Shown: one piece after another, positions 1-54,622 of the stretch
Numbering within the stretch: position 1 is the stretch's first letter
Layout: every line of letters starts with the position of its first letter
Assembly: GCA_003153435.1 (NCBI GenBank)
Contig: PLYR01000069.1
Span: 1-54,622, forward strand
Reading direction: 5' to 3'
DNA from: Bacteroidota bacterium
GTDB lineage: Bacteria; Bacteroidota; Bacteroidia; Palsa-965
DNA: 54,622 bases
The notes under the pieces: model-generated
Database searches by the model: none
What the model was told of the DNA's origin: nothing
What the model saw: the letters and a program-made list of their open reading frames with translations, nothing else
Position numbers and translations under genes: made by a program

Positions 1-2
1 CG

Positions 3-140
3 TTTAGCAATGAAAGGAGACCAAATGCAAGCTTAAGAAATACATTTAGCAACGAAGGGAGACCAAACGGAAGCTTAAGAAAGGGGTATTTCAAAGAAAG
101 GAGAAGGAACAACAACTTACTTTTGACAGATTCCAACTAA
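3..140 (+). CDS. Possible 3' end of a 14-residue-repeat protein (left-truncated, uncertain)
   Basis: Reading the 42-bp array from base 3 gives an open frame with 14-residue units of the type F-S-N-E-R-R-P-N-x-S-L-R, ending at TAA 138-140. The TAA replaces the GAA (Glu) of the consensus in unit 4. The rest of unit 4 still reads R-R-A-N-H-N-L-R-L-T in the same frame, and the frame then stays open to a TAA near 218. This resembles a nonsense change inside a repeat protein. The opposite strand is also open across units 1-3 but has two stops in unit 4, so strand and coding status stay unproven. I recognise no family. Confidence 0.25.
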   Translation, partial: FSNERRPNASLRNTFSNEGRPNGSLRKGYFKERRRNNNLLLTDSN

Positions 141-212
141 AGAAGAGCAAATCATAACTTACGCTTAACGGATTGCAGTGAAAGGAAACCGAATCTTAAT
201 TCAAAGAGGAAG
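3..212. repeat. 42-bp tandem repeat array, about five units, decaying rightwards
   Basis: Units start at 3, 45, 87, 129 and 171, an exact 42-base period. The first two units are nearly identical (shared core AAGGGAGACCAAA-like followed by AAGCTTAAGAAA), and units 3-5 keep the phase but only part of the sequence. The array runs off or begins at the left window edge. The period is a multiple of three, and one forward frame is open through units 1-3. The similarity gradient from left to right is seen directly. Whether the array is coding or an intergenic repeat cannot be decided from the window alone. Confidence 0.75.
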
Positions 213-398
213 TATGGTCATTAAGAAAGTATATATGACAACTAGCGTCTGTAGTTTCTTAATTTAAAGCTTACATCTTTGAGTTTTGGAGCAACCGTTA
301 TAAGTGTTACGATTGGTTCGTTTACGGATATTGTTTACCAATAACAACGCAAAATTATTTTCCAGTCCTGGAGCTTGTATACGCTAACGTGGAATTGT

Positions 399-406
399 TA
401 AATTTG
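399..406 (+). promoter_or_regulatory. Bacteroidota-type -7 promoter element TAAATTTG
   Basis: This matches the TAnnTTTG consensus exactly, with a TTG at 375-377 and a 21-base spacer. It ends three bases before ATG 410, so transcription would start at or next to the start codon, suggesting a leaderless message. No experimental start is known. Confidence 0.45.
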
Positions 407-409
407 TCT

Positions 410-997
410 ATGCCTCTAAACCAAGATATAAATCAGACTCCTGCCTATGTTCTAAAAAACAGACCAACCAAGATGTATTTCATATCCATCATTCTGATTT
501 TGACTGCCATAGTAAATGTCTATGTGCAAAAAGATATAAATACCTCACAAATGGGACTGTATGCTGTAGCACTTGCTGCCGGGATCATGGGCCTTGCAGT
601 CTCTCTTTGCTACCGCAACAGTCTTTTCATCTATGATCATGGATTAGTAAAAAGAAGTGGGTTTATTTATTCAGGCATCAGAAATGTGAATCTGGCATGG
701 TCTGATCTTACTTCATTAGAAAAATACAATTCGATCAAGAGAGGGAGCTATTTTTATTTCGGGCTCAAACCTAAAGCACCTGTAAAGCAATTCAAATATC
801 CGATCACTGATACCTTTCGGAATAAGGAAGACATCGAGGGTTTCCTGCGGTTCATGAATTCAAAAGGGATTGAAATAAGATGCATTCAACAGGCTGACCT
901 CGCTGCAGTCTTCGATGAAGAGAAAATCAAAAGGCGGGAAGGAACAGGGGTAGCCTCCTTACTTAGTCACTTTTATGTAGAAGGATTATCTAAATAA
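410..997 (+). CDS. Two-TM membrane protein with a C-terminal soluble PH-like domain
   Basis: A 195-residue protein of unknown function. Two hydrophobic segments (about residues 22-39 and 48-66) form a helical hairpin. A soluble region of roughly 125 residues follows, with alternating beta-type segments (YDHGLVKRSGFIY, then NLAWSDLTSLEKY). That layout resembles bacterial PH-like membrane proteins, which is inference from pattern. I chose ATG 410 over an in-frame GTG at 389 because the -7 element at 399-406 would lie inside the longer version. It is a single gene, with a minus-strand gene ending 9 bases downstream of it. Confidence 0.75.
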   Translation: MPLNQDINQTPAYVLKNRPTKMYFISIILILTAIVNVYVQKDINTSQMGLYAVALAAGIMGLAVSLCYRNSLFIYDHGLVKRSGFIYSGIRNVNLAWSDLTSLEKYNSIKRGSYFYFGLKPKAPVKQFKYPITDTFRNKEDIEGFLRFMNSKGIEIRCIQQADLAAVFDEEKIKRREGTGVASLLSHFYVEGLSK

Positions 998-1005
998 GGC
1001 GGGTC

Positions 1006-1299
1006 TTAAAACTTAACTTCAAGAACCCTGTGCAGCGGAATTTGCATGCTGGTTTTCAGGAGGATATATTTCTCTGTAACGCTCCAAATAGTTGTTTCAA
1101 TTTCTTTTATTCCGGAGTTGTCTTCAAATACAATCTTCACTTTACATTTATAATTGTTTCCAAGGAGCATTGCCCGTTCTGCATCCGCTCTTCGTTTGTT
1201 TCTCAATTCCTGGGAAGTAAGTACATCGCTTTGTGGGAACTTCAGTCCGGAAACAAAGGCTTTGTCGATCACCGACGGGTGAGGGTGTAGTGCGCTCAT
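1006..1299 (-). CDS. Small conserved-type hypothetical protein
   Basis: A 97-residue cytoplasmic protein without signal peptide or membrane segment. The C-terminal half alternates beta-type strands (CKVKIVFEDNSG, then IETTIWSVTEKYILL, then the ending IPLHRVLEVKF), like a small beta barrel. The central segment is basic and helical. I recall similar short proteins in Bacteroidota genomes but know no function for them. ATG 1299 is preferred to the in-frame TTG at 1314. It converges with the gene at 410-997. Confidence 0.65.
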   Translation of the reverse strand: MSALHPHPSVIDKAFVSGLKFPQSDVLTSQELRNKRRADAERAMLLGNNYKCKVKIVFEDNSGIKEIETTIWSVTEKYILLKTSMQIPLHRVLEVKF

Positions 1300-1454
1300 G
1301 GGGATAAGTATCAAGGTGAGCTAGGTTGTACGAGTGCCAACAAATTAAGTTTCATATTTCTTGCCTGGGCTTTTCACCTTTTATCCACAATGAGGCTTTT
1401 TGATTTTCTTATCTTTATCGTCCGATACCTATACAATACCTAAAATTGCCCGTC

Positions 1455-1886
1455 ATGAAAAAAACGCTCGCTCTAATTGTAATAAGTATCACACTCCTTT
1501 TCAGTTGCCAAAGCAAATCTCCCAAAGAATCCGTTGCTCCTTCTGTGGGGTTCACCACCTCTGATTCCTGCAAGGCTATAAGCAAATCCACCGATGTTTC
1601 CTGCAAGCTTACCACGCCTGAATTGCAGATTCGAAGGGAGACGGTGCTTGAAAACCTGAAAAGACAAATGCTCGATAAAAAGGAATTGATCGACGGATAT
1701 GCCTTCAAATTCTCTGGCTCTGACAAAGTGGTGGATGAGCTCACTGATTTTATTAAGAGCGAAAGGGCCTGCTGCGACTTCTTTACTTTTAATTTATCCA
1801 TTGCGGGCGATAAAAGTGAGGCCTGGATGGAGCTGACCGGATCAGGCAAGGCAAAGGAACTGATTAAGTCGGAGCTTGGTCTTTAA
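1455..1886 (+). CDS. Putative lipoprotein with a CCxFF-type cysteine motif
   Basis: A 143-residue exported protein. The N-terminus MKKTLALIVISITLLFSC is a lipoprotein signal peptide with lipobox Cys18. The mature part has a Lys/Arg-rich helix and the motif ERACCDFFTFNL near residue 110, then WMELTGSGKAKELIK. This pattern of an adjacent cysteine pair, aromatics and a closing LTG..A.E segment occurs in short uncharacterised proteins, often near metal-stress genes. The pair suggests metal or thiol chemistry, but that is inference. An in-frame TTG at 1446 adds only three residues, so ATG 1455 is used. It converges on the nitroreductase. Confidence 0.7.
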   Translation: MKKTLALIVISITLLFSCQSKSPKESVAPSVGFTTSDSCKAISKSTDVSCKLTTPELQIRRETVLENLKRQMLDKKELIDGYAFKFSGSDKVVDELTDFIKSERACCDFFTFNLSIAGDKSEAWMELTGSGKAKELIKSELGL

Positions 1887-1911
1887 AGGTACTATTGTGA
1901 TATACAATGGA

Positions 1912-1942
1912 TAAAAAAAGGGTAGGCATTTCGTGCTTACCC
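1912..1942 (-). terminator. Terminator between convergent genes
   Basis: The arms are GGGTAGGCA (1920-1928) and TGCTTACCC (1934-1942), with a five-base loop and one internal mismatch. Read on the minus strand the stem is followed by a run of seven T (complement of 1913-1919), so it best serves the nitroreductase gene. On the plus strand only TCTTATT follows, giving weaker termination for the lipoprotein gene. Confidence 0.7.
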
Positions 1943-1978
1943 TCTTATTGAACCATTAAGCAATATTAAATTCTTTCC

Positions 1979-2605
1979 CTAGACCTGAATAAATAATTGC
2001 TCCAGAGGACGTCTGACCTTTTTCATCTTGGACAAAGGATCTGCCTCCGAATCGCGGTACCCTAAAGCCATAATGGCAACACTCCTCAGACCCTTTTCCT
2101 TCAATTTCAGAATTTCATCAAAGGCTTTCGGGTCGAAGCCTTCCATAGGAGTTGAGTCCACATCTTCCATAGAGGCTGCGCTAAGGCCTGTTCCTAAGGC
2201 AATATAGGTCTGACGGGCAGTCCAGTTAAAGTTCTCTTCCGTACTCCTCTTGAGCAACCCTCGCATTCTGTCCTTAAAATCTTTGAGCATCGCTACGTCC
2301 ATTCCCCTGACCTCTGCAATGAGATTTATGTATGCGCTGATTCGCTCTTCCGTAACATTGTCCCAGGCTGCAAAAACGAGGAGGTGTGAAGCTTCCGTAA
2401 TCTGAGGTTGGTTATAAGCAGCGGGTTTCAGCTTTTCACGGATCTCCTTGTTCTCTACAACCAGTATAGTATATGGCTGAATGCCAAAAGAGGATGCAGA
2501 GAGCCTGATAGCTTCCAGGATTCGTGTGAGTTTATCTGGTGCTATTTTTTGTCCGGTCATCCGTTTGGCTGCATAGCGCCAGTTTAGTTTTTCAATTAGA
2601 TTCAT
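1979..2605 (-). CDS. NAD(P)H-dependent nitroreductase / oxidoreductase (NfsB-like)
   Basis: A 208-residue flavoprotein of the nitroreductase family, expected to bind FMN and reduce nitro compounds or quinones in the cytoplasm. Visible signatures are the N-terminal NWRYAAKRM, the SASSFGIQPYTILVV segment that contacts FMN in this family, an active-site-facing ARQTYIALGTGLSAA helix and the C-terminal SVAIMALGYRD typical of NfsB/FrnE relatives. Length is normal. ATG 2605 is chosen because upstream in-frame sequence has no family match and runs into the divergent promoter region. It is divergent from a Crp/Fnr-type regulator at 2777, a likely regulatory partner by position. Confidence 0.9.
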   Translation of the reverse strand: MNLIEKLNWRYAAKRMTGQKIAPDKLTRILEAIRLSASSFGIQPYTILVVENKEIREKLKPAAYNQPQITEASHLLVFAAWDNVTEERISAYINLIAEVRGMDVAMLKDFKDRMRGLLKRSTEENFNWTARQTYIALGTGLSAASMEDVDSTPMEGFDPKAFDEILKLKEKGLRSVAIMALGYRDSEADPLSKMKKVRRPLEQLFIQV

Positions 2606-2750
2606 ACAGGTCGGTTTTAATTCGGGTACAAATATAGGTAAACCAGGGTGCTTCGTGCCATTAGTCAATTCCAATTTTGTCTTTTAAAATTGACCTTGTC
2701 GTTATTATTTTATGTACGCTCTTCCCAGTCTTTTGTATTATCTGGTTCCT

Positions 2751-2758
2751 TATCTTTA
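2751..2758 (+). promoter_or_regulatory. Putative -7 element TATCTTTA for the Crp/Fnr-type gene
   Basis: This is one mismatch from TAnnTTTG, with TTTTG at 2731-2735 upstream, in the intergenic gap shared with the divergent nitroreductase. ATG 2777 lies 18 bases downstream. Confidence 0.35.
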
Positions 2759-2776
2759 GCGTTCTAAGTTAATCAT

Positions 2777-3367
2777 ATGTACTCGAGGTTTCGTGAACGG
2801 GTTTTGAAAATAATCCACATTCCCAAAGAAGAGTGCGATGCTTTTTTTGCATCGGAGAAAGTCGTTGAATTTCTGAAGCCAAAAGAACTTTTCATAAAGC
2901 AAGGGGAAGTTTCAAAAAAACTTTCATTCGTCAACAAAGGTGTATTAAGGATGTACTACCTCTCCGCGGAAGGAAAGGAGATTAATACCCGCTTTTTTCT
3001 GGAGAATGATTTTGTGGTTGAATACCAAAGTTTCCTCCTTCAAAAGCCTGGCCGATATTTCATCGAAGCTCTGCAACCTTGTGAACTGATAACAATACAA
3101 CACGCCACTCTACAAAAGGCTTTTGAAAATTCCTATTTGTGGAATAAGTTCGGACGTATCGTTGCTGAAAAGAGCTATGTTCAGGCTGAAAAGCGGAATG
3201 AGACTCTCCTGTTCCTGAGTGCAGAAGAACGTTACCTGGAGCTGCAGAGAAAACATTCCGCCATTTTTGAACAGGTACCTTTGTACCATATTGCCTCTTA
3301 TTTGGGCATTGAGCGGGAAAGCCTTAGCAGGTTGAGGAAAAAGCTTTCCCATACAAACAGATTGTAA
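2777..3367 (+). CDS. Crp/Fnr-family transcriptional regulator
   Basis: A 196-residue regulator. Residues about 25-115 form a cyclic-nucleotide-binding-type beta roll (KELFIKQGEVSKKLSFVNKGVLRMYY). A dimerisation helix follows, then a short winged-helix region near 150-192 with YHIASYLGIERESLSRLRKKL. The phosphate-binding cassette of true cAMP sensors is not evident, as in many Bacteroidota paralogues, so the ligand is unknown. It is divergent from the nitroreductase, which it may control, a positional inference. No Fe-S cysteines of the FNR type are seen. Confidence 0.88.
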   Translation: MYSRFRERVLKIIHIPKEECDAFFASEKVVEFLKPKELFIKQGEVSKKLSFVNKGVLRMYYLSAEGKEINTRFFLENDFVVEYQSFLLQKPGRYFIEALQPCELITIQHATLQKAFENSYLWNKFGRIVAEKSYVQAEKRNETLLFLSAEERYLELQRKHSAIFEQVPLYHIASYLGIERESLSRLRKKLSHTNRL

Positions 3368-3431
3368 CCTAGGTCAATTTTTCAGAATTGGGGATATGCG
3401 ACCTTTGTGATCTAACCATCAGATCAATCTC

Positions 3432-4088
3432 ATGAAAAAGGATGAATCCCTCCAACGATTAAAATCAATTAGTGAATCCATCTTAGAAATTACTGGAAAG
3501 ACAACAGATCTTTCCTTCTTTCAAAAAGAAAAGGAGGAGAAATGGTCTATTGCAGAACATCTTCAGCATCTCAGTCTATCCATTATCCCGGTAAACAACC
3601 TTTTAAAACATCCTGAACAAATGCTGGAACGATGGGGTTCTAGCAACAGGGCGTCCAGGAGCATAGAAGTCTTTGATCGCGATTATGATGCTGCTATCCA
3701 GGGACAACCCTGGAAATCCTTCCCCGGCTTTGTGCCCATCACCGGCGGTAAACCTGAATCTTCTATAAATATGCACACAGCCAGGAACAAGGGGATACTT
3801 GAAGATTTTTTCAATCTTGTTGGAACAAAAATTCTTGAGCTCCCGGAAAAGATGATGATTAATCCGGCAGGGGGAAAGGAACCCGTAATCAGTTTATTTG
3901 CCTATCAAACCAGCTCTCTTGTGACCCAAGCATCCTTGCTACCCGAACCGGAACTTGATCGGCTTCAACTCCCCCTGCCTTATCTTGGTATGGTGACAAT
4001 TGGAGAAATGGTTTACTTTGTATCCAGGCATTGTAAACAACACCTGATAAGAATCAAAGAATTAACAGCTATACATGGGACCTGCTGA
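3432..4088 (+). CDS. DinB-superfamily protein
   Basis: A 218-residue four-helix-bundle protein of the DinB/YfiT-like metalloenzyme superfamily, whose members include thiol-dependent S-transferases. Family histidines are visible in EKWSIAEHLQHL (His43, His46) and in the C-terminal RHCKQHLIRIKEL. Together they fit the metal triad. No signal peptide is present. The last 14 bases overlap the start of the AlkD-like gene, so the two are probably translated from one message. The substrate is unknown. Confidence 0.85.
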   Translation: MKKDESLQRLKSISESILEITGKTTDLSFFQKEKEEKWSIAEHLQHLSLSIIPVNNLLKHPEQMLERWGSSNRASRSIEVFDRDYDAAIQGQPWKSFPGFVPITGGKPESSINMHTARNKGILEDFFNLVGTKILELPEKMMINPAGGKEPVISLFAYQTSSLVTQASLLPEPELDRLQLPLPYLGMVTIGEMVYFVSRHCKQHLIRIKELTAIHGTC

Positions 4089-4758
4089 TTTTGAAATTTA
4101 TCGTAAAGAAGTCGCAGCGCGAATGCGCAAAACCGGAGTTACTATTCCTGAAGTTCGGCGGGCATTCCGAATAAAATATTCTTTCTCCGCACTTCCCTTC
4201 ACAGAGCAGCTTCCGATCTGGACGTATATATGGAAAGAGGAAAAAAACTACAAGGTCAGGTGTCAGGCCTTTTTTTATTGTGAGGTACATGCACTCAAAG
4301 AGCCGCATAGAAAGATCGCCTGGACTGTCCTCCGTCAATGGCAGAATTATGTAGATGGATGGCCTTTCTGTGATGGTCTTGCCAAGATTTATACGCAGTT
4401 ACTGGTCACCTACCCGGAAGAAGTCTTTGGTCAGCTTGCGAAATGGAATATTAGCAAGGATCACTGGAAAAGGAGGCAATCGGTGGTGAGCCTTCTTTAT
4501 TACAGCCGTACTAAGAAAATATATCTTCCATTTGAACAGATGATTCCATTGCTTGATAATCTGATGGAAGACGAGCAATACTATGTGCAAAAAGGTGTTG
4601 GATGGTCATTGCGTGAACTTCATAATGTATATCCCGAAAAAACGTTTTCTTTCCTACGTTCAAATATCAAAAGGGTTTCTGCAATCGCTTTTTCTCCAGC
4701 AACTGAAAAATTCGACATTAAAAAGAAACAACTTATTCTTAGCCTGAGGCGAGCCTGA
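4075..4758 (+). CDS. DNA alkylation repair enzyme, AlkD-like (HEAT-like repeats)
   Basis: A 227-residue all-helical protein matching the AlkD/AlkC-type family, which removes bulky or positively charged alkylated bases by clasping DNA with HEAT-like repeats. Recognisable pieces are VTIPEVRRAFRIKY near the N-terminus, WKEEKNYKVRCQAFFY, WDGLAKIY-like helix FCDGLAKIYTQLL, WNISKDHWKRRQSVVSLLYY and the closing YYVQKGVGWSLRELHNVYPE, a strong family hallmark. The ATG overlaps the DinB-like gene by 14 bases, giving a two-gene unit probably dealing with alkylation or thiol stress. Confidence 0.88.
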   Translation: MGPADFEIYRKEVAARMRKTGVTIPEVRRAFRIKYSFSALPFTEQLPIWTYIWKEEKNYKVRCQAFFYCEVHALKEPHRKIAWTVLRQWQNYVDGWPFCDGLAKIYTQLLVTYPEEVFGQLAKWNISKDHWKRRQSVVSLLYYSRTKKIYLPFEQMIPLLDNLMEDEQYYVQKGVGWSLRELHNVYPEKTFSFLRSNIKRVSAIAFSPATEKFDIKKKQLILSLRRA

Positions 4759-4862
4759 AAAAAAATCCGAATATCTGTTGGTCAATGATCTCAGAATTCC
4801 ATGTTTCTCCGGATTTGCAATCTGATCTACTTTTTATATCTTTCCTGGAAATAAACTCCCCC

Positions 4863-5654
4863 ATGAAAAAACTATGCACTTCCATTTCTGGATGCCTCCT
4901 TGCACTTTCCCTCTTTTCACAACCCGGATCCTGGAAACAAGCCGGCAAAGCCGGTGAATGGATCGGTACCATCCAGGCAGTGGAAGCTGATGGAAAATTA
5001 TTTACCATTGAATCATCCGGAATCTTGTATCAGACGAATGCCGACCAAGGTACATGGCAAAAAATCGGAAAGCCGGAATTTGCGAATACTGCATTTATGT
5101 TCTATGCAAACAAAATGATTTACACTGTGGAGAAGAGCGGAAGCCTTTATGCGGTTAATCCGGCCGACGGGACCTGGAAACAGGTGGGCGCCGCAGGGGC
5201 CTGGAAGGGTACAATTGCTGGTGCCATCCTGAACAATCAACTCTATACTGTTGAATCCAGTGGCGTGCTTTATGTGACGAATCTCAGCGATGGTGTCTGG
5301 AAAAAAATTGGAAAACCAGATTTCATTGCTACCCGCTTTATGGTTTCAGCAAACAACAAATTATATACTATAGAGACTTCCGGATCGCTATACGAAATCA
5401 ATCCCACAGATGGTACCTGGAAACCGGTTGGAGCTGCAGGTGCGTGGAAAGGAACACAGAATGCAACTGTGATGAACAATACATTATATACTGTGGAAAC
5501 AAGCGGAGCTTTGTACGCAACCGACCTCAGCACCGGAACATGGAAACAGTTAGGCAAACCCGATTTCATTGCCACCCGTTTTATCACCGGTGAAATGGAC
5601 AAGCTTCATACGATAGAAACCTCCGGATCTCTATACGGGGTTAATGTGAAATAA
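4863..5654 (+). CDS. Secreted beta-propeller-like repeat protein (six alternating 42-residue blades)
   Basis: A 263-residue exported protein. MKKLCTSISGCLLALSLFSQ is a signal peptide, so ATG 4863 is used rather than an in-frame upstream ATG at 4785. The rest consists of six repeats of about 42 residues, each with YTVE-SGxLYxxN followed by DGTW. Blades alternate between one type carrying GAAGAWKGT and another carrying GKPDFIATRF, so the ancestral unit is a two-blade module of about 84 residues present three times. This looks like a tachylectin- or WD-like propeller that binds a ligand at the cell surface. No sorting domain is visible at the C-terminus, and the function is unknown. Confidence 0.75.
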   Translation: MKKLCTSISGCLLALSLFSQPGSWKQAGKAGEWIGTIQAVEADGKLFTIESSGILYQTNADQGTWQKIGKPEFANTAFMFYANKMIYTVEKSGSLYAVNPADGTWKQVGAAGAWKGTIAGAILNNQLYTVESSGVLYVTNLSDGVWKKIGKPDFIATRFMVSANNKLYTIETSGSLYEINPTDGTWKPVGAAGAWKGTQNATVMNNTLYTVETSGALYATDLSTGTWKQLGKPDFIATRFITGEMDKLHTIETSGSLYGVNVK

Positions 5655-5664
5655 TCTGCTTGAA

Positions 5665-6189
5665 ATGTCCCAAAACCATACTGAACCCTGGCTCAACTAT
5701 GCTGCCCTTACCACCATCTTATTTGCGGTATGTGCTACTCTTTCTTCCTTTAAGGAAGGAGGGTACAGCACCGAATCATTAAGTTGCCAGACTCAGATCT
5801 CCGACCAATGGGCTCACTACCAAAGCAAAAGCATAAAGTTCTATCTATATGAGCTTCAGGTCGAGAATCTACAGGCTGAATTGGATGAGATAAAAGATTC
5901 AGCTAAGGCAGAAAAGATTCAAAAAAGAATTGCTGACTATAAAGCGAAAACCACACAGTATATTAATGACAAAGAACAAATCAAAAAAGAAGCGGATAAA
6001 TTAGAAGTTTCACGCAAAGACTACAGCTTGCGCGACCGCGCTTTTGGAGTTGCCGTCATCTTTCTGCAGATCTCCATATTGTTATCTTCGATTTCTGTTC
6101 TTATGAAAAAGAAATTCGTGTGGTATATTGGTATGGGCGTCGGGCTCTTCGGGCTCTACTATTTCACCAATGGATTCTTCCTTTTCTAG
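5665..6189 (+). CDS. DUF4337-type membrane protein
   Basis: A 174-residue inner-membrane protein. The family features are an N-terminal TM segment (about residues 11-28), the DQWAHYQSKSIKFYLYE signature near residue 50, a long charged coiled coil (about 65-115), and two closely spaced TM segments at the C-terminus. Function of the family is unknown. It starts 10 bases after the propeller gene and is followed 19 bases later by the TPR-phosphatase, so the three may share a transcript. Confidence 0.8.
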   Translation: MSQNHTEPWLNYAALTTILFAVCATLSSFKEGGYSTESLSCQTQISDQWAHYQSKSIKFYLYELQVENLQAELDEIKDSAKAEKIQKRIADYKAKTTQYINDKEQIKKEADKLEVSRKDYSLRDRAFGVAVIFLQISILLSSISVLMKKKFVWYIGMGVGLFGLYYFTNGFFLF

Positions 6190-6208
6190 CAAGGTATTCG
6201 TTCTTCAT

Positions 6209-8419
6209 ATGAAAAAAATTCTGGTTTTTCTTTTTCTCTTCTCCTCCCTGTCCTCTTTCAGCCAGCGCAAACTCGATTCACTTCAAAATCTGCTGAGTGG
6301 TTCTCTGGCCGATACACAAAGGGTTAAAGTACTGATCTCGGTCCAACATATCTTTCTGACTAAAGGCAAAATGCCTGAAGCCTTAACCAAAGCAAAGGAG
6401 GCTCTGAGCCTGGCTCAAAAATCGGGATTCGGTCGTGGGGAGTGCTCTGCATTGGAAGCCCTCGGAGTCATGGCCGAATATCAGGGAAATTTTGAGGAAG
6501 CATTTAAATATTTTGATCAGCAACGTCTGGCGGCAGCATCTCACAAAGATCCGTTGAATGTTTGCTACTCCTTTTCCAATAAGGGCAATTGTTATATGGA
6601 CCAGTCCAAATATGAAGAAGCACTGAAGGAATACAAACAAGCCATGGAAGCGGCACTCACTACCGGTGATAAGAAATCTATCGCGCTCTGCCACGGTCAC
6701 CTGGGTGATATTCACACCCTCCAGGGGAATTACGCGGATGCCCTGAAAGAATACCTCATCGCTCTCAGCACGAATGAAGAAATTCATAATAAACATGGCA
6801 TTGCTCATCACTTGGGCACGGTGGGCAATATCTATTATTATCAGGGCAACCTCCAGCAAGCTCTTAACTACTATGAAAAATCACTGGACTTGTTGAGGGA
6901 GCTAGGGGAAAAGGAAAAAATGCCTTCGGAACTGACCAACTGCGGGGTCATCCACCGACAGATGAATAAACCGGAAGAGGCTATGAAGGATTATAAGCAG
7001 GCACTTAACATTGCAAGGGAATCGGGAGATAAAAAAAGCATGGGTGAAATATACCACCATCTGGGCATCCTGGATCAGAGTCTTAAGAAATATGAAGAGG
7101 CCCTCGTTTATTTTCATCTCGCCATTTCTCTTCAAAAAGAAATGAATGATATTGGTGGAGAAGCGGATACCTATTCAGAAGTAGCACATACAGAATCTGA
7201 AAGCGGTCATCAGGCAGAAGCTCTCCTCGATTTCGAAAAGGCTCTTGAGCTAGCAAAGATTAGCACTAGCAAGGAAAGCCAGAAGAATGTTTATGCAGGA
7301 ATGGCAGATGTTTATGAGAAGCTTAAAAACTATCCCAAGGCATATGAATTTTTCGTTCGGTCAACCCAGATCAAGGACTCATTGGTGAACTCGGATAATA
7401 ACAAACAGATTGCACAGATGAATGCTTTGTATCAGAGCGAAAAGAAAGATAAAGAAATTCAACTGAACGAAGCGGAGTTGAAAAAGCAGAAAGCCGAAGC
7501 CGAAAAACAAGCTTCCCAGCAGCGGGTGTTTGTGATTGGATTTATTCTTGTTGCTTGCGTAGCTTTATTCATCCTGGCCTTTGCCATTTACATTTTTAGA
7601 AGTTACCGCCAGAAGCAAAAAGCACACCGTATCATCGCTTTGCAGAAAGCGCTGGTGGATGAAAAGAATAAAGATATTACAGACTCCATCAATTATGCAA
7701 AGCGTATTCAGGAAGCCGTGCTTCCTTCCGACAGTCTCAGGCAAAAACTATTTCCGGAATCCTTTATCCTCTTTCTTCCAAAAGATATTGTGAGTGGCGA
7801 CTTCTACTGGTTTTCGGAAAAGAACGGGAAAAAAATAATAGCAGCAGTAGACTGTACAGGGCATGGTGTACCTGGCGCATTTATGAGCATGATTGGAAAT
7901 GCATTCCTGAATGAAATTGTAAATGAGCGGGGAATCACTACACCGGCACTGGTTTTAGATCAACTGAGGGAGATGATCATCGCTTCTCTCAAGCAGCAGG
8001 AGAGCGATAACAAAGATGGTATGGATATCACGCTCGTTTCTATTGATCTCGTCCATAACAAGCTGGAGTATGCGGGTGCCAATAATCCTTTGTGGATAGT
8101 CCGTAATGGGAATCTGGAAGAGATCAAAGCTACTAAACAACCCATAGGACTCTATGGTGACCAGAAACAACCTTTCATTAACCATTCGGTCGAACTACAC
8201 GATGGCGATACCTTTTATCTTTTCACAGACGGATATGCCGATCAGTTCGGGGGGGAGAAAGGGAAAAAGTTCAAGTATAAAACACTTCAGGAAAAGTTGA
8301 TTTCAATTTCTTCCTGCTCACCATCTGAACAGAAAGATATCCTTCAGAACACCTTTCTGGACTGGAAAGGTGTTCTTGAGCAGGTTGATGACGTCTGTGT
8401 AATCGGAATAAAAGTTTAA
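6209..8419 (+). CDS. TPR-repeat membrane protein with SpoIIE-type PP2C phosphatase domain
   Basis: A 736-residue signalling protein. A signal peptide (MKKILVFLFLFSSLSSFSQ) is followed by about eight periplasmic TPR units (residues about 40-400). A coiled coil and a single TM helix near residues 440-463 (VIGFILVACVALFILAFAIYIF region) come next, then a cytoplasmic SpoIIE/PP2C domain (about 490-736). Metal-binding signatures VDCTGHGVPGAFMSMIG and the later DGMDITLVSID and FTDGYADQFGG are intact, so a Mn/Mg-dependent Ser/Thr phosphatase activity is expected. This architecture is common in Bacteroidota sensor proteins. The stop codon shares TTAA with the convergent lysozyme gene. Confidence 0.92.
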   Translation: MKKILVFLFLFSSLSSFSQRKLDSLQNLLSGSLADTQRVKVLISVQHIFLTKGKMPEALTKAKEALSLAQKSGFGRGECSALEALGVMAEYQGNFEEAFKYFDQQRLAAASHKDPLNVCYSFSNKGNCYMDQSKYEEALKEYKQAMEAALTTGDKKSIALCHGHLGDIHTLQGNYADALKEYLIALSTNEEIHNKHGIAHHLGTVGNIYYYQGNLQQALNYYEKSLDLLRELGEKEKMPSELTNCGVIHRQMNKPEEAMKDYKQALNIARESGDKKSMGEIYHHLGILDQSLKKYEEALVYFHLAISLQKEMNDIGGEADTYSEVAHTESESGHQAEALLDFEKALELAKISTSKESQKNVYAGMADVYEKLKNYPKAYEFFVRSTQIKDSLVNSDNNKQIAQMNALYQSEKKDKEIQLNEAELKKQKAEAEKQASQQRVFVIGFILVACVALFILAFAIYIFRSYRQKQKAHRIIALQKALVDEKNKDITDSINYAKRIQEAVLPSDSLRQKLFPESFILFLPKDIVSGDFYWFSEKNGKKIIAAVDCTGHGVPGAFMSMIGNAFLNEIVNERGITTPALVLDQLREMIIASLKQQESDNKDGMDITLVSIDLVHNKLEYAGANNPLWIVRNGNLEEIKATKQPIGLYGDQKQPFINHSVELHDGDTFYLFTDGYADQFGGEKGKKFKYKTLQEKLISISSCSPSEQKDILQNTFLDWKGVLEQVDDVCVIGIKV

Positions 8420-10230
8420 TGATGAATTACAATCTTTCCTTCCGCCACTGGTGTTGCTGCGGAGTCTGATTGAATGCGATAAATATATATTCCTTCGTTT
8501 ACATTCAGAGTAAGTTCCTCTTTTCCCTGACTGATCTGACCCTTGTATACTTCCTGCCCCAGCAGGTCATAAATAATGATCAATGCTCTTTCGGGAAATG
8601 CTCCGTTGATGCTAATGGTAAAGGAGCCATTGTTTGGATTTGGATAAACCCCAATCGTTGTTTTGTTCCCCAGATTCTGCACTGATAAAGGACCACCTGA
8701 AATATTAATATTATCCAGATAAAGAATATTTCCCCATCCCGACTTACTCTCAAATGAGAACATCACATTGGAGGCTCCTGCTAAAGCGCCGAGGTGAATT
8801 GAGTCGGTCCTCCATGCGGCTGCATTAGGTGGCACAAAACAACCGTGTCCGTGGCTGCCGGCAGTATCTGTTCCTGCATTAGTGCTGCCTCCGGTCGTGC
8901 AAAGAGTCATTCCTCCCTTGGAGTATATTTTGTTCCATGTACCACCGCAATCGATAGACGAATATATATTAAGGGTGTCGCTGTAGGTGGGGACATGGCT
9001 CGGTTCATAGGCTACATCAAACCACATAAGACCGTTGGTAGAAGAGCTAAAATTAAAATCAGTTGTATATAGTTGCTGCCTCTGTCCTGAAATATTTACG
9101 GTCTGACCACAGTTGGCAGGGAAATACATACAATGTGAACTATTGAAACCATTGGTGGTGCAAAGCTCCCAGATACTGTCGTACGTTGCCGGCACATTTA
9201 GGTACCAGCCTGGAGGAGGAAATGTGGATGATTGAAAGTCTTCAGCAAAAGGCAACGATCCGGTATTCGCTACATGAATATAGCCGGCAAAAGTAACCGA
9301 ATCTTTTCCAGTGGTTGAAGTCACCACTTCCTTTACCGGATAATTTCCCGGCGTGTTGTAAACGATAGTCGGGTTCACCATACTGGAAGTGTCCGGAGTT
9401 CCACCGGTAAAAGTCCATTTCCGGGAAGTGATGGTCCCGGTAGATGTACTATGATCGGTAAAGTTAACAGACGCTCCGGGGCAGATTGATTTCACATTCG
9501 AAGTGAAACTGGCTAATACTGCATTGCAACCAATCAATGTATTGAAAGCATTCATGGTCCCGTTAAATACATCCCCATCAACTCCTGCCGGACTCCCAGG
9601 AATTCCAGGCACTGTTGCCACCCAAGTATATTGCTTGAAATCCCAGGTGGTCCATACTCCTTTATTCGGTGGGGGTGTCAGGGGACTGCTGTTATAATCA
9701 TCAATCCAAAGGCCATACACGTTTAAAGAGCTATTCACATAGGCTGCATTACTCGGACCGATGTAAATGATCGGGGCTATTCCAGTTGCATTTTGAACCG
9801 TTGTAAACCAGGTCTGAACCCAGGTTGTTAATTGAGCAGAGGTAAAGAATGTCGACAATGAAGGGCCTGATGGTGGATCTTCCAGATCGAGTACCGGTGG
9901 CAAATTACAGGCTTTAATATAAGGGCCTGCCACACTTAGAAAATAATTCGCTTCTGCCACAGCCGTATTATTTTCCGGACGTCCAAAATGATAGGCTCCC
10001 ATCACCACTCCTGCAGCTGTTCCATTAACCTGGTTGGTAACAAAATAAGAATCGGTGAGTCCAACACCTTCAGTGGCTTTTGCAAATGCAAAGGTATAAC
10101 CGCCCCCTTTCACACTCGTCCAGTTGATCGCCCCTTCATAGGAAGAAACATCAATTCCTAAAATAGTCTGTGCCCTGATGACAAGACTACACAAAGCGGC
10201 GATACAGCTATAAAGCAATTTCCTTTTCAT
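8416..10230 (-). CDS. Secreted GH25 lysozyme with PKD domain and T9SS type A sorting domain
   Basis: A 604-residue exported muramidase. After a signal peptide (about 1-20) comes a GH25 domain (about 23-230). It has ILGIDVSSYEGAINW at the start, FAFAKATEGVGLTDSYF, MGAYHFGRPENN and the acidic LPPVLDLEDPP that carries catalytic residues. A PKD-like module (FTDHSTSTGTITSRKWTF) follows, then a jelly-roll-type region and a C-terminal domain reading VYPNPNNGSFTI and IYDLLGQEVYKGQ, which marks T9SS type A export. Expected role is cleavage of peptidoglycan of other cells outside the producer. ATG 10230 is used. It converges with the phosphatase gene, the two stop codons sharing four bases. Confidence 0.92.
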   Translation of the reverse strand: MKRKLLYSCIAALCSLVIRAQTILGIDVSSYEGAINWTSVKGGGYTFAFAKATEGVGLTDSYFVTNQVNGTAAGVVMGAYHFGRPENNTAVAEANYFLSVAGPYIKACNLPPVLDLEDPPSGPSLSTFFTSAQLTTWVQTWFTTVQNATGIAPIIYIGPSNAAYVNSSLNVYGLWIDDYNSSPLTPPPNKGVWTTWDFKQYTWVATVPGIPGSPAGVDGDVFNGTMNAFNTLIGCNAVLASFTSNVKSICPGASVNFTDHSTSTGTITSRKWTFTGGTPDTSSMVNPTIVYNTPGNYPVKEVVTSTTGKDSVTFAGYIHVANTGSLPFAEDFQSSTFPPPGWYLNVPATYDSIWELCTTNGFNSSHCMYFPANCGQTVNISGQRQQLYTTDFNFSSSTNGLMWFDVAYEPSHVPTYSDTLNIYSSIDCGGTWNKIYSKGGMTLCTTGGSTNAGTDTAGSHGHGCFVPPNAAAWRTDSIHLGALAGASNVMFSFESKSGWGNILYLDNINISGGPLSVQNLGNKTTIGVYPNPNNGSFTISINGAFPERALIIIYDLLGQEVYKGQISQGKEELTLNVNEGIYIYRIQSDSAATPVAEGKIVIHH

Positions 10231-10334
10231 TACAATGTCGATTAAATTGGCTGGATTAGAATATGAGTCTCGCCTCAAACACGTTGAGGCTAGTCAAATA
10301 TAGTCATATCAGGGAACCTATCACTAAGAATTGT

Positions 10335-10342
10335 TACCTTTA
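10335..10342 (+). promoter_or_regulatory. Putative -7 element TACCTTTA next to a GTG start
   Basis: This is one mismatch from TAnnTTTG and lies two bases before GTG 10345 (five before GTG 10348), a third case of a promoter adjoining the start codon in this window. Confidence 0.3.
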
Positions 10343-10344
10343 AT

Positions 10345-12153
10345 GTGGTGAAGATTACTGTATTTTTAAGACAGCTTCTGCTGCTCTCTTTCTTTTTCTC
10401 GTGTACGTTTGCTGTTGAAGGGCAAACGAAATCATCATATGACATCCTGGCTGATTCCCTTATATCCCGTGGTCAGTCCGATCAGCTTACCAACTATTTT
10501 GAAAAGGAACTTAAGAGCAAACCAGGAAATGAAGACCTGCTCCGTTGGCTCGGTTATCTTGCCATTCAGAGCAACAACCCTATCCTTGGTGAAAAATACT
10601 ATCAGCAGGCCATTCAAACAGATCCAACCTGTGCACGCTGTTATATGCGGATTGCCACCACTTGGGTGATGCGGAAAGACAATGCCAAAGCGTTGACATT
10701 CATAAACCAGGGCATAGCAATTGATCCTAGCAGCGCAGAGTTGTATTCTACACGAGCATGGCTGAAACAAAATCTCAGGGATCATGTGGGTGCCTTGAGA
10801 GACCTTGACAAAGCAATTGAGCTGGAGCCGTTGAATCCCGGCTATTATATTGCCCGTGGAAAGTATAATGCTGATCAGGGATTTTTTAATCTGGCCTTGA
10901 AAGATTATGATAAAGCGGTTGCGGTCGACCCCAAACATTATTTCACTTTCAACAGCAGGGCTGAACTATACTATAATAACAGGAGGTATGATCAGGCGCT
11001 GAAAGATCTGAATTTCGCTATTCATCTCGACAGTTCTCGTTCCGAGCTCTATACCAGTAGGGGGGTTGTCTATGCACAGCTGAATGGACGCAACCTGGCC
11101 ATGGCTGATTATCGCAAAGCCTTACAGCTTAATCCGAACGATTACCTGCCTGCTTACAATCTTGCGATGGAACTTTATGTACAAGAAAATATGGATTCCT
11201 CCTGCAGTTACCTCCTGCGGAGCTATGAAATTCTTCTCAAAACAGATTCCCGGAACCCTGACATGAAAGAAATCGAAACCCGGTTTTTCGATATCTGCGA
11301 TTCTTCCAGAGCGAGCTACTATTATCAGAGGGGTGTCGCCTCCTATAATCAGAAGCAATTTAAGCGGGCTCTAACCTGGTATAATATAGGTCTTGCAAAG
11401 TTTCCCGCCAACCCGCTTTCTCTGCAGTTCAGGGGAAATGCATTCTTTTTGCTTGGAGATTATGCTCATGCACTACCCGATTATTATGCAGCTCTCGACA
11501 AAAAGGTGGATCTGATCAAAGAATTACAAAACAACCCTAGATATAAAAACAGCACGGCTGATTCTATGAACATTTTTATCAAAGGCTTTCAGGCATCTAC
11601 TTATATCAGTATTGCGGAAACCGAATTTGCTTTGGGAAACTACGAACAGGCATTAAAGGAAATTAACATAGGACTTGAAGTGTCACCCGGCCTTGAAGCG
11701 CTTAGAAAAGATGCCTTTCTAAATGTGAGGGGTGAAATATTTCTGGGAATGAACAAATACGATCAGGCCCTTGCCGACTTTGATCAGTGCATCATCCTGA
11801 GTCCGAATACATCTCTTTATTATTCCAACAGGGCTGTCACCAGGTTATGTCTTGCAGATAATAATAAATTGAGACAAATCTCCATAAGCGCAGAACTCAA
11901 CAATCAGTCCTTTCATGCAAATTGGTCCATTCCAATCACTTCAGTTTTGAAACATGGAGACACTCAGCTTGCTACAGCCTCGGCCGATTGTTCAAAGGCC
12001 CTTCAGTTAGATCCCAATTCAGCATATGGATATTATATCCGTGGTCATATTCATAAATTTCTATCCTTGCCCGATTATTGCAAAGACATTATAACGGCCA
12101 ACAATCTGGGTTATCCTGTGGAGCCAGATCTAATTCTGGAGTGTGGAAAATAG
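10345..12153 (+). CDS. Exported TPR-repeat protein
   Basis: A 602-residue protein with a signal peptide (LRQLLLLSFFFSCTFAVEGQ) followed by about ten TPR units in two blocks (residues about 30-290 and 320-590). Typical helices read ALRDLDKAIELEPLNPGYY and ALADFDQCIILSP. TPR arrays scaffold protein complexes. No enzymatic domain or sorting signal is seen. No in-frame ATG precedes the signal peptide, so a GTG start (10345 or 10348) is assigned. The only ATG nearby, at 10343, is out of frame and stops at once. Confidence 0.85.
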   Translation: MVKITVFLRQLLLLSFFFSCTFAVEGQTKSSYDILADSLISRGQSDQLTNYFEKELKSKPGNEDLLRWLGYLAIQSNNPILGEKYYQQAIQTDPTCARCYMRIATTWVMRKDNAKALTFINQGIAIDPSSAELYSTRAWLKQNLRDHVGALRDLDKAIELEPLNPGYYIARGKYNADQGFFNLALKDYDKAVAVDPKHYFTFNSRAELYYNNRRYDQALKDLNFAIHLDSSRSELYTSRGVVYAQLNGRNLAMADYRKALQLNPNDYLPAYNLAMELYVQENMDSSCSYLLRSYEILLKTDSRNPDMKEIETRFFDICDSSRASYYYQRGVASYNQKQFKRALTWYNIGLAKFPANPLSLQFRGNAFFLLGDYAHALPDYYAALDKKVDLIKELQNNPRYKNSTADSMNIFIKGFQASTYISIAETEFALGNYEQALKEINIGLEVSPGLEALRKDAFLNVRGEIFLGMNKYDQALADFDQCIILSPNTSLYYSNRAVTRLCLADNNKLRQISISAELNNQSFHANWSIPITSVLKHGDTQLATASADCSKALQLDPNSAYGYYIRGHIHKFLSLPDYCKDIITANNLGYPVEPDLILECGK

Positions 12154-12155
12154 TT

Positions 12156-12176
12156 TATCTTTGACAGGTTGTCAAA
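12156..12176 (+). promoter_or_regulatory. -7 element TATCTTTG overlapped by a perfect palindrome
   Basis: TATCTTTG (12156-12163) matches the -7 consensus and precedes the DUF1761 gene by 57 bases. TTTGACA-ggt-TGTCAAA (12160-12176) is a perfect seven-base inverted repeat that overlaps the element, placed like an operator. It might instead act as a short terminator for the upstream TPR gene, since TTTTTG follows at a distance. Confidence 0.4.
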
Positions 12177-12220
12177 ATACTTTTTGCTTCTTTTAGAAAC
12201 CACCCTTTAAACCCAAAAAC

Positions 12221-12625
12221 ATGCTATCCAATCTAAACTACATACACATCCTTGTAGCGTCTATTGTTTATTTCATTATCGGGGCTTTATGGTATTCCCT
12301 GCTCTTTGGAAAAATATGGATGAAACTTCTTGGTATTACTCCGAATGAAGAAGATAAAAAGAAAATGCCAATGATTTTTAGCGTCACCTTTGTGTTGAAC
12401 TTCATAATTGTCGTTTCTACAGCCTGTGTAGTAGGATTTGTGCAGCCTTCCAACATCGTGGCTGCGATCAAGGTGGGGCTGCTCCTAGGGGTTGGAATTG
12501 CAGGCGCCACCTGCACTATGAATTATATGTACTCCCGGAAATCTATTGGTCTTATTGCGATAGATGCTGGTTACCATATTTTGGCAATTATTATCACCTC
12601 TGTTATATTAACGCTCTGGCACTAA
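12221..12625 (+). CDS. DUF1761 family membrane protein
   Basis: A 134-residue protein with four TM helices (about residues 8-30, 50-75, 80-100 and 110-132). The N-terminal signature VYFIIGALWYSLLFGKIWMKLLG is shortened here as IGALWYSLLFGKIWMK and is typical of DUF1761 proteins. Function is unknown. It is an isolated gene behind its own -7 element. Confidence 0.88.
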   Translation: MLSNLNYIHILVASIVYFIIGALWYSLLFGKIWMKLLGITPNEEDKKKMPMIFSVTFVLNFIIVVSTACVVGFVQPSNIVAAIKVGLLLGVGIAGATCTMNYMYSRKSIGLIAIDAGYHILAIIITSVILTLWH

Positions 12626-12641
12626 CCGGTGAGATTTTTTT

Positions 12642-12677
12642 CCCAGAAGAAAAAAATATTCTCGCGTCTGGGATTTT
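12642..12677 (+). terminator. Possible weak terminator after the DUF1761 gene
   Basis: CCCAGA (12642-12647) pairs with TCTGGG (12667-12672), followed by ATTTTG. The loop is long (19 bases) and AT-rich, so support is weak. Confidence 0.3.
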
Positions 12678-12710
12678 GTTGTATATTCGATCTACTCAAC
12701 TAAATAATCA

Positions 12711-12857
12711 ATGGACAAAAAAGAAACAATTAAGTACATCAGAGAAAATTCCAAGTTCTATGAGTTCGCTAACCTATCAGGATATACACCTGATCAGCTT
12801 CAGAAAATAAAAGAGAAGATCCAAACCCGTACCAGCGCTAAAACGCTGCTGAGTTGA
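12711..12857 (+). CDS. Small 48-residue hypothetical protein
   Basis: An ATG-TGA frame begins MDKKETIKYIREN and continues with a central NLSGYTPDQLQKIKEKIQ segment, looking like two amphipathic helices joined by a Gly-Tyr-Thr-Pro turn. It is strongly hydrophilic with no membrane segment. A near-consensus -7 element (TATATTCG at 12682-12689) lies 21 bases upstream. Codon use and helix pattern make it look real, but I recognise no family. Confidence 0.5.
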   Translation: MDKKETIKYIRENSKFYEFANLSGYTPDQLQKIKEKIQTRTSAKTLLS

Positions 12858-12883
12858 ACCGAAATTACATTCAACAGTAAGGC

Positions 12884-13312
12884 CTACTTTTTATACGTCC
12901 CTACCAATTCACCTGTCGCTAAAGTGTGACCTTCGATTGCTTTTAAAAGTGCCTCTTTATCTGTTCCAGCCGGCAAGACAAGTTTGGTGTCGAGTGCATA
13001 TACCCGAAAATGATAGTGGTGAGTGCCGCTTGGCGGGCAAGGCCCGATGTATTTATTCTCTTTCTTGCCATTCCATCCCTGGTCACCCGGAGACGTATTT
13101 TCGCCAATGCTTTCTTTCGGAGATATGTTCCACATCACCCAGTGAACAAAAGTGCCGCCTGGCGCATCCGGGTCATCCATAATTAGTGCAAGACTCTTCG
13201 CGTCCTTTGAAATGTCCCCTATCGTCAGCTCTGGACTTATGTTAGAACCACTACAGGTGTATCTTGCCGGAATATTTCCGTTGTGGTATTGATAATAGCC
13301 CAAATACTTCAT
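12884..13312 (-). CDS. YbhB/YbcL (PEBP) family protein
   Basis: A 142-residue phosphatidylethanolamine-binding-protein fold, also called Raf-kinase-inhibitor-like. Both ligand-pocket signatures are present: LALIMDDPDAPGGTFVHWVM (about residues 41-60) and GPCPPSGTHHYHFRVYALD (about 90-108). There is no signal peptide. Bacterial members are of uncertain function, with ligand binding and inhibition of proteases or kinases proposed. Length matches the family (about 150). Start ATG 13312 fits the family N-terminus, in which the ligand-site strand carries the NIPARYTCSGSNISP stretch. Confidence 0.93.
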   Translation of the reverse strand: MKYLGYYQYHNGNIPARYTCSGSNISPELTIGDISKDAKSLALIMDDPDAPGGTFVHWVMWNISPKESIGENTSPGDQGWNGKKENKYIGPCPPSGTHHYHFRVYALDTKLVLPAGTDKEALLKAIEGHTLATGELVGTYKK

Positions 13313-13390
13313 TATCAGTTAAAGTCTAATTGCTTTATTGTTAAATATTTCATTAAAGTTGTATCCTTTATAATTTATTTGTTTTCTTTT

Positions 13391-13398
13391 TACCTTTG
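13391..13398 (+). promoter_or_regulatory. -7 element TACCTTTG for the patatin gene
   Basis: This is an exact TAnnTTTG match 41 bases before ATG 13440, implying a short leader of about 35 bases containing a G-rich stretch (GGAAGGCGGGG). Confidence 0.45.
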
Positions 13399-13439
13399 AT
13401 CTGCATTTAGGAAGGCGGGGGGTTCAAAAAGAACAGACA

Positions 13440-14468
13440 ATGAGCAGGAAAAAAATTACTCTTGCACTTCAGGGAGGAGGATCACACGGAGCATTTACCT
13501 GGGGTGTTCTCGAAACACTTCTCGAAGAAGATCTTTTGGATATTACCGGTCTCTGTGGAACAAGTGCCGGCGCACTGAACGCAGCTATTGTTGCTGCCGG
13601 GATGCAACAGAACGGGTCGAGGGGTGCTATCGACCTTCTGACTAATTTCTGGAAAAGAATCTCTTCGGAGGGTATGTTCAGTCCGATCCAGCCAACCTGG
13701 TTGGATAAAACTCTTTCTGCCGGAAACATGAATTTTTCTCCCGCGTATAACTTATTCTACACCCTCAGCAATTATCTCTCTCCTTATCAATGGAACCCTT
13801 TAGATATTAATCCCCTCCGGGGGATATTAAACACGCTCATTGATTTTAGGGAACTGAAGACAAGTCCGGTAAAATTATTTGTCTGTGCAACCAATGTGAG
13901 GAGCGGGCAAGCTAAGATATTCGGTCCTGGACAGATTTCAGCTGATTCCCTCCTTGCCTCCGCCTGCCTGCCTCAGCTCTACAGGGCCGTCCAGATAGAG
14001 AATGAGTATTATTGGGACGGGGGCTTCATAGGAAACCCTCCTCTTTTTCCATTAATCGACGGAACCAATACCAGCGATATCCTATTGGTCCAGATCAACC
14101 CATGCAGGATTTATTACGTGCCTCAAAAAGCCGACGAGATCCTTCACCGCATCAACGAACTCAGTTTTAACTCAAGCCTCATCGCTGAACTGAAGATGAT
14201 TGAATTCAAAAACGATTTGCTCACGAAGGGTTTCTCTGACAATGGAAAGTTTCGAAAAATACATTACCATGTCATTTGCGGGGATAGGATTCTCGAAGAA
14301 TTTGATGTTTCAAGTAAGTCGAATGTCTCCTGGGAATTTATCAACTTGCTCCGAGAAAAGGGAAGAGAATATGGAGAGCATTGGCTGAAGAATAATTATG
14401 AGAACATAGGAAAGGTAACCTCTGCTGACTTTTCAAAAGAGTTTCAGAAAGAGTTCTATCAGCACTGA
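13440..14468 (+). CDS. Patatin-like phospholipase
   Basis: A 342-residue serine lipid acyl hydrolase. All catalytic motifs are visible: the glycine-rich oxyanion loop QGGGSHGAFTWG (residues 11-22), the nucleophile elbow GTSAG with Ser42, and the catalytic DGG in YYWDGGFIGNPP near residue 193. No signal peptide is present, so a cytoplasmic or membrane-associated phospholipase/thioesterase is expected. Length fits bacterial RssA-like patatins. It converges with the small exported protein gene at 14477 with an 8-base gap. Confidence 0.93.
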   Translation: MSRKKITLALQGGGSHGAFTWGVLETLLEEDLLDITGLCGTSAGALNAAIVAAGMQQNGSRGAIDLLTNFWKRISSEGMFSPIQPTWLDKTLSAGNMNFSPAYNLFYTLSNYLSPYQWNPLDINPLRGILNTLIDFRELKTSPVKLFVCATNVRSGQAKIFGPGQISADSLLASACLPQLYRAVQIENEYYWDGGFIGNPPLFPLIDGTNTSDILLVQINPCRIYYVPQKADEILHRINELSFNSSLIAELKMIEFKNDLLTKGFSDNGKFRKIHYHVICGDRILEEFDVSSKSNVSWEFINLLREKGREYGEHWLKNNYENIGKVTSADFSKEFQKEFYQH

Positions 14469-14476
14469 ATTCCCTA

Positions 14477-14881
14477 TCAATGCACCTCTGGGGCATTCAG
14501 AAAAACTTCCTGCTTCGTATTGTTCATTAAATATTGGAACTGACCTTCATAAACTGGGATATGATTGGACGAAAATGAAATGACATAAATAACCTCTACC
14601 AACCCTTCTTTGGGATAATCAGTCCAGATAAATTTCACTTTGTTTCCTTCCACTCTTTGCACCGAGGTCCCGATTTTGTCAGCCCGAACAAATATTGCCC
14701 CTTCAGGAAGAAAATCGGTGTACTTTGCAAAACTTTCCATTTTTCCATTGGTTTCAATACGAATGATCACCTTATACTGGCCTTGAATGGAATCATTACT
14801 CAATGCCCGATGAAGAACCGGCTGGGTCTGGGATTGTACTAAACCGGAGGAGCATAATACAAGGAGGAGTAGAATTCGCAT
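14477..14881 (-). CDS. Exported hypothetical protein
   Basis: A 134-residue protein with a signal peptide (MRILLLLVLCSSGLVQSQ). The mature domain is beta-rich with strands such as YKVIIRIETNGKMESFAKY and VEVIYVISFSS, and resembles a small Ig-like or DUF-type fold. I recognise no family. ATG 14881 is chosen. An in-frame GTG at 14899 adds six residues that would sit almost on the promoter. It may act in the periplasm or envelope. Confidence 0.65.
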   Translation of the reverse strand: MRILLLLVLCSSGLVQSQTQPVLHRALSNDSIQGQYKVIIRIETNGKMESFAKYTDFLPEGAIFVRADKIGTSVQRVEGNKVKFIWTDYPKEGLVEVIYVISFSSNHIPVYEGQFQYLMNNTKQEVFLNAPEVH

Positions 14882-14903
14882 GAGAAATATTTTAATCACT
14901 TTA

Positions 14904-14911
14904 CAAATGTA
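14904..14911 (-). promoter_or_regulatory. -7 element TACATTTG (minus strand)
   Basis: An exact TAnnTTTG match on the minus strand, 22 bases upstream of ATG 14881. Confidence 0.45.
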
Positions 14912-15033
14912 ATTTAATTTGCCCGATCCTTTTTAGGATCATGAGGAAAGAATACAGAATACAATTAATCTAACTTTCCATCGTTATTCGTCTCAGAACG
15001 AATTAGTACTTTCACTCCCGGACCGTCTTGTTT

Positions 15034-16689
15034 ATGCGTAAAGGTTTTTTGTTTCTCATCCTCGTTTCCCTTTCATTTGGGCTGGCTGCTCAGGAATCTT
15101 TGAGCGAAACCGATAAGCTTGCCTCTCTTTGCAGAGTATGGGGGTTTCTCAAGTTTTATCATCCAGCTGTTGCCGGCGGTAAATACGACTGGGATCAGGA
15201 ACTCCTCAATCGCGAACCTCTCCTTCTGTCGCTGAAAACAAAAGAAGAGCTCAGTACTTTTTACTTGAAGTGGATCAGGTCTCTCGGAAGCCTTGCTTCT
15301 TATCCTGTCTCTGCCTTCGATCCTGCTCCCGGGAGCATCACGCGCAATCTGGACCAGCTTTGGATGAATGATTCGACTGTCTTTACTGATTCCCTTAGCG
15401 CTGTATTCAAAAATATTGTCAAACACCGCCATATCGGAAAAAGCAATTATGTGCGGGAGTTTCCGATAATCGGAGGAGTTGACCTTGTGCATGGAGAAAC
15501 CCTTGCTGTTGTCTCCCCCTATCCTACACCCGAAATCCGGCTACTTGGTCTTTTCCGCTATTGGAACACGGTCTTTTATTACTATCCTTATAAATATTCA
15601 ATTGGTATGGACTGGAATCAAGAGTTGGTCCAAATGATTCCCAAATTCCGGGGTGCTGCCGACACCCTCCAATATCACCTCGCCATGCTTGAGCTGAGTT
15701 TGAGTATAAACGACAGCCATGCTTCTTTTACTTCTAACTATATTGACCGTTATTGGGGAACCAAAACTCCTCCTTTCAAATTTAAAATGGTTGAAGGCAA
15801 GCTTATAGTAACTGGTTTCTACGATGAGGCGCTAGCGCGTTGTGATGATATCCGTGTCGGAGATGTTATTCAATTCCTGGAGGGCAAACCCGTAGAGGAT
15901 TTTATTATCCGGAAATCTAAATACATTTCAGGATCCAACGCTGCTGCCAAAAACAGAAATTTCAGGTTGGTCTTGCTGAATGGTCAAACCGATTCACTGA
16001 GGGTGACGGTTATAAGAAATAATATATCTACAGAAAAATCAATCCATCGATATCTTCCTTCCTTTTTTAAAACCGCTCCTGCTGAAAAAACATCCTGGAA
16101 ACTACTGGATCCAACCACTGGTTATGTGAATATGGGTAATCTGAATCGCCGACAGGTTCCAAAGATGATGCGGATGATGGCAAAGACAGAATGGTTAATA
16201 CTGGACCTTCGTCACTATCCAAATAATACCTATCCAAAGGTTGCAGAATATCTGAACACCGAAAAAAAAGCATTTGCTTCATTAATGGATCCTGATTATA
16301 CATATCCAGGTGTTTTCAAAAAACGAGGTGAAGTGTATTGCGAGAAAACGAACAAATCGCCTTATAAGGGAAAAGTGATTGTACTTATGGATGAATATAC
16401 TCAAAGCCAAGGAGAGTTCAGTTGCATGGCCTTTCAGACTGCTCCTCATGTAATCATTATCGGGAGTCAGACATCAGGAGCTGATGGTGACATGGTGTTC
16501 TTTGCTTTCCCTGGACCCTATAAAGCATATATGACAGGAATGGGTGTGTATTATCCTGACTGGAAAGAAACCCAGCATGTCGGAATTAAAGCGGATATTG
16601 CCGTTCAACCTAGTTTGGATGGGATGAGTAATGGTAAAGACGAGATCCTGGATAGGGCTCTTCAATATATAAAAGAACAAAACAAATGA
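15034..16689 (+). CDS. Exported S41-family (C-terminal processing type) peptidase
   Basis: A 551-residue exported protease-like protein. Signal peptide MRKGFLFLILVSLSFGLAAQ. An N-terminal helical domain opens with LCRVWGFLKFYHPAV, typical of the tricorn-like S41 subgroup. A PDZ-like segment follows at about residues 250-300 (VTGFYDEALARCDDIRVGDVI). The protease domain is about 350-550, with GYVNMGNLNR, LILDLRHYPNN and KVIVLMDEYTQSQGEFSCMA, the last placing the likely nucleophile Ser. TSGADGD follows in the oxyanion region. ATG 15034 is favoured over TTG 15028. The stop overlaps the GNAT gene by four bases. Confidence 0.88.
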   Translation: MRKGFLFLILVSLSFGLAAQESLSETDKLASLCRVWGFLKFYHPAVAGGKYDWDQELLNREPLLLSLKTKEELSTFYLKWIRSLGSLASYPVSAFDPAPGSITRNLDQLWMNDSTVFTDSLSAVFKNIVKHRHIGKSNYVREFPIIGGVDLVHGETLAVVSPYPTPEIRLLGLFRYWNTVFYYYPYKYSIGMDWNQELVQMIPKFRGAADTLQYHLAMLELSLSINDSHASFTSNYIDRYWGTKTPPFKFKMVEGKLIVTGFYDEALARCDDIRVGDVIQFLEGKPVEDFIIRKSKYISGSNAAAKNRNFRLVLLNGQTDSLRVTVIRNNISTEKSIHRYLPSFFKTAPAEKTSWKLLDPTTGYVNMGNLNRRQVPKMMRMMAKTEWLILDLRHYPNNTYPKVAEYLNTEKKAFASLMDPDYTYPGVFKKRGEVYCEKTNKSPYKGKVIVLMDEYTQSQGEFSCMAFQTAPHVIIIGSQTSGADGDMVFFAFPGPYKAYMTGMGVYYPDWKETQHVGIKADIAVQPSLDGMSNGKDEILDRALQYIKEQNK

Positions 16690-17255
16690 AAAATCAAACT
16701 TCTGAGGGTTTTGAGCTTCAACCCACACTTGAAAATGAGCATATACTGGCAAAGCCTTTAAGAGTGGATGATTTTGAAACACTTTATAGGGTTGCCTCTG
16801 ACCCTCTTATCTGGGAACAGCATCCAAATAAGAACCGATACAAAAAAGAGGTTTTTCAGAATTTCTTTACTGGAGCCATTGAATCGAAAGGAGCCTTTCT
16901 GGTGATCGATAAAAAAACCGGAGAGCCGATCGGGAGTTCCCGTTATACTTCTTATGATTCGGGAAAAAAATCCATTTCAATCGGTTATACTTTCTTGTCA
17001 AGATCTTGCTGGGGTAAAGCTCATAATAAAGCTTTGAAGACCCTAATGCTGAATTATGCATTTCACTTTGTTGAAACCGTGTATTTCCAGGTGGGATCCA
17101 AGAACTTCCGCTCTCAGAAAGCCATGGAGAAATTAGGTGCTGAAAAAATCAGAGAGGAAGAAATCACCTATTATGGAGAAGCTCCCAACCTGAATTTTAT
17201 TTACCAAATAGAAAAAAAGAAGTGGAATCAGGGTGCAGTTTCGTTGAATAAATAA
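16686..17255 (+). CDS. GNAT-family N-acetyltransferase (RimJ/RimL-like)
   Basis: A 189-residue acetyltransferase of the type that modifies ribosomal protein N-termini or small molecules using acetyl-CoA. The order of elements fits the fold: LRVDDFETLYRVASDPLIWEQ at the N-terminus, GAFLVIDKKTGEPIGSSRY in the core strands, SIGYTFLSRSCWGKAHNKAL in the acetyl-CoA-binding loop (variant of QxxGxG/A), and VGSKNFRSQKAMEKLGAEKI near the end. ATG overlaps the S41 stop codon (ATGA), so the genes are translationally coupled. The substrate is unknown. Confidence 0.9.
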   Translation: MKNQTSEGFELQPTLENEHILAKPLRVDDFETLYRVASDPLIWEQHPNKNRYKKEVFQNFFTGAIESKGAFLVIDKKTGEPIGSSRYTSYDSGKKSISIGYTFLSRSCWGKAHNKALKTLMLNYAFHFVETVYFQVGSKNFRSQKAMEKLGAEKIREEEITYYGEAPNLNFIYQIEKKKWNQGAVSLNK

Positions 17256-17304
17256 CTATTCCTTTGACGTTGCTGAAGCATTACCTGCGATCCCTCCGTT
17301 TATT

Positions 17305-17312
17305 TATATTTG
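17305..17312 (+). promoter_or_regulatory. -7 element TATATTTG three bases before an ATG
   Basis: An exact TAnnTTTG match ending three bases before ATG 17316, the same spacing as at 399-410. Transcription would begin at or inside the start codon. Confidence 0.5.
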
Positions 17313-17315
17313 CGT

Positions 17316-17687
17316 ATGCCCAAAGCCATTGCCTACGATTTTGTACTTGATTATCTCTTCCCTCTTACACTGGTCACGCGACCCATGTTTGGCTGCCATG
17401 GCATTTACGCAGGAGAAAAGATTGTTCTCATTACCCGTAAAAAAGGAGGCCCTAATCCCGACAATGGAGTGTGGGTGGTAACAACTCCCGAACATCTGGA
17501 AAGCCTGAAGAAAGATTTTCCTTCCCTTAAGGCAGTCAGCTTCTTTTCGGAAGAAAGCAAATGGCAGGTTCTCTCGGAAGATGCTCCCGATTTTGAAGCT
17601 GAGGTGATCCGGGTCTGTGAAATGATTGTCCGGGGTGATCCAAGAATTGGCACGATTCCAAAGAAGAAGAAAAAGAAGTTGAAATAG
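17316..17687 (+). CDS. Small conserved-type protein, possibly TfoX-N-like
   Basis: A 123-residue cytoplasmic protein. The segment RPMFGCHGIYAGEKIVLIT resembles the start of TfoX-N-type domains. It is followed by DNGVWVVTTPEHLESLKKDFPSL, WQVLSEDAPDFEAEVI and RGDPRIGTIPKKKKKK at the end, a pattern I recall from uncharacterised proteins in several phyla. The lysine-rich tail may bind nucleic acid. Function is unknown. ATG 17316 is preferred to TTG 17310 because the promoter element would overlap the latter. Confidence 0.7.
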   Translation: MPKAIAYDFVLDYLFPLTLVTRPMFGCHGIYAGEKIVLITRKKGGPNPDNGVWVVTTPEHLESLKKDFPSLKAVSFFSEESKWQVLSEDAPDFEAEVIRVCEMIVRGDPRIGTIPKKKKKKLK

Positions 17688-17734
17688 AGGGCTTTTGTTT
17701 GATGTGTCTTTGGTGTGTTTCTCCTAAACAAATG

Positions 17735-17742
17735 TATATTTA
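17735..17742 (+). promoter_or_regulatory. Putative -7 element TATATTTA
   Basis: One mismatch from consensus, with TTTG at 17709-17712 and a 22-base spacer. It lies 34 bases before ATG 17777 of the methyltransferase gene. Confidence 0.35.
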
Positions 17743-17776
17743 TGCTATGGTTCATTAAATAAACACCATTTATCGC

Positions 17777-18466
17777 ATGGAATACATCTGGGATTATCTG
17801 GACAAAACAGCGTATAACAATCGGTCGGGGCATTATAAATCAAAACGCCAGCTGGATTTTATCCTTCAACATTCGGCTCACTGCAGAGAAAATATCCTGG
17901 ATATTGCTGGAGGTGCCGGGAGATTTTCTATTCCGCTGTCGGCTTTTTCTAAAAATATTACTGTTCTCGATATCAACGAAAAAGCAATTCAGCTCCTGAA
18001 AGAGCGCAACAAGGAATTTTTTACCCTCTGCGGTGATTTTACAGAACTAGATATTCCGGGAGTCTATTCTCTCATCATCTGCATTGAAGCCCTCCCCTAT
18101 TTTTCAGACTGGATCGCTTTCTTTCGGAAAACAGCATCTCTCCTAGCCTCCAATGGAAGATTTATTTTTACCTATACAAATCCCGATAGCTGGAGATATT
18201 TTCTCCGCAAGCTTCGCAGGGGTCCAAAGCCCGACCGGTATACTCATATGCGGTTTCCCGATCTCCAACGAGTGCTTGGTCAATGCAATCTGCAGATTGA
18301 TACCATAAATGGTATGAACTGGATTCCCTTGCCAGTGACTTCCAACAGTCCACTGGTGAGACTCTTCTGCCTAATTGAAAAAAAATTAAAGCTCAACAAC
18401 TGGCATAAGCAAAGTCCCTGGCTATTGATTTCTGTGAAGAGGAATGACATTCCTTCACTGGATTGA
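17777..18466 (+). CDS. Class I SAM-dependent methyltransferase
   Basis: A 229-residue methyltransferase. Motif I is ILDIAGGAGRFSIPL (residues about 39-53), where the usual G-x-G-x-G reads GGAGR. It is followed by the acidic strand ITVLDINEKAIQLL (motif II), CGDFTELDI and LIICIEALPYFSDW (motif IV region), then SNGRFIFTYTNPDSWRYFL. The C-terminal part is basic. The acceptor cannot be read from the sequence. It is a monocistronic gene behind a near-consensus promoter. Confidence 0.85.
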   Translation: MEYIWDYLDKTAYNNRSGHYKSKRQLDFILQHSAHCRENILDIAGGAGRFSIPLSAFSKNITVLDINEKAIQLLKERNKEFFTLCGDFTELDIPGVYSLIICIEALPYFSDWIAFFRKTASLLASNGRFIFTYTNPDSWRYFLRKLRRGPKPDRYTHMRFPDLQRVLGQCNLQIDTINGMNWIPLPVTSNSPLVRLFCLIEKKLKLNNWHKQSPWLLISVKRNDIPSLD

Positions 18467-18529
18467 TATTTAGACTACTTTAGTTTGAGAATACAAACCT
18501 TACCAACGACTCAAACTAATTTCAGACAC

Positions 18530-19948
18530 TTGAAAAAGATTATTGTCACACTGTTCTCTGCGCTGTTACTGATGCCTTTCACAGGCCACAGCCAGCTCAC
18601 AATCAACATTACTTCTGCTTATCAATACACCCCATTAAAGGATTCCCTCTTTCTTTCCGGCACTTTTAATGCCTGGGTGGTGAATAGCCCGGCTTATGTA
18701 TTCAGTCGTACCGGTCTTAACACCTTTTCCATTACCATCAACCCTGCCCCTGGGGCACTTCAGTTTAAGGTTACCAGAGGGTCGTGGACCTATGTGGAGG
18801 CCAACTCCACCGGTGGAACAATCTCAAACAGATCATACACATACGCCGGTGGACCCGCTACCCTGAATATTCAGATTGCCGGATGGCAGGATATCGGAGG
18901 AACCGCTTCTCCGACCAGCGCCAGCCCTAATGTTTATTTTTTGGATACCGACTTTCCCATCCCTCAGCTCAGCACCTCAAGAAGAATATGGATTTATCTT
19001 CCCCCTGATTATGTCACCTCCTCCAAGAAATATCCTGTCTTATATATGCACGACGGCCAGAACCTCTTCGATGTCTCTACCTCCTTTTCAGGAGAATGGA
19101 GGGTCGATGAATCGCTCGATAGTCTGTTCTCTATCGGCGACTGGGGCATTATTGTAGTGGGAATTGACAACGGGGGTGCTAACAGAATCAACGAGCTTTC
19201 TCCCTGGAATAATCCTTCCTATGGAGGGGGTGAAGGTGGTAAGTACATGGATTTTATAGAGCATAACCTCAAACCCTATATTGATAGTAATTTCAGAACC
19301 TATACCATTCCAAAATTTAATGGCATCATGGGTAGCTCCATGGGTGGTTTAATTTCTCAATACGGAGGTGTTGATTACCAGCAAAGCATTAAGAAGGTGG
19401 GCTTGCTCTCTCCTTCTTTTTGGTTTACCGATACCATTTTCCAGTTTGTCCATCAAATTCCTATACAACCGGATATGAAATTCTATTTTGTTTCGGGCAC
19501 AACTGAAGACTCAAGCATGGTTCCATTAATGATGGCGATGAGGGATAGCGTCATTGCCGGTGGACTGAGCCCTGCGAGAACGAAACTTTTGACTTGGGCC
19601 GATGGGCAGCATGCGGAATGGTTCTGGGCCCGGGAGTTTCCTGCAGCCTACCTTTGGCTCTTCAACGACCTTAACCTCGTTACTAGTGTCGCCCCTGAAA
19701 GAACTCCAGAACAGCCTTTCAAGCTTTACCCGAATCCTGCCTCCGAAGGTATCTACCTGGAAACAGGAAGCTTGGAGGAGGAATGGACATTTGCGCTGTA
19801 TACCATGCAGGGCACCTTGATCTCAGAAAGTCGGGTGAAGGGAAACCTCTTTTTTGGTACTTCCTCCTTTTCCGCCGGTGGCTATTTTGTAAAAGCAAGC
19901 ATTGGAGATCGTGCTATATTCTGGAAAAAGCTCCTGATTTGTCATTAA
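18530..19948 (+). CDS. Secreted CE1-like esterase (alpha/beta hydrolase) with T9SS type A sorting domain
   Basis: A 472-residue exported esterase. A TTG at 18530 gives a clean signal peptide (KKIIVTLFSALLLMPFTGHSQ-type). The longer TTG at 18485 adds a hydrophilic stretch and would overlap a TACTTTAG -7-like element at 18475-18482. Next comes an Ig/CBM-like domain with DSLFLSGTFNAW, then a putative-esterase fold with RRIWIYLPPDY, YPVLYMHDGQNLFD, the nucleophile elbow MGSSMGG (Ser about 269) and a likely catalytic His in WADGQHAEWFW. The end (FKLYPNPASEGIYLE, then GYFVKA) is a T9SS type A domain. Likely acts on acylated polysaccharides or siderophore-like esters outside the cell. Confidence 0.9.
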   Translation: MKKIIVTLFSALLLMPFTGHSQLTINITSAYQYTPLKDSLFLSGTFNAWVVNSPAYVFSRTGLNTFSITINPAPGALQFKVTRGSWTYVEANSTGGTISNRSYTYAGGPATLNIQIAGWQDIGGTASPTSASPNVYFLDTDFPIPQLSTSRRIWIYLPPDYVTSSKKYPVLYMHDGQNLFDVSTSFSGEWRVDESLDSLFSIGDWGIIVVGIDNGGANRINELSPWNNPSYGGGEGGKYMDFIEHNLKPYIDSNFRTYTIPKFNGIMGSSMGGLISQYGGVDYQQSIKKVGLLSPSFWFTDTIFQFVHQIPIQPDMKFYFVSGTTEDSSMVPLMMAMRDSVIAGGLSPARTKLLTWADGQHAEWFWAREFPAAYLWLFNDLNLVTSVAPERTPEQPFKLYPNPASEGIYLETGSLEEEWTFALYTMQGTLISESRVKGNLFFGTSSFSAGGYFVKASIGDRAIFWKKLLICH

Positions 19949-20060
19949 TTCGCAATATTTAACATCAATAAAACCTGTTTTATAAGGGTAGTTTGCTTTT
20001 TTTTTCCCAATTTTCCGCCCGCATACCGAAAAACAGAATCCTTAAACTTAACCCAACAAG

Positions 20061-21461
20061 ATGAAAACAAAATTACTTATTGCTGCATTCACGCTTGGAT
20101 TTGCCGTAACGAATCTGAAAGCTCAGATTGTTCTTCAAAGCGATTTCGAAACCTGGACCTCCGGAACTGTTGCTGGATGGAACGGATCAAAGACCAACAT
20201 CACCTCCACTCCTGACTCTGCAAACCAAGAAACAGTTACTCCTTACCATGGAACCTCTTGCGTAAGGCTGGTGAACGCGACTACCACTTCCAAACGTTTC
20301 ACCACACAGCCAATCGCTGTTACAGCCGGAACTGTTTATTCCATGCGTTTTTGGGCAAGAGGAGCTGGCAGCCTTCGTACTGGCTTATATGGAGCAAGAC
20401 AATCAACCGGGTTTGGTTATGAGTACAACTCCTACATCACCGTTGGCTCACCTACATGGACTGTTTATACGCAAACTCTGGTTGCAGATAGCACGAATGC
20501 AAATGCTCAGTTTATGTTTTCTGTGAAAAGCACTGTTGCAGCAAGCGGAAATGTGGATGTTGACAGTGTCACCATCACCAAAATTGGTACGGTACCAGCG
20601 GTATCTCTTTATAATATTCAGTATACACTCGCTACCCCTGCAAACTCTCCTTATATGAATCAGTTTGTAACAACCAGCGGTATCGTTACTGCTGTGTATA
20701 ACGGCAGCACCGGAACTCAATCGGGTTATTATATTCAAACTACCGGAGCCACTTCGTGGGCTGCGGCCAATATCTATGATTATTCACATATCGTCAACAT
20801 TGGCGACAGTGTTGTTTTTTCTGCTCAAGTAACAGAATACTACAATGAAACAGAACTTCAGAGTGTCGTTAACTTCACTAAAGTTTCATCTGGCAATCCT
20901 GTTCCTGCTCCAACTGTTGTGGATATGACTACCATTCAGGGTGAAAAGTATGAAGGCATGCTGGTAAAGGTAAACAACACTTCATGTGTAAGATATAATA
21001 CCGCACAGGCCTGGTACGTTTTCAATGATGCCACCACAGGAATAGACACCGTTGACAATATCATTTATACTTATAGCTATACCATCGGAAAAAAATATGA
21101 CATCACAGGCGTGGTTCACTTTGAGTACGCCAACTGGATAGAGCCCCGTTTTATTGCAGATGTGGATTCGATCCATGTAAGTTCCGGCATCCAGGAGATG
21201 AACAACTTCTCGGGTTTCAATGCATACCCAAACCCAAATAACGGTTCTTTTAATGTTGTTTTGACTGCCGAGAAAACAGCACAGAACTCCAACATCACAC
21301 TGCGTGATTTAACCGGGAGAATCATTTACCAGGAACAAAGAGATGCTAATCAGGGAGAAAATACCTGGCAGATCAATATCGCTGGTCTTGCTAAAGGCTT
21401 CTACTTCCTCGAAGTAAGCAATACAGAGGCAAAGGCTGTCCAGAAGATTACTGTCGAATAA
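20061..21461 (+). CDS. Secreted protein with carbohydrate-binding-like and OB-fold modules and T9SS type A sorting domain
   Basis: A 466-residue exported protein. Signal peptide MKTKLLIAAFTLGFAVTNLKAQ. Residues about 24-175 form a jelly-roll of the CBM4/9 type (LQSDFETWTSGTVAGWNG, then GTSCVRLVN and YSMRFWARG). Residues about 185-385 hold OB-fold-like repeats (VTTSGIVTAVYNGSTGTQSG, GDSVVFSAQVTEYY, GMLVKVNNTS), as found beside secreted nucleases. The last 80 residues (FNAYPNPNNGSFNVV, TLRDLTGRIIYQE, KGFYFLEV) are the T9SS type A signal. No catalytic domain is present, so a binding role is inferred. A strong terminator follows. Confidence 0.85.
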   Translation: MKTKLLIAAFTLGFAVTNLKAQIVLQSDFETWTSGTVAGWNGSKTNITSTPDSANQETVTPYHGTSCVRLVNATTTSKRFTTQPIAVTAGTVYSMRFWARGAGSLRTGLYGARQSTGFGYEYNSYITVGSPTWTVYTQTLVADSTNANAQFMFSVKSTVAASGNVDVDSVTITKIGTVPAVSLYNIQYTLATPANSPYMNQFVTTSGIVTAVYNGSTGTQSGYYIQTTGATSWAAANIYDYSHIVNIGDSVVFSAQVTEYYNETELQSVVNFTKVSSGNPVPAPTVVDMTTIQGEKYEGMLVKVNNTSCVRYNTAQAWYVFNDATTGIDTVDNIIYTYSYTIGKKYDITGVVHFEYANWIEPRFIADVDSIHVSSGIQEMNNFSGFNAYPNPNNGSFNVVLTAEKTAQNSNITLRDLTGRIIYQEQRDANQGENTWQINIAGLAKGFYFLEVSNTEAKAVQKITVE

Positions 21462-21480
21462 TTATTACTTTGAATATAAA

Positions 21481-21518
21481 AAAAGCCGCCTCAACAGATC
21501 GTTGAGGCGGCTTTTTTT
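21481..21518 (+). terminator. Strong intrinsic terminator
   Basis: A perfect 15-base stem (21481-21495 with 21501-21515, core GCCGCCTCAAC / GTTGAGGCGGC) has a five-base loop and runs into eight T. The A-run on the other side makes it bidirectional. Confidence 0.95.
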
Positions 21519-21565
21519 TGGGTTCGTCTTTTAATTTGTAAATTTACAAGAGTGGATTCCGCCCT

Positions 21566-22036
21566 ATGCAAAAAAAACTTTATCCATTCGTCCCTCTTTT
21601 GTGTTGGGCACTGCTGAGTGGAAGTGGCTCCTGTAAAAAAGATGGCGCCCCCACATACAATAATGTAGCAGTTACATTTTCCCTGATTGAATATAATACC
21701 GGCCCCTATGCTGCCGGAACATGGTCCACCGGCACCAAAATCAGAATCCGGTATGCGGGAACAATCATCGACAGCCTTACCTCCCTTTATGGTGCTTTTA
21801 ATCTCCCAAGGAGTACGCCCATTGCCAATGCATGCACAGAGCCCCTGAATAAAATCACTCATACCTTCAAGATGCAGAGCAACGTCATCAACAGCCTTGA
21901 ATTTATTGACCAATATGGAATTAGAATAAGTTATGACCTTACCGCAGCAGCCATTTATACTGGAAGTGCGAGCGATACAACTACCGGCAATCTATCGAAT
22001 ACAGGATGCCATTTATCGGTGTTTCCTGTCCGGTAA
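21566..22036 (+). CDS. Putative lipoprotein of unknown function
   Basis: A 156-residue protein with a lipoprotein signal peptide: the stretch ending LLSGSGSC places the acylated Cys at about residue 23. The mature domain is Thr/Ser-rich and beta-type (VAVTFSLIEYNTGPYAAGTW, then IRIRYAGTIIDSLTSLYGAF). No family is recognised. It begins 48 bases after the strong terminator and converges on the Kelch protein gene. Confidence 0.65.
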   Translation: MQKKLYPFVPLLCWALLSGSGSCKKDGAPTYNNVAVTFSLIEYNTGPYAAGTWSTGTKIRIRYAGTIIDSLTSLYGAFNLPRSTPIANACTEPLNKITHTFKMQSNVINSLEFIDQYGIRISYDLTAAAIYTGSASDTTTGNLSNTGCHLSVFPVR

Positions 22037-22060
22037 TGTTTTCCACACTATTTAAGGGGC

Positions 22061-22089
22061 AATAAAAAAGAAAGGGGCCTTCAGCCCCT
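22061..22089 (-). terminator. Terminator between convergent genes, best on minus strand
   Basis: AGGGGC (22073-22078) pairs with GCCCCT (22084-22089) across a five-base loop. Read on the minus strand the stem is followed by TTTCTTTTTTATT, a good U-tract for the Kelch gene. The plus-strand side is weaker. Confidence 0.65.
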
Positions 22090-22114
22090 CTTGATATTCT
22101 TTGAATCGTTCTTG

Positions 22115-23803
22115 TTATCTCAGCAGGGTCAGGAAACCTCTATTGATGTTCTCCACATTTTTACTGTTTACAGTAGTGATCAGATAATAGTAAGTGCCTT
22201 CCGAACATGCTTTGCCGACCAGGTTTTTATTTCCGTTCCATGGTGTCGTAGGGTCTGTGCTTTCAAAGACATTCACACCCCAGCGGTCAAAGATTTTAAT
22301 TTCATAGCTTTTGAAGCAGAGGGCCGTTACATTAAAGAGGTCATTTTCCCGGTCTCCGTTAGGAGAAAACACATTGGGAATAAGCAGCTTTTCACAAATG
22401 ACCGGCGGAGGATTCGGTTCGGGATTCTTGGTCGAAGTCGTACAGAGATGCACACAGTTTGTGTCGGGACGATACATCCACAAATCGTTAAAACAAATGG
22501 AAAGTCCGAAATCCTGCTCTCCTCCAAACATCCATAAGTTGCCATTATGGTCTTTCCAGGTAACCGCACCATTCCTTGCAGGAGGAATATTTGTTGCTGC
22601 AGAAACACCCTTTGTTCCATAACTTCCAGAAGCGTTCGGAACATTTGTACCTGAAACCCATGTAAATTTTTTGTCATCACAGTTATAATACCAAAGGTTG
22701 TCAAAACTGTATGGGTCAATATATCCTCCGTAAAACCAGAATCCACAAGAGTCGGCCCATGACGCGCGGATCTCCATGGCCGCAGCCGGAATATTGGTCG
22801 TAACGGTGTCGCATCGGAGATTATATTGTCCAGGGTCATTCACGCTTGTTGTTCCTCCATAGTATGCCCAACCTCCCGTTGTAGTATTATACCTCCACAC
22901 ATCATTCGTATAGGTACTCAAAGCAATTGTTGCACCAAATAACCAGAGGTGACCGACAGGATCAATAAAACTAGTATATCCTGTACGTGAACCGGGGGTA
23001 TACGCTGTGCTCTCGACCCCAAGTGCTCCGTAGTTGGCAGAAGTGCTTCCCGATCCGGAACCTTGAACCCAGGTCCAGATACCCGTTGCTATGTTATATT
23101 TCCAGAGATTGTCGCTGATCATCCCTCCGACACCAGAAGCATATCCGCCAAAAAACCAGAGATTATTAGAAGCATCGGTCCAGCAAAGATGTGCTTCGCC
23201 AGTTGAAGCCGGAGCATTGGTTGGAGAAGGCACACCTAGTGTTCCATAATTACCAGACATGCTACCATACATCGAACCGCTCATCCAAGTCCACTGCAGC
23301 GTAGTGGGATTAAACTTCCATAAATCTCCCAGATAACCCGTAATGCCAGTTGCGTCATAACCATACCCACCATACAACCAGAAGTTACCATTCAGATCAG
23401 TCCAACTCAACATTCCATACCCTCTGGACCCTGGTACATTTCCGGGCGCCGGAACCCCTTGTGTTCCATATGTCGCTTGACCAAATGGTGTGTTTTGTCC
23501 TGCCATCCAGGCCCATTGTTTGGAGGTAATATCAAATTTCCACATGGTATTGTAAATCGTTCCTCCGCTTTGACCACCTCCAAAAAGCCAAAAATTTCCG
23601 GAAGCGTCGGTCCAGCTGCATGATTCATATAATGCAGGGGGAGTATTTCCTGGTGAGGCAACACCCAGGGCTCCGAATACTCCTGGTGAGTTCGTCGAGT
23701 TGTTTCCACTCTGCCAAACCCACTGGCCAGGTGTTTGTGCTTTCGTTTGAAACGAAACAAATGCAAAAAACAGGAGGAGAAATACTATGCTTTTCTTATT
23801 CAT
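22115..23803 (-). CDS. Secreted Kelch-type propeller protein with gliding-motility-associated (T9SS type B) C-terminal domain
   Basis: A 562-residue exported protein. Signal peptide MNKKSIVFLLLFFAFVSFQTKAQ. About six Kelch-like blades follow, each with a W-x-W-x-x-G strand, a GxxGVPxPxNxPxSR-type loop and NLWFFGGY. They are spaced about 70 residues apart and form a propeller. The last 90 residues read LLIPNVFSPNGDRENDLF, YEIKIFDRWGVNVFES, and YYYLITT, the CHU_C / type B sorting domain. Type B cargo is usually attached to or released at the cell surface. The ligand is unknown. Confidence 0.92.
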   Translation of the reverse strand: MNKKSIVFLLLFFAFVSFQTKAQTPGQWVWQSGNNSTNSPGVFGALGVASPGNTPPALYESCSWTDASGNFWLFGGGQSGGTIYNTMWKFDITSKQWAWMAGQNTPFGQATYGTQGVPAPGNVPGSRGYGMLSWTDLNGNFWLYGGYGYDATGITGYLGDLWKFNPTTLQWTWMSGSMYGSMSGNYGTLGVPSPTNAPASTGEAHLCWTDASNNLWFFGGYASGVGGMISDNLWKYNIATGIWTWVQGSGSGSTSANYGALGVESTAYTPGSRTGYTSFIDPVGHLWLFGATIALSTYTNDVWRYNTTTGGWAYYGGTTSVNDPGQYNLRCDTVTTNIPAAAMEIRASWADSCGFWFYGGYIDPYSFDNLWYYNCDDKKFTWVSGTNVPNASGSYGTKGVSAATNIPPARNGAVTWKDHNGNLWMFGGEQDFGLSICFNDLWMYRPDTNCVHLCTTSTKNPEPNPPPVICEKLLIPNVFSPNGDRENDLFNVTALCFKSYEIKIFDRWGVNVFESTDPTTPWNGNKNLVGKACSEGTYYYLITTVNSKNVENINRGFLTLLR

Positions 23804-23826
23804 GGTGTTGCTGTCCTTTTGGCTGT

Positions 23827-24522
23827 TTAATGCTTGGTTTTTTGTTCCAGAATCTGATCCGGTTCTGGTTGGTCCTTTACAAAATTTCCTTCGTTGTCAA
23901 TAAATATCGGTTTGCCTCCTTTAAGAACCCAACATAATCCATCATGAAAAACGTGTGCGTTCTCATAGTTAAAAGCAATCCTGATATCGTTTGACGGATT
24001 CACAAATCCCCATTTCCCATTCGTCTTCACTGAAGCAAGGTTACCTGAAAAATCATTTGCATCATCATACTGAAGTGCTATTTTGACTTCACCGGAAGTA
24101 TTGATGTATCCAAACTTCTCTCCTTTTTTTACACGGGCCAGTCCTTCAGTGAAGTCGGCAGCCCAGTCATACAAAAGAGGAATCACCATTTTATTTGACT
24201 TGTCGATATACCCATATTTACCGTTTTTCATCACTCGGGCCAATCCATGAACGAAGGGTCCTGCATCATCATATTCAAAGCCGCTAAGTGGGGCTCCGTT
24301 TTCAAGTATAAATCCGCGTTTTTCTCCCTTTAATACAATGGCTACTCCTTCAATAAATTCACTTCCGGCATCATAAATAGCCGGGATCAGCACAGCGCCT
24401 TGGAGTTTATAGCCGCATTTCGAAGCTGCATAAAACCGCTGGGGACCTTGTTGTGCGGTGACAACTAGGGTAACTATAAGGAATAAGCAGGTTAATCCTT
24501 TTTGCTTGAGCGATTCTTTCAT
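23827..24522 (-). CDS. WG-repeat-containing exported protein
   Basis: A 231-residue protein with a signal peptide (about 1-24, KGLTCLFLIVTLVVTAQQ). It has five WG/KWGF-type repeats of about 34 residues (GKYGYIDKSNKMVIPLLYD, EKFGYINTSGEVKIALQYD, GKWGFVNPSNDIRIAFNYE). WG repeats form binding solenoids or propellers of unclear ligand. ATG 24522 is chosen because it opens the signal peptide, 19 codons inside a longer frame. The gene starts 24 bases downstream of the end of no other leftward unit, and its stop lies 23 bases before the Kelch gene start, so both could be one transcript. Confidence 0.85.
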   Translation of the reverse strand: MKESLKQKGLTCLFLIVTLVVTAQQGPQRFYAASKCGYKLQGAVLIPAIYDAGSEFIEGVAIVLKGEKRGFILENGAPLSGFEYDDAGPFVHGLARVMKNGKYGYIDKSNKMVIPLLYDWAADFTEGLARVKKGEKFGYINTSGEVKIALQYDDANDFSGNLASVKTNGKWGFVNPSNDIRIAFNYENAHVFHDGLCWVLKGGKPIFIDNEGNFVKDQPEPDQILEQKTKH

Positions 24523-24719
24523 TGTCTGTAGGGCTGAGTGATTGGTTAAAGATATGGAAAAGCCATACATGGAGGTCAATTATCCTTCTTTTCCTGCAAC
24601 ATAAACGCTGGATAATTGGATTTCAATCCTGGAAATAATCTTTTACGAACCTCTTATAATGAATTCCTTTTCTGTTTTTCAATCCACTCTGAATTAATGT
24701 TTGTAATTTAGCGATAGTC

Positions 24720-25559
24720 ATGAATTTATTTGAACAATTTGAGGGCTTTATGATCTCCGGGGCTCTTGGGGGTGCCTGGGGAAACGGTTTTGAACGCCCT
24801 GTTTCTCCTGGCACAAACCTTACTCTCTCCACCTGTTTGTCTATTCTAAAACACAAAAATCTTTCTGCCGAACTTGTTGCGGCTGACCTGAGAGAGTATT
24901 ATTCTGATGGCGCTTCGAAAGATCTGGATACCCCTACCCGCTTGGCCTTGTCTGGCCTCGAAGAAGGACTTGATTGGCGCTTAACAGGAGCCTCAGGGCC
25001 TTTTGCTGCCCTCAATGGGGCGTGCCGACGGATTGCTCCCCTCGCTTTTACGGGTCTCCCTAAATCAGCAATTCTGGAGATCTGCAGAATCACCCATCGC
25101 AATGATGAAGCCTGCGCCGGCGCGCTGGCGCTAGTCTCCTGCATTACCACCATCACTAGTGGACAATGGAAAGGACAGGGATCTTTGATTGACCTTATGA
25201 TCCATGATGTTCCTGATTCTGAAGTAAAACATCGCCTTGTGGAATTAAGCCTGCTGAAAAATACCGGTATTGAAGCTGCCGCTAAATGGGGGACTAGCGC
25301 TTTTGTTGTCGAATCCGTTCCTTTTGCAATCTATTCTGCCGAACAAGTACTCCACACTGGGCTGTTGAACATGTTCAATGGAATCATTGCTGCTGGCGGA
25401 GATGTCGACACGAATGCTGCCATGGCTGGTCAGTTAGCGGGTACTCTTTTGGGGGCAGAAGCGATACCTCCTCCACTTATTCTCCGGTTCAAACAAATGA
25501 AAGAACATTCTCGCATTCTGGAAATTATACAGAAGATGAAACCAATTCTTTCTGCGTAG
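24720..25559 (+). CDS. ADP-ribosylglycohydrolase-family protein lacking the first metal motif
   Basis: A 279-residue member of the DraG/ARH family, whose active members remove ADP-ribose from proteins with two Mg ions. Seen: GALGGAWGNGF (residues 14-24, replacing the usual G-x-x-x-GDALG), a family-like GACRRIAPLAF near 100-110, ICRITHRNDEACAGALAL (121-138), ESVPFAIYS, and the hallmark GGDVDTNAAMAG (226-237). The usual Asp-Asp-Thr after the first loop is instead Pro-Gly-Thr (30-32) before NLTLSTCLSIL. With D226/D230-type ligands kept and the Asp-Asp pair lost, activity may be altered or lost. The gene is divergent from the WG-repeat gene. Confidence 0.85.
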   Translation: MNLFEQFEGFMISGALGGAWGNGFERPVSPGTNLTLSTCLSILKHKNLSAELVAADLREYYSDGASKDLDTPTRLALSGLEEGLDWRLTGASGPFAALNGACRRIAPLAFTGLPKSAILEICRITHRNDEACAGALALVSCITTITSGQWKGQGSLIDLMIHDVPDSEVKHRLVELSLLKNTGIEAAAKWGTSAFVVESVPFAIYSAEQVLHTGLLNMFNGIIAAGGDVDTNAAMAGQLAGTLLGAEAIPPPLILRFKQMKEHSRILEIIQKMKPILSA

Positions 25560-25693
25560 CTCCCACGTCGATACCGCCTTTCTTAACTTTTTTTAACACC
25601 CTTTACCCTTCCTTTATTTTCACTATAAATATTATTTTTGCAAGTAGATGCAGCAAACCTGCTTCCCGGCTAACATTGCTGGAAATTCAACCT

Positions 25694-25701
25694 TATCTTT
25701 G
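25694..25701 (+). promoter_or_regulatory. -7 element TATCTTTG upstream of moxR
   Basis: An exact TAnnTTTG match with TTG at 25676-25678, 48 bases before the moxR ATG. A second match (TATTTTTG, 25633-25640) lies 61 bases further upstream, so the bat locus may have two start sites. Confidence 0.5.
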
Positions 25702-25749
25702 GCACCGTTTAATTTTAGACTTGTTTAACAGCTAAACAAAACCGTAAGT

Positions 25750-26736
25750 ATGACCGATATTAAAGAACTAAACGAACACATACAAAAGGAAAGTGCATTT
25801 ATAGACTTGCTGAACATGGAAATGGGCAAGGTCATCATTGGTCAAAAGCACATGGTAGAGCGACTTCTCATCGGGCTCCTTTCGAATGGGCATATACTTC
25901 TGGAGGGGGTGCCCGGACTCGCGAAAACGCTTGCTATTAAATCTCTCGCACAGTGTATTCATGGCGAATTCAACCGGATCCAGTTTACTCCTGATTTGCT
26001 TCCTGCCGACCTTATCGGTACCTTAATCTATAGCCAGAAACAGGAACAGTTTAATGTACGTAAAGGGCCTCTGTTTGCGAACTTCATCCTTGCCGATGAA
26101 ATCAACCGCGCTCCAGCCAAAGTACAAAGCGCGCTGCTTGAAGCTATGCAAGAAAGACAAGTGACCATTGGTGATGAAACTTTTCGCCTTCCTGAACCCT
26201 TTCTTGTGCTGGCTACAATGAACCCCATTGAGCAGGAAGGAACCTATCCTCTTCCCGAAGCGCAGGTAGACCGCTTTATGCTCAAGGTAATTATTGGCTA
26301 TCCGAATAAAGACGAGGAAAGAGCTATTATCCGGCAAAACATTGCAAAAGACTACCCTGTTCCTGCGCATGTTATCAACAAAGAAGATATCACCAAAGCT
26401 AGACAGATCGTGAGAGAGGTTTATATGGATGAGAAAATCGAGAAATATATTGTTGATATCGTTTTTGCAACGCGCTCTCCTCAGGATTATAAGCTCGATA
26501 AATTTCAACAACTGATCAGTTACGGCTGTTCTCCCAGAGCAAGCATCAACCTTGCGCTGGCCGCCAAAGCCTATGCCTTTATCAGGCGTCGGGGATATGT
26601 GATCCCTGAAGATGTCCGTGCAGTCTGTCTTGATGTGCTCCGCCATAGAATCGGCCTTACCTATGAAGCCGAAGCAGAAAACATCACCTCTGAGCAAATT
26701 GTTCAAGAAATATTAAATGCTGTGGAAGTTCCCTGA
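25750..26736 (+). CDS. MoxR-type AAA+ ATPase
   Basis: A 328-residue AAA+ ATPase. Walker A is GVPGLAKT (residues 53-60), Walker B ILADE (113-117) followed by INRAPAKVQSALLEAMQERQV with the MoxR-specific insert, and sensor 1 is in LATMNPIEQEGTYPLPEAQVDRF. MoxR proteins act as chaperones for partner vWA proteins. Here the neighbours encode a DUF58 protein and the vWA proteins BatA/B, matching the partnership known in the family. It is the first gene of an eight-gene rightward locus. The gap to DUF58 is two bases. Confidence 0.95.
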   Translation: MTDIKELNEHIQKESAFIDLLNMEMGKVIIGQKHMVERLLIGLLSNGHILLEGVPGLAKTLAIKSLAQCIHGEFNRIQFTPDLLPADLIGTLIYSQKQEQFNVRKGPLFANFILADEINRAPAKVQSALLEAMQERQVTIGDETFRLPEPFLVLATMNPIEQEGTYPLPEAQVDRFMLKVIIGYPNKDEERAIIRQNIAKDYPVPAHVINKEDITKARQIVREVYMDEKIEKYIVDIVFATRSPQDYKLDKFQQLISYGCSPRASINLALAAKAYAFIRRRGYVIPEDVRAVCLDVLRHRIGLTYEAEAENITSEQIVQEILNAVEVP

Positions 26737-26738
26737 AG

Positions 26739-27629
26739 ATGGAAACAGTCGAATTACTGAAAAAGGTACGTAAGATTGAAATCAAGACACTGGGGCTCTC
26801 TAATCAGATTTTCTCCGGGGGTTACCATAGCGCATTTAAAGGCCGAGGCATGGCTTTCAGTGAGGTCCGTGAATATCAGGCCGGAGACGATATCCGTTCG
26901 ATAGACTGGAACGTCACCGCTCGTTTTAACAGTCCCTATGTCAAAGTCTTCGAAGAGGAACGAGAACTAACTGTCATGCTCCTTGCCGACGTGAGCGGCT
27001 CGGGAGCCTTTGGAACACTTAAACAATTTAAGCAGGATCTCATTACAGAGCTGTCCGCTGTCCTGGCATTCTCTGCACTTCAGAACAATGATAAAATTGG
27101 AATCATTTTCTTTAGTGATAAAATAGAAAAATATATTCCGCCGAAAAAAGGAAGAGGTCATATCCTCCACATTATCCGTGATCTTATTGAATTCAAACCA
27201 GAAAATAAACAGACCAACATAGAGCAAGCCCTTCGCTACTTCGCCAATGTTACCAAAAAACGCAGCATCGCTTTTCTCATATCCGATTTTATTGATCCCC
27301 GTATAACTGGTGCTTCCAGAAATAGTTTTGGAGATGCATTGAAAATTGCCCGGCGTAAACACGATCTGGTTGCCCTCCAGCTATATGACAAAATGGAAAA
27401 CGCTCTGCCTGATATTGGCCTTGTAAAACTTCAGGATGAAGAGTCAGGAGCATACCAATGGGTGGACACTTCCGATAAAAAAGTCAGAACCCACTACGCT
27501 GCTTCAGCGCTCCGCCGACAGGATCAACTGAAAAGTAATTTCATTAAAAGCGGAGTGAACTTTGCAAGAATTGCCACTCATGAGTCCTATATAGAACCCT
27601 TGATGGCCCTATTTAAAAACCGTGTCTAA
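26739..27629 (+). CDS. DUF58 (vWA-like) protein of the bat locus
   Basis: A 296-residue cytoplasmic protein. The DUF58 signature is seen in GMAFSEVREYQAGDDIRSIDWNVTAR (shortened: VREYQAGDDIRSIDWNVT, residues about 42-59). A vWA-like domain follows with VMLLADVSGSGAFG near 80 and IAFLISDFIDPR near 180. The metal site DVSGSG keeps the D-x-S-x-S-type start partly. Such proteins pair with MoxR ATPases. It is tightly linked to moxR, two bases downstream, and its last bases abut the next gene. Confidence 0.93.
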   Translation: METVELLKKVRKIEIKTLGLSNQIFSGGYHSAFKGRGMAFSEVREYQAGDDIRSIDWNVTARFNSPYVKVFEEERELTVMLLADVSGSGAFGTLKQFKQDLITELSAVLAFSALQNNDKIGIIFFSDKIEKYIPPKKGRGHILHIIRDLIEFKPENKQTNIEQALRYFANVTKKRSIAFLISDFIDPRITGASRNSFGDALKIARRKHDLVALQLYDKMENALPDIGLVKLQDEESGAYQWVDTSDKKVRTHYAASALRRQDQLKSNFIKSGVNFARIATHESYIEPLMALFKNRV

Positions 27630-27636
27630 TCTGCAT

Positions 27637-28614
27637 ATGAAAAGCCCTCTCTTGGCACTGCTGGTTATCCTCTCCCTGCTTAAGGCCGGCGTTAGTATGT
27701 CCCAGAATATACTGGTAAGCGCAGTACTAGACACTAATGCAATCCGAATAGGCGAGCAAGCAACGATCCATCTACGGATACAGTCAACCAGGAACAACGG
27801 AGCATTGAAAATTTCCTGGCCTCGATTTTCTGATTCCCTGATTAAGAATATCGTGGTCCTTAAGATTTCAAAAGTTGATACCACCAAGTCTGTGAAGAAC
27901 AGCCAACCAACGACACTTCAACAAGAACAGTCGCTGGTTATTACCTCATTCGACTCCGGCTACTATGCGCTGCCCCCCTTTACGTTTATTCTCAACGGCG
28001 ACAGCACCAAACCCCTCCTGACAGAAGCGTTGTTGCTTCATGTCCAGGGGATGCGAGTAGACACCACGCTCGCGATCAAGGATATCAAGCAGCCGCTGAA
28101 GGAGCCGTTCAACTGGAGGGAGCTAATACCTCTGCTCAAATGGGTGGCATTAGCACTGGTGCTTCTGGTTGGTATTGTGCTTCTCGTACAGTACTTATCA
28201 CGCAGAAAACAAAAGCGGTTGAAACCAAAGGGGCCTGAAATTCCTCCCCATGTTCAGGCGCTTGATGCACTCCGAAAACTGCGGGAAGCGAAGCTCTGGC
28301 AGGATAACAAACAAAAAGAATATCACAGTCGCCTTACTGATATCCTTCGCCTCTATATTGAACAACGATTTCACATCAGTGCCCTGGAGCAGACTTCAGA
28401 CGAAATTCTAAACAGCTTCCACAGCATTGCAATGGATCCTGAAAACAAGGCCCGGCTGAAACAGATCTTGCTCCTCTCCGACATGGTCAAATTTGCAAAG
28501 CAACAGGCCCTGCCCGACGAAAATGAAATGAGTATGGATAATGCGATTGCTTTTGTGAGTGAAACGCGAAGCGAGCAAAAAGTTTCCGAAACCCAACAGA
28601 ATACTCAGAACTGA
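27637..28614 (+). CDS. Bat-locus membrane protein (DUF4381-like, uncertain family)
   Basis: A 325-residue protein. It has a signal peptide (MKSPLLALLVILSLLKAGVSMSQ) and an Ig/BatD-like extracytoplasmic domain (about 25-165; IRIGEQATIHLRIQS, GYYALPPFTFILNG). A TM helix follows near 172-193 (LLKWVALALVLLVGIVLLVQ). The cytoplasmic helical tail (EIPPHVQALDALRKLREAKLW) is typical of small proteins sitting between DUF58 and vWA genes. ATG 27637 is used. A GTG at 27622 would overlap the DUF58 stop. It probably anchors the complex. Family name is from pattern and position only. Confidence 0.75.
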   Translation: MKSPLLALLVILSLLKAGVSMSQNILVSAVLDTNAIRIGEQATIHLRIQSTRNNGALKISWPRFSDSLIKNIVVLKISKVDTTKSVKNSQPTTLQQEQSLVITSFDSGYYALPPFTFILNGDSTKPLLTEALLLHVQGMRVDTTLAIKDIKQPLKEPFNWRELIPLLKWVALALVLLVGIVLLVQYLSRRKQKRLKPKGPEIPPHVQALDALRKLREAKLWQDNKQKEYHSRLTDILRLYIEQRFHISALEQTSDEILNSFHSIAMDPENKARLKQILLLSDMVKFAKQQALPDENEMSMDNAIAFVSETRSEQKVSETQQNTQN

Positions 28615-28616
28615 CC

Positions 28617-29621
28617 GTGGCACTCCTCGATGACATAACTTTTGCGAACAGGTACCTCCTCTGGTTGCTCCTTCTTCTTCCTCTTTATCTGGGATGGTAT
28701 CTGTGGACAAACAAAAATCAGCAAGCTGCACTCCTTTTGTCCTCTCTGGAAAACCTAAAAGGGATTAAAGCATCTTTTCGCCTCTATCTAAGGCATGTGC
28801 TTGTTGCGCTTCGTCTTATCACCCTTGCTTTACTAATCATTATCATGGCAAGACCTCAGTCGAAATCTAGCTGGAAAAACATCAGCACCGAAGGCATCAA
28901 TATTATTATTGCACTCGATATCTCTTCGTCTATGATGGCCAGAGATCTGAAACCCGACCGCATAGAAGCTTCCAAAGCGGTGGCTATGGATTTTATTGAC
29001 AACCGCCCCAACGACCGGATAGGGCTTGTAATCTTCAGCGGAGAAAGCTTTACACAATGCCCCCTCACCAGCGATCATGCGGTGGTGAAAAATTTGTTCT
29101 CCGACATCCACACTGGAATGGTAGATGATGGTACCGCCATAGGGATGGGGCTGGCTACTGCTGTGTCACGGATTGATACCAATGCAAAAAGCAATATCAT
29201 TATTTTACTGACAGATGGAGTAAACAACCAAGGCGCAATCGACCCTCTCACTGCTGCAGATATCGCACGAACCTATAAGACCCGGGTCTATACTATAGGT
29301 CTTGGAAGTACCGGAAAAGCCCTGGCCCCGGTAGCCAGAGATGCAAACGGCCGCTATCAATATGGGTATGTAGATGTGGAGATTGACGAGGAGGTTCTTA
29401 AAAAGGTAGCAGCAATCACCGGTGGTAAATATTTCAGGGCAACCGATACAGACAAACTGAAAAAGATTTACCAGGAAATTGACAAGATGGAGAAGAATAT
29501 AATCGAGGAAAGAGATTTTTCAAAGAAGAAAGAACTCTTCCTACCACTTGCCATAGCAGCATTGATTTCTTTGCTCCTGGAGTTTTTATTAAAAAACACA
29601 GTTTTAAGAAGCATAACCTGA
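28617..29621 (+). CDS. batA: BatA, vWA-domain membrane protein
   Basis: A 334-residue inner-membrane protein. TM segments are near residues 13-30 and 61-78. A vWA domain follows with MIDAS motif DISSS (101-105) and the later threonine and Asp (DGTAIGMGLATAVSR; ILLTDGVNNQG). A C-terminal TM helix lies near 307-325. BatA is named for Bacteroides aerotolerance and is linked to oxidative or envelope stress tolerance. No ATG fits the start, so GTG 28617 is assigned, two bases after the previous stop. Adjacent to a paralogue, batB. Confidence 0.93.
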   Translation: MALLDDITFANRYLLWLLLLLPLYLGWYLWTNKNQQAALLLSSLENLKGIKASFRLYLRHVLVALRLITLALLIIIMARPQSKSSWKNISTEGINIIIALDISSSMMARDLKPDRIEASKAVAMDFIDNRPNDRIGLVIFSGESFTQCPLTSDHAVVKNLFSDIHTGMVDDGTAIGMGLATAVSRIDTNAKSNIIILLTDGVNNQGAIDPLTAADIARTYKTRVYTIGLGSTGKALAPVARDANGRYQYGYVDVEIDEEVLKKVAAITGGKYFRATDTDKLKKIYQEIDKMEKNIIEERDFSKKKELFLPLAIAALISLLLEFLLKNTVLRSIT

Positions 29622-29645
29622 TCACCCACAAGGCGGGATGTAACA

Positions 29646-30680
29646 ATGAGACTGGAACACTTACACTTTATATATATACTCGGGGCGATACCTCTGTGCA
29701 TCTTCCTATTTCTCCTTACCCTTCAATGGAAAAAGAAGAGCGTTAAACGCATTGGTGACACCAATCTTGTATGGAAGCTGATGCCTGACGTGTCTTTTTC
29801 AAAAGTCAAATTCCGGTTCTCCTTGTTTCTGCTGGCTTTGACCTGTGTCTTGACTGCCATACTTAACCCTCAGTCGGGCTCTCGCCTTGAAAAGGTGAAA
29901 CGGGAAGGGGCAAGAATTATCATCGCCCTTGATGTATCCAATAGCATGAAAGCTGAAGACCTTGTTCCTAACAGACTTGAAAGAGCTAAACAGGCTATAA
30001 GCCTGCTGATTGATAAGCTCAGGGGAGATGAGGTCGGACTGATTGTCTTCGCAGGGAAAGCTTATGTACAGCTTCCAATAACTACAGATTATGCTGCCGC
30101 AAAATTATTTCTAGAAAACATTGACACAGACCTTGTCCCTACTCAGGGTACATCGCTCAGCTCCGCAATAGATCTGGGAGTCGAATCCTTTGGTCCTGAC
30201 GAAGGCAAAAACAAAGCTTTGATCATCATCACTGATGGTGAAGATCACGAAGGAGGTGTGACAGAGGCCGCAGCTCAGGCTCTTAAGAGTGGCGTGGTCA
30301 TTCACACCATTGGACTAGGTTCTCCTGATGGGGTGCCAATCCCCGCCTTCATCGGAAAAATTAAAAACGGGTTCCGGAAAGACAAAAACGGTGCTACCGT
30401 AATAACAAAACTCAACGAACAGGTGCTCCAGGAAATAGCTTCTGCTGGCCATGGGTCCTATATTCATGCCTCCAACACAGAACTTGGGTTAAACAAACTC
30501 CTAGACCAAATTAACAGCCTCGACAAAACAGAGTTTCTGGGGAATAAGTATTCTGATTACGATGACTACTTTCCTTATTTCATCTGGTTGGCTTTCTTCT
30601 TGATTTTTTCTGAAGGTCTGATCTCAGAAAGAAGAAGTAAATTGTACTCCCGTTTAAACCTGTTCGGAGAAAAAAAATGA
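29646..30680 (+). CDS. batB: BatB, vWA-domain membrane protein
   Basis: A 344-residue paralogue of BatA. TM segments are near 8-27 and 58-73. The vWA MIDAS motif is DVSNS (96-100), with TQGTSLSSAIDLGVESF and IIITDGEDHEGG as the remaining metal-site pieces. The C-terminal TM is near 316-330. Its membership of the bat locus and the order batA-batB-batC identify it. The stop overlaps batC (ATGA), indicating translational coupling. Confidence 0.93.
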   Translation: MRLEHLHFIYILGAIPLCIFLFLLTLQWKKKSVKRIGDTNLVWKLMPDVSFSKVKFRFSLFLLALTCVLTAILNPQSGSRLEKVKREGARIIIALDVSNSMKAEDLVPNRLERAKQAISLLIDKLRGDEVGLIVFAGKAYVQLPITTDYAAAKLFLENIDTDLVPTQGTSLSSAIDLGVESFGPDEGKNKALIIITDGEDHEGGVTEAAAQALKSGVVIHTIGLGSPDGVPIPAFIGKIKNGFRKDKNGATVITKLNEQVLQEIASAGHGSYIHASNTELGLNKLLDQINSLDKTEFLGNKYSDYDDYFPYFIWLAFFLIFSEGLISERRSKLYSRLNLFGEKK

Positions 30681-31441
30681 AACAACCGGGTAAATTCAAA
30701 TTTGGAAATGAGAATAGCATAGGTCTTCTCTTGTGCTTCCTTCTGCTTTGCTCAGGGATAAGGGCACAAGAAGAAAAGAAGTATCTGAGAGATGGTAACA
30801 AGGCTTACGAAGCTGGTAAATATAAAGAAGCTGAAGACCAGTATAAGAAATCAGTAGAGGTGAAACCAGACAACCTTAAAGGCGCTTTTAACCTTGGAGA
30901 CGCGTATTATAAACAAGGGAAATATAAAGAAGCTGCCGCCAAGTTTGAAGAACTGACCAAAACGATTACCGGAAACGATAAGCTAAGCGCCGAAGCTTAC
31001 CACAATCTCGGCAATGCCCTTCTTAAAGATAAAAAGTATGAAGATTGCATCAATGCTTACAAAAAAAGTCTTTCTCTCAACTCAACGGATGATGACACCC
31101 GTTACAACCTATCTTATGCCCAACAAATGCTGAAACAACAACAGCAACAACAAAAACAAAATAAAGACGACAAAGATAATAAGGACAATAAGAACAAAAA
31201 AAACGAACAGAAAGACAAGAAGAAAGATCCCGATAAGGGTAAAGACAAGAAGGACGATGGTAACAAGCCCCAGGACAAGCAAGACCAGGAAAAATCAAAT
31301 AAAGACCAACAGAATCAAGTGTCAAAAGATGCGGCCAAAAAAATGCTGAAGGAAATAAACAACAATGACAAGAAAATCCAGGCCAAGCTCAAGAAACAAA
31401 AGGAGACTGGGGTTCCTGTAAAAATTGAAAAGGATTGGTAA
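30677..31441 (+). CDS. batC: BatC, TPR protein with low-complexity charged tail
   Basis: A 254-residue protein. A signal peptide or N-terminal anchor lies near residues 16-31 (IGLLLCFLLLCSGIRAQ). Three TPR units follow (KKYLRDGNKAYEAGKYKEAE, GAFNLGDAYYKQGKYKEAA, AYHNLGNALLKDKKYEDC), then a Gln run and a long Lys/Asp/Asn low-complexity stretch (about 155-220). The end is basic with KKMLKEINNNDKKIQAKLK. The tail may be unfolded and bind a partner. It overlaps batB by four bases, and its stop is 11 bases before batD. Confidence 0.9.
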   Translation: MKQPGKFKFGNENSIGLLLCFLLLCSGIRAQEEKKYLRDGNKAYEAGKYKEAEDQYKKSVEVKPDNLKGAFNLGDAYYKQGKYKEAAAKFEELTKTITGNDKLSAEAYHNLGNALLKDKKYEDCINAYKKSLSLNSTDDDTRYNLSYAQQMLKQQQQQQKQNKDDKDNKDNKNKKNEQKDKKKDPDKGKDKKDDGNKPQDKQDQEKSNKDQQNQVSKDAAKKMLKEINNNDKKIQAKLKKQKETGVPVKIEKDW

Positions 31442-31452
31442 GAACAGTATTT

Positions 31453-33240
31453 ATGAAATCTTGTTTTTTGATTTTTATTTGCTTTCTTTTTCAGACTCTT
31501 GGGTTTTCCCAGGGACTGAGTGCTAGCATAAATAAGAATCACGTTGCCGTCAATGAAACAGTGGATGTAACGTTTTCCTTTTCAGGAAACGGTACAGGGT
31601 TTCAGGCTCCGTCGTTTGCAGACTTCAACGTTCTTTCTGGTCCGAACAACTCTCAGGCTGTTCAAATAATCAATGGGAGAATGTCTCAATCTACCTCCTA
31701 TTCGTATTACCTAAGTCCAAAAAAAGAAGGCAAGTTTGTCATCGGTCCGGCATCCATAACTCTTGGAGGAAAAAAGGTTGAGTCAAATAGCATAACAATT
31801 GAGGTTACTAAAACCGTGGCTTCAGGAAAAGGTAAATCATACCAAGGGGCAAACGATAATCTGTTTGTCAAAACCAACGTGAGCAAACAGAAGGTTTACC
31901 TGGGAGAACAAGTAACTATTTCTTACAAAGTGTATGCCCGGGTAAACCTGGTCGGCTTTCAGAATGCTAAGATGCCTTCCTACACAGGGTTCTGGTCGGA
32001 AGACCTGAAATCCCCATCAACCTATTCCGTAACAAAAGAAACCCTAAACGGACTTCAGTACTCTGTGGTCGAGTTCAAAACGACTTGCCTGTTTCCGCAG
32101 AAAAGCGGCAGCTTACCTGTCGAACCGATAGAGATCGATGCTATAGTAAGGCAGCAAAGCCGATCTGCTGACCCCTGGAACATCTTTTCAATGGGGACAG
32201 AAGACGTGGTGTATAAGCTAAACGGAACATCTATAAAAATAGAGGTGATCCCATTACCCGAAAAAGGAAAGCCTTCCGGGTTCTCTGGGGCTGTGGGCCA
32301 GTTTTCGATGAAAGCTCAGATGAATAAAAATAAGGTGAAAACGAATGATGCTGTTAATCTAAATGTCAATATCACCGGCAAAGGAAACATCAACCTCATC
32401 GATATTCCTAAATTCCAGATTCCTCCCGACATAGAGAGCTATGACCCTAAAACGGCTGAGAATATAACAGTGAAAGCAGGGGGGGTTGAGGGAACCAAAT
32501 CTGCAGAATATGTACTTATTCCCAGACATCACGGAAGCTATAAAGTAGAGGCTCTAGGGTTCAGCTACTTTGATCCGGTTAAAGAAGCCTATTTTACACT
32601 ACGCTCTCCTGAATTTGATCTGGAGGTTGAAAAGGGCGAAGACGAAAGCACCTCCTCAGCTGGTGGTCTCACTCCCGGTGGAAATAGAAATGAAATAGCC
32701 ATTATTGGTAATGATATCCACTACATCAAAAACAACCCTGTTGATCTCTATCAAAAAGGTGCGCACTTTTATGGCTCCACAGGCTTTCTGTTGGGCTTCT
32801 TGGCTCCGGGGCTTGGATTTCTTCTTTTTCTTTTGTTTTGGAAAAAACAAAAACAAGACCAAAGTGATCTAAGGCTCGTAAAAAGCAAGAAAGCGACACG
32901 TATGGCCCAAAAGAGGCTGATGCTTGCTTTTTCCCATATGAAGGCCGAAAACAAAGAAAAATTTTATGAGGAGGTATCTCGTGCATTGTATGGTTATCTG
33001 AGTGATCGACTCTTTATGCAGGTTGCGGATTTGTCAAAAGACTTCATTGAAGCGACGTTGGAGCGCTTTGGGGTGTCTGCCTCAACCCGGCAGGAGTTGA
33101 GTGCTATCATCGACTCTTGTGAATTTGCCCGTTATGCACCTGCTTCTGCATCAGGAAACCTGCAACAAATTTATGATCAAAGCATATTACTCATTACCAA
33201 ACTTGAAAATGAGATAACCAAGGCCGGGAAGCTTTCTTAA
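31453..33240 (+). CDS. batD: BatD, oxygen-tolerance membrane protein
   Basis: A 595-residue exported membrane protein. Signal peptide MKSCFLIFICFLFQTLGFSQ. Three or more beta-sandwich domains follow (GLSASINKNHVAVNETVDVTF-type opening, VYLGEQVTISYKVYARVNLVGF, INLIDIPKFQIPPDIESYDP). A TM helix near 445-465 (FLLGFLAPGLGFLLFLLFW) and a cytoplasmic helical tail come last (EEVSRALYGYLSDRLF). This matches BatD. ATG 31453 is used. The gene ends in TAATG, overlapping the batE start by one base. Confidence 0.92.
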   Translation: MKSCFLIFICFLFQTLGFSQGLSASINKNHVAVNETVDVTFSFSGNGTGFQAPSFADFNVLSGPNNSQAVQIINGRMSQSTSYSYYLSPKKEGKFVIGPASITLGGKKVESNSITIEVTKTVASGKGKSYQGANDNLFVKTNVSKQKVYLGEQVTISYKVYARVNLVGFQNAKMPSYTGFWSEDLKSPSTYSVTKETLNGLQYSVVEFKTTCLFPQKSGSLPVEPIEIDAIVRQQSRSADPWNIFSMGTEDVVYKLNGTSIKIEVIPLPEKGKPSGFSGAVGQFSMKAQMNKNKVKTNDAVNLNVNITGKGNINLIDIPKFQIPPDIESYDPKTAENITVKAGGVEGTKSAEYVLIPRHHGSYKVEALGFSYFDPVKEAYFTLRSPEFDLEVEKGEDESTSSAGGLTPGGNRNEIAIIGNDIHYIKNNPVDLYQKGAHFYGSTGFLLGFLAPGLGFLLFLLFWKKQKQDQSDLRLVKSKKATRMAQKRLMLAFSHMKAENKEKFYEEVSRALYGYLSDRLFMQVADLSKDFIEATLERFGVSASTRQELSAIIDSCEFARYAPASASGNLQQIYDQSILLITKLENEITKAGKLS

Positions 33241-34007
33241 TGACCCCTAGCATGAAACAATTATTTGCCCTTTTCTGTTTTTTGTTTATCTCCATTAACC
33301 TTTTTGCCGGAGCCGAAAAAGCCTTGCTCGATTCTGCAAACAAGGCTTATTCCAAAAAAAACTATGCCGCCGCTATCAATTTTTACGAAAAAGTGCTTTC
33401 CCAAAACATAGAAGCCCCGGAAATCTATTATAACCTTGGAAATGCCTACTTCAAGAACCGGAATCTGCCCTTAGCCATTCTTAACTACGAACGGGCCAAA
33501 AAAAGAAAGCCGGAAGACGAGGACATTGTCTTTAACCTAAAAATGGCTAATCAGCTAATTGCGGATAAAATAGATACTCCGGAGGTCCATTTCTTATCTG
33601 CGAAGCGATCTCTCCTATTAAATGTGTGCACTGAGAAGACCTGGTCTCTCTATAGCCTTGGATCCTGGATGATTTTTCTTTGTCTGTTGACGATCTATTT
33701 TGTTTCTGGTCGCATAGGGATTCGTCAGCTCTCTTTGGGGTTTTCCCTCCTACTTCTCCAGGTCTCTCTTTCCACCTTTTTTCTTGCAAGGGAATGCTTT
33801 AAGGACTCGGTAAGGCAAGAAGAAGCCATCATTCTGGCCTCGAATATCACAGCCAAAGGATCTCCCGATAACAAGGGGACAGATCTGTTTATCCTTCATG
33901 AAGGATCGAAAGTCACCTTGCTCCAGAGCAGTGGAGGGTGGTACGAAGTAAAGCTTAACAATGGTCATTCAGGCTGGCTTCCGAAGACTGCCCTGGAGAT
34001 AATTTGA
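33240..34007 (+). CDS. batE: BatE, TPR and SH3-type membrane protein
   Basis: A 255-residue protein that closes the bat locus. Signal peptide (KQLFALFCFLFISINLFAG), two TPR units (ALLDSANKAYSKKNYAAAINF, EIYYNLGNAYFKNRNLPLAI), two TM helices near 140-160 and 165-185, and a bacterial SH3-like domain at the C-terminus (LHEGSKVTLLQSSGGWYEVKL, then GHSGWLPKTALEII). ATG 33240 overlaps the batD stop by one base. An in-frame ATG at 33252 that opens the signal peptide is an alternative. No terminator is visible downstream. Confidence 0.9.
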   Translation: MTPSMKQLFALFCFLFISINLFAGAEKALLDSANKAYSKKNYAAAINFYEKVLSQNIEAPEIYYNLGNAYFKNRNLPLAILNYERAKKRKPEDEDIVFNLKMANQLIADKIDTPEVHFLSAKRSLLLNVCTEKTWSLYSLGSWMIFLCLLTIYFVSGRIGIRQLSLGFSLLLLQVSLSTFFLARECFKDSVRQEEAIILASNITAKGSPDNKGTDLFILHEGSKVTLLQSSGGWYEVKLNNGHSGWLPKTALEII

Positions 34008-34141
34008 TCGGTACTCTGTGCTCATCCGGCATCGAGAATGAGTCAATGTTATCCTCCCTCCTTCTTAAAGAAACCAAGGCCCCTTTCTGTAACTCTTCTG
34101 TAATACTTGATTATATTAGCATCATAAGAAGAAAATTAATT

Positions 34142-34149
34142 TATATTTG
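34142..34149 (+). promoter_or_regulatory. -7 element TATATTTG for the SWIB/H1-like gene
   Basis: An exact TAnnTTTG match 51 bases before ATG 34201, in the gap after the bat locus. Confidence 0.45.
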
Positions 34150-34200
34150 TTGCAGACAACCACAAATGGTTATCCAACGCTAACCCCAAAACAAATCATT

Positions 34201-34545
34201 ATGGCAAAAAAGACCGCAAAAAAAGCAGCTAAGAAGGCAGTAAAAAAACCAGCTAAGAAGGCAGCCAAGAAGGCACCTGCAAAAAAAACCGCCCGTAAAC
34301 CCGGCGCTGGACTTATGAAACCTTACACTCCAAGCGCCGATCTGGCAGCAGTTGTAGGCAACAAGGCTATGCCCCGTACAGAGGTTGTTAAAAAACTTTG
34401 GGTTTACATCAAAGCTAACAAACTGCAGGATGCTAAGAATAAACGCATGATTAATGCTGATGCTAAACTAAAGCCAATCTTCAGTGGCAAAGGACAGGTA
34501 TCTATGTTTGAGATGGGCAAGCACCTCTCCAAACACCTGAAATAG
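34201..34545 (+). CDS. SWIB/MDM2-domain protein with histone-H1-like Lys/Ala tail
   Basis: A 114-residue basic protein. Residues 1-38 are a KKA/PAKK-type tail like that of eukaryotic H1 (AKKTAKKAAKKAVKK). Residues about 40-114 are a SWIB domain (LMKPYTPSADLAAVVG, MPRTEVVKKLWVYIKANKLQD, MFEMGKHLSKHLK). This tail-plus-SWIB design is known from Chlamydiae and Bacteroidota. DNA binding or nucleoid compaction is expected from the tail. ATG 34201 is chosen. Upstream in-frame sequence has no match. A good terminator follows, and the next gene is HU. Confidence 0.93.
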   Translation: MAKKTAKKAAKKAVKKPAKKAAKKAPAKKTARKPGAGLMKPYTPSADLAAVVGNKAMPRTEVVKKLWVYIKANKLQDAKNKRMINADAKLKPIFSGKGQVSMFEMGKHLSKHLK

Positions 34546-34565
34546 GTTTATCTCATATCAATTTG

Positions 34566-34604
34566 AACCCCGAAGCCGGCTCCGCCCCTTCGGGGTTTTC
34601 TTTT
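34566..34604 (+). terminator. Intrinsic terminator after the SWIB gene
   Basis: AACCCCGAAG (34566-34575) pairs with CTTCGGGGTT (34588-34597) across a 12-base loop, followed by TTCTTTT. Confidence 0.85.
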
Positions 34605-34645
34605 CCCCTGTTATCAACTTGTTCAGAACATTTACCCCTTGGAAC

Positions 34646-34675
34646 TTGCACGGACAACGGATTTCTTTACTTTAG
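34646..34675 (+). promoter_or_regulatory. Promoter of the HU gene: TTG-N19-TACTTTAG
   Basis: TTG 34646-34648 and TACTTTAG 34668-34675 with a 19-base spacer fit the Bacteroidota -33/-7 pattern with one mismatch. ATG 34715 lies 39 bases downstream. Confidence 0.45.
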
Positions 34676-34714
34676 CACCATTAAATCCAAATTAACCTAA
34701 AAATCAACAAACGC

Positions 34715-34990
34715 ATGAACAAGTCAGAACTCATTGATTCAATTGCATCAGAAGCAAAAATTTCCAAAGCAGACGCAGGAAGAGCACTGGATGGTTTTAT
34801 CAACGCTACTACTAAGGCCCTGAAAAAAGGTGACCGTGTTGCTCTCGTTGGATTCGGTTCTTTCTCTATCAGCAAACGTGCTGCAAGAAAAGGTCGTAAC
34901 CCACAGACTGGAAAAGCAATCCAAATCAAAGCTAAGAAAGTAGCCAAATTTAAAGCTGGTGCTGATCTTGCTAAGACTGTAAATAAGTAA
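34715..34990 (+). CDS. HU-family DNA-binding protein
   Basis: A 91-residue nucleoid protein of normal length. The DNA-binding beta-arm consensus is visible: [25 protein letters not shown] (shortened [18 protein letters not shown], residues about 47-64) with the conserved Pro. The N-terminal helices read [23 protein letters not shown] bends and constrains DNA. It is adjacent to the SWIB/H1-like gene, so two chromatin proteins sit next to each other and about 4 kb from the parS sites. It is bounded by terminators on both sides. Confidence 0.97.
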
Positions 34991-35010
34991 TCCTTTTTTT
35001 ACCGTTTTGT

Positions 35011-35046
35011 AAAAGCCTCTTGCCAACAGCAAGAGGCTTTTTGTTT
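35011..35046 (+). terminator. Intrinsic terminator after HU
   Basis: AAAAGCCTCTTGC (35011-35023) and GCAAGAGGCTTTT (35029-35041) form a perfect 13-base stem with loop CAACA, followed by TTTGTTT. Confidence 0.93.
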
Positions 35047-35117
35047 CTCCCACCCTTACGGATCTTTCCCGGTTCTGAAACATTTCTATATCTTCACAAA
35101 ATCAATTCTCAGCATCG

Positions 35118-36602
35118 ATGAACAAACAAATGACCCTGGACGAGATTCAGGACTTCAAAGGAAAATACCCTAAACAACTTTGGTTCTTGTTTCTTTCTGA
35201 AATGTGGGAGCGCTTTTCGTTTTATGGTATGCGGGGTATGCTCACCATATTTATGGTCGAGAAACTTTTAATGACTGAAAAAGAATCACAGTTGCGCTAT
35301 GGCGCAACTCAGGCCTTTGTATACACCTTAGCATTTGTGGGTGGCCTATTTGCAGATAAGATTCTCGGGTTTCGCAAATCTCTTTTTTGGGGCGGCTTCC
35401 TGATGATTGTTGGTAGCTTTACCCTCGCCTTTTCTCCGGTCAGTCTTTTTTATATCGGGATCAGTTTCACTATCGTCGGTACTGGCTTTTTCAAACCGAA
35501 TATCTCCACAATGGTTGGGGCTCTTTATAAGGAGGGAGACCCTCGACGCGATGCTGGCTTTTCTCTGTTTTATTCTGGAATAAATATAGGTGCACTGTTA
35601 GGTGGGATTCTTTGTATTTGGGCCGCGGATACTTTTTCCTGGAATATAGCCTTCGCCCTTGCAGGAATTTTTATGGTCTTTGGATTGGCCATCTTCGTTT
35701 TTACGCAAAATAAAATCGGCCCCATCGGACTTTCTCCCCTATCTGAAAATCTCAGCAAACTTAGAAAACGATTCTATGAGATATCTGTTTATGTAGGCTC
35801 CCTTGCTATCATCCCGCTAATTCTCATACTAGTGAGGAAAACAGAGTATACCGACTTGTTTATGTATACAGTAGGTCCCTTAACCCTTCTCTATCTCTTT
35901 TGGGAAATGCGCAGATTTTCTCTTGCCGAAAACAAGAAACTTATTGCTGCCTTGGTTCTGATTCTCTTTTCAATCTTTTTCTGGGCTTTCTTCGAACAAA
36001 GCGGAGGTTCTCTAAGTCTATTTGCCAGACACAATCTGAGCAAGTATCTTCTTGGCATTCCGATGAACCCGAACGCTGTTAACAATGGGGCCAATTCTAT
36101 TTTCGTTATTGTTTTCGCTCCTCTGGTAGGTTTGGCCTGGCTCTGGCTTTACAAACGAAAACTGGAACCTAATACTATCGTAAAGTTTGGATTGGGCTTT
36201 CTGTTTGTTGGACTTTCTTTCTACGCCTATTATTCCACCCGCTTTTTTGCAAACAGTCAGGGCATAACTTCCCTCAACATCTTTACTTTGGCCTGTTTCG
36301 TAGCTACCCTTGGCGAGCTTTGCCTCTCTCCTATCGGTCTTTCGGCAATGACCAAACTATCGCCCCGGCCACTTCAAGGAATTATGATGGGTCTCTGGTT
36401 TCTTGCAAGTGCATATGGACAATATTTGGCCGGAATTTTTGGTGCAGATATGAGCTTGGACAATAAGGACGCCTCTGCAACAGAGAAACTTTTCGCTTAT
36501 ACGGATGGTTATAAACACCTGGCAATCTATGCTCTGGTGGCTGGTGTCGTTATGATCCTGATCTCCCCGCTAATTAAGAAACTGATGCAGGAAGTAAAAT
36601 AA
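35118..36602 (+). CDS. POT/PTR-family peptide MFS transporter
   Basis: A 494-residue membrane protein with about 12-14 TM helices of the proton-dependent oligopeptide transporter family. The hallmark EMWERFSFYGMRG (residues about 28-40, family ExxERFxYY) is present. The FKPNISTMVGALY stretch and the FYSGINIGALLGG segment carry the second family signature. It imports di- and tripeptides with protons. N-terminal residues read MNKQMTLDEIQDFKGKYPKQ, normal for the subgroup. It is monocistronic, between HU and the 21-bp repeat array. Confidence 0.95.
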   Translation: MNKQMTLDEIQDFKGKYPKQLWFLFLSEMWERFSFYGMRGMLTIFMVEKLLMTEKESQLRYGATQAFVYTLAFVGGLFADKILGFRKSLFWGGFLMIVGSFTLAFSPVSLFYIGISFTIVGTGFFKPNISTMVGALYKEGDPRRDAGFSLFYSGINIGALLGGILCIWAADTFSWNIAFALAGIFMVFGLAIFVFTQNKIGPIGLSPLSENLSKLRKRFYEISVYVGSLAIIPLILILVRKTEYTDLFMYTVGPLTLLYLFWEMRRFSLAENKKLIAALVLILFSIFFWAFFEQSGGSLSLFARHNLSKYLLGIPMNPNAVNNGANSIFVIVFAPLVGLAWLWLYKRKLEPNTIVKFGLGFLFVGLSFYAYYSTRFFANSQGITSLNIFTLACFVATLGELCLSPIGLSAMTKLSPRPLQGIMMGLWFLASAYGQYLAGIFGADMSLDNKDASATEKLFAYTDGYKHLAIYALVAGVVMILISPLIKKLMQEVK

Positions 36603-36646
36603 AGGAGTCTGTTCTATAAGCTGTATCAAAAAACTACGCCAGAAAC

Positions 36647-36709
36647 ACACTCTGCTTCTTCATAAACATACTCTACTTCTTCATAGATACACTCTGCTTC
36701 TCCATGAAC
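36647..36709. repeat. Three 21-bp tandem repeats between convergent genes
   Basis: Units 36647-36667, 36668-36688 and 36689-36709 share the pattern ACACTCTGCTTCTTCATAAAC with a few substitutions, and the last abuts the stop codon of the PLP enzyme gene. There are no spacers, so this is not CRISPR. The unit is seven codons. In the PLP-gene frame read past its TGA the repeat stays open as Glu-rich heptads. Confidence 0.8.
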
Positions 36710-37882
36710 TCAAATCTTCTGTAGGCCGTTTAGAAGATCCTGAAGCAACAGTTCTCCATCTTCTATTCCAATATAAAACCTCACCATGTTCCAAGGCAAG
36801 GGGTTTTCAAAACTTTTGGAGGCAGCAAGCGCACAAAGCGGGAAAGCCAAAGATTCATACCCCCCCCAGGATGTTGCAATAAGAAATCGCTTTAGAGAGT
36901 CCACAAAACGCTCCACTCCTTGTTCGTTTTCCGCTCGAAGCTTTATAGAAAACAAACCACCGCCTTGCTTCATTTGTTTCTTTGCAAGTGCAAGCTGCGG
37001 ATTGCTGGGTGCAAAGGGATAATAAATCGCCTCTATCTTTTCGTGCTTCTCCAGAGCCGTAACGATTTTCAATGCGCTTTCCGCACTCCTGTTAATCCGA
37101 AGTTCAAGGGTTCTCATTCCCCTCATCATTAGCCATGCATCATGCGGGGAAATGATTGCTCCAAGAGTCATGTACTCTTCCGCTAGCATTTTTTGAATCC
37201 TTGTACGACTCCCGCAAACCACTCCTGAAACGACATCACTATGACCACTTAAATATTTAGTCCCGGAATGCACAATCAGGTCTGCACCCATGGAAGCCGG
37301 TGTTTGATTTAATGGAGAATTGTAACTATTATCGACAATCATGACTAGTCCTCTCTTCTTTGCCAAAGTCGTTAACGCTTCAATGTCCTGCATCTCAAAC
37401 GTAAGAGAATTGGGGCTCTCCAGATAAATGATACGTGTATTTTCCTGAAAAGCACCCTCAACAGCCGAGATCTCGCTTGCGTCAACAAAACTTACGGTTA
37501 CGCCAAACTTTAGTAGATATTTTCCTAGTAAGGAGGCTGTCCAGCTATAAGGCTTTTGAACACAAATTACATGATCTCCTTGTTTTGTGGAGCTCATCAC
37601 CGCTGCTGCTACCGCTGCGCTTCCGCTTGAGAACACAAGTGCATCTTCAGTTCCTTCAAGGGCTGCAAGCTTTTTCCTGAGTGTTCCTACGGTCGGGTTA
37701 AATCCACGGGTATAAAATGGTTCCTCCAACTCGTGTTTCAATTTTTCTCTCAGAGCAGAAACACTAGTCGTCGAAAAGTTTACGGTTTGAAAAATAGGAG
37801 GGGATACTGCTCCATAATATTCTTCACGCTCTTCCCCGAGGTGATTTAGTATATGGGATAAATCTCTTGAGTCTGTTTTCAT
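36710..37882 (-). CDS. Trans-sulfuration-type PLP-dependent enzyme (Cys/Met metabolism family)
   Basis: A 390-residue enzyme of the cystathionine gamma-synthase/lyase and methionine gamma-lyase family. Family signs: YYGAVSPPIFQTVNF near the N-terminus, YTRGFNPTVGTLRKKLAALEG, SSGSAAVAAAVMSS, VMIVDNSYNSP (Asp and substrate-site contacts), and the Schiff-base lysine in HSGTKYLSGHSDVVSG (Lys about 208). The exact reaction cannot be told apart by eye. The C-terminal ending after the SWGGYESLAFP signature is complete. The 5' leader holds a two-tier hairpin. ATG 37882 is chosen because it gives the family N-terminus, while an in-frame ATG at 37975 is inside the leader. Confidence 0.93.
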   Translation of the reverse strand: MKTDSRDLSHILNHLGEEREEYYGAVSPPIFQTVNFSTTSVSALREKLKHELEEPFYTRGFNPTVGTLRKKLAALEGTEDALVFSSGSAAVAAAVMSSTKQGDHVICVQKPYSWTASLLGKYLLKFGVTVSFVDASEISAVEGAFQENTRIIYLESPNSLTFEMQDIEALTTLAKKRGLVMIVDNSYNSPLNQTPASMGADLIVHSGTKYLSGHSDVVSGVVCGSRTRIQKMLAEEYMTLGAIISPHDAWLMMRGMRTLELRINRSAESALKIVTALEKHEKIEAIYYPFAPSNPQLALAKKQMKQGGGLFSIKLRAENEQGVERFVDSLKRFLIATSWGGYESLAFPLCALAASKSFENPLPWNMVRFYIGIEDGELLLQDLLNGLQKI

Positions 37883-37922
37883 CTTTGTTTTATATGTGTC
37901 TGATTTGCAGCAATATAGGCGC

Positions 37923-37975
37923 ATGTGTTTTGGTAATTGCCTGTAACAAAAGCAATTACTTGAAATAAAACACAT
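37923..37975 (-). promoter_or_regulatory. Two-tier hairpin in the leader of the PLP enzyme gene
   Basis: Outer arms ATGTGTTTT (37923-37931) and AAAACACAT (37967-37975) pair perfectly over nine bases. Inner arms GTAATTGC (37933-37940) and GCAATTAC (37952-37959) pair over eight. The 11-base loop is CTGTAACAAAA, and the internal bulge is asymmetric (1 versus 7 bases). It lies 41 bases upstream of ATG 37882. Whether it is an RNA leader or a DNA operator cannot be told. Confidence 0.55.
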
Positions 37976-38339
37976 CTTAAACTCTCACCAGATTTCACGC
38001 TTGCTGTTATTACTCCTACTCGAATTTTTAAAGATAAAAAATGCTGTCCTAATTAGAAAAATAATTCTTACAAGATGGTTCCTGTGAGCGCTTTCGTTAT
38101 AAAGAAGTTCATTGAAAATATTCTGAATACGCTAAGCGTAACAGTGTAATTACCTCTGGGATTATTTTCGGATTTGCTAAAAAAAATGATCCACCATTAA
38201 TTGTGAAGCCAATTTTATTTGTGGGTGCCAGAATACAATATTCCTATAAGGTTATATTCAGCTATAGAATGATAGGAATCTATGCAACATGTTTGCTCCA
38301 GCTCGTCTGACTAAATCATTAAATGCTAATTCCTGACTT

Positions 38340-38543
38340 ATGTCAGAACAATATTTAAAAAAGATCAAGAGTGCTATAATCTCTATTGCTACTTCACTTG
38401 TCATTGTTCTGTTTTATGTGAAAAGTAAACAAAATCTTTTTTGCGCTTATTTATATTCTTCTTGCTTCTTTAGCTGGTTAATTATGTATATAATATTATC
38501 TCTGGTTTGCTTCTCACATAAAGTAATTTGGTCTAAAGATTAG
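38340..38543 (+). CDS. Possible small membrane protein (uncertain)
   Basis: A 67-residue frame with two hydrophobic segments (AIISIATSLVIVLFYV and LYSSCFFSWLIMYIILSLV). It is very AT-rich and its start codon lies inside the CTGAC-ttat-GTCAG hairpin. No family match and no clear promoter, so it may be a chance frame. Confidence 0.25.
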   Translation: MSEQYLKKIKSAIISIATSLVIVLFYVKSKQNLFCAYLYSSCFFSWLIMYIILSLVCFSHKVIWSKD

Positions 38544-38601
38544 AGAACTTGTTGTGGACAGATGTTCTCCGATTTGTTAAAGCAGACAGCCTCAGACTTT
38601 T

Positions 38602-38617
38602 TGTTTCACGTGAAACA
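38602..38617. promoter_or_regulatory. parS site, perfect (TGTTTCACGTGAAACA)
   Basis: An exact 16-base match to the canonical parS palindrome bound by ParB, in the intergenic region beyond the methyltransferase gene stop. It is one of three such sites within 1.05 kb. Confidence 0.85.
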
Positions 38618-38653
38618 CTAGTTGTTTTCTGAAGAGGATTATGTGGGCGTGAG

Positions 38654-38677
38654 CAAAAAAAGGCCCCATTGGGGCCT
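38654..38677 (-). terminator. Intrinsic terminator of the methyltransferase gene
   Basis: On the minus strand AGGCCCC (complement of 38671-38677) pairs with GGGGCCT (complement of 38661-38667) across a three-base loop, followed by a T run (complement of 38655-38660). Confidence 0.85.
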
Positions 38678-38701
38678 CTGACAACAGAACAATTAATCGC
38701 C

Positions 38702-39586
38702 CTATTCCTTTTTAAGGAGATAGATTTGACTAGAGCTAGTATGCCCATTTGCACCTGCACTCCAATTAGAAAGAGTGCCTTGAAACAAGGCTCTAAGAAG
38801 ACGGGGTCGTCCTGCTTTATACTTTTCACTTAACATACTTACGTAATAGGAATCAAACTTCATAGGAAGAATTGATTGGACTTTAAACCCATGCTTACTA
38901 AATAGATTCTTGATATCCGCAGGAGAAAAATGATACAGATGACGAGGAACATCATATGCAGCCCAAAACTCCTTGTAGTGTTTCGCATCTCTCGACTCGC
39001 AATTAGGCACTGCAATCAGGGCAACCCCCGTAGATTTAAGAAGACGTTGAAGGTCTTTAACCCTTTCTACCAGGTTAGGAACGTGTTCTAAAACATGCCA
39101 CATTGTTATAACATCAAAGGACTCCGAAGGCAATTTGTCCATTTCTTCTTCCGAAAAAACAGACAGATTGAAGTTCTTTTTGGCTTGAGCCGATGCCATT
39201 TCGCTAGGTTCAATTCCTTTTCCTTTCCATCCCGCTGAGACACAAGCATTAAGAAACTCTCCGGTACCGCAGCCAATATCCAGGATCTGACCTATTGCCG
39301 ACTCTGCATTAATCTTAGCCACCTTCCCTTTGAGAGTATAGGTGCGGACCTTTTTATATAGCCAGTTGATTAGTCCTTTACTAGAATTGGAGTGGGATAT
39401 ATAATCTTCAGACAGATAATACCTAGCAAGTTCGTCTACTCCGGGACGCGGATTGGTGAACCGAAAACCACAGGAAGCACAACGAACTATAGAAAATGTT
39501 TCACGTGAAACGGTATAGTCTTTACAAATTAAGAATGGCAAAAGGTCTTGGCCATTACAAATAGGACAGTTTTTCAAAGTATCCAT
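38702..39586 (-). CDS. Zinc-ribbon class I SAM-dependent methyltransferase
   Basis: A 294-residue methyltransferase of the Methyltransf_23 type. The N-terminal zinc ribbon has CPICNGQD (Cys7/Cys10) and VRCASCGFRF. Motif I is ILDIGCGTGEFLNACVSAGW near residue 100, followed by GIEPSEMASAQA and WHVLEHVPNLVERV. The region AVPNCES and WAAYDVPRHLYHF is typical of this subgroup, which often modifies sugars or lipids. A parS site lies inside the gene (39497-39512), where it encodes Val-Ser-Arg-Glu-Thr. The stop is followed by a strong terminator, and the start is 70 bases from the mnmG stop. Confidence 0.9.
   Translation of the reverse strand: MDTLKNCPICNGQDLLPFLICKDYTVSRETFSIVRCASCGFRFTNPRPGVDELARYYLSEDYISHSNSSKGLINWLYKKVRTYTLKGKVAKINAESAIGQILDIGCGTGEFLNACVSAGWKGKGIEPSEMASAQAKKNFNLSVFSEEEMDKLPSESFDVITMWHVLEHVPNLVERVKDLQRLLKSTGVALIAVPNCESRDAKHYKEFWAAYDVPRHLYHFSPADIKNLFSKHGFKVQSILPMKFDSYYVSMLSEKYKAGRPRLLRALFQGTLSNWSAGANGHTSSSQIYLLKKE
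39497..39512. promoter_or_regulatory. parS site, 15/16 match, inside the methyltransferase gene
   Basis: TGTTTCACGTGAAACG differs from the canonical palindrome at one outer base. It lies in the N-terminal part of the gene (the Val-Ser-Arg-Glu-Thr stretch), so its conservation is under both coding and binding constraints if real. Confidence 0.75.
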
Positions 39587-39640
39587 AGAGAAGGGAGAGT
39601 ATAAATGGAAATTAGAGTTCCAATTTGTGACGATGGTGAG

Positions 39641-39656
39641 GGTTACACGTGAAACA
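39641..39656. promoter_or_regulatory. parS-like site, 14/16 match, abutting the mnmG stop
   Basis: GGTTACACGTGAAACA keeps the central CACGTGAAAC core and differs at two bases from the canonical palindrome. It ends at 39656, directly next to the mnmG stop codon (39657-39659). Confidence 0.6.
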
Positions 39657-41522
39657 TTAGCGACCCAGATAGACCATCAAAATAGAGATGTCGGAAGGGG
39701 AGATGCCTGAAATTCGAGCGGCCTGACCAATCGTCATGGGTTGAACTTTACTAAGTTTTTCTCTTGCCTCATTCGAAAGTGAGGTCAATTGGGAATATTG
39801 AAAATCGGTACCAAGCCTTATGTTTTCCAGGCGCAAAATCTTTTCAGCCACTTCGTGCTCCTTGACAATATATCCTTCATATTTCATCAAGATCTCTGCT
39901 TCCTCAATGGTTTCCATTTCGTATTTCAAAATATAGTCTTTGAAAACAGGGTTGTCGGAGGCGAAATCAAGAATGGTAATATCGGGTCTTGTCAAAACTC
40001 CAAACATCTTTACTTTTTGGTTGATGGGGGCGGAGCCCAGTATTTCAAGTGTTGGGTTAATCTCTTCAGGGCTTATGCTCTCCGATTTGAAATACTGAAT
40101 AATCTCACAGGTTCCCTTAAGCTTCTTTTCAACGCGCTCCATTTGTTCTTTCTTCGCAAGGCCCAGATCAAACGCTCGTGGAGTTAGCCTGATGTCGGCA
40201 TTATCTTGTCGCAAAAGAATCCTGTATTCCGCACGGGAGGTAAACATGCGATAGGGTTCGTCCGTTCCTTTCGTCACCAGATCGTCAATCAAAACGCCAA
40301 TATATGCTTCTGAACGTCCGAGAATAAATGGATCTGATTCAGTTATTTTAAGGTGTGCATTAATGCCTGCCATCAATCCTTGGCAAGCAGCTTCCTCATA
40401 ACCGGTAGTCCCATTAATTTGGCCTGCAAGATATAAATTTGGTATTGCCTTGGCTTCTAATGTAAGCTGCAGTTGCTGCGGGGGAAAATAATCATATTCA
40501 ATAGCATAACCCGGCCTAAACATTTTACATTTTTCGAATCCGGGGATTTTCTTAAGTGCCTCATACTGAGTTCTTTCATCTAAAGAAGTGGAAAATCCAT
40601 TTAAGTAAATCTCAACAGTGTTCCATCCTTCAGGTTCTACAAAGAGCTGATGTCTAGTTCTTTCCGCAAAGCGGGTAATCTTATCTTCAATGCTTGGACA
40701 ATATCTTGGCCCTAACCCCTTTATCCGCCCTGAAAACATGGGCGATTTTTCGAAACCGGTTCTTAACAGGTCATGAACCGAGTCATTGGTATACGCGACA
40801 TAACAAGGCAACTGAGTAGTAAGTGGTTTAGTTTTTCCCGAGAAGGAAAATTTCCCGGGTGTTTCATCCCCAGTCTGTATTTCCATTTTCGAATAATCCA
40901 GAGAGCGTCCATCGATTCTTGGAGGAGTGCCTGTTTTCATGCGGCCACCTTCCATGCCGAGACTTACAAGTTGTTCCGTTATTCCTGTTGACGATTTTTC
41001 TCCCGTTCTCCCTCCTCCAAACTGTTTTTCTCCAATATGAATGATTCCATTAAGAAATGTACCATTTGTCAGCACAACCGCCTTAGACCTAATCTTAATT
41101 CCCAAACCGGTAACAATTCCGCAACAGCGCCCTTCTTCAATCAGCAAACCCTTTACCATATCCTGGAAAAAATCAACGTTTGGGGTATTTTCCAACATTT
41201 GTCTCCATTCCTGAGCAAAAAGCGTTCTATCGTTCTGTGTTCTGGGGCTCCACATCGCCGCTCCTTTCGATTTATTAAGCATCCTGAACTGGATGGCCGA
41301 TCTATCGCTTACAATACCCGAATAGCCTCCCAGAGCGTCAATTTCGCGAACGATTTGACCCTTTGCGATACCTCCCATAGCTGGATTGCAACTCATCTGA
41401 GCGATCGTTTGCATGTTCATGGTAACTAGCATAACTTTCGACCCAAGATTAGCTGCCGCTGCTGCTGCCTCACAGCCGGCATGCCCAGCACCTACCACTA
41501 TCACATCATATTCTGAAAACAT
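39657..41522 (-). CDS. mnmG: MnmG (GidA), tRNA uridine-34 modification FAD protein
   Basis: A 621-residue protein that with MnmE installs the 5-carboxymethylaminomethyl group on wobble uridine of certain tRNAs. The FAD-binding motif VVGAGHAGCEAAAAAANLG opens the chain near residues 9-27. Later parts include CNPAMGGIAKGQIVREIDALGG, PPRIDGRSLDYSKME, and the C-terminal YSQLTSLSNEAREKLSKVQP with TIGQAARISGISPSDI. ATG 41522 fits the family start better than an in-frame TTG at 41561. A -7 element sits 28 bases upstream. In many bacteria this gene lies near oriC and parAB. Confidence 0.97.
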   Translation of the reverse strand: MFSEYDVIVVGAGHAGCEAAAAAANLGSKVMLVTMNMQTIAQMSCNPAMGGIAKGQIVREIDALGGYSGIVSDRSAIQFRMLNKSKGAAMWSPRTQNDRTLFAQEWRQMLENTPNVDFFQDMVKGLLIEEGRCCGIVTGLGIKIRSKAVVLTNGTFLNGIIHIGEKQFGGGRTGEKSSTGITEQLVSLGMEGGRMKTGTPPRIDGRSLDYSKMEIQTGDETPGKFSFSGKTKPLTTQLPCYVAYTNDSVHDLLRTGFEKSPMFSGRIKGLGPRYCPSIEDKITRFAERTRHQLFVEPEGWNTVEIYLNGFSTSLDERTQYEALKKIPGFEKCKMFRPGYAIEYDYFPPQQLQLTLEAKAIPNLYLAGQINGTTGYEEAACQGLMAGINAHLKITESDPFILGRSEAYIGVLIDDLVTKGTDEPYRMFTSRAEYRILLRQDNADIRLTPRAFDLGLAKKEQMERVEKKLKGTCEIIQYFKSESISPEEINPTLEILGSAPINQKVKMFGVLTRPDITILDFASDNPVFKDYILKYEMETIEEAEILMKYEGYIVKEHEVAEKILRLENIRLGTDFQYSQLTSLSNEAREKLSKVQPMTIGQAARISGISPSDISILMVYLGR

Positions 41523-41549
41523 TTGAATTAGCTTTTTTTGAAAGGGTGA

Positions 41550-41557
41550 CAAATTTA
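41550..41557 (-). promoter_or_regulatory. -7 element TAAATTTG for mnmG (minus strand)
   Basis: An exact TAnnTTTG match on the minus strand, 27 bases upstream of ATG 41522. It supports independent transcription of mnmG. Confidence 0.45.
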
Positions 41558-41617
41558 ACAATATTTTCTCTTTATCTCTGTTACCTTCCTGATAATTAGA
41601 CGTATTGGAAGCAACGA

Positions 41618-42445
41618 TTAGAGTATGACCACCTTCAATCTAAAATTACGTCTAGCTAAGACTGCATAGGGTGCCGAGGAATAGGTATCTATATAAAGCA
41701 AATCCAGCACCGGTAGGTCTGAGAGGCAGGAAGCCAGGGTACCCACATTTCCGCTGTACGCTATATCAAGCTCTTGAAGATTCTCCATTTGGCAAATCTC
41801 CGGTGGGATAGAAGGAAGTACATTCTTACCAATATATAAAAATTTCATTTTTTTTAGATTTCCAATCGAAGAAGGGATAGACGAAATAACATTATGATCA
41901 ATATAAAGTTGTTCAAGTTTTATGCATTTCCCTATTCCATTGGGGACTTTTGCAAGATAGTTATAGGACACAAATAATTGCTCAAGATTTACAAGCCCTT
42001 CAATTTCCCCAGGCAATTCTTTTAGTTTGTTATCCTTTATAGATAACTCCTTGAGCTTTGTCAACATTCCAATAGAGGTAGGTAATACTGTTAAACAATT
42101 ACTGCTTAACAAAAGGTGCTCAAGTGATGTAAGGTCGCCGATTTCGATTGGAAGCTCAACAAGCCTATTCCTAAAAATATTCAGCCGCTTTAGTTTCTTT
42201 AGTTGGCCCAATTCCTTTGGAAGAAAATGTAAGTTGTTATTGTTTAGTTCAAGCTCTTCGAGATTGATAAGTTTGCCGATCTCCGGGCCGAGGCTGTCTA
42301 AACCTTTGTACGAAAGTTTTAAATGATAGACTTGTTGAGGATGTATGAGGGCTTGTTTAAGATCCTTATAAACGGTATTGTTTCGTTGACTGAATCCCAA
42401 AGTATAGTTGGTTATGAAAAGAAGAAATAAAAATCGCTTTTGCAT
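41618..42445 (-). CDS. Exported leucine-rich-repeat protein
   Basis: A 275-residue protein with a signal peptide (about 1-19, FLFLLFITNYTLGFSQ). About eight LRR units of 23 residues (NLEELELNNNNLHFLPKELGQL, KLKELSIKDNKLKELPGEI) form a horseshoe. The LxxLPxxIGxL pattern is the bacterial plant-disease-type LRR. It begins 13 bases after the nadA stop, so both share an operon. Its role, probably protein binding, is unknown. Confidence 0.88.
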   Translation of the reverse strand: MQKRFLFLLFITNYTLGFSQRNNTVYKDLKQALIHPQQVYHLKLSYKGLDSLGPEIGKLINLEELELNNNNLHFLPKELGQLKKLKRLNIFRNRLVELPIEIGDLTSLEHLLLSSNCLTVLPTSIGMLTKLKELSIKDNKLKELPGEIEGLVNLEQLFVSYNYLAKVPNGIGKCIKLEQLYIDHNVISSIPSSIGNLKKMKFLYIGKNVLPSIPPEICQMENLQELDIAYSGNVGTLASCLSDLPVLDLLYIDTYSSAPYAVLARRNFRLKVVIL

Positions 42446-42458
42446 TCTGAAGGCTTTA

Positions 42459-43445
42459 TTATAAACCGTATTTAGCAGATAATTCCAACATCCTGTTAAT
42501 CGGTAATCGGGCTTTATCCAGTAGAGACTTGCTCATTTTAATTTCTGGTTGTTCGTACTTCAGACACAGGTATAATTTTTCTAGTGTGTTCAATTTCATA
42601 TGCGGGCAATCATTGCACGCACAATTATTGTTTGGGGGTGCTGGAATGAACGTTTTTTCCGGCGAACTCTTTTCCATCTGGTGGAGAATTCCTGTTTCGG
42701 TTGCGACAATAAATTCCTTTGCTGGTGATTTTATGGTATATGAAAGTAACGCCGTTGTGGAACCTATAAAATCAGCAAGAGCCAGTACTGCTTGTTCGCA
42801 TTCCGGATGAGCTATAAATTTTGCATTAGGATGATAGTGTTTCAGCTTAGTAATTTTTTCCAAAGAAAATATTTCATGAACCATACAACTCCCATTCCAA
42901 AGAACCATCTCTCTTCCGGTTTTCTTGGAAATGTAATTGCCTAAGTTTTTATCTGGTGCAAATATTATTTTTTGTTGGGGTGGCAAACTTTCAACGATCT
43001 GTACTGCATTTGATGATGTACAAATAATATCAGACAGGGCCTTTATTTCAGCGCTACAATTGATGTAGGTGATAACAATATGATCCGGATGTTGAGCTTT
43101 GAAATTGGCAAATTCTTTAGGGGGACAGGAATCTGCAAGAGAGCAACCGGCTCTCAGGTCGGGGAGTAAAACCTTTTTTTCGGGGCATAAAATCTTTGCT
43201 GTTTCTGCCATGAAGTGAACCCCAGCAAAAACAATAACATCAGCATCTGTTTTTGCAGCCTGCTGAGACAATCCAAGGCTATCACCGATATAATCCGCCG
43301 CATCCTGAATATCGTTCTCCTGGTAGTAGTGAGCAAGCAGTATTGCATTTTTTTCTTTCTTGAGTTTTTTTATTTCCTCAAAGATATCCAGAGAAGGGTC
43401 AACTTCCATATTCAGGAACCCATTTTTTAATAACAACGTTTCCAT
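42459..43445 (-). CDS. nadA: NadA, quinolinate synthase
   Basis: A 328-residue [4Fe-4S] enzyme that condenses iminoaspartate and dihydroxyacetone phosphate to quinolinate, an early step of NAD synthesis. Family parts are [24 protein letters not shown] shortened to [12 protein letters not shown] (residues 36-47), [15 protein letters not shown], the cluster cysteine in [14 protein letters not shown] (Cys101), [16 protein letters not shown] and the closing [17 protein letters not shown]. Length is typical. ATG 43445 is used. An in-frame ATG at 43406 also fits. It is the first gene of a leftward operon with the LRR gene. Confidence 0.96.
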
Positions 43446-43922
43446 TTTTTATTTAACTATATATATTATTTATATTCTTTAAAAGATTTATAATAGTAAT
43501 AATAGGGTGTTGAAACGGTTGAAAAAAATTATATGATACATTTGCTCAATCACTTATTCACATCAGGAACGAGGTTGTAAACGTGTTATAAGAATCAAAT
43601 GATCTGATACAGAATATAATGTATTGTTTTTAACAAGTTTTGAGCTTAGGCCTAAAACCGTAATTGTTATTTAAATTTTCTCCAATTCTCTTAACAAAGG
43701 TGTTCATTTTTTACTGAATAGTAGGTGAATTCTTTTAGGCAGTAATCGAAAGAATTTTTAAGAGAATTAGTTCCTGCATAAAACAAGTCTTTTTTACATT
43801 TAGTTAATAACCGCTTTTAACTAAATTAATAGATAACCTGTTAATAAAATTAAAACTACCAGATTTACAGTCACTTGCATATATTTTGCATTTTTACTCT
43901 GAAAATAATTACGCCAGCCTAC
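43446..43922. other. AT-rich divergent intergenic region with one DnaA-box-like 9-mer
   Basis: About 477 bases separate leftward nadA from rightward rpiB. The region is markedly AT-rich, has several short AT direct repeats (GTTAATAA twice near 43803-43845), and one TTATTCACA (43554-43562) that matches the DnaA-box consensus TTATNCACA. No gene, tRNA or strong hairpin is seen. It may simply hold two promoters, but see the findings for an origin hypothesis. Confidence 0.5.
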
Positions 43923-44360
43923 ATGACATTAAAAAAAATTTCAATCGGTGCAGATCACGCAGGGTTTAAATTGAAAGAAAAGGTACGAATTTACCTGCAG
44001 GAAAAAGGATATACTGTGAAGGATTTAGGATGTTTTTCCGAGGAAAGAGCGGATTACCCGGATTTCGGTCATGCCGTTGCAAGATCTCTCGAAAACCATG
44101 AATCTGAAATAGGGATTATTATCTGCGGAAGCGGAAACGGCATTAATATGTCTGCCAATAAGCATGTGGGTATTCGCTCTGCGCTCTGCTGGAAACCTGA
44201 AATTGCCGAATTAGCCCGGCAACACAATGACGCAAACGTTCTTGCGTTACCTGCCAGATTTATGGAAGACGAACAGGCTTTTAAGTGTGCCGACATTTTT
44301 CTAAATACTCCTTTTGAAGGAGGAAGACATGCGGATAGAGTAAATAAAATAGACTGTTAA
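43923..44360 (+). CDS. rpiB: RpiB, ribose-5-phosphate isomerase B
   Basis: A 145-residue sugar-phosphate isomerase interconverting ribose-5-phosphate and ribulose-5-phosphate in the pentose phosphate pathway. Signatures are IGADHAGFKLKEKVR (residues about 7-21), DLGCFSEERADYPDFGHAVA, the catalytic Cys in IIICGSGNGINMSANK (Cys about 68), and NVLALPARFM. Length is typical. ATG 43923 is chosen over ATG 43875 because upstream residues are hydrophobic and off-family. It is the first gene of a rightward unit. Confidence 0.96.
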   Translation: MTLKKISIGADHAGFKLKEKVRIYLQEKGYTVKDLGCFSEERADYPDFGHAVARSLENHESEIGIIICGSGNGINMSANKHVGIRSALCWKPEIAELARQHNDANVLALPARFMEDEQAFKCADIFLNTPFEGGRHADRVNKIDC

Positions 44361-44390
44361 CACGCTCCCAGCCAAACCATTTTCTCGCTT

Positions 44391-45956
44391 ATGATAAAAA
44401 GATTAATATCGAGCATTCTACTTGCTTCGCCAATAATCATATTTGCTCAGCAAGCCGATACCATCGCACAACGCTATTCCCGACAAGTGGACACAACCCA
44501 GCTAAAAGCCCACTTAAACATCATAGCATCAGACGCCTTTGAAGGAAGGGAAACAGGAAGGAAGGGGCAAAAAATGGCAGCAGACTATATTCAGAAAGAA
44601 TTTAGAAAATTAAAACTAAAGCCAGGCAACGACACCTCGTTTCTGCAAAACTATCCGCTGGTTGTTCGTAAACTTGGGAATATTGATTTGTCCGTTAATG
44701 GTACACCTTACGTCTATCGTAAAGACTTCTATACAGTACCGCAGCCAGAATTTCATGATCAGACCTTCGAAGCCGAAGAGGTCTATTTTATTGGATATGG
44801 GATTAAGGACTCCTCGATGAAATATAACGACTATAAAAAAGCCCCTGATCTGAAAGGCAAAGTGGTTATTATTTACCCTGGTGAACCAAAAGACAAGGGA
44901 GGAAATTTTCTTAAAACGGGAACAAAAGAGGAAAGCAGCTGGACCGGCAATCCTGCAGAAAAAATTAATGCAGCAAAAGAAGCCGGAGCAAAAATGGTTC
45001 TCTTTATCACTACAGCAGACCCTGCGGCACTAAAAAAAGCGGGTCGGGGAAACGGAGAAAAGATGGCGCTAGCAACGAAAATGCCGGAAAAAGGAGAGAT
45101 GCTGGTCTTTCATATTTCCAAAGAAATGGGGGCAAAGATACTTGGGGTTGACCCGGAAGAACAAATAAAGAAGATGGAATCAAATAGCAAATCGAAGCTG
45201 TTGAAGGTGGAAGTAAAATTGAAGGTAGAAGTTCATAGAGACGAACCCGGATATTCCGGAGACAATGTAATTGGAATTCTGGAAGGGTCTTCCAAACCCA
45301 AAGAATATGTGTTTGTTACAGCCCATTATGATCATCTAGGAATTCAGGGAGGGTTGATATACAACGGAGCGGACGATGATGGATCCGGCACCGTTTCCGT
45401 ACTTACACTCGCCAAAGCATTTGCAAAAGCGAAGGCAGAGGGACATGGGCCAGAACGTAGTATTGTGTTTATGACAGTTTCGGGAGAGGAAAAAGGGTTA
45501 TTAGGTTCGGGGTGGTATGTTGCACACCCTACCATACCTCTCGATCTGATCGAGTGTGATCTTAATATCGACATGATTGGCCGGGTAGATGAACAGCATA
45601 CGAATGACCGGAACTATGTATATATCATAGGCTCCGATAAGCTGAGCTCTGAACTTCATGCAATCAGCGAACAAGCAAACGCAACATATTCCAAACTTAA
45701 GCTCGACTATACTTACAACGATGTAAATGACCCTAACCGGTTTTATTATCGCTCAGATCATTATAACTTTGCTAAGAACAACATCCCCGTTATATTTTAT
45801 TTTAACGGAACGCATGCAGATTATCACCAAGCAACTGATAAGGTAGAAAAGATCGAATTCGATTTGATGGAGAAAAGGGCCCGACTGGTATTTTATACAT
45901 TGTGGGATCTGGCGAACAGATCTGGACGTATTGTTGTTGACTCACATAAGAATTAA
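44391..45956 (+). CDS. Exported M28-family zinc aminopeptidase
   Basis: A 521-residue exported metallopeptidase. Signal peptide MIKRLISSILLASPIIIFAQ. An N-terminal region with a PA-type domain insertion (about 120-270) carries LKGKVVIIYPGEPKDKGG. The M28 catalytic domain has zinc ligands in VFVTAHYDHLG (His), GADDDGSGT (Asp), SGEEKGLLGS (Glu, catalytic pair), NIDMIGR (Asp) and YRSDHYNFAKN (His). The enzyme removes N-terminal residues from peptides in the periplasm. It starts 30 bases after rpiB. Confidence 0.93.
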   Translation: MIKRLISSILLASPIIIFAQQADTIAQRYSRQVDTTQLKAHLNIIASDAFEGRETGRKGQKMAADYIQKEFRKLKLKPGNDTSFLQNYPLVVRKLGNIDLSVNGTPYVYRKDFYTVPQPEFHDQTFEAEEVYFIGYGIKDSSMKYNDYKKAPDLKGKVVIIYPGEPKDKGGNFLKTGTKEESSWTGNPAEKINAAKEAGAKMVLFITTADPAALKKAGRGNGEKMALATKMPEKGEMLVFHISKEMGAKILGVDPEEQIKKMESNSKSKLLKVEVKLKVEVHRDEPGYSGDNVIGILEGSSKPKEYVFVTAHYDHLGIQGGLIYNGADDDGSGTVSVLTLAKAFAKAKAEGHGPERSIVFMTVSGEEKGLLGSGWYVAHPTIPLDLIECDLNIDMIGRVDEQHTNDRNYVYIIGSDKLSSELHAISEQANATYSKLKLDYTYNDVNDPNRFYYRSDHYNFAKNNIPVIFYFNGTHADYHQATDKVEKIEFDLMEKRARLVFYTLWDLANRSGRIVVDSHKN

Positions 45957-45998
45957 AAACAATTGACTAGTAATTAACTCAGATCTCAAACAGAAGAT

Positions 45999-47378
45999 AT
46001 GGCAAGTCAGGCAGAACAGTTTATGGAGGCGGCAGAAAAGAAAGTCTTTGACGACGAACATCGCCGCAAACTAAAACACAATATTGGTCAGTATAACAAA
46101 AAGGTTTTGGAAGGAAAAAAACAGTTCAGCAATTATGAACTGGCTAGAACCCGTGCGTCTGCGCTAAAAACCAAGGTTATCGAAAACCTGGACAAATATC
46201 TGATTGAGTTTGAGTCGAACTTCATTAAAAGAGGAGGCAAGGTTATATGGGCTTTAGACGCGGAAGAAGCAATGCGAGAAGTTATACAGATCATGAAAAA
46301 AAGCAACTCCCGAGTAGTGGTTAAATCCAAATCCATGGTAACGGAAGAGGTGCATTTTAATAAGTCCCTGGAAAAAGAAGGCCTTGTGTCTCTAGAAACA
46401 GACTTGGGGGAAGTTATTCAGCAGATGGATGACGAACCTCCATACCATATTGTTACACCGGCTATGCACAAATCTAAAGAAGATGTAGCAAAACTCTTTC
46501 ATGAAAAACTTGGCACACCGATTGACTGGACGCCACAACAAATCACAGCCTATGTTCGTGAGGACTTAAGAGAAAAGTATCAAACAGCAGATGTAGGTGT
46601 AACTGGAGGAAACTTTCTGATTGCGGACATAGGGGCGGTTGCGGTAAGCGAAAACGAGGGTAACGCATTGATGTCTGTTTCGTTCCCGAAGATTGTAATC
46701 TCTATTGTGGGGATTGAAAAACTGATTCCAAGTATTAATGATCTGGATTTATACTGGCCTTTGCTTGCAACAAACGGAACGGGTCAAAATATGACGGTTT
46801 ACAATACCATATTAACCGGCCCCAAATATCCAGGAGAGGTTGACGGTCCTGAAGAGATGTATGTAATTCTTCTTGATAACGGCCGCACAAACATACTTTC
46901 AAAGCCCGAGCAAAGAAGGGCATTGAACTGTATCCGCTGCGGCGCATGTCTGAATGGATGCCCAATTTATGAAGGAGTCGGTGGACATTCATATGGAACT
47001 ACCTATAGCGGCCCTATTGGTTCTGTTCTCACTCCTAATATGAAAAACCTTCAAGAGTTCAAACATTTGAGTTATGCATCTTCTCTTTGCGGAAAATGTA
47101 CAGAAGTTTGTCCGGTCAAAATAGATCTTCATAAGCTCCTCTTAACAAATCGTCGCGATGCCGTAACCGAAAAATCAACCAAGACAGAAAATGTAATCTG
47201 GTTCTTCTGGAAAGGAGCAATGCTGAAACGAAGTAAAATGGAAAAGGGAGGGGCAAAAGTTAAGAACTTCATGCTGAAACAGTTCTTCAAAAAAACCTGG
47301 GGAGATCGTCGGGAACTACCTTTGGTTGCACCCAAATCGTTTAACCAAATTTGGAAAGAGCGAAGAGGGGTTAAGTAA
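45999..47378 (+). CDS. LutB-like iron-sulfur lactate-utilisation protein
   Basis: A 459-residue protein of the LutB / YkgF family, which in LutABC oxidises L-lactate. The LUD-type N-terminal domain is about 60-300 (SRVVVKSKSMVTEEVHF, VGVTGGNFLIADIGAVAVSENEG). Two 4Fe-4S motifs follow: CIRCGACLNGCP (about 310) and CGKCTEVCP (about 365), then NRRDAVTEKSTK and the family tail. No lutA or lutC lies beside it, so it may act with partners elsewhere or in another redox role. It starts 42 bases after the M28 gene. Confidence 0.92.
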   Translation: MASQAEQFMEAAEKKVFDDEHRRKLKHNIGQYNKKVLEGKKQFSNYELARTRASALKTKVIENLDKYLIEFESNFIKRGGKVIWALDAEEAMREVIQIMKKSNSRVVVKSKSMVTEEVHFNKSLEKEGLVSLETDLGEVIQQMDDEPPYHIVTPAMHKSKEDVAKLFHEKLGTPIDWTPQQITAYVREDLREKYQTADVGVTGGNFLIADIGAVAVSENEGNALMSVSFPKIVISIVGIEKLIPSINDLDLYWPLLATNGTGQNMTVYNTILTGPKYPGEVDGPEEMYVILLDNGRTNILSKPEQRRALNCIRCGACLNGCPIYEGVGGHSYGTTYSGPIGSVLTPNMKNLQEFKHLSYASSLCGKCTEVCPVKIDLHKLLLTNRRDAVTEKSTKTENVIWFFWKGAMLKRSKMEKGGAKVKNFMLKQFFKKTWGDRRELPLVAPKSFNQIWKERRGVK

Positions 47379-47480
47379 AAGGTTATCAACAACCCTTGAT
47401 CTTTGTTGAAAACTGTCCGCAACTTATCTTGTTTGTCTTCGTAAAAAAATCGAAATTTAATTCAACTAAAAAGACATTCT

Positions 47481-47735
47481 ATGACAAGATTTGATTTCCT
47501 GTCTTACAATGACAGGCCATGTAAATTTAGACTTCGGACGGGAAAGGATGTTTTTGGGGTAATCTGGGAAATTAAATCGAGCGAATCGTTGGACTATCGT
47601 TTTGCAAGTCTTGGAGAAAGATTTACACTGCATACGAATTCGGGACTTAGAGAGAACAAAAATATTGGTCAGATCATTGACCTGGAAGAAATCATCCACG
47701 CGGAACCCCTCCCTCAGGAAGCGCTATCTGCCTAG
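47481..47735 (+). CDS. Small hypothetical protein downstream of lutB-like gene
   Basis: An 84-residue cytoplasmic protein opening with MTRFDFLSYNDRPCKFRLRT and continuing GKDVFGVIWEIKSS, a beta-type pattern like a small barrel. No membrane segment. Similar proteins occur in Bacteroidota as far as I recall. Function is unknown. The 102-base gap to the lutB-like gene has no clear terminator. Confidence 0.65.
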   Translation: MTRFDFLSYNDRPCKFRLRTGKDVFGVIWEIKSSESLDYRFASLGERFTLHTNSGLRENKNIGQIIDLEEIIHAEPLPQEALSA

Positions 47736-47815
47736 TGCTATTGTCTCGTTCAAAACCCTTCGTTCTGGAAGCCGCTCTGGTTTCGGAATCATCAATTCAA
47801 TTGTCTTAACGAACA

Positions 47816-47850
47816 TTATTCCGCTTTATCTGTGGAATAAGGGTTTATTT
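47816..47850 (+). terminator. Possible weak terminator
   Basis: TTATTCC (47816-47822) pairs with GGAATAA (47834-47840) across an 11-base loop, followed by GGGTTTATTT. Weakly supported. Confidence 0.3.
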
Positions 47851-47916
47851 ACACCCATTTAATTTACATAATAGCGTTAATTGTTATAATGATGAAACAC
47901 AATGCGGCAAAATCGT

Positions 47917-47924
47917 TACTTTTG
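47917..47924 (+). promoter_or_regulatory. -7 element TACTTTTG
   Basis: An exact TAnnTTTG match 14 bases before ATG 47939, with GAAGG just before the ATG as a possible ribosome-binding sequence. Confidence 0.45.
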
Positions 47925-47938
47925 AGATAATTCGAAGG

Positions 47939-48355
47939 ATGCTACACATCAGGAACATATTTATTGCCGCATTGCTGGTCATAATCGGATGCTGCCAGAC
48001 CAGCTGTACGCCCGAACAGGCATTCAGCACAACCTACCATGCACATTTTTTCGGACTTTATAAGCCCAAGGCCAAAAGGGCCGTAACACCACAAAAAGCA
48101 TTTGCAACAGGATTTCGAGGAAGCGACCCCTTTTCTAGGGGCAGGAGAAAGCCCAAATACAATACTACCGGAGATGGATATCACACCATCGTCAGGCACA
48201 TGCGTCGTCAAAACAGCATGGGCAAGCCGGGAAGCTCCAAGGGCTCATTATTCTTCAAAAGAAAGACGAGAAGACGCAGAAGCCCGGCTCAGGAGGACAA
48301 AAGGATTTTTGGTAAATACCAGAGAAAAGTCAAAAGGAATCACGGGAAGCACTAA
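47939..48355 (+). CDS. Small, very basic putative lipoprotein
   Basis: A 138-residue protein. The N-terminus MLHIRNIFIAALLVIIGCC is a signal peptide. CCQTSC offers several candidate lipobox cysteines. The mature region is unusually basic, with RRKPKYN, KRKTRRRRSPAQE and KRNHGKH patches, so it may bind nucleic acid or polyanions in the envelope. No domain is recognised. A -7 element lies upstream. Possibly a structural or exported surface factor. Confidence 0.6.
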   Translation: MLHIRNIFIAALLVIIGCCQTSCTPEQAFSTTYHAHFFGLYKPKAKRAVTPQKAFATGFRGSDPFSRGRRKPKYNTTGDGYHTIVRHMRRQNSMGKPGSSKGSLFFKRKTRRRRSPAQEDKRIFGKYQRKVKRNHGKH

Positions 48356-48645
48356 AAAATCAATAACTCGATTGAACAATATCCACAAAGCGGAGCCAAT
48401 AACACAGTAATCTTCTGGCTAGCAATAGAATAACTCCAATAAGAAGATAATCGATGACTTAAACCTCTGGGCCAAAACCCTGTCAAAATGAATATTTGAT
48501 GAGTTTAAGAAAGGCGGTACTCAAATTATTTTCTGTTATCTTAGATTGAACAAACAATTAGTGTTAAGAATAACTTAATTTTGCAAATTCAAAGCAAAGA
48601 TAGAAAGGTCAACTCGCTGAATTTCCCGATGATAAAGAATAAGAA
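48356..48645. other. Intergenic region with a promoter
   Basis: About 290 bases without a gene. TAATTTTG (48576-48583) is an exact -7 element 62 bases before the SMR gene. Nothing else recognisable. Confidence 0.5.
48576..48583 (+). promoter_or_regulatory. -7 element TAATTTTG for the SMR gene
   Basis: An exact TAnnTTTG match 62 bases before ATG 48646. Confidence 0.4.
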
Positions 48646-48963
48646 ATGAACTGGAATTGGGTAATTCTGGGATTTGGAATCGTGTTTGAGGTATTAGGCA
48701 CGATATGCATGAAATTTGCAGAGGGTTTTACCAAGCTGATCCCTTCTATTCTGGTTTTTGTTTTCTATGGACTAAGTCTTGTTTCATTAATTTTTGTCCT
48801 TAAGAAGATGGAAGTAAGTATTGCTTACGCTATTTGGGCAAGCATGGGTATTGTACTCATAGCACTGATAGGAATGATTTTTTATAAAGAGCCTGTAACC
48901 GCTCCTCGCGTGATTTCAATTTTACTGATTGTCGCGGGAATTTTCGGCTTGGAATTGTTTTGA
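48646..48963 (+). CDS. SMR-family small multidrug transporter (EmrE-like)
   Basis: A 105-residue protein with four TM helices, normal for the family. The essential membrane Glu is visible as Glu15 in FGIVFEVLGTICMKFAEGF, and AYAIWASMGIVLIALIG and FYKEPVTAPR are family loops. It exports cationic drugs or guanidinium-type compounds by proton antiport. The SDR gene begins 28 bases downstream, so the two probably form one unit. Confidence 0.93.
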   Translation: MNWNWVILGFGIVFEVLGTICMKFAEGFTKLIPSILVFVFYGLSLVSLIFVLKKMEVSIAYAIWASMGIVLIALIGMIFYKEPVTAPRVISILLIVAGIFGLELF

Positions 48964-48991
48964 AATAATGTTTTTAATATAACACTAATTT

Positions 48992-50155
48992 ATGGATGTT
49001 TTTCTGACGGGGGCAACGGGTTTTTTGGGTGGAGAAATCTTAATGGATCTTGCAAAGCGCAAAGATGTGGGCAAAATATTTTGTCTTGTACGCGCGAAAT
49101 CGGAACACGAAGCACAGGAAAGAGTCAGAAAGGTTTTTTTCCTTCATGGCGATTTTTACGACGAGAATAGGATTATTCCTATTGCCGGAGACCTTTCAGA
49201 AGACAAGCTTACAGAAACTCTTATTCAAAATAAAAGCCTGGACTCGACCCAGACTATTATTCATGCTGCGGCCAACACCTCGTTTTCAAAGATTTTTGAT
49301 ACGATGGTAAAGGATGTAAACATAGAAGGCCTCCGACGAATACTCAAGTGGAGTACACAGCTTAAGAATCTTACCACATTTTGCTACGTTGGAACCGCTA
49401 CTATTTGTGGTAAAAATATCCTGAACAGGGTTGTTTTAGAGGAAGAATCTCCTGACGTCAACGCGGAGCACGTTGTAAGTTATACATATACTAAAATGAC
49501 CGGGGAGCAGGTGCTGCATGATTATCTAAGTGATGATAAGATTCTGGTAGTGCGCCCATCTATTATTATGGGAGACAGTCGCCCCTGGGCTCCAAGGTCA
49601 ACGGTTATACTTTGGACGCTTGCTACCGTTAATTTGCTTCGTCTTGTGCCCGTAAATCCATTAGCTCAACTGGATATTATTTCTGTTGATTTCGCATCTC
49701 AAGCAATCGTGGAACTTCTGTTTGCTAAACGGAAACATCAGGTTTACCATGTTTCTTCAGGTATGGCTGGAGCAACCAATGCACTCAAAATTACAGCAGC
49801 GATTGAACCTCATTTTAATCACCGCCCCCCCTTTAAGTTTGTAAACACATCTCATGTGAAACAGATGGTTGCGTGGGCCAAGAATCACCCTCCAAAACCC
49901 GGAGACGAGCTGGAACATAACACAACTCACCTGAATTACTGGAACGACATTTTCGAGAGCCGAGGACGGTTACGCATTCTTCTTTTTGCCCTTGAGCCAT
50001 ACCTTGAATTCATGGAGCTTGGACAGATATTTGATAACAGCAAACTGATTGAGGACACCGGCATCAAACAACCGCTACCCGCACACGAATACATTAAGAA
50101 CTCGGTAAAATACCTCGAAAAAATTGATGTTTTCGAAGGTGCAGTTGACCCCTGA
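48992..50155 (+). CDS. SDR-fold NAD-binding protein, fatty acyl-CoA reductase-like
   Basis: A 387-residue extended SDR enzyme. Motif TGATGFLGGEI (residues 6-16) binds the nucleotide. IIHAAANTSFSK and the YxxxK catalytic pair in YTYTKMTGEQVLHDY follow, with VVRPSIIMGDSRPW after them. The pattern fits the NAD_binding_4 group (thioester or fatty acyl-CoA reductases). It may reduce an acyl thioester for lipid or wax synthesis, which is inference. Its ATG is 28 bases after the SMR gene. Confidence 0.85.
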   Translation: MDVFLTGATGFLGGEILMDLAKRKDVGKIFCLVRAKSEHEAQERVRKVFFLHGDFYDENRIIPIAGDLSEDKLTETLIQNKSLDSTQTIIHAAANTSFSKIFDTMVKDVNIEGLRRILKWSTQLKNLTTFCYVGTATICGKNILNRVVLEEESPDVNAEHVVSYTYTKMTGEQVLHDYLSDDKILVVRPSIIMGDSRPWAPRSTVILWTLATVNLLRLVPVNPLAQLDIISVDFASQAIVELLFAKRKHQVYHVSSGMAGATNALKITAAIEPHFNHRPPFKFVNTSHVKQMVAWAKNHPPKPGDELEHNTTHLNYWNDIFESRGRLRILLFALEPYLEFMELGQIFDNSKLIEDTGIKQPLPAHEYIKNSVKYLEKIDVFEGAVDP

Positions 50156-50216
50156 TGATGACCGAAAATATGAGTTACGGACAAAGTTGACACGAACAGT
50201 CTTTGTCGAGAGGCAA

Positions 50217-50252
50217 ATAAAAAACGCCACCCCGGACCAGCAGGATGGCGCT
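50217..50252 (-). terminator. Terminator of the small Lys-rich gene
   Basis: On the minus strand GCGCCATCC pairs with GGGGTGGCG (complement of 50225-50233) across the CTGCTGGTCC-type loop, followed by TTTTTTATT. Confidence 0.65.
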
Positions 50253-50271
50253 CAATCTAAACAAAACGGTA

Positions 50272-50499
50272 TTACTGTTTTTTAGGTTTCGTCTCAGCGG
50301 TTTTGCCTTTAGCATCACCCTTTGATTTAGGTTCACTCTTTGCTTTGGTTTCTCCTTTGCCTTTTTCTTTTCCCTTATCTTTATCCTGGGCTGCAGAATG
50401 AGTTTTCGCTTTTTCTGAATTTTTTTTGCCGGTATTTGTATTTGCAAAAACCGAAGCAGTGAACATTAGTACCACTGCAAGTGAAAGGATCTTTTTCAT
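50272..50499 (-). CDS. Small exported Lys/Glu/Gly-rich protein
   Basis: A 75-residue protein. MKKILSLAVVLMFTASVFA is a signal peptide. The mature 55 residues are low-complexity, with KDKGKEKGKG and KSKGDAKGK-type segments, and are probably disordered. No domain is recognised. Its role, perhaps binding to polyanions in the envelope, is unknown. A terminator follows. Confidence 0.7.
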   Translation of the reverse strand: MKKILSLAVVLMFTASVFANTNTGKKNSEKAKTHSAAQDKDKGKEKGKGETKAKSEPKSKGDAKGKTAETKPKKQ

Positions 50500-50591
50500 G
50501 TTAGTTTGTTTTTAATTTGTTTGGTTGATAAGGAGTATTCAAGAACAATGCCAAACATTTAAAACGCAGAATACTCATTTAATCTTCACGA

Positions 50592-50617
50592 AACAGGCCC
50601 CGATAAAGGGGCCTGTT
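50592..50617. terminator. Perfect hairpin between leftward genes
   Basis: AACAGGCCCC (50592-50601) and GGGGCCTGTT (50608-50617) form a perfect ten-base stem with loop GATAAA, between the YVTN gene stop and the Lys-rich gene start. No T run follows on either strand, so it may be a pause, a processing or an attenuator element. Confidence 0.5.
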
Positions 50618-50647
50618 CACGTTTAAAATGAAGAACAGATTAAGATA

Positions 50648-51682
50648 TCAGTTCAAAGGAGCAACATCGAGGATACAGAATGTCCCTTTTTTAATAGACG
50701 GACGTTTTCGTTCGTTGCTTTCACCGGCGGGTGCAGGTTCATATTCTGCTGTTGGAAGAAATAGATGATGAGTCTTTGTATCAACAGCGATCGTCCTTGC
50801 TCCTTTTTGAGTCTTTATGGTTTCTAATACTTTGTAATTAGTCCCACCCAGGCCCTGCACAACGGTGATGGTGCCATCACCGTTAGAGCTATATGCGCGA
50901 TCCATTCCCGGGTCGAACGCAACACCGTCAGCGCCTTCGCCAATAGGCAAGGAAGTAATGACCTTTCCATTATCGGCATCCACAACCACCATAAGTTTAT
51001 TATCGCATACCATAAACAGACGGTGGTTTTTCAAGTCAATTGCCAACCCGCTTGCCTCTTCTCCCGGGGCGATAGGCCAGGTGTTAACGACTTTAAGTGT
51101 TGTTGTGTTGATTTCACAAACGGTACTTTTGTCTTCAATATTTACAAACACTTTTCCTTTTCCGTCTGTTACGGAAAACTCAGGTTTTCCATCGAGAGGG
51201 ATGGAGGAAACAACCATGTTTGTTACGGCATCTATGACCGTAATATTCTTGGAGCGCCCATTGAAGGTTAAAACCTTTTTAGAGAAGGGGTCGTAAAGAA
51301 TGGCATCTGGATTTTTACCTGGGATACTAAGCTTTACTATTGTGGCAAATGTTTTGAGATCAAAGATGGTTACAGAAGAATCACGTCCATTGCTAATAAA
51401 ACCCTTATTTAGATCTTTTGCCAGAGTAATGCCATGAACTCCTTTTGTATCGGGAATAGTGGCTTTTAGCGTTCCTGCTTTGGTGTCAACAACCTGAACA
51501 ATCGTTCCATGAGAAACATAGAGGTATCCGGTTTCTTCGTCGCAGGTAAGATAGTCCCAGCCACCGTCACCCTCAACCTTTATTTTGGATGCTGGTTTAT
51601 AGTCGGATTTTTGATTTTGTGCGGATGCAGAAACAACCGCGCTCATTAAGAGAATGCAGAGAAAAAATTTTATATTGCCCAT
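50648..51682 (-). CDS. Exported YVTN-type beta-propeller protein
   Basis: A 344-residue protein with a signal peptide (MGNIKFFLCILLMSAVVSASA). Seven-blade propeller repeats follow (LTCDEETGYLYVSHGTIVQVVDT, GKGKVFVNIEDKSTVCEIN, DGVAFDPGMDRAYSSNGDG). Propellers of this YVTN/lactonase-like type bind ligands or protein partners, or hydrolyse lactones. No clear active site is readable. ATG 51682 fits the signal peptide. An in-frame ATG at 51736 would give a longer N-terminus. Confidence 0.85.
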   Translation of the reverse strand: MGNIKFFLCILLMSAVVSASAQNQKSDYKPASKIKVEGDGGWDYLTCDEETGYLYVSHGTIVQVVDTKAGTLKATIPDTKGVHGITLAKDLNKGFISNGRDSSVTIFDLKTFATIVKLSIPGKNPDAILYDPFSKKVLTFNGRSKNITVIDAVTNMVVSSIPLDGKPEFSVTDGKGKVFVNIEDKSTVCEINTTTLKVVNTWPIAPGEEASGLAIDLKNHRLFMVCDNKLMVVVDADNGKVITSLPIGEGADGVAFDPGMDRAYSSNGDGTITVVQGLGGTNYKVLETIKTQKGARTIAVDTKTHHLFLPTAEYEPAPAGESNERKRPSIKKGTFCILDVAPLN

Positions 51683-51696
51683 GAGTTCTTTTTTGC

Positions 51697-51704
51697 CAAA
51701 TATA
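51697..51704 (-). promoter_or_regulatory. -7 element TATATTTG for the YVTN gene (minus strand)
   Basis: An exact TAnnTTTG match with TTTG 16 bases further upstream, 14 bases before ATG 51682. It lies between the large SprB-type gene and the YVTN gene. Confidence 0.5.
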
Positions 51705-51751
51705 GCTGATAAATCTGGATCAAATCTGAACTTCATTATCGGAAATAAACC

Positions 51752-54622
51752 CTAATGAAGAAGGTTACAGACACCCGTAAAGGCGTGGCTGCCACCAAGG
51801 AAATCTTTTACAGTGCATTTCCATACATAGGTATCAATCTGCGCAGTCCGGTCTCCGTTATTCGCTTTTCCATCCCAACCCTCATCCCAGATTTTGGTTT
51901 CCCACATGAGGTTACCCCAGCGGTCGAACATCATCATATGATAGGAGGAGGGATCAATGCCTAATCCTAATGGTTTCCAGATATCGTTTTTATTATCTCC
52001 ATTTGGAGTAAAAGCGTTAGGCGCATAGAAGCTGAAGTCAGGATGGATGCAAAGCGGGCCTGTAGCTGTATCGGTACATCCGAATGTATTTGTAACAATC
52101 AACAGAGATGTAAAGCAACCGGTATCAGGGTAAGTGTATTGAGGATTCTGGATGGTAGATGACGCTCCTGTAAAGTCACCGAAGTTCCAGTTCCAACTGG
52201 TAGCTCCAATGCTATGATCTATAAATGAAATTTCTGATAAAACAATGGTAGCAGGCTGAGGTCCCAACGTAAATGCAGCTTCCGGAGTTGGCCAGGCATC
52301 AATGTAATTGCTTCGTGTAAGTGAATTCTTACATCCATGAATATCGGTTACATTTTGTGTTACTGAATAAGTGCCTGGTTGAGTATAACAATGAAGCACA
52401 GAATTGCAACCCGTTCCTGAACTACCATCGCCGAACACCCACGCAGCGTTTGCACAGGCCGGATTAGAAAGCCCGTTGAAAGAAACACATAATTGTACAC
52501 AGCCCGAGGTATCATTTGCGGTAAAGAGAACGGTAGGAGTAGGGTAGATGGTCACCGTATCGGTGGCTTGGGCCAAAGGAGTACCACAACCGTCTTTGAC
52601 AACAACCGTGTAAATGGTTGTGGTGACAGGATTAGATACAGGATTTGAAATTGTAGTGTTGTTCAGGCCAAGTGCGGTGGACCAGGAATACGAAAAATTG
52701 CCATCTCCTCCGCTTGCCGTCGCATGCAGTTGTACAATTCCTCCTGCACAAACGGATGAGTCGCCCGTGGCCACAACCAGAAGTGGAGGGCGAACAGTAA
52801 CAAGAACCGGCATTGGTGCAGAAACACAATTGTTATTATCACTTGCGATAACGGTGTAGGTTGTAGTCACCACCGGGCAAGCCGGGGAAGGCGCAACAGC
52901 TACACCCACAGTCCAGGCATAGGTATAGCCCGGTGTACCTCCGGTTGCTGTTGAGGTGAGCGGAATGCACTGACCAATGCATAGTGTAAGGGGAGCCATA
53001 GGGCTGGCCACAACAGGAGTGGGCTGCTGAATAAGCACAGAGTCTTTGCTGAAACAGCCCCTTGCATCGGTGACGGTGAAATAATAAGTACCAGCACTCA
53101 GATTCTTCGCGGTGTCAATAGCGCTCACGGCAGGGGCTGTCCAGAGGTAAGCATATGGCATTGTTCCGCCGGCACCACCAGCGACGGCCGAACCGTTTGA
53201 ACCACCGAAGCAAGATGGACTAACATCAGAAACAACCTGAGCTCGCACTCCCGGGGTATTTCCAACAGCCAATGAATCTTTTGCAATACACCCGTTTGCA
53301 TCATGGACCGTTACCACGTAAACTCCCGGAGTCACGTTGTCATAACCAGAAAGAGCAGATCCCGCACCGGGTGTCCACGAATAGGAATAACCCAGTGCCG
53401 CTGGAGATCCTCCCGTAGCAAATACAGAATCTGTTCCATCAGCATGCATACAATGTGCAGGAACGGCAAACATGCTAAGTGTAATTGCCGTTGGTTGTGT
53501 GATTATAGTAGTGCCGTTTACTGTGCAACCGTTTGCATCTGTTACGGTCACAGAATAAGTACCCGCACAGTTGTTGTTACAACTCGGGGTTATACATCCG
53601 GTGTTCCAGGAATAGGTATAAGGAGAGACCCCTCCAGCCGGGATACAGATAAGGACTCCGTCGCAGCTTCCAAGGCACTTTGTTGCAACGCCGGCAACGG
53701 AAACAGAGAGAAGGACAGGCTGGGTAATTTTAATAGAGTCAACTTGAATGCATCCGTTTGCGTCTGTGGCCGTCACTGTATATTCTCCTGCGGTCAGCCC
53801 ATTGGCGGTAGCGGTGAGGATTCCGGAAGGGTTCCAGGCGTAATTCAAAGCGCCTGTTCCTCCGGAAGCAACAGCAGTTGCTGATCCTGTGTTTCCTCCG
53901 TTACAAAGGACGTTCGTTGAAGCCGGAATCGAAAGAGTAATTGCAGTAGGTTGAGTAATAGGAGTACTTATAGCAGCAGAGCAGCCATTTGCATCCGTGA
54001 CGGTACACGTATATGTTCCTGGACAAAGGCCTGTTGCGTTGGCTGTTGTTCCTCCGGATGGTGTCCATGAGTATGTAATAACCCCTGTTCCTCCTGTTAC
54101 CGTTACAGCAGCAGTGCCGTTGCAGACGCCAAAGCATGTTACGTTCTTAACCACACCAAGAGCAACTGTTGGTCCTCCTTGATTTACAATTGTCGCATTC
54201 ACAGAGACCGTACAGGCGTTAGCATCCGTGACCACACAGGTATAAGTTCCGACAGCAAGGCCTGGTACCGTTGCTGTTAAAGCGCCTCCTGGCGACCATG
54301 AATATGCATAGGGTCCGTTTCCTCCATTACCGGTAGCTGTTACAGATCCATTGGGGTTGCCACAGGTGGATACTGTTGTAGAAGAGGTTGCCGTAAGTGC
54401 TGTTGGCTGGGTAATGGTTACTGTAAACCCGCTATTACATCCAACAGCATCGTTTACAACGCAAGTATACAAACCGGCCGTAAGTGATGTTGCTGTTGTA
54501 GCGGCTCCGCCAAAAGGGGACCAGGAATAAGAAAGAGCTCCTGTTCCTCCGGAAGCGGTGATGGTTGCTGATCCAGTATTAGAACCATTGCACAATATAT
54601 TTACCTGAGCAATGGAGCCAAT
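51752..54622 (-). CDS. Very large SprB-repeat / PKD surface protein with T9SS type B domain (N-terminus outside window)
   Basis: The visible 957 residues are the C-terminal part of a giant adhesin-like protein, as the frame stays open to the window edge. About seven SprB repeats of 70-80 residues (consensus CxGxCxGxAxVTxxGG, YSWxPxG, GTYTVTVTDANGC, ITQPTAI) are followed by an Ig-like and two PKD-like domains (AWVFGDGSSGTGCNS, SWNWNFGDF). The last 90 residues (FYAPNAFTPNGDNKNDIW, YHMMMFDRWGNLMWE, VYVWKCTVKD-like) form a CHU_C / T9SS type B domain. Repeats like these are used by mobile surface adhesins such as SprB in gliding. No start is present. Confidence 0.93.
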   Translation of the reverse strand: MGSIAQVNILCNGSNTGSATITASGGTGALSYSWSPFGGAATTATSLTAGLYTCVVNDAVGCNSGFTVTITQPTALTATSSTTVSTCGNPNGSVTATGNGGNGPYAYSWSPGGALTATVPGLAVGTYTCVVTDANACTVSVNATIVNQGGPTVALGVVKNVTCFGVCNGTAAVTVTGGTGVITYSWTPSGGTTANATGLCPGTYTCTVTDANGCSAAISTPITQPTAITLSIPASTNVLCNGGNTGSATAVASGGTGALNYAWNPSGILTATANGLTAGEYTVTATDANGCIQVDSIKITQPVLLSVSVAGVATKCLGSCDGVLICIPAGGVSPYTYSWNTGCITPSCNNNCAGTYSVTVTDANGCTVNGTTIITQPTAITLSMFAVPAHCMHADGTDSVFATGGSPAALGYSYSWTPGAGSALSGYDNVTPGVYVVTVHDANGCIAKDSLAVGNTPGVRAQVVSDVSPSCFGGSNGSAVAGGAGGTMPYAYLWTAPAVSAIDTAKNLSAGTYYFTVTDARGCFSKDSVLIQQPTPVVASPMAPLTLCIGQCIPLTSTATGGTPGYTYAWTVGVAVAPSPACPVVTTTYTVIASDNNNCVSAPMPVLVTVRPPLLVVATGDSSVCAGGIVQLHATASGGDGNFSYSWSTALGLNNTTISNPVSNPVTTTIYTVVVKDGCGTPLAQATDTVTIYPTPTVLFTANDTSGCVQLCVSFNGLSNPACANAAWVFGDGSSGTGCNSVLHCYTQPGTYSVTQNVTDIHGCKNSLTRSNYIDAWPTPEAAFTLGPQPATIVLSEISFIDHSIGATSWNWNFGDFTGASSTIQNPQYTYPDTGCFTSLLIVTNTFGCTDTATGPLCIHPDFSFYAPNAFTPNGDNKNDIWKPLGLGIDPSSYHMMMFDRWGNLMWETKIWDEGWDGKANNGDRTAQIDTYVWKCTVKDFLGGSHAFTGVCNLLH

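Follow-up and report, generated by a model that had tools for sequence, protein, structure and literature searches.

The window considered here, that is the whole stretch of 54,622 nucleotides that was analysed, carries mnmG (gidA), the gene of a tRNA-modifying enzyme (39657..41561, minus strand; TIGR00136, 807 bits), followed on the same strand by the gene of a SAM-dependent methyltransferase of 294 aa (Methyltransf_23; 38702..39586, minus strand), the N-terminus of which shows a zinc-ribbon-like C-x2-C ... C-x2-C motif. Just 3' of the methyltransferase gene there is a hairpin with a T-run (38659..38679, minus strand), which resembles an intrinsic terminator by pattern match only. Three parS-like palindromes, to which no strand is assigned, are found along these genes. 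Site 1 (38602..38617) is the perfect 16-mer TGTTTCACGTGAAACA in the spacer past the methyltransferase terminator. Site 2 (39497..39512; TGTTTCACGTGAAACG, one mismatch) lies inside the methyltransferase gene, where it reads GTT TCA CGT GAA ACA and encodes Val-Ser-Arg-Glu-Thr at codons 26-30. Site 3 (39641..39656; GGTTACACGTGAAACA, two mismatches) is found in the 70 bp that separate mnmG from the methyltransferase start, immediately beside the stop codon of mnmG (complement TTA, 39657-39659). The positions and mismatches of the three sites, the peptide encoded by site 2 within the zinc-ribbon methyltransferase gene, and the ending of site 3 at the mnmG stop had been described in an earlier note on this DNA and are all confirmed.

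The window contains exactly three matches to TGTTTCACGTGAAACA at up to three mismatches (with 0, 1, and 2 mismatches), while shuffled windows gave a mean of 0.34 parS-like matches and none of 100 shuffles reached three. When compared with the 16-bp palindrome TGTTNCACGTGNAACA, the core GTTNCACGTGNAAC is exact at all three sites, and site 3 departs from the palindrome at two tolerated positions. The genome scan proposed in the earlier note covered the Bacteroidota draft of 4,018,676 bases in 149 contigs (98% complete) and returned three exact GTTNCACGTGNAAC sites, all of them in a single 1,055-bp segment of the window. From base composition, 0.21 exact occurrences of the degenerate 14-mer are expected genome-wide, and 0.0014 of the perfect 16-mer, whose chance occurrence in the window the earlier note had called very unlikely. 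With one mismatch allowed, GTTNCACGTGNAAC has eight further, scattered matches in the genome, and a reversed control pattern has seven; hence, the genome shows no background of such sites. Dozens of scattered matches, named in the same note as the outcome that would speak against a centromere, were looked for throughout the genome and not seen, and this test therefore favours the note.

The genome encodes one ParB above the TIGR00180 cut-off (178 bits), on another contig (G000:C82). The search for ParB found no match within the window, in agreement with the earlier observation that neither parA nor parB is present there. In the parB locus, a partial parA that lies at the edge of the contig precedes parB, and dapB and two signal peptidases (lepB) follow; the partial ORF next to parB is the candidate ParA partner, with matches to the ParA superfamily of which none exceeds a curated cut-off. 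Two positions in the helix-turn-helix of ParB separate the readers of parS from Noc (PMC7383237). At these positions, the ParB of this genome has Arg and Gly (SKTRSAVTN ... SMGHARA), so that a cognate ParB with parS-specific residues is present in the same genome, and the same pair was found in 16 of the 16 ParB loci in which the motif could be parsed, out of 31. A reading of the palindromes as Noc-binding sites (NBS) was rejected, as the protein has the R/G pair in place of the Noc-type Q173 and R201, and its score against the Noc model (232.5 bits) does not reach the 315-bit cut-off. A chromosomal-type ParB is found in 54 of the 59 sampled genomes.

The cumulative GC skew of the contig has its minimum at 42,070, which is 2.4-3.5 kb from the parS cluster. 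A gene for a leucine-rich-repeat protein (41618-42445), located between mnmG and nadA, adjoins this minimum. Similar positions are observed in the two most complete genomes. In G046 (main contig 2.85 Mb) the skew samples are negative as far as 1.32 Mb and positive at 1.36 Mb and beyond, and the parS cluster lies at 1.347 Mb, where the sign changes; in G050 a skew switch occurs within a few kb of parS at 17.7 kb, among other skew changes in that genome. ParB is 733 kb from parS in G046 and about 300 kb in G050, and thus the centromere would be near the skew switch and unlinked from parAB. The distance between dnaA and parS is 427 kb in G046 and 16 kb in G050. The skew evidence from the contig, G046, and G050 places the cluster near the origin, and oriC itself we infer to be the spacer between nadA and rpiB (43446..43874, no strand assigned), which is 75% AT, is alignable at 72% in a congener, and is the nearest long AT-rich spacer to the skew minimum. 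This assignment is kept as putative because DnaA boxes are not enriched in the spacer; the scan of the window found one or two near-boxes there and no cluster. The scan was set aside as an origin marker, as the densest group of boxes in the window lies near 20.4-21 kb, not at dnaA but in and next to the gene of an endonuclease-like protein with a T9SS tag. At 18485-23803 and 51752-54595 the window encodes several secreted proteins, among which are an endonuclease-like and an esterase-like protein, that bear sorting tails of the type IX secretion system.

The arrangement is widespread among relatives. In a sample of 59 genomes, which includes that of the window, exact sites occur in 51 (1-12 per genome, mostly two to four), and by a hand count from the table 45 of these 51 have parS no farther than about 1.5 kb from mnmG, be it at the mnmG start or shortly ahead of it, shortly past the stop, or in the gene that follows. 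In a second, independent set, made up of 80 loci retrieved through the methyltransferase alone, parS is present within 5 kb in 52 of the 62 loci with mnmG as against 1 of the 18 homologues without it. Across the phylum, at least 31 of 392 genomes have parS close to the MnmG start (restricted pattern, within 30 bp of the start motif), a lower bound because the pattern demands certain codons. The presence of ParB and that of parS are imperfectly matched, since the near-complete G021 and G053 have a chromosomal ParB and no exact GTTNCACGTGNAAC site, and G045 has parS sites and no ParB detected in its draft; the parS of G021 and G053 may have diverged. In G045, of which a congener (G613) has ParB, the sites form a tandem array of 99-bp units with one parS (TGTTCCACGTGGAACA) each (L103:13202-13823 and L115:8996-9265). 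This array lies at contig ends (C24, C40), adjoins ybeY, is located about 0.9 kb upstream of mnmG, counts at least 10 parS in all, and has the appearance of a satellite-like chromosomal centromere.

Site 2 raises the question, already put in the earlier note, of how one stretch could satisfy both the protein and ParB. Among 395 genomes of the class searched with the pattern C-x-D-x-x-V-S-R-E-T-F/Y, any codons being accepted, the homologues with VSRET at this position spell GTTTCACGTGAAAC in 32 of 32 genomes from 10 genera. The third base of the Thr codon, which the palindrome core does not include, can be A, G, T, or C, and the codons of the flanking Cys, Asp, Thr, and Phe vary as well. Homologues without the site have other residues and codons (VSKES, VSQES, LTKED), L083 replaces Glu with Gly and retains a valid parS variant (GTTTCACGTGGAAC), and L084, L092, and L229 carry GTTTCACATGAAAC (VSHET), one base away from parS. 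A set of 128 distinct methyltransferase genes contains 47 parS sites, compared with a mean of 0.9 and a maximum of 3 after synonymous shuffling of the same genes, which keeps protein and codon usage. These sites are found at codon 26 (33), codon 265 (9), codon 96 (4), and codon 47 (1). For example, those at codon 96 encode VSRGT before the SAM-binding motif (L108, L211, L212, L216), and those at codon 265 encode STWNG in another frame near the C-terminus (L090, L110, L188-L190). The site counts are not a random sample, since the search that selected for VSRET supplied 19 of the 33 genes with a codon-26 site; even so, shuffling of this very set of genes yields 0.9. Likewise, the mnmG coding sequences hold nine parS sites, compared with 0.1 after synonymous shuffling. 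Codon identity within the group that bears the site is circular by construction, while the VSRET codon search and the synonymous shuffle are not. Codon choice is thus frozen along precisely the palindrome, and the sites are lost on synonymous shuffling; both results bear out the idea that one stretch serves the protein and ParB at once.

The three palindromes are very probably chromosomal parS sites that together make up the centromere of this Bacteroidota chromosome. The sites are unique in the genome, clustered, near the skew switch, and kept beside mnmG across the class, and a cognate ParB is present, all of which argue for this reading. A different account could be that they serve as operators, at which ParB or another palindrome binder represses or insulates the mnmG-methyltransferase operon, segregation being secondary or absent. 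Many relatives do have sites a short way upstream of mnmG or directly past its stop, places that would suit an operator, and ParB is reported to affect promoters near some parS sites of Pseudomonas aeruginosa (PMC5521831); however, the sites of the window are all downstream of mnmG, one being in a coding region and one past the operon terminator, and their sequence is that of canonical parS. Moreover, the sequence is constant from genome to genome while its position moves, a behaviour more in keeping with a centromere than with an operator. Regulation as the main role is very improbable.

Site 2 might, in turn, be a by-product of protein constraint, if the methyltransferase requires VSRET and the match at the DNA level is incidental. 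The family does favour V-S-x-E here even without parS, but protein demand alone would account poorly for 32 of 32 VSRET homologues using the parS-spelling codons next to variable Thr third bases and flanks, for the other residues and codons of site-less genomes, for the Gly of L083 within a valid parS variant, or for 47 in-gene sites against 0.9 on shuffling, and this explanation is very improbable. Least credible is that the sites are due to chance or are relics without present function. The GTTTCACATGAAAC versions in L084, L092, and L229 are one base decayed, so the sites do decay; against this stand their conservation across many families and the occurrence of three exact sites in 1.05 kb where 0.21 are expected in the whole genome.

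For the centromere, characterised ParABS systems suggest how it would work. The one chromosomal ParB, whose gene lies on a different contig, would load on parS and slide out over the mnmG-methyltransferase block, and ParA would move the ParB complex, and with it the adjacent newly replicated origin region, to the daughter cells. By this analogy, we infer that ParB binds at the three sites and that these act in segregation. For the Bacteroidia in general, the balance tips towards a centromere that stays beside mnmG with parAB far away, and towards selection for ParB-DNA binding that shapes the neighbouring methyltransferase, parS having been placed repeatedly at VSRET 26, VSRGT 96, and STWNG 265, with amino acids changed where needed.

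Chromosomal parS centromeres are an already known kind of element, and the notable part here is the overlap with coding sequence. The 16-bp palindrome is the same as in the ParABS systems of Bacillus subtilis, Caulobacter, and P. aeruginosa (parS TGTTNCACGTGAAACA), which share with the present case several clustered sites near the origin and a chromosomal-family ParB with the Arg/Gly pair. Unlike in those systems, the sites here are around mnmG, away from parAB, and occur repeatedly at fixed codons of a single gene. The spo0J gene of B. subtilis, which is the parB gene itself, contains a parS site. It thus offers a precedent for parS within coding sequence, whereas in the present case the host gene encodes an unrelated methyltransferase, in whose family parS has three alternative fixed positions. 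In Bacteroidota gut isolates studied by Hi-C, clustered parS of the same consensus and GC skew place ori, dnaA is not always at ori, and known condensin is reported to be absent from the two Bacteroidetes concerned; the consulted passages of this source, unlike the present analysis, say nothing of gene context, of linkage to mnmG, or of overlap with coding sequence (PMC10197239). No description of linkage to mnmG instead of parAB, or of fixed in-gene positions, was found in the open literature, the main parS survey being outside the scope of that search; little was found there on parS placement in Bacteroidota, and an earlier listing of such sites is possible. As a class-wide landmark, parS beside mnmG could locate the centromere, and roughly the origin, in draft genomes and in contigs from metagenomes, for which dnaA is not a reliable guide. 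The sites within the gene could also provide a clean natural test of DNA-binding against protein constraint at single-codon resolution.

The codon-26 site requires at least six changes on the MnmG tree (102 loci), two of which are forced by well-supported branches. Lutimonas halocynthiae has the site within a supported flavobacterial group whose other members are without it. This history fits repeated gain, repeated loss, or both, on a tree in which many forks are unresolved. In the same tree the family of the window (f1; L065-L071 and the mnmG of the window) is split, its genus grouping with f19 and f7 and not with g2 and g3, which may reflect weak resolution or a transfer of the mnmG block.
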